Shown here: one piece after another, positions 1 to 33,443 of the stretch
Numbering within the stretch: position 1 is the stretch's first letter
Layout: each line of letters opens with the position of its first letter
Assembly (NCBI GenBank): GCA_024641425.1
Contig: JAHEDC010000006.1
Coordinates: 1,578 to 35,020, forward strand
Direction: 5' to 3'
From: Verrucomicrobiales bacterium
GTDB taxonomy: Bacteria; Verrucomicrobiota; Verrucomicrobiia; Verrucomicrobiales; DEV007
Length of the DNA: 33,443 bases
Made by a program: the position numbers and the translations under genes
The notes under the pieces: model-generated
What the model was told of the DNA's origin: nothing
What the model saw: only the letters and a program-made list of their open reading frames with translations
Database searches by the model: none

Positions 1-554
1 AGGCGCACACCCTCCTCTCGTCCGATCTGATCAACGGTATCCTGATCCGCCCATTCCAAGGCTACGGGCAAGTCGCAAAGGTCCGCGAAACGGGCGAACT
101 CCGCGATTGAGGCCTCGAAGGAATTGCCCAAATCCGTGCCGCGATTGATGGAATTCCAGAAATCTACGCGCGTTCTGGAAACCGTGATGGTCACGAAATC
201 GCAATACATGGGCTTCTGTTTGCCTGTTTTCTCCTCGTAGGATACGCTTAGGGTGAGTTCAATCCAGTCCGGAAGACCCGGCACGTCGCAAGTCTCGATG
301 ATCCGCGCCATCTCGTCGAAGTTTTCCTCGCTCCCCGGCCATTCGCCGGAGAGCTTCACGCACCCGAGTGCCAGGCCCCGGAATCCTTTCAGGGGAATCT
401 CCGGAAAGCGCAGCGAGCCGGAACCATGGTCGTAGACCAGATTGATTACGAAGGGGAGCTGGTTTTGCGCCTCGCGCAGGGGTGCGACCAAACGCCCGAG
501 ATCCGGAAGATCGGCGGCGGAGGGCCATGAAGTGGAGGAGAGGTAATGGAACAT
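1..554 (-). CDS. Hypothetical protein, partial (runs off the left edge)
   Basis: An uninterrupted minus-strand frame of 184 codons starts at ATG 554 and is still open at base 1, so the C-terminus is missing. An in-frame TGA upstream of the ATG leaves no longer start. The protein opens MFHYLSSTSWPSAADLPDLG and has no signal peptide or membrane segment, so it is probably cytoplasmic. It is acidic and mixed alpha/beta in character, with several aromatic residues and no zinc or nucleotide-binding motif. I do not recognise the family. It could be an immunity-type or SMI1/KNR4-like small protein, but that is only an impression from composition. Codon usage is less GC-rich than in most of the window and it lies beside a RAYT element, so it may be accessory DNA. 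Confidence 0.72.
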   Translation of the reverse strand, partial: MFHYLSSTSWPSAADLPDLGRLVAPLREAQNQLPFVINLVYDHGSGSLRFPEIPLKGFRGLALGCVKLSGEWPGSEENFDEMARIIETCDVPGLPDWIELTLSVSYEEKTGKQKPMYCDFVTITVSRTRVDFWNSINRGTDLGNSFEASIAEFARFADLCDLPVALEWADQDTVDQIGREEGVR

Positions 555-657
555 GGGAAACGATACCGATGCCTGATCCGAGACACGTCCGCAAGATAAT
601 CAACGGATCGGACAGGTGCCAAAACCATCCTGCTCCGGGCCACCGACCACCGCCTTT

Positions 658-673
658 CCCCGGCGCGCCGGGG
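658..673. repeat. Perfect 16-base GC palindrome
   Basis: CCCCGGCGCGCCGGGG is a perfect palindrome in the 194-base gap between the partial left-edge gene and the end of the RAYT transposase. It could be a hairpin at the end of the transposase transcript or a remnant of a REP-like element. There is no T-tract, so it is not a canonical terminator. Nothing else was recognised in the gap. Confidence 0.4.
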
Positions 674-748
674 AGTCGGGGTGAGAACCATTCTTTCCCG
701 ATGAAGTTGCTTCCCAAAAGGAGGAGGCCCGGTGGCCTTGCCTTCGAT

Positions 749-1204
749 TCAATCCCAGATGTAACGCTCGTCCCATTCCAGGCCGTGCTTCCGCAACAGG
801 GCCCGGAATTCGTCCTGGAAAGAGAGTTGCCGGTGATGTTCGTCCTGGCGTTCCACGTAGGCGCGCACGGTCTCGGTGTTCGACGCGCTGACCGAGAAGA
901 CCCCGTATCCCGCCTGCCACGCGAACTCCGAGAGCGAGGGCGCGCGCGTCTTGATCCAGATCGAGGTCACGCGTTTGAGTTCCTTAACCCAGTCCGCCTG
1001 GGTGATTGTCCGGGCGTAGCGAGCGAGAAGGTGGATGTGATCCTCGACCCCGCCCGCAAGGATGGCCGGGCAATCGAGTTGGCCCGACGCGGAACCGAGA
1101 TAGGCGTGCGTTTCGGCCCGAAGATCGGGATCGCGCAGAAAGGGCCGTCGATCCTTGGTCGAGAACACGAGATGGAGGTAAACGGCGGAAAGGGACTGCG
1201 GCAT
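749..1204 (-). CDS. REP-associated tyrosine transposase (RAYT / IS200-like TnpA, HUH-Y1)
   Basis: This 151-residue protein starts MPQSLSAVYLHLVFSTKDRR, the typical opening of the Y1 transposase/RAYT family (COG1943). Residues 56-58 (H-I-H within EDHIHLL) are the HUH metal-binding motif, and Tyr116 in ETVRAYVERQ is the expected DNA-attacking tyrosine; the QDEHH run after it also fits. Y1 enzymes cut single-stranded DNA at hairpin-marked sites and form a 5' phosphotyrosine. The frame extends upstream to 1636, but that extension translates the repeats, so ATG 1204 is chosen. The gene looks intact. Its 5' end abuts an island of hairpin repeats, the usual arrangement for a RAYT and its REP substrates. 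There is no TnpB partner and no clear insertion-sequence ends, which favours a RAYT over a mobile IS200. Confidence 0.9.
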   Translation of the reverse strand: MPQSLSAVYLHLVFSTKDRRPFLRDPDLRAETHAYLGSASGQLDCPAILAGGVEDHIHLLARYARTITQADWVKELKRVTSIWIKTRAPSLSEFAWQAGYGVFSVSASNTETVRAYVERQDEHHRQLSFQDEFRALLRKHGLEWDERYIWD

Positions 1205-1231
1205 GAGGACGATGATGCACGACCCGCGCGG

Positions 1232-1336
1232 GGGACACAACCCCGTTGGGGTAAACGGTGTGCGGTGGGGTGACCCAGGGTAGGCGCTCGTCCCTCGCAC
1301 CAACCCTGGGCTGGTGGACGGAATCCCGTTGGGATA
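1232..1336 (+). repeat. REP-like nested-palindrome unit, copy A
   Basis: This unit holds three sets of inverted repeats: ACCCC-GTT-GGGGT near its left end, CCCAGGGT (1274-1281) facing ACCCTGGG (1303-1310) in the centre, and ATCCC-GTT-GGGAT at its right end. Copies B and C keep the same plan. The whole unit could fold as a multi-hairpin single strand, as expected for a RAYT substrate. Confidence 0.8.
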
Positions 1337-1442
1337 CTTCTGCGGTTCGGGCTGGCAGGCGATCCCTCGTCGGGAATACGCGAGGGCGTTGGAAGTCGGT
1401 GTGAGGCTGCGGGACAACAGCGATGATGCACAAAGGGCGGCT

Positions 1443-1549
1443 GGGACACAACCCCGTTGGTGTAGATGACGTTTTTGGGGGGTGACCCAGGGTAGGTGCT
1501 CGTCCCTCGCGCCAACCCTGGGCTGATGGACGGAATCCCTTTGGGATAC
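1443..1549 (+). repeat. REP-like nested-palindrome unit, copy B
   Basis: This is a direct copy of the unit at 1232-1336. The centre, CCCAGGGT to ACCCTGGG, is nearly identical. The right-end hairpin keeps its stem with a changed loop (ATCCC-TTT-GGGAT), while the left-end hairpin has decayed (ACCCC-GTT-GGTGT). Confidence 0.8.
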
Positions 1550-1586
1550 GGCCGCGGTCTTGGCGGACTGGTAATTCCCGCCTCGA

Positions 1587-1706
1587 TACCAAGCTCCAGC
1601 TTGGTAACGCCACCGCTCCCGAGGCTCCGGCCTCAATCACGTCGCCCGAGTTACGAGGCAAGAGCCTCCGTTCACCGGAGCGTGCCCAAGCCAGAGCTTG
1701 GGCACG
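1587..1706. repeat. Tandem short hairpins of a second repeat type
   Basis: Two clean hairpins lie between repeat copies B and C. TACCAAGCT-CC-AGCTTGGTA spans 1587-1606. At 1681-1706 an 11-bp perfect stem (CGTGCCCAAGC / GCTTGGGCACG) has a CAGA loop. Two weaker hairpins sit between them (GAGGC-TCCG-GCCTC and CTCCG-TTCAC-CGGAG). The shared CCAAGCT/AGCTTGG core suggests one repeat family, distinct from the 105-base units. Confidence 0.65.
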
Positions 1707-1761
1707 AGGGAATGATCGCCGGCCCGGGCCTCCCGGCGGTGCGCGCGACCTCCGACTTCCC

Positions 1762-1860
1762 TATCCCAACGGGATTCCGTCCACCAGCCCAGGGTTGCGC
1801 GGGACGCGCTACCCAGGGTTCCGACCCGGAATGCGTTTTACCCCAAAGGGGTTGTGTCCC
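1762..1860 (-). repeat. REP-like nested-palindrome unit, inverted copy C
   Basis: The unit is present in the opposite orientation, reading ATCCC-AAC-GGGAT at its left on the plus strand and ACCCC-AAA-GGGGT at its right. Stems match copies A and B while loops differ. The central part is shorter and carries ACCC-A-GGGT in place of the A/B arrangement. The head-to-head layout with copies A and B resembles a BIME-type cluster. Confidence 0.78.
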
Positions 1861-1884
1861 CTGACCGGGACGCGGTGATCGGGC

Positions 1885-1903
1885 TATCGAACGCGATTCG
1901 ATA
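1885..1903. terminator. Hairpin downstream of the DUF4126 gene
   Basis: TATCGAA-CGCGA-TTCGATA is a perfect 7-bp stem with a 5-base loop, 16 bases past the stop of the minus-strand DUF4126 gene. It has no T-run, so it may be a weak terminator, an RNA-stabilising hairpin or the outer edge of the repeat island. Confidence 0.35.
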
Positions 1904-1919
1904 CCGGGCCGACGCCGCC

Positions 1920-3206
1920 CTATTCCGATTCCCGCTTCGGATTCTCGTCCGGAGAAATCTTGATCTCCTCCGCGGGTTCCTCCGGTGCGGCCATGTCGCC
2001 GCTGCCACCAAGGGGCGGCAATTCCGGGAGCTTCTCCGGGATGACTTCGGGCTCGGGCATTTTCTCCTTCGCGGGTTCGACGGAATCCGGATCGGGGAAA
2101 TCGGGGACCGGCACCGGTTTCGGCGCGGTTTCCGCTTCGACCGGCGCGTCCTCTGGCTCGGGCACCGCCTTCCCGCCCTCGGCGGGAAGCCCGAGCCGCG
2201 ACCGCAGATACGCCGCGAGGCGCTCGGCGAGCCCGTCCTGGCCGCGGTGGAAGCGGAAGACGAGGTGGCGCTTCCGGTTCCGGTCGAAGAGGACGAGGCT
2301 TTCGTAGAGGAAATGCGACTCGTGGGTGGCCTCGCAGCCTTCGAGGTCGATGGTGTGGACGCCGCGCTGGAAGTTCCGTTTTGTCGCGAAGCAGAGGGGT
2401 GTGCCGGCCTTGTCGTGGGCGACGAGATAGCCGATCTGGTTCCGCGCGAGTCCGCTCTGACCGCGCACTTTTCCGGTCACGCCATGAACGGCCCAGGCGA
2501 TCGGGCTTTCCACGCCCGTGAGCGCGTCGCCGACGAGGATCTGCTCCTCGGCGGGCAGCTTGTTCGGCAGCGGCGGCTCCAGCTCGTGCGCCCGGTTTGC
2601 GGGGACGCGCAGCTTTTTCCAGATGAGCCAGAGCATGGCCCGGATGAGGCGGAGCGTGGTCGGGGTAAAATAGACGACGAGGGCGAGGACGACGCCGAAG
2701 ACGACAAGGGCGGCGAGCGGGTTGTTCACGACCAGGATGAAGCCGCCGATGACGGCGAGATCCTCGACGACGCTGGCCGCGATGTTCGAGAACGGTTCGG
2801 GCGAGGTGTTGATTCCGAGCCGCAGACCGGCCCGCGCGAGGTGGGTCAGCAAAGCCGCCGCACCCGCGCCGAGGGCGACGAGGGCCTGGAGGAAGGGCCC
2901 GGCGTCGGCCCCGAGCGCCGCCACGGCGAGCAGGACACCGCCGGCGGGACGCAGGAAAGTGTGGATGCTATCCCAGAGCGAATCGGCCCACGGCACCTTG
3001 TCGACACCGAATTCGACGAGAAAGAGGACGAGCGCGACGCCGAGGACGACGGGGTGCCCGAAGGCGTGGAGGGCTTCGATCTGGCTGGTCCAATGGAACC
3101 ATTCCAGCCGCACGGCGAGGCCGGTGAGGAAGAGGGTGAGGTAGAGATTCAGCCCCGCTAGCATGGCGAGGGCGAGGACGAAGCCGGTTGTTTCGAGAAG
3201 TCCCAT
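1920..3206 (-). CDS. DUF4126 domain membrane protein
   Basis: The N-terminal ~185 residues are strongly hydrophobic, with about five membrane segments. They carry the DUF4126 pattern: a glycine-rich first helix with GLNLYLTLFLTGL, then LVEFGVDKVPWADSLWDSIHTFLRP, matching the family's EFxxDKxPxxDxxxD...RP signature. The function of DUF4126 is not established. Residues ~185-345 form a soluble cytoplasmic or periplasmic region with several beta-like stretches. The last ~80 residues are a proline- and glutamate-rich low-complexity tail. This 428-residue protein is longer than the usual ~200-residue DUF4126 protein because of the added soluble part. It starts at ATG 3206 and lies 48 bases downstream of the permease on the same strand, so co-transcription is plausible. 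Confidence 0.82.
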   Translation of the reverse strand: MGLLETTGFVLALAMLAGLNLYLTLFLTGLAVRLEWFHWTSQIEALHAFGHPVVLGVALVLFLVEFGVDKVPWADSLWDSIHTFLRPAGGVLLAVAALGADAGPFLQALVALGAGAAALLTHLARAGLRLGINTSPEPFSNIAASVVEDLAVIGGFILVVNNPLAALVVFGVVLALVVYFTPTTLRLIRAMLWLIWKKLRVPANRAHELEPPLPNKLPAEEQILVGDALTGVESPIAWAVHGVTGKVRGQSGLARNQIGYLVAHDKAGTPLCFATKRNFQRGVHTIDLEGCEATHESHFLYESLVLFDRNRKRHLVFRFHRGQDGLAERLAAYLRSRLGLPAEGGKAVPEPEDAPVEAETAPKPVPVPDFPDPDSVEPAKEKMPEPEVIPEKLPELPPLGGSGDMAAPEEPAEEIKISPDENPKRESE

Positions 3207-3254
3207 GGGTCTGGATGGGGTTACACGCCGGAAGGGGCGCGGTATTCTGGTAAT

Positions 3255-4598
3255 TTAAGCCGGATTCGGCTTTTTGCCTGCCGTTTTCAGCAGGAAATAG
3301 ACCACGAGGCCAAGCGCGAGCGTGCCGAGGCCGAGGAGCGATTCCTTCCGGTGCTCGCCGTTGAGGGTGTGGTAGCCGATGTAGACATTCATCGCGATGA
3401 AGAGGAGAACGACAACGGGATAGCATGGCAGACGGAAGGGCCGCGCGAGTTCCGGCTCCCGCCAGCGCAGCCAGCAGACGCCGAAAACGGTCAACGACAA
3501 TGAGATCAGGAAGGCGAACTCGACATAAACGAGAACGGCCTGGAAGGAGCCGGTCAGGAGGAGCCCGATGGTGATCACGGCCTGGATGAGGATCGCGATG
3601 GCCGGCACGCCGCCGCGTGTCTTTTTCCCAAGAAACTCCAGCGCGCGAAAGTCTTGTCCCGCCACCATCCCCACCCGTGGCCCGGCCCAGGTCATGGCGC
3701 TGACCGCCGAGATGAGACCGAAGGCGATCAGCAGGCCCATCAGGTTGCCGCCTTTCTCCCCGAAGATCGATTTCGCCGCGACGAGCGCGACTTCCGGCTT
3801 GCCCGTCATGTCGGCCATCGGCGTGCTCCGAAGGAAGCCCGCGTTCACGAGGACGTAGAGCGCGGTCACGACGAGCGTGCCGCCGATGAGGGCGCGCGGA
3901 ACGTTCCGCTGCGGATCGCGCACCTCGCCCGCGATGTAGGCCGCCGCGTTCCAGCCCGCATAGGCGTACGTGACGTAGATGAGCGAGACCGCGAAACCCG
4001 GCGTCCGGATCTGCTCCCAGTCACCGGCGGCGGGAAGGAACGAGACCGGCTGCGGCGATCCCATCGCGAAGGCGGCGACGATGAGGACGACGATGAGGAC
4101 GACCTTTCCGACGGTCATCACGCTCTGGAAGCCCGCGCTCACCTTTACTTTCCATAAATGGACACCGGTGACGAGGACCACGACTAGCACCGAGAGAAGC
4201 TTCGCATCGAGCCCCTCATTCACGCCGTGGAGGTAGTTCCCGAAAGCCATCGCCGCCAGCGCGACCGGCGCGGCGAAGCCGACCGTCATCGAGAGCCAGC
4301 CGCCCATGAAGCCGACCGCCGGATGGTAGACCCGGCCGAGCAAATGGTATTCGCCGCCGGATCGCGGGAGCGCGGCCGTCAGTTCGGCATAGCAGAGCGT
4401 TCCCATGAGCGCGTAGATGCCGCCGAGAACCCAAAGGAGGACGAGCGGAAAGCCGGTCGAGAGCCCGAAGAGCTGGAAACCAAGGCTCGTGAAAACGCCG
4501 ACTCCGACCATGTTTCCGATGACCACGGCGGCGGCGGCGAAGGGACCGACCCCTTGGGAGACGGACGTGGGTGAAGTGCTGGCGGATTCCGGGCTCAT
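3255..4598 (-). CDS. Amino acid permease, APC superfamily
   Basis: This 447-residue protein has about twelve predicted membrane helices. The first helix has the GNMVGVGVF pattern, the glycine-rich unwound segment that binds the substrate amino group in the LeuT/AdiC fold. The region after helix 2 (CYAELTAALPRSGGEYHLL) is the conserved APC signature loop, and YAYAGWNAAAYIAGEVRDP with NVPRAL matches the helix 6 region. It should sit in the inner membrane and move an amino acid or related amine, by proton symport or by exchange; the substrate cannot be told from sequence. ATG 4598 is preferred, and an in-frame GTG at 4610 would add four residues. It is divergent from the lipoprotein at 4688 and upstream of the DUF4126 gene. 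Confidence 0.9.
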   Translation of the reverse strand: MSPESASTSPTSVSQGVGPFAAAAVVIGNMVGVGVFTSLGFQLFGLSTGFPLVLLWVLGGIYALMGTLCYAELTAALPRSGGEYHLLGRVYHPAVGFMGGWLSMTVGFAAPVALAAMAFGNYLHGVNEGLDAKLLSVLVVVLVTGVHLWKVKVSAGFQSVMTVGKVVLIVVLIVAAFAMGSPQPVSFLPAAGDWEQIRTPGFAVSLIYVTYAYAGWNAAAYIAGEVRDPQRNVPRALIGGTLVVTALYVLVNAGFLRSTPMADMTGKPEVALVAAKSIFGEKGGNLMGLLIAFGLISAVSAMTWAGPRVGMVAGQDFRALEFLGKKTRGGVPAIAILIQAVITIGLLLTGSFQAVLVYVEFAFLISLSLTVFGVCWLRWREPELARPFRLPCYPVVVLLFIAMNVYIGYHTLNGEHRKESLLGLGTLALGLVVYFLLKTAGKKPNPA

Positions 4599-4610
4599 TG
4601 TTTCAATCAC

Positions 4611-4687
4611 TTTATAATAAATCGGAGTGGAATTTACCGTAAATAGCGATTAAATCTCAAAATTCTAAGCAGCTATACTATCCCTTC
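4611..4687. promoter_or_regulatory. AT-rich divergent promoter with an operator-like inverted repeat
   Basis: This is one of the most AT-rich stretches in the window. On the plus strand TATACT (4674-4679, five of six matches to the -10 consensus) lies 18 bases after a weak TTAAAT (4650-4655). It is only 8 bases from ATG 4688, which predicts a nearly leaderless mRNA. ATTTAC-C-GTAAAT at 4632-4644 is a perfect 13-base inverted repeat between the two genes and a candidate operator. An A/T-rich TTTATTATAAAG on the minus strand could serve as the permease -10. Confidence 0.5.
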
Positions 4688-5839
4688 ATGAAATTGCCTC
4701 GAATCGCATCTCTTTTAGTCGGAATCCTCGGCCTCGTAGGCGGGCTCAGCAGTTGCACCAGCGGATCGAACGCGGGCACGGCCACAGCGAGCGCCCCGGA
4801 AGAGATCCGGAGAGCCGAGCCCGCATACGAATTCGGCGCCGACGACCTCAGCACGTCGAACGACGTCGCCCGCTTCCTCGCCGGTCTGGAATCCCGGGGC
4901 CGCTCGCCCCTCTCCGACCTGCGGAATGATCCGGTCTGGCGGAACCATGCCTCGGATATGGACACGCGCTGGAAGCGCAGCGAGATCCGGCTGTCCGAGA
5001 TTCGCTCCTGGCGACGCGGTGCCCTTGGCGGCCTTTCGGCGGCGAGCAACAGCGTCTTCTACCCCTTCAGCGGCCCCGACATCCTGCATGCGTATTCGTT
5101 CTTCCCGAATGCCGACGACTACTTCCTCTGCGGCCTTGAACCCGTAGGGGCGCTCCCCGACATGCGCTCGCTCAGCCCCGGCCAGCTTAGTCTGGCCCTC
5201 GGTGGCCTGAGGACGACGGTCTCAACCGCCCTTGATTTCAGCTATTTCATCACCAAGGACATGCGCGAGGATCTCCAGCGCACGCCCCTCCAAGGCACGC
5301 TGCCCGTCATGCTCGCCTTCCTCGCCCGGAACGACCACCGCGTCATTTCCATCGAAACCGTGAACCTCGCGGCCAACGGCGCGATCACCGAGGGCGGCGG
5401 CAATGGTGTCCGCATCCGCTGCGCCGCGCCCGGTCACTCGGCCCGGAACGTCTACTACTTCCGTTCCGATCTCTCCGATGGCGGCAACGGCGGCTTCGAG
5501 GCCCTCATGGCCGCGAACCGGCCCGGCGTGACCTTCCTCAAGAGCGCCTCCTACCTCATGCACGGCGGCGGCTTCACCCGCATCCGCAATGCCATCCTCA
5601 CCCACAGTTCCGCCGTCGTCGAGGATCCCTCGGGCGTTCCCTACACGTATTTCGCCGATGGGAACTGGGACCTTTCCCTTTACGGCAACTATGTCCGCAC
5701 GCTCGAAATGTTCTCCGAATACTACCAGCCCGACCTTCGCAACGCCTACCTCCAGGGCAGCGCGCAACCCATCAGCTTCGGCGTCGGCTACATCTTCGAC
5801 CCGAGCGAAACCTCGGTGATCGTCGCCCGGCGGCGGTAG
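4688..5839 (+). CDS. Putative lipoprotein of unknown function
   Basis: This 383-residue protein begins with MKLPRIASLL, a hydrophobic core and the lipobox-like LSSC ending at Cys23, so it is probably a lipid-anchored envelope protein. The mature part is globular with no low-complexity linker. It has distinctive tryptophan- and arginine-rich segments (residues ~80-115), a region with FYPFSGPDILHAYSFFPNAD (~130-150), and a C-terminal half rich in YF and GN patterns. I recall similar hypothetical proteins but no function. There is no catalytic motif I can defend. It is expressed from a short divergent promoter and has no Shine-Dalgarno sequence. The 284-base gap downstream ends at the convergent sulfatase. 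Confidence 0.8.
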   Translation: MKLPRIASLLVGILGLVGGLSSCTSGSNAGTATASAPEEIRRAEPAYEFGADDLSTSNDVARFLAGLESRGRSPLSDLRNDPVWRNHASDMDTRWKRSEIRLSEIRSWRRGALGGLSAASNSVFYPFSGPDILHAYSFFPNADDYFLCGLEPVGALPDMRSLSPGQLSLALGGLRTTVSTALDFSYFITKDMREDLQRTPLQGTLPVMLAFLARNDHRVISIETVNLAANGAITEGGGNGVRIRCAAPGHSARNVYYFRSDLSDGGNGGFEALMAANRPGVTFLKSASYLMHGGGFTRIRNAILTHSSAVVEDPSGVPYTYFADGNWDLSLYGNYVRTLEMFSEYYQPDLRNAYLQGSAQPISFGVGYIFDPSETSVIVARRR

Positions 5840-6048
5840 GCGGCGCGACGCGCCCCTCGGCGACCTCGTTCGAAACCTGCGGATCACCAGCCGCGAGGCC
5901 CACTCACTTGGAGGGCTGAATTCCCGGCCCGGCCGCTCTCACAGGAGGAGGCCCCGGAATACTGGGAACTCTTACCAATAAAAGGAAAAGCGGAATCAAT
6001 TCATCGGGGTGGATGGTCGGCCTCCGGCCAACACTGGAGTGCCAACGT

Positions 6049-6067
6049 CTTCGATTTGCTATCGAAG
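6049..6067. terminator. Hairpin between convergent genes
   Basis: CTTCGAT-TTGCT-ATCGAAG is a perfect 7-bp stem with a 5-base loop, between the lipoprotein stop (5839) and the sulfatase stop (6124). No T-run follows on either strand. Just upstream is a GGTCGGCCTCCGGCCAAC hairpin (about 6015-6032), so this gap is structured and may also be REP-like. The stem shares TTCGAT/ATCGAA with the hairpin at 1885-1903. Confidence 0.4.
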
Positions 6068-6123
6068 CGGAAAGAAAGCGGCGCCGGCGATGATGGCGGA
6101 CTTCTCCGGGAGAATCCTTCGCG

Positions 6124-7581
6124 TCATTCGGGCGACGGGACGGACTTCTCCTTGCCAGGATTTCCTTGCTTCCTTCCCATTCTTTTTGCCTTGGCGGCTT
6201 TCTTTTCCGTGGGTTCCGTGGCGGGAACATTCACCTTCGGCAGCCACTTGGCGAGTTCCACCCGCACCGCGTCGAACTCGGCGCTCTTTCCGGCGAGATT
6301 GTTCCACTCGTAAGGATCGGCCTCATGATCGTAGAGTTCCTCGCCGCCGTCGTGGTAGCGAATGTAGCGCCAGCGCTCCGTGCGCACGGCGTGGTTGTCC
6401 TGATGGAACGTGGTCACGGCCGGGATTTCCCACGCCGCCTTGGGATCGGCGAGCAGCGGGCGGATATCGGCGCCCTCGACGTGCCTGGGAACCGGGATTC
6501 CGGTGAGGTCGCAGAGCGTCGGGTAGATGCTCATGAAATCGACGGTGCGCTCGCAGACCCCGCCCGGCACCGTCAGGCCGGGAACGACCCAGATGAGGGG
6601 TGCGCGGGTCGCCTCCTCCCAGAGGGTGAATTTCCGCCAGTGTTCCTTTTCGCCCAGATGCCAGCCGTGGTCGCCCCAAAAGCAGATGACGGTATTGTCG
6701 GCATAAACGGACTTCTCGAAGGCGTCGAGCACGCGTCCCACTTGCCCGTCAAGATAGCTCACCGCCGCAAGATACGCCTGCACCGCTTCCTTCCAGCGCC
6801 CGGATTCAAGTACCCTCGCGTGGTCGCCCATGGAACCGGCCATCCTGACCCCGGCGGGCGGCAGGTCATCGAGATCGCCCTCGCGGTGCGGCGGCAGCTC
6901 GATCTGGTCGAGGGGATGCATGTCGAAATACTTCTGCGGGACGTTCCACGGCATGTGCGGCTTGTGGAACCCGAGGGTAAGGAAAAACGGTCCGTCATGC
7001 GCGCGCCCGAGTTGCGCGATGCCGTAGCTGGCGATCTGCGTGTCCAGCACGTTTTCGTCACCTCCTTCGATCACGCCGAACGCGATACCGCCAATACTGC
7101 GGTCATCGACCCTCGGCTTTTCCTGTGTTTCCTTCCCTCCCGTTCCGGTCCATTGCTCCGGATAGCCGAGGCCGCCGTGCCACAGTTTCCCCATGCCGAG
7201 CGTTTCATAACCGGCACTCTTGAACTGGGTGACCAGCGACTCGCCGGAGGGAATGACACCCGAGTAGGGGTTCTGGTTGTCATAGACTCCGGTCACGCCG
7301 GGACGCCTGCCGCTGAGGAGGGCGGCGCGGGAAGGATTGCAGACCGGAGCCGCGCAGTAGGCACGGGTGAAGGTGACCCCCATCTTCGCGAGCCGGTCGA
7401 TGTTTGGAGTCTTTGTCTGCGGATTCCGCCCGAGATGGCCGACCCAGTGGTTGAGGTCGTCGACGGCGATGAAGAGGACATTGAGTTGTTTCGCCCGCGT
7501 TTCGGTTTCCGTGCCGGACACCGTCGGTGCCAACACTCCGAGGAGCGCAAGCGCGAGAAGAAGGAATGATTGCGATTTCAT
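6124..7581 (-). CDS. Secreted sulfatase, iduronate-2-sulfatase-like
   Basis: The start at ATG 7581 gives a signal peptide (MKSQSFLLLALALLGVLAPT); the frame is open to 7722 but that extension lacks signal character. The 485-residue protein has the type I sulfatase core. Asp41-Asp42 in FIAVDDLN are metal ligands. C81-N-P-S-R85 in APVCNPSRAALLSGRRPG is the CxPSR site where cysteine becomes formylglycine. Further on, GKLWHGG, GFHKPHMPW and FWGDHGWHLGE carry the remaining metal and sulfate contacts. The overall pattern is closest to iduronate-2-sulfatase and choline-sulfatase-like enzymes. It needs a formylglycine-generating enzyme encoded elsewhere. The last ~30 residues are unusually lysine-rich (EKKAAKAKRMGRKQG). 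It lies 187 bases downstream of the DUF5060 gene on the same strand, so it probably removes sulfate from the same glycan. Confidence 0.92.
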   Translation of the reverse strand: MKSQSFLLLALALLGVLAPTVSGTETETRAKQLNVLFIAVDDLNHWVGHLGRNPQTKTPNIDRLAKMGVTFTRAYCAAPVCNPSRAALLSGRRPGVTGVYDNQNPYSGVIPSGESLVTQFKSAGYETLGMGKLWHGGLGYPEQWTGTGGKETQEKPRVDDRSIGGIAFGVIEGGDENVLDTQIASYGIAQLGRAHDGPFFLTLGFHKPHMPWNVPQKYFDMHPLDQIELPPHREGDLDDLPPAGVRMAGSMGDHARVLESGRWKEAVQAYLAAVSYLDGQVGRVLDAFEKSVYADNTVICFWGDHGWHLGEKEHWRKFTLWEEATRAPLIWVVPGLTVPGGVCERTVDFMSIYPTLCDLTGIPVPRHVEGADIRPLLADPKAAWEIPAVTTFHQDNHAVRTERWRYIRYHDGGEELYDHEADPYEWNNLAGKSAEFDAVRVELAKWLPKVNVPATEPTEKKAAKAKRMGRKQGNPGKEKSVPSPE

Positions 7582-7768
7582 GGTTATGCCATTGGAAAGA
7601 AATGAACGGCAGGCCCGGCGATTCCGCGTCGGGCATTCGTCGATCCCGGATTCCAGGCGGAGTCGCCACCTCCTTTCCAGCACTGGCTGTGAAGGGCAAC
7701 AAAGGAAACACGGGGAACGCAAAGGGATCGATCAGAGGCCATCATGAGTGAAAGGGAGGTCTCCGGAT

Positions 7769-10700
7769 TTACCTCCGGAGCACGACCAACCAGTCTTCAT
7801 CAGGCTCTCCGGGAGGATTCCCGAGTAGGACGGAGCCGCCTCCCCGCACTACATTGACCGAGCCTTCCTTAAGGGCGCCGCCCGCCCGCGGGTTGAACCA
7901 CTGCACCATGAAGTCACCGCTGGCAGCAGATAAGTCGAGCTCGGTGGTTCCCCCTTCTGGAAGAAAGACGAGATAGATCTCGCCGGCCTTCGCGAAAGCG
8001 TATTTCGAGTTATCGTTGGAGGGATTTCCGACGAGGGCATCGGCGTTCGCCATCTCCCAGAACGGAATCTTCTCGTCGTGGAAAAAGTCGATCGCGATCC
8101 GGCAGTAGTCCCAGGTTTTGTCGCGGCTCCGCCAGTCCTCGCAAACGAGATCATTCTGCGGCAGTTTGTATCCGAAGTAATACTCGACGCCCGCGCCCCC
8201 GGCCATGAGCGTGCCCCAAAGACAGCGCTTCCGAATGTCGTGGAGGGTGTATTTCTTCCCGCCTTCCGTCGCGGTGCCGTCCTTGCCCTCGTAACCCGGA
8301 TCGGCGGGAACACCGTCGCTGGCAGGATTCTGCTCATCGTTGGCCACAATCCATGGCTTCCCGGCCTTCGCGGATTCGGTGACCCACTTCAAGGTTCGCT
8401 GGTGCGCCTGGCTCCACGAGTTCTGAAGCGAGGCTCCGGAAAGCGTTGATTTGCCGCCGAGCAGCGGGGTGTAGACTTTGTCCTGCGAACCGGGGAAGGT
8501 ATGGATGACAACGGGATGGTCGTAGGGATCGGTCGCCATGAGATAGGCGGCCATATCTCGAATCTCCTCCGTGCTCTGGGTGTTCTCCTCGCCGATATTC
8601 CAGTTCAGGGCGAGGTTGTGGCCGAAGCGCGCGATCAGTTCCCGGCAGTATAGCCGACGCTCGGGGCCGAGCTTCCCGCCGTCGAGCGACTCCGCGACCC
8701 GGCCGTTGGCGGCCTCGTGCCCGCGGCGGTCGTCATCCATTTCGTTCTCCTGCATCTTGAAGTGTAGATAGAGGCCATGCGAGGTCGCGTGGTCGAAGAG
8801 AACGCCCCATTGGTCGAGCTTGGAGCAGTCGTAGTGCAGCTTTTCTCCGCGCGCGACGAAGGGCCAAATGTTATCGCCGTCTCCACCGGCATTGTAAGTG
8901 AGAAAGCTAAAGGCGTTCGCACCCTTGCCCGAGAGATAGTTGAGGGCCCCTATGAGTCCTTTTCCCTTGCCCCCCTTCCATGCAGGATCGCCGTCTCTCC
9001 AGTCTTTGACGTGGGGAGCCCAAGTCTTGAGAGGAACATTTTTCTTCCGTGCCTCGGTGTTATCGAAATCGGCATAGGCGAGAAGGGTTTCGGGCGCGTC
9101 GGCTCCGGCCTTGAGGAAGTAGTCCTTTGATCCTGCGAACTGCAGGTAGTGCTTCCCAACATAGGAAAGGCGTCCCCCCGAGCGGAAATCGGGGGCGAGC
9201 TTGTCGTTGGGAAGAATGGTAAAGGTTCCGGATTGCCCGTGGAAGGGAGCGAGATCGGCGGCCAACGCCTTTGGGGCGAGCGCCGCGCCCGGGCCCCGGC
9301 GGAAAATGACCGCATACGTCCATTTGCCCACGTTGTCGGCGGCGAAATGGACGCGCCATTTGTTCCCCGACTCGGCGGAGGTTTCGCCCGCGTTGCCGTC
9401 GGCGGCGAAGTAACCCGGCACGGTCGCGGTGCTGCCGGACTCATGGGTAAAGACAACGTCGAACCGGTAGTCGGTGAAGGGATTCGGCGCGTTGTCGCGC
9501 TCGTGCGCGTAGGGGCCGTCGACGGTCAGCGTCACTTTGTGCCACTCCTTCAATTCACCGGTAACCTCCACTTTCCCGTCCCCGTCCTTTCCGCGCGGCA
9601 ACACGAGCGCGGGCCCGGTAGCCTTCAACGGCGCCGCGGCCGCGGTGGAGGCGACCATCTGCGCGACGGCGGCCTTCGTTGTCTCATCGGCGGGTGCGAA
9701 GACGAGGCGGGCGACGCGGGCGCGGCTGAATTCCTTTCCGTCCTCGGAGGCGATCTTCGAAGTGATGGCGACCACGTCGCCCTGATTGACCGCGATTCCC
9801 TTCCACGTCGTGGCGAACGCCGCCCCTTCCTCGAACGGCTGCGCCGAAAGCGGGCAGGTGAAGGCACCGGTCACCACATCGTTGATGGACACCCCGTAGG
9901 TGGATTTCCCGTCCTCCTCGCCGACGGCCTGGAGCGTCACGTCGTAACGGCCACTGGCGAAGGGAAAGGGAGCCTCCGCGCGGGCCTCCTTGTCGGTATC
10001 CGGATCGATGGCGAGCCACTTTCCCTTGTCGAGATAGTATCCGGTGCCCTCCACCGGAAAGGATCCGGCCTCCATCACCGGTTGCGAGGGATCGACCGGC
10101 GCGGGCGACACCGTTTTGGGGGCGGCGACAAAGGGAAAGGGAGCCGGGAGCGCGCCCGCCGCGGCGATGCTCGCGGGTCCGATACCCTCGGGCCGGAATG
10201 CCTTGTCACCCGCGAGAACAAAGCGGTCGACCTCGATGCCATCCTCGCGCATCGCCACCGTGAACTCGTGCGGGCCGGGCTTTTCGATGTCGAGCCAGAG
10301 TTGCATCGGCACGCCGGTGTGGACCTTCTCCGTGCGTTGGCGACAGTCCCAGTTCCAGCCGTTCTTCTGCACCGTCTGCCAGCGCTGACCGCTCTCCGGC
10401 CATTCCCCGTCGATCCCGAAATGGAGGCCGTTGTCCTCACTGGTGGTCGACCAGGCGCGCACCCAGACGTAGTAGCGACCGGGATGCGTGATGTTCACCT
10501 TGTAATGGAGCACGCCGATCTTCCCCGGGACATTGGAGAAATTCTCCCCATCGATCAGTTTTTGTCCGTGGTTGCGCCGGGTGTCGGGGAGCACCTCGAG
10601 ATAGGCTCCGCCGCTCGCTCCGCCCACGTGGGGAGGATCGCCGTCGGGATTCACCTCCGGCTTTGCCCCGGAGTGGGTGAGGTACCAGGCACGTTTACCC

Positions 10701-10891
10701 GTGAGCGACTGCTTGAAGAAATGCTCGGCCTCGATGGCGAGAACCTGGTCCTTCTCCGTCAGGACGAGATCCTCGGCGGCAAGGGGCACGGTGAGGTCCG
10801 GGGCAGCAATGGCAGCGAAAGGACCGAGGACAAGGCCTCCACCGAAAAGCAGGGACAGGGCAAAAGTGGAATAGGGAAGGGAGTCTTTCAT
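7769..10891 (-). CDS. Secreted DUF5060 TIM-barrel protein, putative glycoside hydrolase
   Basis: This 1040-residue protein has a signal peptide (cleavage near AIAA, residue 30). Residues ~48-230 form a carbohydrate-binding-module-like beta domain (AIEAEHF...GRYYVWVRAW), and ~285-400 look like a second beta sandwich. Residues ~440-540 are the DUF5060 domain (EWHKVTLTVDGPY to DNVGKWTYAVIF). Residues ~575-945 form a barrel with LALNWNIGEEN (Glu768/769) and WIVANDEQNP (Glu853), plausible acid/base and nucleophile positions for a clan GH-A-like enzyme. The C-terminal ~90 residues resemble the collagen-binding-like domain that often ends such proteins. A good AGGAG Shine-Dalgarno lies 4 bases before ATG 10891. 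It is divergent from the XylR-like regulator and upstream of the sulfatase. The substrate glycan is unknown. Confidence 0.85.
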   Translation of the reverse strand: MKDSLPYSTFALSLLFGGGLVLGPFAAIAAPDLTVPLAAEDLVLTEKDQVLAIEAEHFFKQSLTGKRAWYLTHSGAKPEVNPDGDPPHVGGASGGAYLEVLPDTRRNHGQKLIDGENFSNVPGKIGVLHYKVNITHPGRYYVWVRAWSTTSEDNGLHFGIDGEWPESGQRWQTVQKNGWNWDCRQRTEKVHTGVPMQLWLDIEKPGPHEFTVAMREDGIEVDRFVLAGDKAFRPEGIGPASIAAAGALPAPFPFVAAPKTVSPAPVDPSQPVMEAGSFPVEGTGYYLDKGKWLAIDPDTDKEARAEAPFPFASGRYDVTLQAVGEEDGKSTYGVSINDVVTGAFTCPLSAQPFEEGAAFATTWKGIAVNQGDVVAITSKIASEDGKEFSRARVARLVFAPADETTKAAVAQMVASTAAAAPLKATGPALVLPRGKDGDGKVEVTGELKEWHKVTLTVDGPYAHERDNAPNPFTDYRFDVVFTHESGSTATVPGYFAADGNAGETSAESGNKWRVHFAADNVGKWTYAVIFRRGPGAALAPKALAADLAPFHGQSGTFTILPNDKLAPDFRSGGRLSYVGKHYLQFAGSKDYFLKAGADAPETLLAYADFDNTEARKKNVPLKTWAPHVKDWRDGDPAWKGGKGKGLIGALNYLSGKGANAFSFLTYNAGGDGDNIWPFVARGEKLHYDCSKLDQWGVLFDHATSHGLYLHFKMQENEMDDDRRGHEAANGRVAESLDGGKLGPERRLYCRELIARFGHNLALNWNIGEENTQSTEEIRDMAAYLMATDPYDHPVVIHTFPGSQDKVYTPLLGGKSTLSGASLQNSWSQAHQRTLKWVTESAKAGKPWIVANDEQNPASDGVPADPGYEGKDGTATEGGKKYTLHDIRKRCLWGTLMAGGAGVEYYFGYKLPQNDLVCEDWRSRDKTWDYCRIAIDFFHDEKIPFWEMANADALVGNPSNDNSKYAFAKAGEIYLVFLPEGGTTELDLSAASGDFMVQWFNPRAGGALKEGSVNVVRGGGSVLLGNPPGEPDEDWLVVLRR

Positions 10892-10998
10892 CGTGCTCCT
10901 TTATAAGGGAAGATTGGAATCCAAGCCATACGCGATTCCGTATAAAATCTTCAATTTCCCAGCAGTTGTTTTTGCGATGAAATCGCAGCGCGTCGATA
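10892..10998. promoter_or_regulatory. Divergent regulatory region with two inverted repeats
   Basis: This 107-base gap separates the DUF5060 gene from its likely regulator. ATACG-CGATTC-CGTAT at 10928-10943 is an inverted repeat with a 6-base spacer, and TGCGAT-GAA-ATCGCA at 10973-10987 is a perfect inverted repeat just before the regulator start. Either could bind the XylR-like protein; the second could serve autoregulation. AT-rich tracts (TATAAAATCTT, TTATAAGG) are available for -10 elements on both strands. Confidence 0.5.
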
Positions 10999-12165
10999 AT
11001 GGGCGTCGTGAAAGCCCGTCCCACCGTCGCCCTTCTCGTCGAGACCTCGAACCGCTACAGCCGCGAGCTGCTCCGGGGCATCCGCGCCTACATGCGCGAG
11101 CATCCCTCGTGGGCGATCCACCTCAGCGAGCAGGGCCGGGGCGCCACGCCGCCCGCGTGGCTGGCCCACTGGCGCGGCGACGGGATCATCGCCCGCATCG
11201 AAACCGCGGCCATCGCGAAGGCGGTGACCGAGGCCGGCGTTCCGGTTGTAAACGTGAGTGCGGCCGGCCTTGCCCCGGCATTTCCAGCCGTGATCAGCGA
11301 TAGCGTGGCGATCGCCCGCACGGCGGCCGAGCATTTGATGGATCGGGGGTTCCGGTATTTCGCCTACTGCGGAGACGCGCGCTTCGCGTGGTCGAAGCGG
11401 CACGAGGAGAACTTCCTCGCGACCCTCGACGACGCCGGACACAGTGCCGTCGCCTTTCGCACCAACCCGCGCGACTTTGCCAACTGGGCCGCCGAGCACA
11501 AACGGCTGCGACGCTGGATTTCGGAGCTTCCAAAGCCACTCGGCATCATGACCTGCTACGACATCCGGGGCCAGCAGGTTCTGGATGCCTGCCGTGAGCT
11601 GGGTCTCCGCGTTCCCGACGAGGTCGGTGTCATCGGCCAGCACAACGACGATCTTCTCTGTGAACTCTGTGATCCCCCGCTCTCCAGTGTTATTCCCAAT
11701 GCCCGACGCGCGGGCTATGTGGCCGCCGAAATGCTCGGACACATGATGAAGGGCAGGCAAGTGCCAGCTAAGGTGACCGCGTTGCCCCCGGTCGGAGTCG
11801 CCACCCGGCAATCGACGGATGTGGTCGCCCTCGACGACCGTCAGATCGCCGAAGCCGTTCGCTTTATTCGCCGCCATGCCTGCGAGAATATTTCCGTGAG
11901 CGACGTCCTGCGCGCAGTGCCGATGTCGCGCACCCTTCTGGAGCGGAAGTTCCAGAAGCTGCTCAAGCGCACCCCTGCGTCGGAGATCATCGCCTGTCGC
12001 ATCCGCGCCGTCGGCGATCTCCTTGCCACCACGACCCTGACGGTGGCCGAGATCGCCGAGCGCACGGGCTTCTCCTCGCCGGAATACCTGAGTGCAGCCT
12101 TCCGCCGGGAGACCGGGCGGACTCCCCGCGACCACCGAAGGGCGCATGCGGTCGCGCACGGATGA
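10999..12165 (+). CDS. XylR-like AraC-family transcriptional regulator
   Basis: This 388-residue protein has two parts. Residues ~8-275 are a periplasmic-binding/LacI-type effector domain used inside the cell (PTVALLVETSNRYSRELLRGI, then PDEVGVIGQHNDDLLCEL and SSVIPNARRAGYVAAEML). Residues ~285-382 are an AraC-type double helix-turn-helix (ENISVSDVLRAVPMSRTLLERKFQ, then LTVAEIAERTGFSSPEYLSAAFRRETG). This layout matches the XylR family that senses a sugar and activates catabolic genes. It is divergently transcribed from the DUF5060 gene, so it very likely controls that gene and the sulfatase. ATG 10999 is chosen because the family start motif follows closely; GTG 11008 is an alternative. No Shine-Dalgarno was seen. 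Confidence 0.9.
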   Translation: MGVVKARPTVALLVETSNRYSRELLRGIRAYMREHPSWAIHLSEQGRGATPPAWLAHWRGDGIIARIETAAIAKAVTEAGVPVVNVSAAGLAPAFPAVISDSVAIARTAAEHLMDRGFRYFAYCGDARFAWSKRHEENFLATLDDAGHSAVAFRTNPRDFANWAAEHKRLRRWISELPKPLGIMTCYDIRGQQVLDACRELGLRVPDEVGVIGQHNDDLLCELCDPPLSSVIPNARRAGYVAAEMLGHMMKGRQVPAKVTALPPVGVATRQSTDVVALDDRQIAEAVRFIRRHACENISVSDVLRAVPMSRTLLERKFQKLLKRTPASEIIACRIRAVGDLLATTTLTVAEIAERTGFSSPEYLSAAFRRETGRTPRDHRRAHAVAHG

Positions 12166-12241
12166 GACAGGATAGCGAAGGGGGGGAACGCTCGAATTTG
12201 ATTCTTGCGGCCTCGGATCCGCGACGTCTAAGTTCCTCGTC

Positions 12242-12964
12242 ATGAGTTCCTTCTCCCATGCAACGCGTCCTTCGCTCCCGGCAACGATCCGGCGCGCCCT
12301 CCTCTGCGGGCTGATTTTGTCCAGCGGACTCATTGCACGGGCGTCAGCGCTCGACTACAAGCGCGACATCCTGCCGATCTTCAGGGAAAAGTGTTTCGAC
12401 TGCCACGAGGGCGCGGGAGGAGAAAAAGTGAAGGGCGACCTGCGGCTCGATGATCCCGCTCATTTCCTCAACCGCTTCGCAAAGAACGATGTCGTCATTC
12501 CGGGAGATTGGGACGCGAGCTACCTTTTCGTGACCCTGACGCTTGAACGCGGAGCGAAGGGAGCAATGCCCCCGAAAGGAAAAGGCGAGGCCTTGAAGCC
12601 GGACGAGATCATGAAGGTTGCGCAGTGGATTCATGAGGGGGCCCGGATCGAGGGCGAGCAAGGGGAACCCGGTGCCAGAGAACTCGACCCCGGGAAGATA
12701 CTCACGTTCAAGGACGGGGCGTTGGTGACCGAGCGCTTCGGCACGGAATCCGATGATCCGCCGGCCAAGGAAACCCCCGCCCCGAAACAGCGGGAATGGG
12801 TGAATTCCGAAGGCAAGAAGATCTCGGCCGCCTTCGGTGGCGTCGAAGGCGACAACGTCATCCTGCTCCGTGGCGACGGCAAGGCCTTCAAGTATCCCCT
12901 CGCGAAACTTTCGGCACAAAGCCAAAAGGATGTCAGGGATTTCGAGAGCCAGGCAAGGGAGTAA
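12242..12964 (+). CDS. Planctomycete-type cytochrome c protein with SHD1-like C-terminus
   Basis: After a signal sequence (residues ~1-36) comes ALDYKRDILPIFREKCFDCHEG. C51-F-D-C54-H55 is a c-type haem site and DILPIF...C the start of a Planctomycete cytochrome C (PSCyt1-type) domain. It continues with GDLRLDD and PKGKGEALKPDEIMKVAQWI; the methionine or lysine near AMPPKGKG is the usual distal region. Residues ~185-238 (REWVNSEGKKISAAFGGVEGD to KFPL-like KYPLAKLSAQSQKDV) match the SHD1-like domain (Sla1 homology 1 type). That domain recurs in secreted planctomycete and verrucomicrobial proteins and has no settled role in bacteria. It is a periplasmic electron carrier or adaptor. The neighbours do not identify its partner. 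Confidence 0.85.
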   Translation: MSSFSHATRPSLPATIRRALLCGLILSSGLIARASALDYKRDILPIFREKCFDCHEGAGGEKVKGDLRLDDPAHFLNRFAKNDVVIPGDWDASYLFVTLTLERGAKGAMPPKGKGEALKPDEIMKVAQWIHEGARIEGEQGEPGARELDPGKILTFKDGALVTERFGTESDDPPAKETPAPKQREWVNSEGKKISAAFGGVEGDNVILLRGDGKAFKYPLAKLSAQSQKDVRDFESQARE

Positions 12965-13102
12965 ACGGCAACCCTGTCACTGTAAAAGACCGAACGTAAG
13001 AACGCTGCATTCTTAGCATCCGTCGGTGGATCATCTCCCCGCTCGATCCCCTCTTCCGGGCGAGACGGAGGCTTCAAGCACCAATCGATAACACCCTTCG
13101 GA

Positions 13103-13120
13103 GGACACCGTTACGGTGCC
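13103..13120. terminator. Hairpin overlapping the DUF3616 stop codon
   Basis: GGACACCG-TTA-CGGTGCC forms a stem of about seven pairs with one G-U, and the loop is the TAA stop codon of the minus-strand gene. It lies between convergent genes. With no T-run it is at best a terminator-like hairpin. Confidence 0.3.
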
Positions 13121-14169
13121 GGAACATCGATCCAGTAGGCACGGCAGGACTTCCGGGCGGGATCGACGAGGGTCTTGCATTCGCAGGTGCCGTTTTCGAT
13201 CTCCTCCGTGCTGTCGCCGGGTTGGGCAGGGACGCGGACGGTGCCGTCGTCACTGAGGACGAGGATTTCCGATTTGTCGGGATAGACGATGAGGGCCTCG
13301 GGATTGAGGTGGTCGAAGCCGCGCACCGCGAAAGGAGCCTCGGAGGGTTCGCCGCTCCAGCGGAAGAGCTTGGAATTCTCGTCGCCACCGGAGGGTCCGG
13401 CGATGATGAGGTAGCACTTGTGGAAAGTCGAGTATTCCATGGCCCGGAAGCCGAGGCCGCCGAGATCGAGGAGGATCGGCTCGCCGAGTTGCGGGAGCGC
13501 CCCGGTTTCGACAACGGCTTTCGGGTTCTCCATGGGGACGAGGAGTCCCTTGCCGCCGGGCCGGGGATTGCGGAAGCCGAGGAGGAGCCGTGATCCATCG
13601 GGAGAGGCGCAGAGGGATTCGATATTCATCCCCTCCTCCTTGGGCGCGAGCTCCTTTCCCTCGTCGCCCTTGACCTTGCCCACGGTGCTGACGAGGTCGA
13701 TGCCTTTCAGCGCGAGGAGCGGATTGAGAAGTTCGCGGCAGGGCTTCCCGACCGGGACGATGGCCTCGCCCGCGTCCTTCGGGGCGGTCGTGGCGAAGAA
13801 ACGGTAGCGGCTGGCACGCCATTTCCCACTTTTGCTCCGCCCATGGGAGGTGATCCAGTAAAGCGTGTCCCCGACGCGGGTCGCGCCCTCGATGTCGGTC
13901 TCGGGGTTTTTCGCGCCGGCGACGCCGAGGAAGTCGTCGAGAGGATATTGGGCGACGGGCAGACCGGGCTCGGCGAGGCGGTAGACGCGGAGGACATTGG
14001 TCTCGTCGTCGGCCACGACGATGGATTCGTTCCCGATGGCGACGGCTCCGGAGGCGTCGCACAGGCCCCTGAAGACAAGGGCCCCCTCGTCGGCAGCGGC
14101 TGGGACTTCATCGCGCCCGCAGGCGGTGCCGAGGAGGGCGAGGAGGATAGTGGGGAGGAGGGTTTTCAT
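13111..14169 (-). CDS. DUF3616-like secreted beta-propeller protein
   Basis: This 352-residue protein begins MKTLLPTILLALLGTAC with a possible lipobox at Cys17 (GTAC), so it may be lipid-anchored. The mature part has repeated beta-strand segments typical of a propeller. It carries the DUF3616 pattern: SGAVAIGNESIVVADDETNVLRVYRL near the N-terminus, DIEGATRVGDTLYWITSHGRSKSGK, then NIESLCASPDGSRLLLGFRNPRPGGKGLLV. The function is unestablished. The frame continues upstream to 14388, but that stretch translates mutY DNA. The start ATG 14169 overlaps the mutY stop as ATGA, so translation is probably coupled. The C-terminus has three cysteines (CECK...C). Confidence 0.82.
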   Translation of the reverse strand: MKTLLPTILLALLGTACGRDEVPAAADEGALVFRGLCDASGAVAIGNESIVVADDETNVLRVYRLAEPGLPVAQYPLDDFLGVAGAKNPETDIEGATRVGDTLYWITSHGRSKSGKWRASRYRFFATTAPKDAGEAIVPVGKPCRELLNPLLALKGIDLVSTVGKVKGDEGKELAPKEEGMNIESLCASPDGSRLLLGFRNPRPGGKGLLVPMENPKAVVETGALPQLGEPILLDLGGLGFRAMEYSTFHKCYLIIAGPSGGDENSKLFRWSGEPSEAPFAVRGFDHLNPEALIVYPDKSEILVLSDDGTVRVPAQPGDSTEEIENGTCECKTLVDPARKSCRAYWIDVPAP

Positions 14170-15224
14170 GGTTGAGGTGGAAATATCGAATCGAATTCGC
14201 CGATGGCAACGAGGGCTTTCCGGTATGGGCTGGGCATGGGAACGGTGGCGAGGGCGTCTTCGACGAACCAGGCGTGGTGCGGCGGCAGGGGCAGAGCCGG
14301 ATCGAGCGTGTGCGCGTGGACGTGAAGGGTGACGCGGTGGTGGGTGATCGTGTAGCGGGATTTCAGGACAACGGGGAGTCTTTCCCACGAAATGCCGTCG
14401 GGAAAGGCGGGGAGTTTCCAGAGCCCGCCGCGTCGGCGTTCCTGCTCCTGCTGGAGTAAAAGCGCGCCTCCGGAACGGACGAGTCGGACGTGCTCGTCGA
14501 GGTGGACGGTGGCGGTGCGCGCCTTTTTCACCGGCAGGGCCTCGGGATCGCGGGCGAGACAGAAGCCGAGGACGGGGCAGACGTCGCAGGCAGGCTTGCG
14601 CGGGGTGCAGGCGATCTGGCCGAGTTCCATGAGGGCGGAATTGTGGGCACGCGCGTTTTGCTCCGGCACGAGGGCGGCGGCCCAGGCCCAGAGTTGTTTC
14701 TGGCCGGGGCCGTCGTCGATGCGCCCCTGGAAATCAAAGAGCCGGGCGAGGACGCGCGCGATGTTGGCCTCGATGATCGGTTCCGGATGGCCGTAGGCGA
14801 AGGTGGCGACCGCACCGGCGGTATACCGCCCGACGCCGGGAAGGGCGAGGATTTCCTCCGCGGTGGCGGGAAAAACGCCGCCAAGGGCCTCCTCGATGTG
14901 GCGGGCGGCGCTCTGGAGATTTCGCGCTCGGGAATAATAGCCGAGGCCTTCCCAGGCGCTCAGCACCGCCTGCTCGGGCGCGGCGGCGAGAGTGCCGGTG
15001 TCGGGGAAAAGCCGCATCCAGCGCTTGTAGTAGCCGCGATCAAGCACGGTGGCGACCTGCGTCTGCTGGAGCATGACCTCTGAAACGAGGACGGCGTAGG
15101 GGTCGCGGGTACGCCGCCAGGGATAGTCGCGCGCGCCCTCGTCGAACCAGCGCGCGAGGGCCTCGCGGAAGGCGTCGGCCCGCGCGAGGGCGGGCGGCTG
15201 GGGTGATTTCTTGTTTCCGGGCAT
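14166..15224 (-). CDS. mutY: A/G-specific adenine DNA glycosylase MutY
   Basis: MutY removes adenine mispaired with 8-oxoguanine or guanine. The 352-residue protein has the catalytic glutamate Glu49 in SEVMLQQTQVATV, the helix-hairpin-helix LPGVGRYTAGAV (128-139), and the iron-sulfur ligands Cys206, Cys213, Cys216 and Cys222 (C-x6-C-x2-C-x5-C). The C-terminal part has a NUDIX-like domain (GGLWKLPAFPDG) that reads the 8-oxoG strand. The position equal to E. coli Asp138 (PILDGNVKRVLAR) is Glu152 here (PIIEANIARVLAR), an unusual change at a key catalytic acid, while the adjacent asparagine is kept. It is divergent from rnhC with 27 bases between starts and overlaps the DUF3616 gene downstream. 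Confidence 0.95.
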   Translation of the reverse strand: MPGNKKSPQPPALARADAFREALARWFDEGARDYPWRRTRDPYAVLVSEVMLQQTQVATVLDRGYYKRWMRLFPDTGTLAAAPEQAVLSAWEGLGYYSRARNLQSAARHIEEALGGVFPATAEEILALPGVGRYTAGAVATFAYGHPEPIIEANIARVLARLFDFQGRIDDGPGQKQLWAWAAALVPEQNARAHNSALMELGQIACTPRKPACDVCPVLGFCLARDPEALPVKKARTATVHLDEHVRLVRSGGALLLQQEQERRRGGLWKLPAFPDGISWERLPVVLKSRYTITHHRVTLHVHAHTLDPALPLPPHHAWFVEDALATVPMPSPYRKALVAIGEFDSIFPPQP

Positions 15225-15251
15225 GGGATTTTCGTGGTATCAGCGGGCCGC

Positions 15252-16163
15252 ATGACGCCGCCGACCACCTACACCGCGCCGCTCGATTCCGGGCAGGCGA
15301 AGGCCCTCAAGCAACTGCTGGAGCGCGAGAACTTCAACTTTTCCGAGAAACCCTACGCGCTCTTTTCCGCCGCGCGGGGAAAACTGAATGTCACCGTCTA
15401 CGAAAAGGGCCCGAAAGTCCTCGTCCAAGGGAAGGATACGGGCGATTTCGTGCAGTTTTACCTTGAACCGGAAATCCTCGGCGAGGCAAAAATGGGATAC
15501 GAGGAAGTCTATTATCCTGATCGCTATACGCCGCACTTCGGCATCGACGAGAGCGGCAAGGGCGACTTCTTCGGCCCGCTGGTTATCGCCGGCGTCTATG
15601 TGGACGGCGACATTGCGCGGTCGCTGGCCGAGGCGGGAATCCAGGACAGCAAACGCATCACATCGGATGCTCGCATCCGGGCCTTGGCCAGTGCCATCCG
15701 CAAGACGCGTGGCATCGCCTACGATGTCCTCACCATCAAACCGGCCCGCTACAATGAAATGTACGCGGAAATCGGCAACCTGAACCGGCTTCTCGCCTGG
15801 GGGCACGCCCGGGTCATCGAGAACCTTTGCGAAAAACGCCCCGATTGCCCGCGGGCGTTGTCCGACCAGTTCGCGAACCCGCGTGAGATCGAGCGCGTCC
15901 TGAAGGCGAAAGGGCGGCGGCTCGAAATGGAACAACGAACCAAGGCGGAGTCCGACCCCGCAGTGGCGGCGGCTTCGATCCTGGCGAGGGAAAGCTTCAT
16001 CGACTGGCTTCGGGACCACGGCGAAACGCCGGGCATTCCCCTCCCCCGCGGGGTTTCCTCCGAAGTGAAGGCAGCCGCCGCACGGATTGCCGCCGCACGG
16101 GGCGTGGCAGGACTCGCCGGTTACTGCAAAATGCATTTCAAGACCGCGTCCGAACTGAAGTAG
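15252..16163 (+). CDS. rnhC: Ribonuclease HIII
   Basis: RNase HIII cleaves the RNA strand of RNA-DNA hybrids. The 303-residue protein has the family's N-terminal TBP-like substrate-binding part (residues ~1-85, FSEKPYALFSAARGKLNVTVYEKGPKVLVQGK). The catalytic domain follows with HFGIDESGKGDFFGP (Asp99, Glu100), SKRI, and LSDQF (Asp205). The AAASILARE motif near the end is typical. ATG 15252 is preferred over GTG 15234 because the longer form adds only six unconserved residues. It is divergent from mutY. The 160 bases after it lead to the HU gene and include a TTGCCC...GGGCAA inverted repeat (16247-16267). Confidence 0.95.
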   Translation: MTPPTTYTAPLDSGQAKALKQLLERENFNFSEKPYALFSAARGKLNVTVYEKGPKVLVQGKDTGDFVQFYLEPEILGEAKMGYEEVYYPDRYTPHFGIDESGKGDFFGPLVIAGVYVDGDIARSLAEAGIQDSKRITSDARIRALASAIRKTRGIAYDVLTIKPARYNEMYAEIGNLNRLLAWGHARVIENLCEKRPDCPRALSDQFANPREIERVLKAKGRRLEMEQRTKAESDPAVAAASILARESFIDWLRDHGETPGIPLPRGVSSEVKAAAARIAAARGVAGLAGYCKMHFKTASELK

Positions 16164-16323
16164 CGGACCTGCCGCCGGGCGCCTCGATTCTAAAAATTCA
16201 AAAATCAGTTGGTAATCGCCCTCCGAGGCGGTATCTGTCTCCACCGTTGCCCCGTATGTGAGGGCAAGGTAAGGAAAGCCCCGTCCCTATCCCTAATAGC
16301 CGGAATTCGACCCCATTACAGAA

Positions 16324-16641
16324 ATGCAGACGATCACGAAGCGTGACCTTGTGGTAAAGATCAGTAACGAGACTGGAATGACCCAGCAGCAGGTATTCGA
16401 TGTCATCCAAAAGACGCTCGATACCGTCATCACCTCCCTCGCAACCGGCGACGAGGTGGTGCTGCGGAATTTCGGTTCCTTCCAGGTGCGGAAGACGAAA
16501 CAGAAAATCGGCCGGAACCCGAACCGCCCCGGCACCGACGTCGTCATCCCGCCGCGCGCCGTGGTGAAATTCAAGCCCGGCAAGGAGATGAAGGAGAAGG
16601 TCGCCAAGTTGCTTCCCGAACTTCGGGAAGGCGACGCATAG
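16324..16641 (+). CDS. HU/IHF-family DNA-binding protein
   Basis: This 105-residue protein matches the HU fold. An alpha-helical start (TKRDLVVKISNETGMTQQQV) is followed by GDEVVLRNFGSFQVRKTKQKIGRNPNRPGTDVVIPPRAVVKFKPGKEM, with the GRNP-type DNA-inserting arm tip and the closing FKPGKEMK helix. HU bends and compacts DNA as a dimer. The extra ~10 C-terminal residues (LLPELREGDA) are acidic and poorly conserved. There is no clear Shine-Dalgarno. A strong hairpin follows at 16674-16695. Whether it is HU or an IHF subunit cannot be told from one gene. Confidence 0.93.
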   Translation: MQTITKRDLVVKISNETGMTQQQVFDVIQKTLDTVITSLATGDEVVLRNFGSFQVRKTKQKIGRNPNRPGTDVVIPPRAVVKFKPGKEMKEKVAKLLPELREGDA

Positions 16642-16673
16642 CTCGCACCGAGGCGGTTTGACCTTCGATTTCC

Positions 16674-16695
16674 GGGGCTGCCCACTGGCAGCCCC
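16674..16695 (+). terminator. Strong hairpin after the HU gene
   Basis: GGGGCTGCC-CACT-GGCAGCCCC is a perfect 9-bp GC-rich stem with a 4-base loop, starting 32 bases after the HU stop. No T-run follows, so termination may be weak or factor-dependent, but it is the best terminator-like structure in the window. Confidence 0.55.
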
Positions 16696-16793
16696 CGAGC
16701 AAGGTGGCACCTGAAAAGGCAGCATTGACGTGTTTAATGCTTTCTTTGAAAAGCGGTCTTGGCAAAGCAACGCTCCCGCGTTAAAAACATGTG

Positions 16794-17576
16794 ATGAAAA
16801 CCCGTCGCTTCCCTGACCTGTCCTGTTTCTTTCTGCTCCTCGCCTCCGTAGGCGTTGCCCACGCGGACGTTGGGGTCGGCGCAATGCCCATCGAGGGAGC
16901 GGAGACGATCATCGACGGCTCGCGAGAAATGCTCGACGCGAAATGGATTTACTGGGAAGGCCCTGGCTTTAAGTCCGCGATGCCGATCAAATGGAAGATC
17001 GTGGAGGATCCGACCGAGGAAGGCAAAACGGTGGTCATGAGCGACGATCCGGTGGCGGCCGGCGGCAAGTACGGCTCGGCGGACATCGTGACGAAAAAGG
17101 AATACCGTGATTTCCGGCTCCACATCGAATTCCTCGTCATGAAGCCGGGCGGGAACAGCGGCGTTTACCTCCAGAATCGTTTCGAGATTCAGGTTCTCGA
17201 CGGCGACAAGACCAAGCACGGAATGGGGGCAGTCATCAACGAGACGGAATCGCCCTATGAGGCCTACACGGGAGTGGGCAAGTGGAACGCGTACGACATC
17301 ACTTTCCGTACGGCCCGCTTCAAGGACGGTAAAATGGTCGAAAAACCCCTGGTGTCGATGTATTTCAACGGCAAGAAGGTGCACCTCAACCAGACCATCA
17401 ACAAGGTATGGGGTGGTCCAAACTCGGGTCTCGATGGTGGAAACGACGACGGCAATGGCATCACCGATCGCCCGGGTGGCCTTAAGCTTCAGTGCGAGGG
17501 ACACGATGTGCGTTACCGGAATACCTGGATCAAGGAACTGAATCTCGAGAAGCCGGACACCGATTTCACCGAATAG
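16794..17576 (+). CDS. Secreted DUF1080 protein (3-keto-disaccharide hydrolase family)
   Basis: This 260-residue protein has a signal peptide (residues ~1-25, ending near AHA). It then has the concanavalin-like beta-sandwich of DUF1080: DIVTKKEYRDFRLHIEFLVMKPGGNSGVYLQNRFEIQVLDG, followed by WNAYDITFRTARF and KVHLNQTINKV. Members are annotated as 3-keto-disaccharide hydrolases, but most are uncharacterised and some may only bind sugar. ATG 16794 is chosen; the GTG immediately before it at 16791 would add one residue. It is preceded by a 150-base gap with the HU hairpin and is convergent with the PAS sensor at 17607. Confidence 0.88.
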   Translation: MKTRRFPDLSCFFLLLASVGVAHADVGVGAMPIEGAETIIDGSREMLDAKWIYWEGPGFKSAMPIKWKIVEDPTEEGKTVVMSDDPVAAGGKYGSADIVTKKEYRDFRLHIEFLVMKPGGNSGVYLQNRFEIQVLDGDKTKHGMGAVINETESPYEAYTGVGKWNAYDITFRTARFKDGKMVEKPLVSMYFNGKKVHLNQTINKVWGGPNSGLDGGNDDGNGITDRPGGLKLQCEGHDVRYRNTWIKELNLEKPDTDFTE

Positions 17577-17606
17577 GAGGCCATAGAGCTCCCCGTCGGC
17601 CTCTGC

Positions 17607-19001
17607 CTAGGAAGGCTGGGGAGCAGGATCGGTACCGCCGCCTGAGGTGGGAGTCTTGTCCACGGTTTCGTCCCGACGATCCCAGCGAGCGATGTATTCG
17701 ATGGCAATCTGTTCCCCGGTGGTATCGCGGAGGATCTGAATGTTGCAGTGGCAGGAACAGAGCGAGCCATCCGCCCGGGCGAACTCCAGCGGATAATCGC
17801 GCAACACGCCCCCCGCGTTGAGCTGCTCCATCACGCGGTCGCGCTCTCCAGGCTGCTCGAAGAAAGTCGCGATATTGAGCCGCTCGATAAAGCGGCGGGA
17901 GCCGAGTTGGAGCATCCGGACGGCCTCCTCGTTCACGAGCTGAATCTCCCCACCCGGCCGCGTGAGGAAGTAGGCGTCCTGCATGGTCTCAAAGAGGTTG
18001 CGAAAGGTCGACTCACTTTTCCGGAGCGAGTTCTCCGCCTCCCGCCGCAGCGCCAATTCTTTCGCGAGGCGTCGATTCCAGACAAGGATGACCCCGATGA
18101 TCGAGAGGGCGAAGAGCAGGGCGATCAAGCCGATCTTCCAGACTCGGCTCCAAACGGCGGCTCGCGAGAAGTCGACGAGAATCCACTTGTCATAAATGCG
18201 GAGCCTGTCCTCCTCGGTGATGGTCTTCAGGGCCTTGTTCAGGACGGACTGCAATTCGGGCGCATCCTCGCGCACGGCGAAATGCAGGTCGAACCGCTCG
18301 TTCGTAAGCCCTGCGATCTTGAGGTTCGCGAGACCGTTCGTTTTGATGAGGTGGGCGGCGACGCCGAGGTTCTCAATCGTGGCATCCGCCTTGCCTCCGG
18401 CTACCATGCGCATGGCGTCCAGCGAGGTTTTGGTCGGGACGAGCGGAATTTCCGGATAATTCTGTTTGAGAAAAAGCGTCGGCGCATAGTCGGCCGGCCC
18501 CGCCACGACGAGCGATTCCTTCTGCATTTGGGCGAGGCTGGTGAAGAAAGGCCCATCCTGGCGTACGATCACAGCGGCCGGGAGGGAGACATAGGGCTCG
18601 GTGTAGAGCGCGCTGAGGTTTCGTCCCTTGATCGGGGCGACGCCCGGGGCAAGATCGATTTCCCCTCTTTTCAGCATCTCCATGGTTTCCTGCCAATCTC
18701 CACTCGGGATATATTCCAACCTCACGCCCAGGCGCCCGAAGACGAGAGCAAGAAAATCAGCATCCACGCCTTCGATGCCCCCTTCACCGCTGAAGGAGAA
18801 AGGAGGCCAAGCCGGATCGGCGCTAAAGCGAAGAACTTGATGGCGATCCAGCCAGGCGTGCTCTTCCGGGGTGAAAGTCAGGTCACCGGAGCGTTGCAAC
18901 GCCTGCCCCTGCGAAAACGCGGAACTCAGTTGCAGGAAGATTGCAACGAACTGGATGCCCCAGTGGCAACCCGCGCGCAAATAACACGAAATACCCGCCA
19001 T
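17607..19001 (-). CDS. Periplasmic-binding, transmembrane and PAS sensor lacking an output domain
   Basis: After an N-terminal signal, residues ~50-275 form a bacterial solute-binding (family 3) domain. It has the usual LRFSADPAWPPFSF start and GEIDLAPGVAPIKGR, YVSLPAAVIVRQDG and GGKADATIENLGVA segments. A membrane helix follows at ~289-308, then a short coiled region and a PAS domain at ~330-445 (STFRNLFETMQDAYFLTRPG). BvgS-type kinases share this front half, but here the protein ends ~20 residues after the PAS with no histidine kinase, GGDEF or methyl-accepting part. No frameshift is evident and the next gene is convergent 30 bases away, so the end looks genuine. It may pass a signal through a partner protein. 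The C-terminus is a short acidic tail. Confidence 0.85.
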   Translation of the reverse strand: MAGISCYLRAGCHWGIQFVAIFLQLSSAFSQGQALQRSGDLTFTPEEHAWLDRHQVLRFSADPAWPPFSFSGEGGIEGVDADFLALVFGRLGVRLEYIPSGDWQETMEMLKRGEIDLAPGVAPIKGRNLSALYTEPYVSLPAAVIVRQDGPFFTSLAQMQKESLVVAGPADYAPTLFLKQNYPEIPLVPTKTSLDAMRMVAGGKADATIENLGVAAHLIKTNGLANLKIAGLTNERFDLHFAVREDAPELQSVLNKALKTITEEDRLRIYDKWILVDFSRAAVWSRVWKIGLIALLFALSIIGVILVWNRRLAKELALRREAENSLRKSESTFRNLFETMQDAYFLTRPGGEIQLVNEEAVRMLQLGSRRFIERLNIATFFEQPGERDRVMEQLNAGGVLRDYPLEFARADGSLCSCHCNIQILRDTTGEQIAIEYIARWDRRDETVDKTPTSGGGTDPAPQPS

Positions 19002-19066
19002 AACGTGGGATCATAGACGAATCCCCTTGCGACGGGCAAGCAACAATGCGTTTCTTTGGAACGCCT

Positions 19067-20233
19067 CTATTCCGGCGTGCCATCGGCATTCGCCCCGAGG
19101 ATGGCGTCCCGGGCCGACTTCGCTTCCGCAGCGAGGGATTCAAGCGCGGTGGCACAGTCGACGAACGTCTTGCGATTCGGATCGCCCTCGCCTGCAGCCA
19201 CTGCGAGGTCAAAGGGGCCCTGAAGGGCCCGGGCCGCAAGGATCACCTTGTTCACGGCCTCACGGAGGGCGGCCCCCTGTTTCGCATCCCGGGCTTCGAC
19301 GACGGCAATGAGGCCGGTTCCCTGCACCCGCATCCCGGAATCACGGTCTGTGCCGAGATAAGCGCCCGCCATGATATTGGCGATGCCCGCCGCCGGATGA
19401 AGGACGTCGAGTTGGGTCAGATTGCTGAAGGGCGATTCCGCGACGGCGCCGTCCCCCGATTCGAGGGGCTTTCCAAGGCGCTTTCCAGCCAACTCCACTC
19501 CGGCCAGGGTGGCCACCGAATCCAGAACCCGCCCTTGCACGGTGTCCGCGGGGAGCTTTAGGAACGACGCGCGATAGCCTGCCGTGGTCTCGGGATTCCA
19601 CTCCGCCGCGAGGGCGTCGAGCTGGGACGATAGGATCTCAGCGCAGGCGACGACATAATCCGCCCGGCGCGCGCCCATCGGACTATCCGCGAGGAAGTCC
19701 GTGAACGGCCGTCTGCCCGCGCCGTTCGCGTTCCCCCGCGGCCCCCAGAGGAGAAACTCCAGGGCGTGGAATCCCGTGGCCACGTTTCCGGCCCCGCCCT
19801 TTCCGTTCAACGAGGCGAGCAGCGTCGCGTCAATCACGGGATAGGAAGCGGTATCGACAAGAATCGAAGCCTTCGCGCCATCGATGAAATCAGGATTCAC
19901 CGCGCCGTTGATCGCGGACACGGCCGGTTTTTCCCCGCTGTCGATAGGACCATCCGCGAAGCCGAAGACTTCCGCCTGGAGGAATGGGGCGCGGGCCTCG
20001 ACCCATGCCAGCCGGATGTAGGCGAGGGAAAGGGCGTTCGGTTCACGCTTCAAGGTCGCCGCCGCTTCCTTGAGCTGGGCGGCGGCGGCAGCGGCATCGG
20101 AGTATGTCTGAAAAGCGATGTCCACGTAGGTGCGGGCAAAATTGGCCGCCGTCACGGACTCGGCGCCCGGTGTGGGAAGGGTAAAAGCAAAAAAGCCGAG
20201 GGCGGCGGCAAGCGGGGAAAATCGAGTCTTCAT
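19067..20233 (-). CDS. Imelysin family protein (peptidase M75 / IrpA-like)
   Basis: This 388-residue secreted protein (signal peptide ending near PGAES, residue ~25) has imelysin signatures: RAPFLQAEVFGFADGPID, then G154-F-H-A-L-E159 in GFHALEFLLWG, the GxHxxE motif of the fold. Members are thought to act in iron uptake or sensing on the cell surface, and some may bind haem; peptidase activity is not established. It starts at ATG 20233. The usual partners (irpB-like, DUF1111 or TonB receptor genes) are not adjacent. The 56-base gap before the uracil glycosylase is divergent. I see no clear Fur box in it. Confidence 0.9.
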   Translation of the reverse strand: MKTRFSPLAAALGFFAFTLPTPGAESVTAANFARTYVDIAFQTYSDAAAAAAQLKEAAATLKREPNALSLAYIRLAWVEARAPFLQAEVFGFADGPIDSGEKPAVSAINGAVNPDFIDGAKASILVDTASYPVIDATLLASLNGKGGAGNVATGFHALEFLLWGPRGNANGAGRRPFTDFLADSPMGARRADYVVACAEILSSQLDALAAEWNPETTAGYRASFLKLPADTVQGRVLDSVATLAGVELAGKRLGKPLESGDGAVAESPFSNLTQLDVLHPAAGIANIMAGAYLGTDRDSGMRVQGTGLIAVVEARDAKQGAALREAVNKVILAARALQGPFDLAVAAGEGDPNRKTFVDCATALESLAAEAKSARDAILGANADGTPE

Positions 20234-20289
20234 GGCCGCAATCTATCTTCGCATTGCAACGGGGCGGCAAATGATTTCTGCTTCACGGC

Positions 20290-20910
20290 ATGAGGAGCAG
20301 CCCAGAGTTGGAAAAACATGTCGCAGCGCTCCGCGCATGCACGCTCTGTCCGCGCATGCACGGTCCGCCCGTCAGCGGGGGGGCAGTCGTATCGCGCGTG
20401 ATGCTCGTCGGCCAGGCCCCCGGCGACAAGGAACCGTTCCTCCAGCGACCCTTCGCGTGGACGGCGGGAAAGACCCTCTTCCGGTGGTTCGCCGAGCACA
20501 CGGGCGTCAGCGAGGACGGTTTCCGCGAGCGCGTCTACATCGCCGCCGTCTGCCGCTGCTTTCCGGGCAAGAACCCGCGTGGAGGCGACCGGGTGCCCGA
20601 TCCCGAGGAAATCGGACGCTGTTCGGTCTGGTTGGAGGCGGAAATACGTTTGCTTGATCCCCAACTCATCATCCCGGTAGGAAAGCTTGCCATCACCCGC
20701 TTTTTGTCCTTTTCGAAGCTCACGGAGGTCATCGGTGACCGTTTCCGGATCGAAGTCGGCGGCGCGAGGCGCGACGTCATTCCCCTTCCCCACCCGAGCG
20801 GGGCCAGCACCTGGCATCGTGGCGAACCCGGACGCTCGCTTACGGCGCGCGCGCTGGAACAAATCCGCTCCCATCCCGCTTTCAAGCGTATCGTGGATCC
20901 ATGCGCGTGA
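20290..20910 (+). CDS. Uracil-DNA glycosylase family protein, iron-sulfur type
   Basis: This 206-residue protein belongs to the COG1573 uracil-DNA glycosylase group. Motif A is VGQAPGDKEPF (family 4 has GEAPG), followed by PFAWTAGKTLFRW. Motif B is PLPHPSGAS. Cys17 and Cys20 (CTLC), Cys88 or Cys90, and Cys111 are placed to bind a 4Fe-4S cluster as in family 4. It probably removes uracil from DNA; the residue changes in motif A mean specificity could differ. It is not UdgX, as the KRRIH motif is absent. The stop overlaps the start of the DUF1080-like lipoprotein by 10 bases, an odd coupling of DNA repair with an envelope protein. Confidence 0.85.
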   Translation: MRSSPELEKHVAALRACTLCPRMHGPPVSGGAVVSRVMLVGQAPGDKEPFLQRPFAWTAGKTLFRWFAEHTGVSEDGFRERVYIAAVCRCFPGKNPRGGDRVPDPEEIGRCSVWLEAEIRLLDPQLIIPVGKLAITRFLSFSKLTEVIGDRFRIEVGGARRDVIPLPHPSGASTWHRGEPGRSLTARALEQIRSHPAFKRIVDPCA

Positions 20911-21563
20911 TCCCCATCCTCGGTGCCCTTTTCCTCGCCTGCGGCTGCGGGGAGGAGGGAAAGTCGCCCGCTGCCCCTGCGCCGAAACCGGAGGCCCAGG
21001 TCATCGAGCTTTTCCAAGCGGATACCCTGGAGGGCTGGAAACCCCTCGACGACCTCATCGGCGGCGGAGGTCCGGTCTCGATGGAGGATGGCGTCCTCAC
21101 CCTCGGCGAGGGTAATCCCATGAACGGCATCGTCGTCGATTCGGCGGGCTTCGAGATCCCGGAATCCGCCTATGAGATCGAAGTCGAGGCGATGCGCGCC
21201 GACGGGCGGGAGATCTTCTGCGGCCTCACGTTCCCTGTCCCCGGTCGCGATGCCTGCGTGACCTTCATCGCCGGCGGCTGGGGCGGCGGTACGACCGGGA
21301 TCTCCAGCCTCGACGGCCACGATGCCTTCAGGAACGAGACGATGAGCGTTCAGCGCTATGAGAACGGAAAGTGGTATACCATCCGCATCCGCGCCGAGCC
21401 CGATTACCTCCAGGTCTGGATCGACGGGCGCTCCGTCGTCGCGGTCAATATCGGGAACCGTCAGATTGGGATGCGCTCGGGCGAAGTCGAGGAATGCCAG
21501 CCCCTCGGATTCATCACCTGGAACACAACGGCCAAATTGCGGAATCTCCGGCTCCGCCGTTGA
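20901..21563 (+). CDS. DUF1080-like putative lipoprotein
   Basis: This 220-residue protein has a short hydrophobic start (MRVIPILGALFLACGCG) with candidate lipid-anchored cysteines at 14 and 16; neither is an ideal lipobox. The mature part begins with a proline- and alanine-rich linker. It then has a concanavalin-like fold with ELFQADTLEGWKPLDD at its start and KWYTIRIRAEPDYLQVWIDGRSVVAVNI near its end, as in DUF1080. It has no confident catalytic residues and may bind carbohydrate. It overlaps the uracil-DNA glycosylase by 10 bases, so translation is probably coupled. It is the second DUF1080-type protein in the window, after the one at 16794. Confidence 0.82.
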   Translation: MRVIPILGALFLACGCGEEGKSPAAPAPKPEAQVIELFQADTLEGWKPLDDLIGGGGPVSMEDGVLTLGEGNPMNGIVVDSAGFEIPESAYEIEVEAMRADGREIFCGLTFPVPGRDACVTFIAGGWGGGTTGISSLDGHDAFRNETMSVQRYENGKWYTIRIRAEPDYLQVWIDGRSVVAVNIGNRQIGMRSGEVEECQPLGFITWNTTAKLRNLRLRR

Positions 21564-21614
21564 AAACCGAAACTTCCTTGAACAACCCGGGCCAATTAAC
21601 CGTCTAAGTCGAAC

Positions 21615-22166
21615 ATGAAAGCCACCTTCGCCCTGCTGTTCGCCTCGCTCACCCTTCCCGCTCTTTCCTTCTCGCAGGAACCCGCGCCCCGTCGGCGTCC
21701 GGTTCTCCCGCAGACAAAGCCGCTCCAGGCCCCTCAAGTTCCACCCGTGCCTCGGCAGCCCCAACCGGAAACCGCCGCGTCGATTCCTGCGGAGAACATC
21801 ACCCTTTCGCTCAGTGGGGCGCTTGGCGAGGGCCTTCCGATCGATGTCTCGCTCACCGGGTGCGGCCGGGAATTCCGCTGCGAGATCACGATGGGCTCGG
21901 TCACGATTGGGGAAGATGAAATCCCGGTCATCGGCAGCCTCAGTTTCACGGTCACCGTGCAGGACGGCGACCGAATCGTCCAATACAGCGTCGGCTACCG
22001 GATCCCGACGCCCACGGCCACCAACCGGGGCCCGCAGGTCATAAACACGAGCATCAGCTACCAGGAAATGGTCGTCACCGGCGAGGCCCGGTGCGTCCTC
22101 GACAAGGACGTCCAGATCTTCAAGAACGGCGAGACGGCGCTCACGTTGAAAATCACCAAGCCCTGA
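21615..22166 (+). CDS. Small secreted protein of unknown function
   Basis: This 183-residue protein has a signal peptide (MKATFALLFASLTLPALSFS, cleavage near residue 20), then a proline- and glutamine-rich linker (residues ~22-55). A beta-rich domain follows (ENITLSLSGALGEGLPIDVSLTG ... IPVIGSLSFTVTV ... ETALTLKITK). Two cysteine pairs (C85 and C91 region, then Cys164) could form a disulfide. It ends 9 bases from the convergent gene at 22176. I do not recognise the family. It starts at ATG 21615, 51 bases after the lipoprotein, so co-transcription with the UDG/lipoprotein pair is possible. Confidence 0.7.
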   Translation: MKATFALLFASLTLPALSFSQEPAPRRRPVLPQTKPLQAPQVPPVPRQPQPETAASIPAENITLSLSGALGEGLPIDVSLTGCGREFRCEITMGSVTIGEDEIPVIGSLSFTVTVQDGDRIVQYSVGYRIPTPTATNRGPQVINTSISYQEMVVTGEARCVLDKDVQIFKNGETALTLKITKP

Positions 22167-22175
22167 GGCGGCGTG

Positions 22176-22937
22176 TCAGTTTCTGGAGGATCTTGCATCC
22201 TCGACCACGCAGCGGATCGTCGCCTCGACCTCCTTGTCCCCGAGCATGACCTTGATCGGATAGGTCACACCGGAGCGGCCCTTGAGGACGAGCGGTGTCC
22301 GCGTGATGCTCGTGCTCGCCATCAGGGACTTGTTCTCGGTCAGGATGACTTCGACTTCCTTCCCGAAAGCGCTCCGGGCCTTCGTCACGATGGAGCCGGT
22401 GCCCTCGCCGTAGCCGGCGACCGCGGGCCTCGCGTCATGGTAGCGGATCTCCGCTTCCAGAATGACGAGCCCGTCCGCTGAAATCTTCGGTGTTCCCTCG
22501 ATCTCCCAGCCGATGTCATCGAGCTCGAAGGCGCTCGGATTCACTGGAGTAACGGGAAACGAGGACGTCGGCTGGGTGGTGAAAAGGACCGGTTTGTCGT
22601 TCCGGGGGACTTCCGCGCCGCTGACGAGCATCGATCCGTCCTCGCGGTAGGTGATCGCGGGGTTCCCGAGGATCTCCGGAGGCAAGAATTCGATGGGAGC
22701 AATGAACTCACCGAAGCTGGAGGCCGTGAAGGTTTTCCCAGGCGTGGCAAAGAGCGCGATGTCGGCACCGGCTTTCGGCTTCGATGCTTCCTTCCGGGAG
22801 AGTAACGTGCGCCTCCCCTCGGCTTCGCCGCTTGCAGCCGCTTCGATCCGTAACTCGATGCGGATGCGTCGCTCGCCTCCAAATACCGATGAAAGGGAAG
22901 CCAGGGTGAGCGCGAGGAGCAAAATCGGCGTTTTCAT
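22176..22937 (-). CDS. Secreted protein of unknown function
   Basis: The start at ATG 22937 gives a signal peptide (MKTPILLLALTLASLSSVFG) and a 253-residue protein; the frame is open upstream to 23063 but that part has no signal character. The mature part is beta-rich with an early basic stretch (GERRIRIELRIEAAASGEAEGRR). Its later segments look like secretin or pilus-associated sequence (GWEIEGTPKISADGLVILEAEI, then LVLKGRSGVTYPIKVMLGDKEV). I cannot assign a function. It is convergent with the small secreted gene at 21615 and divergent from the SLC13-type transporter, with 167 bases between. Confidence 0.72.
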   Translation of the reverse strand: MKTPILLLALTLASLSSVFGGERRIRIELRIEAAASGEAEGRRTLLSRKEASKPKAGADIALFATPGKTFTASSFGEFIAPIEFLPPEILGNPAITYREDGSMLVSGAEVPRNDKPVLFTTQPTSSFPVTPVNPSAFELDDIGWEIEGTPKISADGLVILEAEIRYHDARPAVAGYGEGTGSIVTKARSAFGKEVEVILTENKSLMASTSITRTPLVLKGRSGVTYPIKVMLGDKEVEATIRCVVEDARSSRN

Positions 22938-23104
22938 GGTGCGAGCATGGCAGGGTTCGCATCCGGCTCGAAGACAAAACCCGTCCCGCGCCCTGTTCGC
23001 GTTCCGTTTCTTGACAATGGGTCGCCAAGGCCGTCCTTTCCGCCGCCGTGTCATCGCGGGCACCTTGCCTTCAGCGGCCCTTTTCTTCTACCCTAGCCAC
23101 CACC

Positions 23105-24919
23105 ATGACCTTCGAAATCGGGATCGTTCTCGCGCTTCTCGTCGCGGCGGTGGTGCTGTTCGCGACGGAGAAGCTGCAGCCGGATGTCATCACCCTGCTG
23201 CTGCTCTCGCTTCTCATCGCGACGCGCATTCTCACCCCGTCGGAGGCCTTTTCGGGATTCAGCAGCGAAATCGTCGTCATTTTGGGTTCGGTCTTTGTCC
23301 TTGGCGGGGCCTTGCAGAAGGCGGGTGTGCTCGAGTTCCTCGTCGGCCGTGTCGTAAAATGGGCCGCCGGTGGGCCGAGGCGTCTCGTGGCCTTCCTCAT
23401 GCTCTCTTCCGGCGCGGCCTCGGGCTTCATGAACAACACGACGGTGGCCGCGATGTTCGTCGCGCCGGTCACCGCGCTGGCGAGACAGTCAGGAATCAGC
23501 GCCTCGAAGCTTCTCATGCCCATGGCCTTCGCCGTCATCCTCGGCGGCACCTGCACCCTGATCGGCACCTCGACGAATATGGCCGTGAGCGGCTACCTCG
23601 CAAAATCCGGCCTCGAACCACTCCACATGTTCGAACTGGCTCCGATCGGTGCCATCCTCCTTCTCGCGGGCGTCCTCTTCATGGTGCTCCTCGGCGGGCG
23701 CCTGCTGCCCGGCCATCCCGATGATTCGGTAACCGACGCGGCGAAACTCCGCCAGTACCTCGCCGAAGTCATGGTGCTCGGAAACTCCCCGCTGGCCGGC
23801 GCACGGGTCGCCGATTCCCAACTGGCCCGCGCCGGCTTCCGGATCGTGCAGGTCAGCCGCGACGGCACCGTGCTTGTTCCCGACGCGGGCACCGTGATCG
23901 CCAGCGGGGACAGCCTGGTTGTGGAAGGCGACGTGGAAGCTCTCCGGCGGATCGAGTTGATCGAGGGCCTGGTCTTTCAAGGCAAACTCGATCCGGACGA
24001 GGTCGAAGCCCGCGCGGAAACGGCGGACGCGGGCATCGCCGACGCGGTGATTCTTCCCCGTTCGGAATTGGCCGGGAGCACCCTCGAAGCCGTCGATTTC
24101 CGGCAACGTTACGGCCTCACCGTCCTCGCGATCAATCGCGCCGGACAACCGGTCTTCGAGAACCTCGCCGAGGTCACCCTGCGCGAAGGCGATGTTCTCC
24201 TGCTCCACGGCGACCTCGCGCGCATCGAGTCTCTGCAGCAGACCAGTTCCCGTCTCCAGGCTCTCGGCGGATCGGTCGAGGCCCGCGAACCGGACGCTAC
24301 CGGGAAAGGAGGCTCGACGGCGGAAATCTTCGACAAACGTCGCATCCTCGCCCCCGCGCTCTTCGTGGCCGCGCTTCTCGCCGGTGCCTTCGGCTGGGTG
24401 CCGCCGGCCGGCGCCTTTCTCATCGGGGCCGTACTCGTCATTGTTTTCGGTTGCCTGAACGCCGAGGAGGCCCGCGCCTGTATCGAGTGGCGGATGCTCA
24501 TCCTCGTCGGCGGGATGACCGCCTTCGGACTTGCCATGGATCGCACCGGTGCCGCGGCATTGGTCGCGCAATGGGTCGTGGCCGCCCTCTCCCCCTTCGG
24601 CGTTCTCGCCGTACTCGGCGGCTTTTTCCTCCTCACCGTCGCCCTCACCCAACCGATGTCGAATGCCGCCGCCGCCCTCGTTGTCGTTCCCGTCGCCATC
24701 AAAGCCGCCCACGAAATGGGAGCAAACGAGCGCAGCTTCGCCATCGCCGTCATGCTCGCCGCCTCGATCTCCTTCATCGCCCCGCTCGAGCCTGCCTGCG
24801 CCCTCGTCTACGGCCCGGGCAAGTACCGCTTCCGCGACTTCATTCGCGTCGGCGGCCTCCTCACCCTCCTCCTCGCCCTCATCGTCCTTACCCTGCTCCC
24901 GGTGTTCTGGAAGCTCTAG
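23105..24919 (+). CDS. SLC13-type transporter with TrkA-C domains
   Basis: This 604-residue inner-membrane protein belongs to the divalent anion:sodium symporter/ion transporter group. The N-terminal helices include GFMNNTTVAAMFVAPV and GGTCTLIGTSTNMAVSGYL, the SNT signature used in sodium and anion binding. Residues ~220-400 form a soluble loop with two RCK/TrkA-C-type domains (GARVADSQLARAGFRIVQVSRDG and GSTLEAVDFRQRYGLTVLAINRAG). The second membrane half has a matching QPMSNAAAALVVVPVA motif. Members move sulfate, phosphate-like or dicarboxylate anions; the substrate here is unknown. ATG 23105 is preferred over GTG 23048. A perfect TTGACA at 23011-23016 lacks a good -10. Confidence 0.9.
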   Translation: MTFEIGIVLALLVAAVVLFATEKLQPDVITLLLLSLLIATRILTPSEAFSGFSSEIVVILGSVFVLGGALQKAGVLEFLVGRVVKWAAGGPRRLVAFLMLSSGAASGFMNNTTVAAMFVAPVTALARQSGISASKLLMPMAFAVILGGTCTLIGTSTNMAVSGYLAKSGLEPLHMFELAPIGAILLLAGVLFMVLLGGRLLPGHPDDSVTDAAKLRQYLAEVMVLGNSPLAGARVADSQLARAGFRIVQVSRDGTVLVPDAGTVIASGDSLVVEGDVEALRRIELIEGLVFQGKLDPDEVEARAETADAGIADAVILPRSELAGSTLEAVDFRQRYGLTVLAINRAGQPVFENLAEVTLREGDVLLLHGDLARIESLQQTSSRLQALGGSVEAREPDATGKGGSTAEIFDKRRILAPALFVAALLAGAFGWVPPAGAFLIGAVLVIVFGCLNAEEARACIEWRMLILVGGMTAFGLAMDRTGAAALVAQWVVAALSPFGVLAVLGGFFLLTVALTQPMSNAAAALVVVPVAIKAAHEMGANERSFAIAVMLAASISFIAPLEPACALVYGPGKYRFRDFIRVGGLLTLLLALIVLTLLPVFWKL

Positions 24920-24927
24920 GGTCGCGC

Positions 24928-25875
24928 TCAACCTTCCAGGCCCGCCCGCCTCATCGCTTCGGCCTTATCCTCCACCCGGCGCTGACGGATTCCCGCGATC
25001 GCGGGCACGGCCGCCACACCGAGGCTAATGCCGCCGTAGAGCAGCAGCACGAAAAGAACCCCTCCGCCGAAGGCGGCGTTTTCCCCTTCCATCGCGAACA
25101 GCGAGGCTCCGATGAGGACGCCGAGGCTGGTGTTCTTCATGCTCGACTCGATGCCCAGCGCGGTGGAATCGGCGTGCGAGAATTTCAGCACATGGCGCGA
25201 GCCCCGCAGGATGAGGATCTGAATGATCAGGCAGTAGAGGAGGACAACGATCGGAATCCGGGACCCGTAGGATCCGACTTCGATGTGGCCGCTCCCGATC
25301 GAGCCGACGACGAGGATGACCAGCACGAGCAGGCTCGCGCGCACCAACCACTTCGAGCCGTTGAGCGCCCATGAGAGTGGGATCGCGCGACCGAGCACCA
25401 TCCCGGCGCCCAGGGGGAGAAGGAGAAAGAGAAGGATCTCGCGCATGATGGTTCCCACCGGCATCACGATCTCCGGTGGCATGTGCTCGGCCGCGAACAG
25501 GCGGAGAATCAGCGGAGCGCTCAAGAGCGCGAGGAGGGTCATCACGCCGGTCAGCGCGACGGAAAGGGCGACGTTGCCCTTGCCGAGATAGGTGTAGACG
25601 TTCGACATCGAGCCTCCCGGCATCGCCGACACCATGAGGAAGCCGACCGCGATCTCCGGCGGCAGGGCGATCACGAGGAGCATGGCCACGGTGAGCACCG
25701 GAATGCCGATCAACTGGTAGAGCACGCCCACGAGCATCGGCTTCGGCTCCAGCACGATCTCGACGAAGGCGCGCGGACGGGTCACAAGCCCCATGCCGAA
25801 CATCGCCAGCACGAGCTGCGCCGAGGCGACGAGGTGGTGGTAGCGGGGATAATGTTCGAGCAGTTCCTTGATCAT
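24928..25875 (-). CDS. Bile acid:sodium symporter family protein
   Basis: This 315-residue membrane protein has about nine or ten helices and the ASBT/SBF fold pattern. LVLAMFGMGL occurs in the first helix, PGGSMSNVYTYLGKGNVALSV is the helix 4 crossover (usually PGG.xSN), and GIESSMKNTSLGVLIG is the helix 9 crossover with the conserved E and N that ligate sodium. Bacterial members often move pantoate, arsenite or other anions, so bile acid is only the family name. ATG 25875 is chosen, as the extension to 25926 is unconserved and arginine-rich. It is the last gene of the minus-strand run and convergent with the SLC13-type gene with 8 bases between. Confidence 0.88.
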   Translation of the reverse strand: MIKELLEHYPRYHHLVASAQLVLAMFGMGLVTRPRAFVEIVLEPKPMLVGVLYQLIGIPVLTVAMLLVIALPPEIAVGFLMVSAMPGGSMSNVYTYLGKGNVALSVALTGVMTLLALLSAPLILRLFAAEHMPPEIVMPVGTIMREILLFLLLPLGAGMVLGRAIPLSWALNGSKWLVRASLLVLVILVVGSIGSGHIEVGSYGSRIPIVVLLYCLIIQILILRGSRHVLKFSHADSTALGIESSMKNTSLGVLIGASLFAMEGENAAFGGGVLFVLLLYGGISLGVAAVPAIAGIRQRRVEDKAEAMRRAGLEG

Positions 25876-25935
25876 GCCGTCTCGTGGCAAACGGCGGACC
25901 TTGCGACGGCAAGCGCCGGAGCGCAAGCGAAGTCG

Positions 25936-27225
25936 TCATCCCAGAAGCGCGTTGAGCCGCTCGGTTTCGGGGATGACGAAGGGATACCTCTCGCTGAAGG
26001 GATGCTTCTCGATGCCCGCGAACTCCCGGAGGGCGAGATGGATGTGTTCGGGGCGGATGCGGAGGCCCTTCTCGGCGTCGTCCTCGAGGGCGAGGGTCTG
26101 GGGATTGATCGGAACGAGGAACTGGCCGTCGTCGGTTTTTCCGATGACGCGGTTACCCTTGACCCCAGCTCCAAGGAACATCATCGAACCGATGGACCAG
26201 TGGTCTTTCCCCTCGCCCTTGTTGTAGTTGGGGGTGCGGCCCATCTCGCTCTGCATGACGACGACGAGTTTGTCCCGGATGCCGAGTTCCTCCGCGCGGC
26301 GGAGGGTGTAGTCGATACCCGCGAGCAGCTCCGGGATCAGATCCATCTGGTCGCGGTCGTTGTTGGCGTGGCTGTCGAACTGGCCGATGGAAAGGTTCGC
26401 CGAAACACAGACCCCGGCCTTGAAGGAAGCGAGGGCAATCTCCGCCTGCTGGGAAAGCCGCGCCTTCGGGTTTTCGGCGGGAATGAAGGGGGTGACCCGC
26501 TGGAGCGCCTTCGCATTGAGTTGGGCAGCGTAGAGCATGCTCTCGGATCTTTCGACACGCGGGAGCCGGGCGCTCGCGAGGCGGGTGTCGCGCTGCCCCT
26601 TGAGCGCGGCCTCGATCCGCGCCTCGACGAAATCCTCATGGAAGGGAGAGGCGGGATTGCCTTCGACATAGTCGGCGTTGGCGATGAGCTTCAGCGTTGG
26701 CAAATACGGCACGCGGGCCATGGGGACAAGGTTACCCGTCGCGGAGTAGTTCCCGAAGGTGAGGAAGGCGAGCGGACATGCCGGGCCGTTGCAGGCTGCG
26801 ACGAGCGCGGCGAAAGTCGGGTAGGCGAGGCTGTCGAGCTTGCCCGTCGCCATGTAACGGGAACAGGGTGCATGGTTGTTGACCGAGTAGTCGAGACCAT
26901 TGAGGACAAGTAACTCCCTGCCATAGCGACGGAAGAAGTCCTCGTTGCTCAGGCCTTTTTCCTTCGCGATATGCGCCGTGTTCGGAGCGTAGCGAATGTT
27001 TCCCTCGGTGAGGATGTCGCCTTGTTTGTAAAGGCGGTTGATCTCCCCGACGCCTTTCGGGTCCATAAGATAGGTCGTGTCCCACCCGCCGGAAGCATTG
27101 AAGACAACGTAGTACGGCCCGCCGTAAGGATCGGGCTCCCTCGTGGCCGCGCGCGCCACCCTTCCGACAGGTGCCGCCACGCCGAGCCCGGCGAGACCGC
27201 AGAGTTTGAGGAAATCACGTCTCAT
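25936..27225 (-). CDS. DUF1501 domain protein with Tat-type signal
   Basis: This 429-residue protein starts MRRDFLKLCGLAGLG, a twin-arginine signal peptide, so it folds in the cytoplasm before export. The body has the DUF1501 (sulfatase-like) pattern: VVFNASGGWDTTYLMDPKG, LLVLNGLDYSVNNHA, QFDSHANND, then KLVVVMQSEMGRTPNYNKGEGKDHWS, with histidines and aspartates placed as metal ligands. DUF1501 genes regularly follow Planctomycete-type cytochrome genes, and this gene starts 9 bases after the stop of the one at 27235. The pair is assumed to work together in the periplasm, but its reaction is not known. Confidence 0.9.
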   Translation of the reverse strand: MRRDFLKLCGLAGLGVAAPVGRVARAATREPDPYGGPYYVVFNASGGWDTTYLMDPKGVGEINRLYKQGDILTEGNIRYAPNTAHIAKEKGLSNEDFFRRYGRELLVLNGLDYSVNNHAPCSRYMATGKLDSLAYPTFAALVAACNGPACPLAFLTFGNYSATGNLVPMARVPYLPTLKLIANADYVEGNPASPFHEDFVEARIEAALKGQRDTRLASARLPRVERSESMLYAAQLNAKALQRVTPFIPAENPKARLSQQAEIALASFKAGVCVSANLSIGQFDSHANNDRDQMDLIPELLAGIDYTLRRAEELGIRDKLVVVMQSEMGRTPNYNKGEGKDHWSIGSMMFLGAGVKGNRVIGKTDDGQFLVPINPQTLALEDDAEKGLRIRPEHIHLALREFAGIEKHPFSERYPFVIPETERLNALLG

Positions 27226-27234
27226 GATGGTCGG

Positions 27235-29547
27235 TTATTCATAAAGGAATTCATGTTGCCGGAGAAGATAGGTGACCACAGCTCGCCAGGCCCTGTAAGT
27301 GTATAGCGGATCGGACACGCGCTTTTCTTCCTTGCTCTCCCGGCAGGACCAGATCTCCAGTTCCTCGAAGCCCTTCGGCTTGCTCCGGGCGTCCTCGATC
27401 ACTCCCGCGAAAAGCGCAAACGTACGGTCAACCTCCGGGGCGTCGACAGTCTCACGTCTTCCAAGCAGATGCTCGTGCAGATGAACGATGGCGGCCCGGA
27501 TTCTCGCCTCCGCCTCCGCACCACCGGGCACCACATCGGGTTCGATGCCGGGGAAAAGCCGTCGCTTCTCCGGATCGTGGGCGAAGTCGTAGGCGACGTT
27601 CCGGCAGGCCATCTCGTTCGCCATCATCCGCTGGATCGCCCCCATCGCGCCGCTCGGGTCGGCGAGGCGCTCGGTGACTTCCTGGGCGTCGATGCCACCG
27701 TAGAGGATCAGGAAGGCTTCCTTGTCCTTGAGCCGTCCCCAATCGCGCCCGAAGAGGGCGTTCAGCTTGCGTTCGAGTTGTTCGGGAGAAAGGAGGCGCG
27801 CGAGCCCGAGGTCGTCGAGTTCCGCTTTTCGTGCCGGATTGGCGGCGATGGTGGCAAGACCGTCGGCGCGGTAGAAAGGCGAGACCGCGAGTTCGCGGAA
27901 GACATCCTTGAGATTGAACCCCGCCGCCGCGAAGCGCTTCGCGATCGCATCGATCTCGTGCCGCTGCTCGCGGAAGGCTCGCTGCCTCGCGTCGAAGAGC
28001 GGGTCGTCGATGTCCTCCGGAGGCAAAAGCGTTTTACGTCCTGTCAGGATATACCAGACGTGCTCGACCATGGCCACGGCGAAGCGGGGATCCTTGACGG
28101 TACGCTCGGCGAGCCATTGGAGTGAACGCCAACGCTCCTCCTCCGGCAAGGCCTCACCTTCCAGTCCCGGCGGGAACATGTCGGTGAACCAACCGTCCTT
28201 CCGCCGGAGATAGACGCCGTTTCCGTCGAGCGCGTAGTAATCCTGGAAGAGCCCCGCCACGGGGTCGATCACTTTGTGACAGACGACGCAGTCGGCAGCC
28301 TCCATCGTCGGATTCCTGAATTTCGCGGTGATGGCGGCGGCATCGTTCCCGCGGGGGGCGAGCTGCATGATGTCGACACCAAGAAAGTGCTGGAAATACA
28401 TGCGTACGCGCAGACGGTTCCGGTTCGTCTCCGTCGTCGGATAACGCTTCAGATACTGGAAGGTGCTCAGCAGACCCGCGTGGGGATAAAAGCCGGTGGC
28501 CGATTCCTGATTCGTGCTCTCGCTGCGGCCTTTCAGTGCCTTCAGCTTCACCGGGATGTATTCGAGATAGTTGTCCGGATCCTTGAAGCGTTCCCTGACT
28601 TCGTCATAAATGCCGTAACCGCGCGCGGTGTGCGGCGTGACCATGACATAGTCCGCATTGATGATTTCCGTGAACGGGCGATCCTCGCGCACGATGTGCT
28701 TGATCATCGCCATCGGCTCCCCCTTCATCGCCTCGCGGTATTCGTCGGCGAGCCTCCAGCCCGCCCTCTGGCGTTCCTTCTCATCCGCAATGGCGCTGAA
28801 GTCCCACTTCTGATACCAGTGCCGGGTTTGCTCGAAATGCTCGTAGGAGAGAACATTTTCCGCCACGTCGTCGATGCCGGGGGTGAGGAAGATGTCGTTG
28901 AATCCCTCGGCGAGACGGTCGTAGAAGGCCTCCGCGTTCATGACACGGTCGAGGATTGATGGCACCGCGTCCAATCCGCCGCTCTCGACCGCCGCCTTTT
29001 CCTCAGCCGTCGGAAGGCGGGCGTTAAGCGAGAGGGTCAGGCGGCGCAGCAGTCCACCGTCATCGATCAAGGTCACGCCGTCGAAGAAGGGTACTCTCTC
29101 GGCCCCGGCAATGGGAGGGGACAAGGACGCGGCTCCGGTCGTGCGGCGGACAAATTCCTCGAGAATCCGGTAGCGGGTCGAATCGGGAGCAAGCACATCC
29201 TCCCCTCCATGGTCGAGCTTGCCAACGACTTTCAGCAGCATCGTCGATTGCCCGTTTTCCCGGACGGCGGCTATCTTCGTGAAGGCCCTGCGGTTGTGCG
29301 GCATCGGGTCACCGGCATCGGTATGGCGGGACGGATCACGCAGGATGAAATCGCTGTCCTCGGCGTCCCCGCCGGCCTTGTGGCACTTCAGGCAGGTGCG
29401 GGCCCCGACCTTGGTCCAGACTTCGTCGACGAAGAAATCGGCTTCCTCGGCAAAACATTCCGGTCCGGGATGCACGTCCTTGGCCCCTTGGAGCTGCGCT
29501 CCGGGCAAGAGCACGAGAAGGCAGAAGAGAGTTTGGTGGAAATTCAT
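27235..29547 (-). CDS. Planctomycete-type cytochrome c protein (DUF1549/DUF1588-like)
   Basis: This 770-residue secreted protein (signal peptide residues ~1-22) has a first haem site at C52-L-K-C55-H56 and a second at C420-V-V-C423-H424, followed by KVIDPVAGL as in DUF1588-type domains. The middle (LLRRLTLSLNARLPTAEE, then AEAFYDRLAEGFNDIFL) resembles DUF1549. Related proteins use several domains in this order and pair with DUF1501 or DUF1552 partners. The C-terminal ~200 residues are poorly matched to any family I know. The role is presumed redox or hydrolytic on a periplasmic substrate. It starts at ATG 29547, 45 bases after the CRTAC1/thioredoxin reading frame, and probably shares an mRNA. 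Confidence 0.85.
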   Translation of the reverse strand: MNFHQTLFCLLVLLPGAQLQGAKDVHPGPECFAEEADFFVDEVWTKVGARTCLKCHKAGGDAEDSDFILRDPSRHTDAGDPMPHNRRAFTKIAAVRENGQSTMLLKVVGKLDHGGEDVLAPDSTRYRILEEFVRRTTGAASLSPPIAGAERVPFFDGVTLIDDGGLLRRLTLSLNARLPTAEEKAAVESGGLDAVPSILDRVMNAEAFYDRLAEGFNDIFLTPGIDDVAENVLSYEHFEQTRHWYQKWDFSAIADEKERQRAGWRLADEYREAMKGEPMAMIKHIVREDRPFTEIINADYVMVTPHTARGYGIYDEVRERFKDPDNYLEYIPVKLKALKGRSESTNQESATGFYPHAGLLSTFQYLKRYPTTETNRNRLRVRMYFQHFLGVDIMQLAPRGNDAAAITAKFRNPTMEAADCVVCHKVIDPVAGLFQDYYALDGNGVYLRRKDGWFTDMFPPGLEGEALPEEERWRSLQWLAERTVKDPRFAVAMVEHVWYILTGRKTLLPPEDIDDPLFDARQRAFREQRHEIDAIAKRFAAAGFNLKDVFRELAVSPFYRADGLATIAANPARKAELDDLGLARLLSPEQLERKLNALFGRDWGRLKDKEAFLILYGGIDAQEVTERLADPSGAMGAIQRMMANEMACRNVAYDFAHDPEKRRLFPGIEPDVVPGGAEAEARIRAAIVHLHEHLLGRRETVDAPEVDRTFALFAGVIEDARSKPKGFEELEIWSCRESKEEKRVSDPLYTYRAWRAVVTYLLRQHEFLYE

Positions 29548-29592
29548 GGAGGAACGAAACGTATCTTAAGGACACCCGCGTTCCGGATCAAG

Positions 29593-30861
29593 TCACTCGC
29601 GCGGCCCTGCGACCCGTCGCGCCATGAAGGCCTCGACGTGGGCGGGGGCGAGCGGATTCGTGAACCAGGTGCCCGCGAGCGGCGGGGCGAGGTGATAGAG
29701 CTGTCGCGCGTCGGCCCCCTTGATCGCCTGCCACTCGCCGAGGACATCGGCGACGGCGAAGGGCCCGCGATGAAGGGCAACCGCGCGACCGGCCTCGTCA
29801 AGCAGGAGGGCCAGCGGCACCGAATCGGCGGGCGTGCGGTCGAAGAGCGCGCTTTGAAATTGGTGGACACGCGCCGTGGAGCCGCCGTCGAGGAATCCCC
29901 AAGGGAAGGGGAACTGCAAACGGTCGATGAGACGGTAGGTGTCCGAGGTGTCGTCGGCGGGGCCGTTGGGCCCGTCCACGGAGAGCGCGAGGACGTCCAA
30001 CCCGGCGGCGCGGATCGTCGCGGCCGCTTCCGCAAGGTCGCGGAGTTCCTTTCGGCAATGCGGGCAGCCGCTCGACCAGAGCACGAGCAGGCGTGGCTTA
30101 CCCTCCGGGCGCAAGTCCAAGGCCTGTGCCGCCGCATCGCGGTACGTCACGCTCGGCATCGGCACCCGATTCGGAAGGAGGATCCGGGCGGTTCCATCAT
30201 CGACCGGCACCGTCGGTGATGTCCCCGCATCAAGGAGGGTGGCCGTGCGCTTCGCCTTCGCCTGCCAGGGCGCGGCCACTCCGGTGCCTTCCTTCAAGAC
30301 GAAGCGCCCCCCGCCCGTGAGCCCGGTGAACGACTCGCGCGTTCCGCCCGGCCAGAGGACGGTCGCTTCCGTGACCGGGCCCGCATCCCCGAGGCCGAAG
30401 TGCAGCCACTTGCTCGACTGGGAGAGGAACAAGTCCCCGGCGCGCACCGAGCGGACGAGTCGCGGGCCCGCGGTCGCGGTGACTACTTCAACGACCGCGC
30501 CAATCCCGTTCCGATTGCTCCGCGTCCCCTCCAGTCGCACCGCGAGCGAAGGGGTCCCGTCCGCGACGCGATTCCGCATCAGGCGGAGGCGCGGGGCCGT
30601 GCGATTCCGGAACCAGAGGTCGAGGTCGCCATCCTGGTCCCAATCGACCACCGCCATCCCTCGTCCGTCGTCGGGAAAGTCGAAACCGCCGAGCCGCGAA
30701 GCTTGGTGGAAGCCGCCCTTCGTATCATTGAGGAAAAACCGGTTCCGTTCGTTGCCGCTCCACGAGTGCCCGTTCCGCACGAGATCCATCAGCCCCGTCC
30801 AGCCCTCGGCGTAACGGTCGACCTTCGACTTGTCGGCAACATCGGCGGGAGCGGGCGACAC
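29593..30861 (-). CDS. ASPIC/UnbV and thioredoxin-like C-terminal half, in frame after a TGA
   Basis: This 422-codon frame begins at a GTG (30861) seven codons after the TGA of the preceding frame and in the same phase. The intervening codons read SFFWRQV, which looks like continuation of the first half. It has a VCBS-like calcium loop DWDQDGDLDLWFRN (residues ~72-86) and an ASPIC/UnbV segment (~118-180: NGIGAVVEVVTA, LGLGD, VLWPGGTRESF). A thioredoxin/TlpA-like domain follows (~240-375), with C266-P-H-C269 in LVLWSSGCPHCRKELRDL. With no signal peptide of its own it would be cytoplasmic if translated alone, unlike the family, which argues for one protein by readthrough. It precedes the cytochrome gene by 45 bases. 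Confidence 0.82.
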   Translation of the reverse strand: MSPAPADVADKSKVDRYAEGWTGLMDLVRNGHSWSGNERNRFFLNDTKGGFHQASRLGGFDFPDDGRGMAVVDWDQDGDLDLWFRNRTAPRLRLMRNRVADGTPSLAVRLEGTRSNRNGIGAVVEVVTATAGPRLVRSVRAGDLFLSQSSKWLHFGLGDAGPVTEATVLWPGGTRESFTGLTGGGRFVLKEGTGVAAPWQAKAKRTATLLDAGTSPTVPVDDGTARILLPNRVPMPSVTYRDAAAQALDLRPEGKPRLLVLWSSGCPHCRKELRDLAEAAATIRAAGLDVLALSVDGPNGPADDTSDTYRLIDRLQFPFPWGFLDGGSTARVHQFQSALFDRTPADSVPLALLLDEAGRAVALHRGPFAVADVLGEWQAIKGADARQLYHLAPPLAGTWFTNPLAPAHVEAFMARRVAGPRE

Positions 30862-30885
30862 GACCTGTCGCCAGAAGAAGCTTCA
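30854..30885 (-). promoter_or_regulatory. SECIS-like hairpin directly after the in-frame TGA
   Basis: On the minus strand, after TGA 30885-30883 and ten bases, GGCGACA (30872-30866) pairs perfectly with TGTCGCC (30860-30854) around the loop GGTCG. The GGUC loop begins 17 bases after the TGA, close to the 18 bases in E. coli fdhF, whose SECIS apical loop is also GGUC. The bulged U of the E. coli element is absent here. The hairpin lies inside coding sequence, so part of the match may come from protein conservation. Confidence 0.5.
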
Positions 30886-32745
30886 CAAGTCATCCTCGCG
30901 GGTATTGGTGAGATACCCGTTCGCGACCGCGATGTCCTCCCAGCCGTCGTTGTTGAAATCGGCGAGGGCCGAACTCCAGGCCCAGCCGCCGAGCGCGGCT
31001 CCGGCTTCGAGACTGACATCGGTGAAGGCCCCGCCTTCCCCGGAACCCGCGAAAAGACTGTTCCCCCGCGCCATCCGCTGTAACCCGGTGATCGCGTCCT
31101 CTTTCTGTCCCGTCGCGAACTGCCGCTGGTAGGCGACACGGCTTCCGGCAGAAGAGAACATATTCCCGACATACAGATCCGCCGCGCCGTCGCGGTTGTA
31201 ATCCCCCCACGCGACCGACATTCCCGCCGCCATGTCCTCGACGCCCGACTCTTCCGCGATCTCGGTGAAATGACCCCTGTCGTTCCTGTAGAAACAATTC
31301 CTTCCGAAGTCATTCGCGACGTAAAGATCCGGATCGCCGTCGCGGTCGTAATCCTCCCACGCGGCGGCGAAACTCCAGCGCGTGTTATGCGCCTTGAGTC
31401 CGACTTCGTCGGTCACATCCCCGAAGCGGAACTGCCCCGTGTTTTCGAGCAACACATTCCGTCCGCCATTGTTCGCGTCGTTGAAGGGAATCGGCGACCT
31501 CGCCTCGAAGCCACGCTTCCCGCTCAGCGCGTCATCGCCCGCCCCGTAGACACAGGCGTAAATGTCGAGATCGCCGTCATTGTCGTAGTCGGCCGCGCTC
31601 AGCGAGAACGGATATTGCGCGCCCGGATGACCACCGCGGAGGATGAACTTACCCGCGCCGGTGTTCTCCGCGAAGGCGATCATCGCGATCGTGGCCACGA
31701 CCAGATCCTCGTCGCCATCGTTGTCGAGATCGACAAGGAGCGCACTCCGCGAATCCTCCAGCCAGTCGACTCCCCAGTCGGCGGCCGCCTCGACCGCGCT
31801 GCCGTCGGGTTGCTGGAGATACAATTGATTGGGCAGACTTCCCGCGTCGCAGACATAGACGTCCTCCAGACCGTCGCCGTTGACATCGCCGATCGCGATC
31901 CCGTGGTGGCCGGTCATCGACATATCGCCGAAGTAAGTGATACGCTGGGCCCAGTATTCGATACCCCGCAGCACCTGCGCCCCGAAGCGCGGATTCCGTC
32001 CAAGCGCCGCCGCCGTGCGCTCCTCGAAAAACGGCTTCGTCCCGCGGACTTCCTCGAATTCCTCCACCCGGAGTAGCCGCAGGCGCGGAGGCTCGGCCAC
32101 CTGCCACTCGCAGGACCAGACGCCGCTCCGTTCCACCACCGCGTCGCCTTCTCTCGCATCCGTTTCGAAATGCGACCGGGTGACGAAGGTCTCGCCGGAA
32201 ACCTCGACCCCGATCATCTTGAAATGGATCTTCTCCGGCTCATCCGTCAGCGTCCGCAGGAGCGCGGGGAAGTGATCCGCCGAAACCGGCACGGGTGCGC
32301 CGTCCTCTCCGCGCAGCGCCGTCGCGCGGAATTCTTCCGCGAGGACTTCCCCGGCGTCCGCCCCTGAAACGAGTTTCTTCAACTGCCCCAACGCTGCCTG
32401 CGAAAGCGCCTCGCTCGGCCAATCCGCCCCGGGCGCGACCGCCGCCAGCGCGCGCCCCAGCGACGCCGGCTCCGCCGCGAAGGCTTTTGGGGAAACCGCC
32501 GGCCGCCCTTCGCCCGCCTCCGGAAGGCGATCCACGCGCTCCAATTGCCGCAGCCGCAGTGGCACCAGTTCGTCCCGCACCTCCCGCCGCTTGACCTCCG
32601 GTCGATCCGACTCCTTCTCCCCACACCCGGCTACAAGCCCGCAGCTCGCACAGGCGCACGCGAGGGAGAGTAGTTTCTGGAGCAGGGAAAACACTCCGCA
32701 CAGAGCCAGACAGCCGGGGCCGGGGCAAGGAGAATTCGATTCCAC
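30883..32745 (-). CDS. CRTAC1-like VCBS-repeat lipoprotein, N-terminal half ending at a TGA
   Basis: This 620-residue frame starts at GTG 32745; GTG 32694 may be the better start because it gives a tighter signal peptide. The lipobox LVAGC puts the lipidated cysteine at 41. Residues ~45-270 are a family-specific region. From ~284 come FG-GAP/VCBS calcium-loop repeats: GDVNGDGLEDVYV, DLDNDGDEDLVV, DYDNDGDLDIY, DYDRDGDPDLYV, DYNRDGAADLYV and DFNNDGWEDIAV. Together they make a beta-propeller as in CRTAC1. The frame ends at TREDDL-TGA. The DNA after the TGA stays in frame through SFFWRQVVSP into the ASPIC/UnbV and thioredoxin half. It is likely an envelope lipoprotein and the first gene of the minus-strand run. 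Confidence 0.85.
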   Translation of the reverse strand: MESNSPCPGPGCLALCGVFSLLQKLLSLACACASCGLVAGCGEKESDRPEVKRREVRDELVPLRLRQLERVDRLPEAGEGRPAVSPKAFAAEPASLGRALAAVAPGADWPSEALSQAALGQLKKLVSGADAGEVLAEEFRATALRGEDGAPVPVSADHFPALLRTLTDEPEKIHFKMIGVEVSGETFVTRSHFETDAREGDAVVERSGVWSCEWQVAEPPRLRLLRVEEFEEVRGTKPFFEERTAAALGRNPRFGAQVLRGIEYWAQRITYFGDMSMTGHHGIAIGDVNGDGLEDVYVCDAGSLPNQLYLQQPDGSAVEAAADWGVDWLEDSRSALLVDLDNDGDEDLVVATIAMIAFAENTGAGKFILRGGHPGAQYPFSLSAADYDNDGDLDIYACVYGAGDDALSGKRGFEARSPIPFNDANNGGRNVLLENTGQFRFGDVTDEVGLKAHNTRWSFAAAWEDYDRDGDPDLYVANDFGRNCFYRNDRGHFTEIAEESGVEDMAAGMSVAWGDYNRDGAADLYVGNMFSSAGSRVAYQRQFATGQKEDAITGLQRMARGNSLFAGSGEGGAFTDVSLEAGAALGGWAWSSALADFNNDGWEDIAVANGYLTNTREDDL

Positions 32746-32829
32746 CGATTCCAGCCTTAACCGCCCGGTTCCGGTGCGCCGGATTTCGCTGCGTTCGAGC
32801 CTCTGCGCCTCATGCCGATTGATCCGGGC

Positions 32830-32858
32830 TTGACCGTAGGCTGGGGAGTTTGTTAACT
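32830..32858 (+). promoter_or_regulatory. Candidate promoter of the LamG-like gene
   Basis: TTGACC (32830-32835) is a good -35, followed after a 17-base spacer by TTAACT (32853-32858), a weak -10. It would give a leader of about 55 bases before ATG 32920. The surrounding AACTTTTTAAAAATC is AT-rich for this genome. Confidence 0.35.
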
Positions 32859-32919
32859 TTTTAAAAATCGCCGGATTCTGGCTTTCTTCCTGCTCTCACT
32901 CTCACCTTTAGATTCCACT

Positions 32920-33443
32920 ATGATTCGCACGCTTCCATCACTTCTCGCCTTCGGCCTCGTCTTGGGCCATTCCCACGCGGCTTCGGTCCTTCATTATCGG
33001 GTCAATGACACGGATGCGGCAAGCGTTGCCGGCGGCAGTGTCCCGGGTATCGATGGCAGCGCGAACGGAACGGTCGCTTTCGGGGCGGTGACGCTGAGTT
33101 CCAATGTGCCGACGGTGGGTGTTCCCGCCGGAGCCGGCAACCGCTCGCTGGTCTTCAATGGTGCGGCCGGGGTGAATCTACCGGGAACACAGCAGCTCCT
33201 GAACACGACGATCGCCGCGAACGGCGGATTCACCTACGAGGCGTGGTTCAACTATGGTGGAGCCGGAACCGTCAACTCGATCATCGACTACGCGGGAACG
33301 GAGAAACTTGTCCGCGAGGCCGCCGGCGCCGACGCAGGATACCGCAATAACAGTGCGGCTCCGCTTTACGCCCTGGGTGCGGCACCCGTCGGCGGATGGC
33401 ATTACGCGGCCATCGTCTTCACGGCGACGGGCCCGGTGGCGGG
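32920..33443 (+). CDS. Secreted LamG-like protein, partial (runs off the right edge)
   Basis: A 174-codon frame from ATG 32920 stays open to the edge, so the C-terminus is missing. It has a signal peptide (MIRTLPSLLAFGLVLGHSHA, cleavage near residue 20). A concanavalin-like lectin/glucanase (LamG) pattern follows: VLHYRVNDTDAASVAGG, NRSLVFNGAAGVNLPG, GGFTYEAWFNYGG, and GWHYAAIVFTATGP. Such domains bind sugars or matrix components and in Verrucomicrobiota often sit in large surface proteins with PEP-CTERM tails; the tail is not in the window. It is divergent from the CRTAC1-like gene, across a 174-base gap holding the candidate promoter. Confidence 0.8.
   Translation, partial: MIRTLPSLLAFGLVLGHSHAASVLHYRVNDTDAASVAGGSVPGIDGSANGTVAFGAVTLSSNVPTVGVPAGAGNRSLVFNGAAGVNLPGTQQLLNTTIAANGGFTYEAWFNYGGAGTVNSIIDYAGTEKLVREAAGADAGYRNNSAAPLYALGAAPVGGWHYAAIVFTATGPVA

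Follow-up and report, generated by a model that had tools for sequence, protein, structure and literature searches.

Does a TGA in the middle of a long reading frame end a gene, or is it read as selenocysteine (Sec)? This question is raised by a locus in the window, the 33,443-nucleotide stretch of DNA from a Verrucomicrobiales bacterium that we analyzed (contig JAHEDC010000006.1 of assembly GCA_024641425.1). Read from the GTG at 32745 on the minus strand, the frame comprises 1050 codons and a terminal TGA at 29593, and an internal TGA (30885-30883) leaves 620 codons on its 5' side and 429 on its 3' side in one frame. An initial annotation had taken the two halves as one protein and proposed a candidate selenoprotein. 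The frame is indeed continuous, as are the homologs across the TGA, and from the SECIS hairpin and the family-wide conservation we consider it very likely that the gene encodes a selenoprotein in which UGA specifies Sec within one continuous chain, an inference from comparative analysis made without expression or protein data. The proposal is supported, and none of the outcomes that had been named as refuting it occurred. The likely start is GTG 32694 (codon 18), immediately 5' of the signal peptide, rather than GTG 32745, so that residue numbers counted from 32745, as they are here, may be 17 too high. The earlier placement of Sec at residue 621 in a protein with a CxxC domain stands as regards the CxxC, which is present as CPHC, and is less secure as regards the number.

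The product had also been described as a CRTAC1/ASPIC-UnbV/thioredoxin lipoprotein, and this was borne out by Pfam matches to FG-GAP, UnbV_ASPIC and TlpA-like domains and by a lipobox in the translation (Table 1). PF13517, PF01839 and PF07593 all score above their Pfam cut-offs, so that the protein qualifies as an FG-GAP propeller joined to UnbV_ASPIC. In an AlphaFold2 model (mean pLDDT 88.8, pTM 0.90), residue 621 starts a helix (621-629) that is inserted in the propeller. The best match in both sequence and fold is murine CRTAC1 (PDB 9etn, E 5.6e-24), and the PDB matches of the C-terminal domain are ResA/TlpA/DsbE-type thioredoxins. The window protein stops after this domain; most homologs run 100-300 residues further, and TPR repeats are found in this C-terminal extension in the longer homologs that were scanned. 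Immediately 3' of the selenoprotein gene are two genes for DUF1592 (PSD4) and DUF1501 proteins (25936-29547, minus strand). A search for a conserved operon gave no counterpart of these two genes in the sequence, up to 3 kb, flanking 80 related loci.

Table 1. Features of the predicted selenoprotein gene (positions in the window; residues numbered from GTG 32745).
Feature	Positions	Strand	Basis
Predicted selenoprotein gene, complete	29593-32745	minus	Single internal TGA in a continuous frame; homologs unbroken across the TGA
Putative lipobox LVAG-C (lipoprotein signal-peptidase site between G and C)	32623-32637	minus	Read off the translation, no predictor
FG-GAP/CRTAC1-like beta-propeller, residues about 280-740, carrying the predicted Sec	30526-31908	minus	Pfam FG-GAP_3, E 2.4e-40
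Predicted Sec UGA codon, Sec621	30883-30885	minus	TGA in 80/80 related loci; Cys in sister clade
Predicted SECIS hairpin, coding for W-R-Q-V-V-S-P	30854-30872	minus	Covariation, codon bias, missing from non-UGA homologs
UnbV_ASPIC domain, residues 747-810	30316-30507	minus	Pfam PF07593, E 7.3e-14
TlpA/ResA-like thioredoxin domain, residues 862-1008	29722-30162	minus	Pfam AhpC-TSA, 1.8e-7; TlpA/ResA/DsbE-type PDB folds
CPHC redox motif (Cys894, Cys897) of the thioredoxin domain	30055-30066	minus	Conservation in 48 homologs

The TGA is a fixed feature of a large family. A contig scan of genomes yielded 80 related loci, with identities as low as about 40%, in Verrucomicrobiota and Planctomycetota, and every one of them has TGA at the aligned codon within the motif (D/G)DL-TGA-SFFWRQVV. 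The SFFWRQV that follows the TGA is thus family sequence, as had been supposed. Family members were found in 74 of 387 genomes sampled from the order and in 74 of 294 from the phylum Planctomycetes, and nearly all the strong matches in these two samples contain exactly one TGA. When 289 genomes from across the phylum were searched at E 1e-60, only the window's genome gave the family; presence was therefore tested within the order and in the Planctomycetes sample. In all, more than 100 relatives spanning two bacterial phyla share the UGA together with the hairpin. Because the same TGA recurs in independent genomes and in paralogs, a sequencing error at 30883-30885, one of the ways in which the proposal might have failed, is excluded. 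The terminal stops of these genes are TGA, TAG or TAA, the window gene itself ending in TGA, which shows that UGA is not reassigned and agrees with the earlier judgment that genome-wide reassignment was unlikely.

The window's genome carries three further TGA-bearing paralogs, one of them from a divergent subfamily. This divergent fourth copy reads DVDL-TGA-SNLWRTVV, has its own GGUC-loop hairpin, and belongs to a second subfamily of this selenoprotein. Elsewhere, single genomes hold as many as 15 (G433) and 12 (G386) UGA-containing copies, which by themselves would make up much of a selenoproteome; the largest selenoprotein totals reported for bacteria are 57-63 (2026 review, PMC13188914).

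A hairpin follows the UGA, as the initial annotation had reported, and its 7-bp stem, its GGUCG loop and the distance of 17 bases from the TGA to the GGUC were all confirmed. The arms GGCGACA (30872-30866) and TGTCGCC (30860-30854) enclose the loop GGTCG (30865-30861); the stem begins 11 nucleotides downstream of the UGA, after 10 unpaired bases, and 17 bases intervene before the GGUC. In E. coli fdhF, 18 bases lie between UGA and GGUC. Folded alone, the window sequence is unremarkable (80 nucleotides, z = -0.86), so a single sequence is insufficient and it is the comparison of homologs that settles the hairpin. Among 126 sequences (122 distinct), 96.3% of the base-pair cells at the six conserved inner stem pairs are paired, and double-sided changes occur in 48 cells, versus 7.7 on shuffled alignments and no more than 16 when the register is slid. 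One middle pair is found as A-U, G-U, G-C, C-G and U-A. This covariation, proposed earlier as a check on the hairpin, comes about through codon choice, with Arg CGA, CGC or CGG accompanied by Ser TCG, Ala GCG or Pro CCG, respectively. Codon usage at the site is likewise skewed compared to the rest of the same genes: the Gln codon is CAG in 100% versus 59% elsewhere, the first Val codon GTC in 82% versus 40%, and the next Val codon GTG in 92% versus 37%. The Leu codon just before the UGA (30886-30888) is TTG in 84%, versus 13% of Leu codons elsewhere in these genes, and this preference for UUG suggests that the 5' context affects how UGA is decoded. The hairpin is also lost where the UGA is lost, since 113 of the 139 homologs with UGA have all six pairs and none of the 25 without it does (p = 9e-18, indicative only as the sequences are related).

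The general model for bacterial SECIS elements calls for a loop of 3-9 nucleotides, a stem of 4-16 bp, a G in the first two loop positions, a distance of 16-37 nucleotides from the UGA and a minimum free energy of at most -7.5 (PMC13188914). With a 5-nucleotide GGUCG loop, a 7-bp stem and a spacing of 17 nucleotides, the hairpin fits this model, and the 45 nucleotides after the UGA fold at -12.7 kcal/mol. The missing bulged U, which had been counted against the hairpin, is thus not a weakness.

The genome also encodes machinery for Sec insertion, which the initial annotation had suggested looking for. ARAGORN identifies a tRNA-Sec with anticodon tca (UCA) at 60.9 bits (cut-off 47), near a gene that reads as EF-G, and a full-length SelB is found at a contig end with 293.7 bits against a curated cut-off of 242.25. 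selA is present only as a C-terminal fragment at another contig end. All three are on contigs other than the window's, in a metagenome-assembled genome (MAG) that is fragmented and 5.5% contaminated. Of the 387 genomes sampled from the order, 59 have the family together with SelB, 15 the family alone, 49 SelB alone and 264 neither (Fisher p = 8e-26); selB is accordingly found in 59 of the 74 family genomes versus 49 of the 313 others. The 15 family genomes without selB are mostly incomplete or have only weak family matches. Similarly, SelB exceeds its cut-off in 24 of the 31 genomes that yielded family loci versus 15 of 289 across the phylum.

We also asked which residues replace Sec in homologs, a comparison that the initial annotation had framed as Cys or another residue. 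A sister clade of seven sequences from four genomes has Cys there, in the context DY-C-(T/S)..W, as is expected of some homologs of a selenoprotein. Most non-UGA homologs do not have Cys, however, and carry Glu, Ala, Gln, Asn, Arg or His; none of the homologs was found to have Trp there. Replacement by such varied non-Cys residues suggests that activity has been lost in those paralogs. A tree of 100 sequences, built by a quick method and with some long branches, requires a minimum of six changes between Sec and non-Sec.

Could the UGA be a true stop, with translation of a second protein re-initiated shortly after it, for instance at the conserved GTG of Val629? The codon is GTG in 92% of the homologs that have Val there, as re-initiation would predict, but the hairpin accounts for this GTG as well, the split would land within the propeller, and SFFWRQVV is conserved at the protein level 5' of the GTG. 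Nor does re-initiation explain the association with selB, the replacement of UGA by Cys or the loss of the hairpin together with the UGA, and we regard it as very unlikely. The same low standing is given to the idea that UGA is read as an amino acid other than Sec, by near-cognate suppression or a reassigned code (as Trp, for instance). The diversity of residues in non-UGA homologs could be taken in its favor; however, TGA terminates many of the same genes, including that in the window, Trp was found at the position in no homolog, and the genome has both tRNA-Sec and selB to go with a hairpin that covaries as a SECIS element should. An assembly error or a decayed gene might be suspected in a MAG with the fragmentation and contamination noted above. 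We give this practically no credence: it is refuted by the recurrence of the TGA in independent genomes and paralogs, and about 430 residues downstream are conserved in frame.

If the UGA is decoded as Sec, what might the residue do? Among 48 aligned homologs, Sec621, Ser663, Glu666, Cys894 and Pro977 are invariant, with Pro977 corresponding in position to the cis-proline of thioredoxins, and Cys897 is present in 43 and replaced by Ser in 4. The thioredoxin domain is found in 139 of 146 Sec homologs; among the 7 without it, 4 are truncated where the available sequence ends. By pattern, the Sec homologs that bear the domain have CxxC in 121 cases and CxxS in 7; some Sec homologs have no clear CxxC or no thioredoxin domain, three complete ones among the latter. 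In contrast, all 7 non-Sec homologs that keep the domain lack both cysteines, with for example WSVEDRNS or WATWDAPS in place of the WSSGCPHC of the window protein. Homologs L182-L188 have Glu, Gln or Ala for Sec, and in them the thioredoxin-like domain is kept and both cysteines are gone. An independent-pairs test of this co-loss of Sec and CxxC found few events, only 1-2 pairs. Ser663 (30757-30759) occurs in 145 of the 146 Sec homologs but in only 4 of 25 non-Sec homologs, and is a candidate partner residue for Sec. In non-Sec homologs, including the Cys clade, residue 663 is mostly Asn or Ala.

These observations lead us to propose a model. SelB carrying Sec-tRNA(UCA) would bind the hairpin just 3' of the UGA, with its GGUCG loop at a 17-nucleotide spacing, and the ribosome would insert Sec to give a single full-length lipoprotein. 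The residue would then sit at the start of the short helix (DDL-U-SFFWRQVV) inserted in the CRTAC1-like FG-GAP propeller, where its selenol would probably be the catalytic group of an oxidoreductase of the cell envelope, with unknown substrate. The fused TlpA-like thioredoxin domain, through its CPHC, may re-reduce Sec after it has acted on a substrate in the envelope. Location in the envelope (inferred from the lipobox), redox catalysis and passage of electrons from CxxC to Sec are held with moderate confidence, as there is no biochemistry and the Sec-CxxC distance is unmeasured.

The Sec could instead have a structural, metal-ligand or substrate-binding role, with the thioredoxin domain acting separately. 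Three complete Sec homologs do without the domain, the Sec lies in a propeller and not in a thioredoxin fold, and the residues that replace it are often non-redox. Against this, many redox selenoproteins likewise have Sec at the start of a helix. Cys894 is invariant, and the non-Sec homologs that keep the thioredoxin domain no longer have the CxxC, though the losses are few. We therefore think a non-redox role unlikely; it remains possible, because the redox relay rests on few independent evolutionary changes. In its fullest form, the proposal of a redox enzyme is that of a large and widely duplicated family of propeller-based selenoenzymes in Verrucomicrobiota and Planctomycetota, with as many as about 15 Sec paralogs in one genome, in which the propeller Sec is regenerated by a thioredoxin on the same chain, a catalytic design not previously described. 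We lean only slightly toward this reading as a whole.

The mode of decoding is the canonical one; what appears to be new is the protein family, along with a Sec on a propeller beside a built-in thioredoxin. None of the 119 prokaryotic selenoprotein families in a 2026 review (PMC13188914) is an FG-GAP, VCBS, CRTAC1 or ASPIC family, and the review does not mention Planctomycetes or Verrucomicrobia. Nothing alike is found among the families that it credits to Haft 2025 (PMC12013261). A paper on a Porphyra planctomycete (PMC4807772) does describe Sec genes in Planctomycetes. No selenoprotein model of NCBIfam 20.0 (June 2026) matched above its cut-off, with weak thioredoxin-domain matches only, and the family is not named in deep-Sep 2025, the 2016 survey or the GOS survey. 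We found no FG-GAP, CRTAC1, UnbV or propeller selenoprotein in the open literature; closed-access papers and preprints were outside this search, and a prior mention is possible.

A conserved selenoprotein family with many members would be split at its UGA whenever the standard code is applied, and its Sec would be placed in a beta-propeller and not in the usual thioredoxin-like or molybdoenzyme folds. The finding also points to a redox role in part of the CRTAC1/ASPIC-UnbV family, about whose function little is known. Since one genome can hold 12-15 UGA paralogs, the use of selenium by Verrucomicrobiota and Planctomycetota has probably been underestimated.

Like bacterial selenoproteins with a SECIS directly after the UGA, such as formate dehydrogenase, the system described here has tRNA-Sec, SelB and a hairpin whose loop starts with GGU; it differs from the formate dehydrogenase type in that the predicted Sec is carried by a beta-propeller lipoprotein. 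With CRTAC1 and other FG-GAP/ASPIC-UnbV proteins (murine CRTAC1, PDB 9etn) the family shares an FG-GAP propeller followed by UnbV_ASPIC, to which it adds Sec, the helix insertion that bears it, a TlpA-like thioredoxin fused to the chain and C-terminal TPR repeats in those longer relatives that were scanned. The C-terminal domain has the fold and CxxC of the membrane-anchored reductases TlpA, ResA and DsbE (PDB 1jfu, 2f9s); here, however, it is only one module, and the Sec lies outside it, unlike in the known Sec-containing TlpA or Prx-like proteins.
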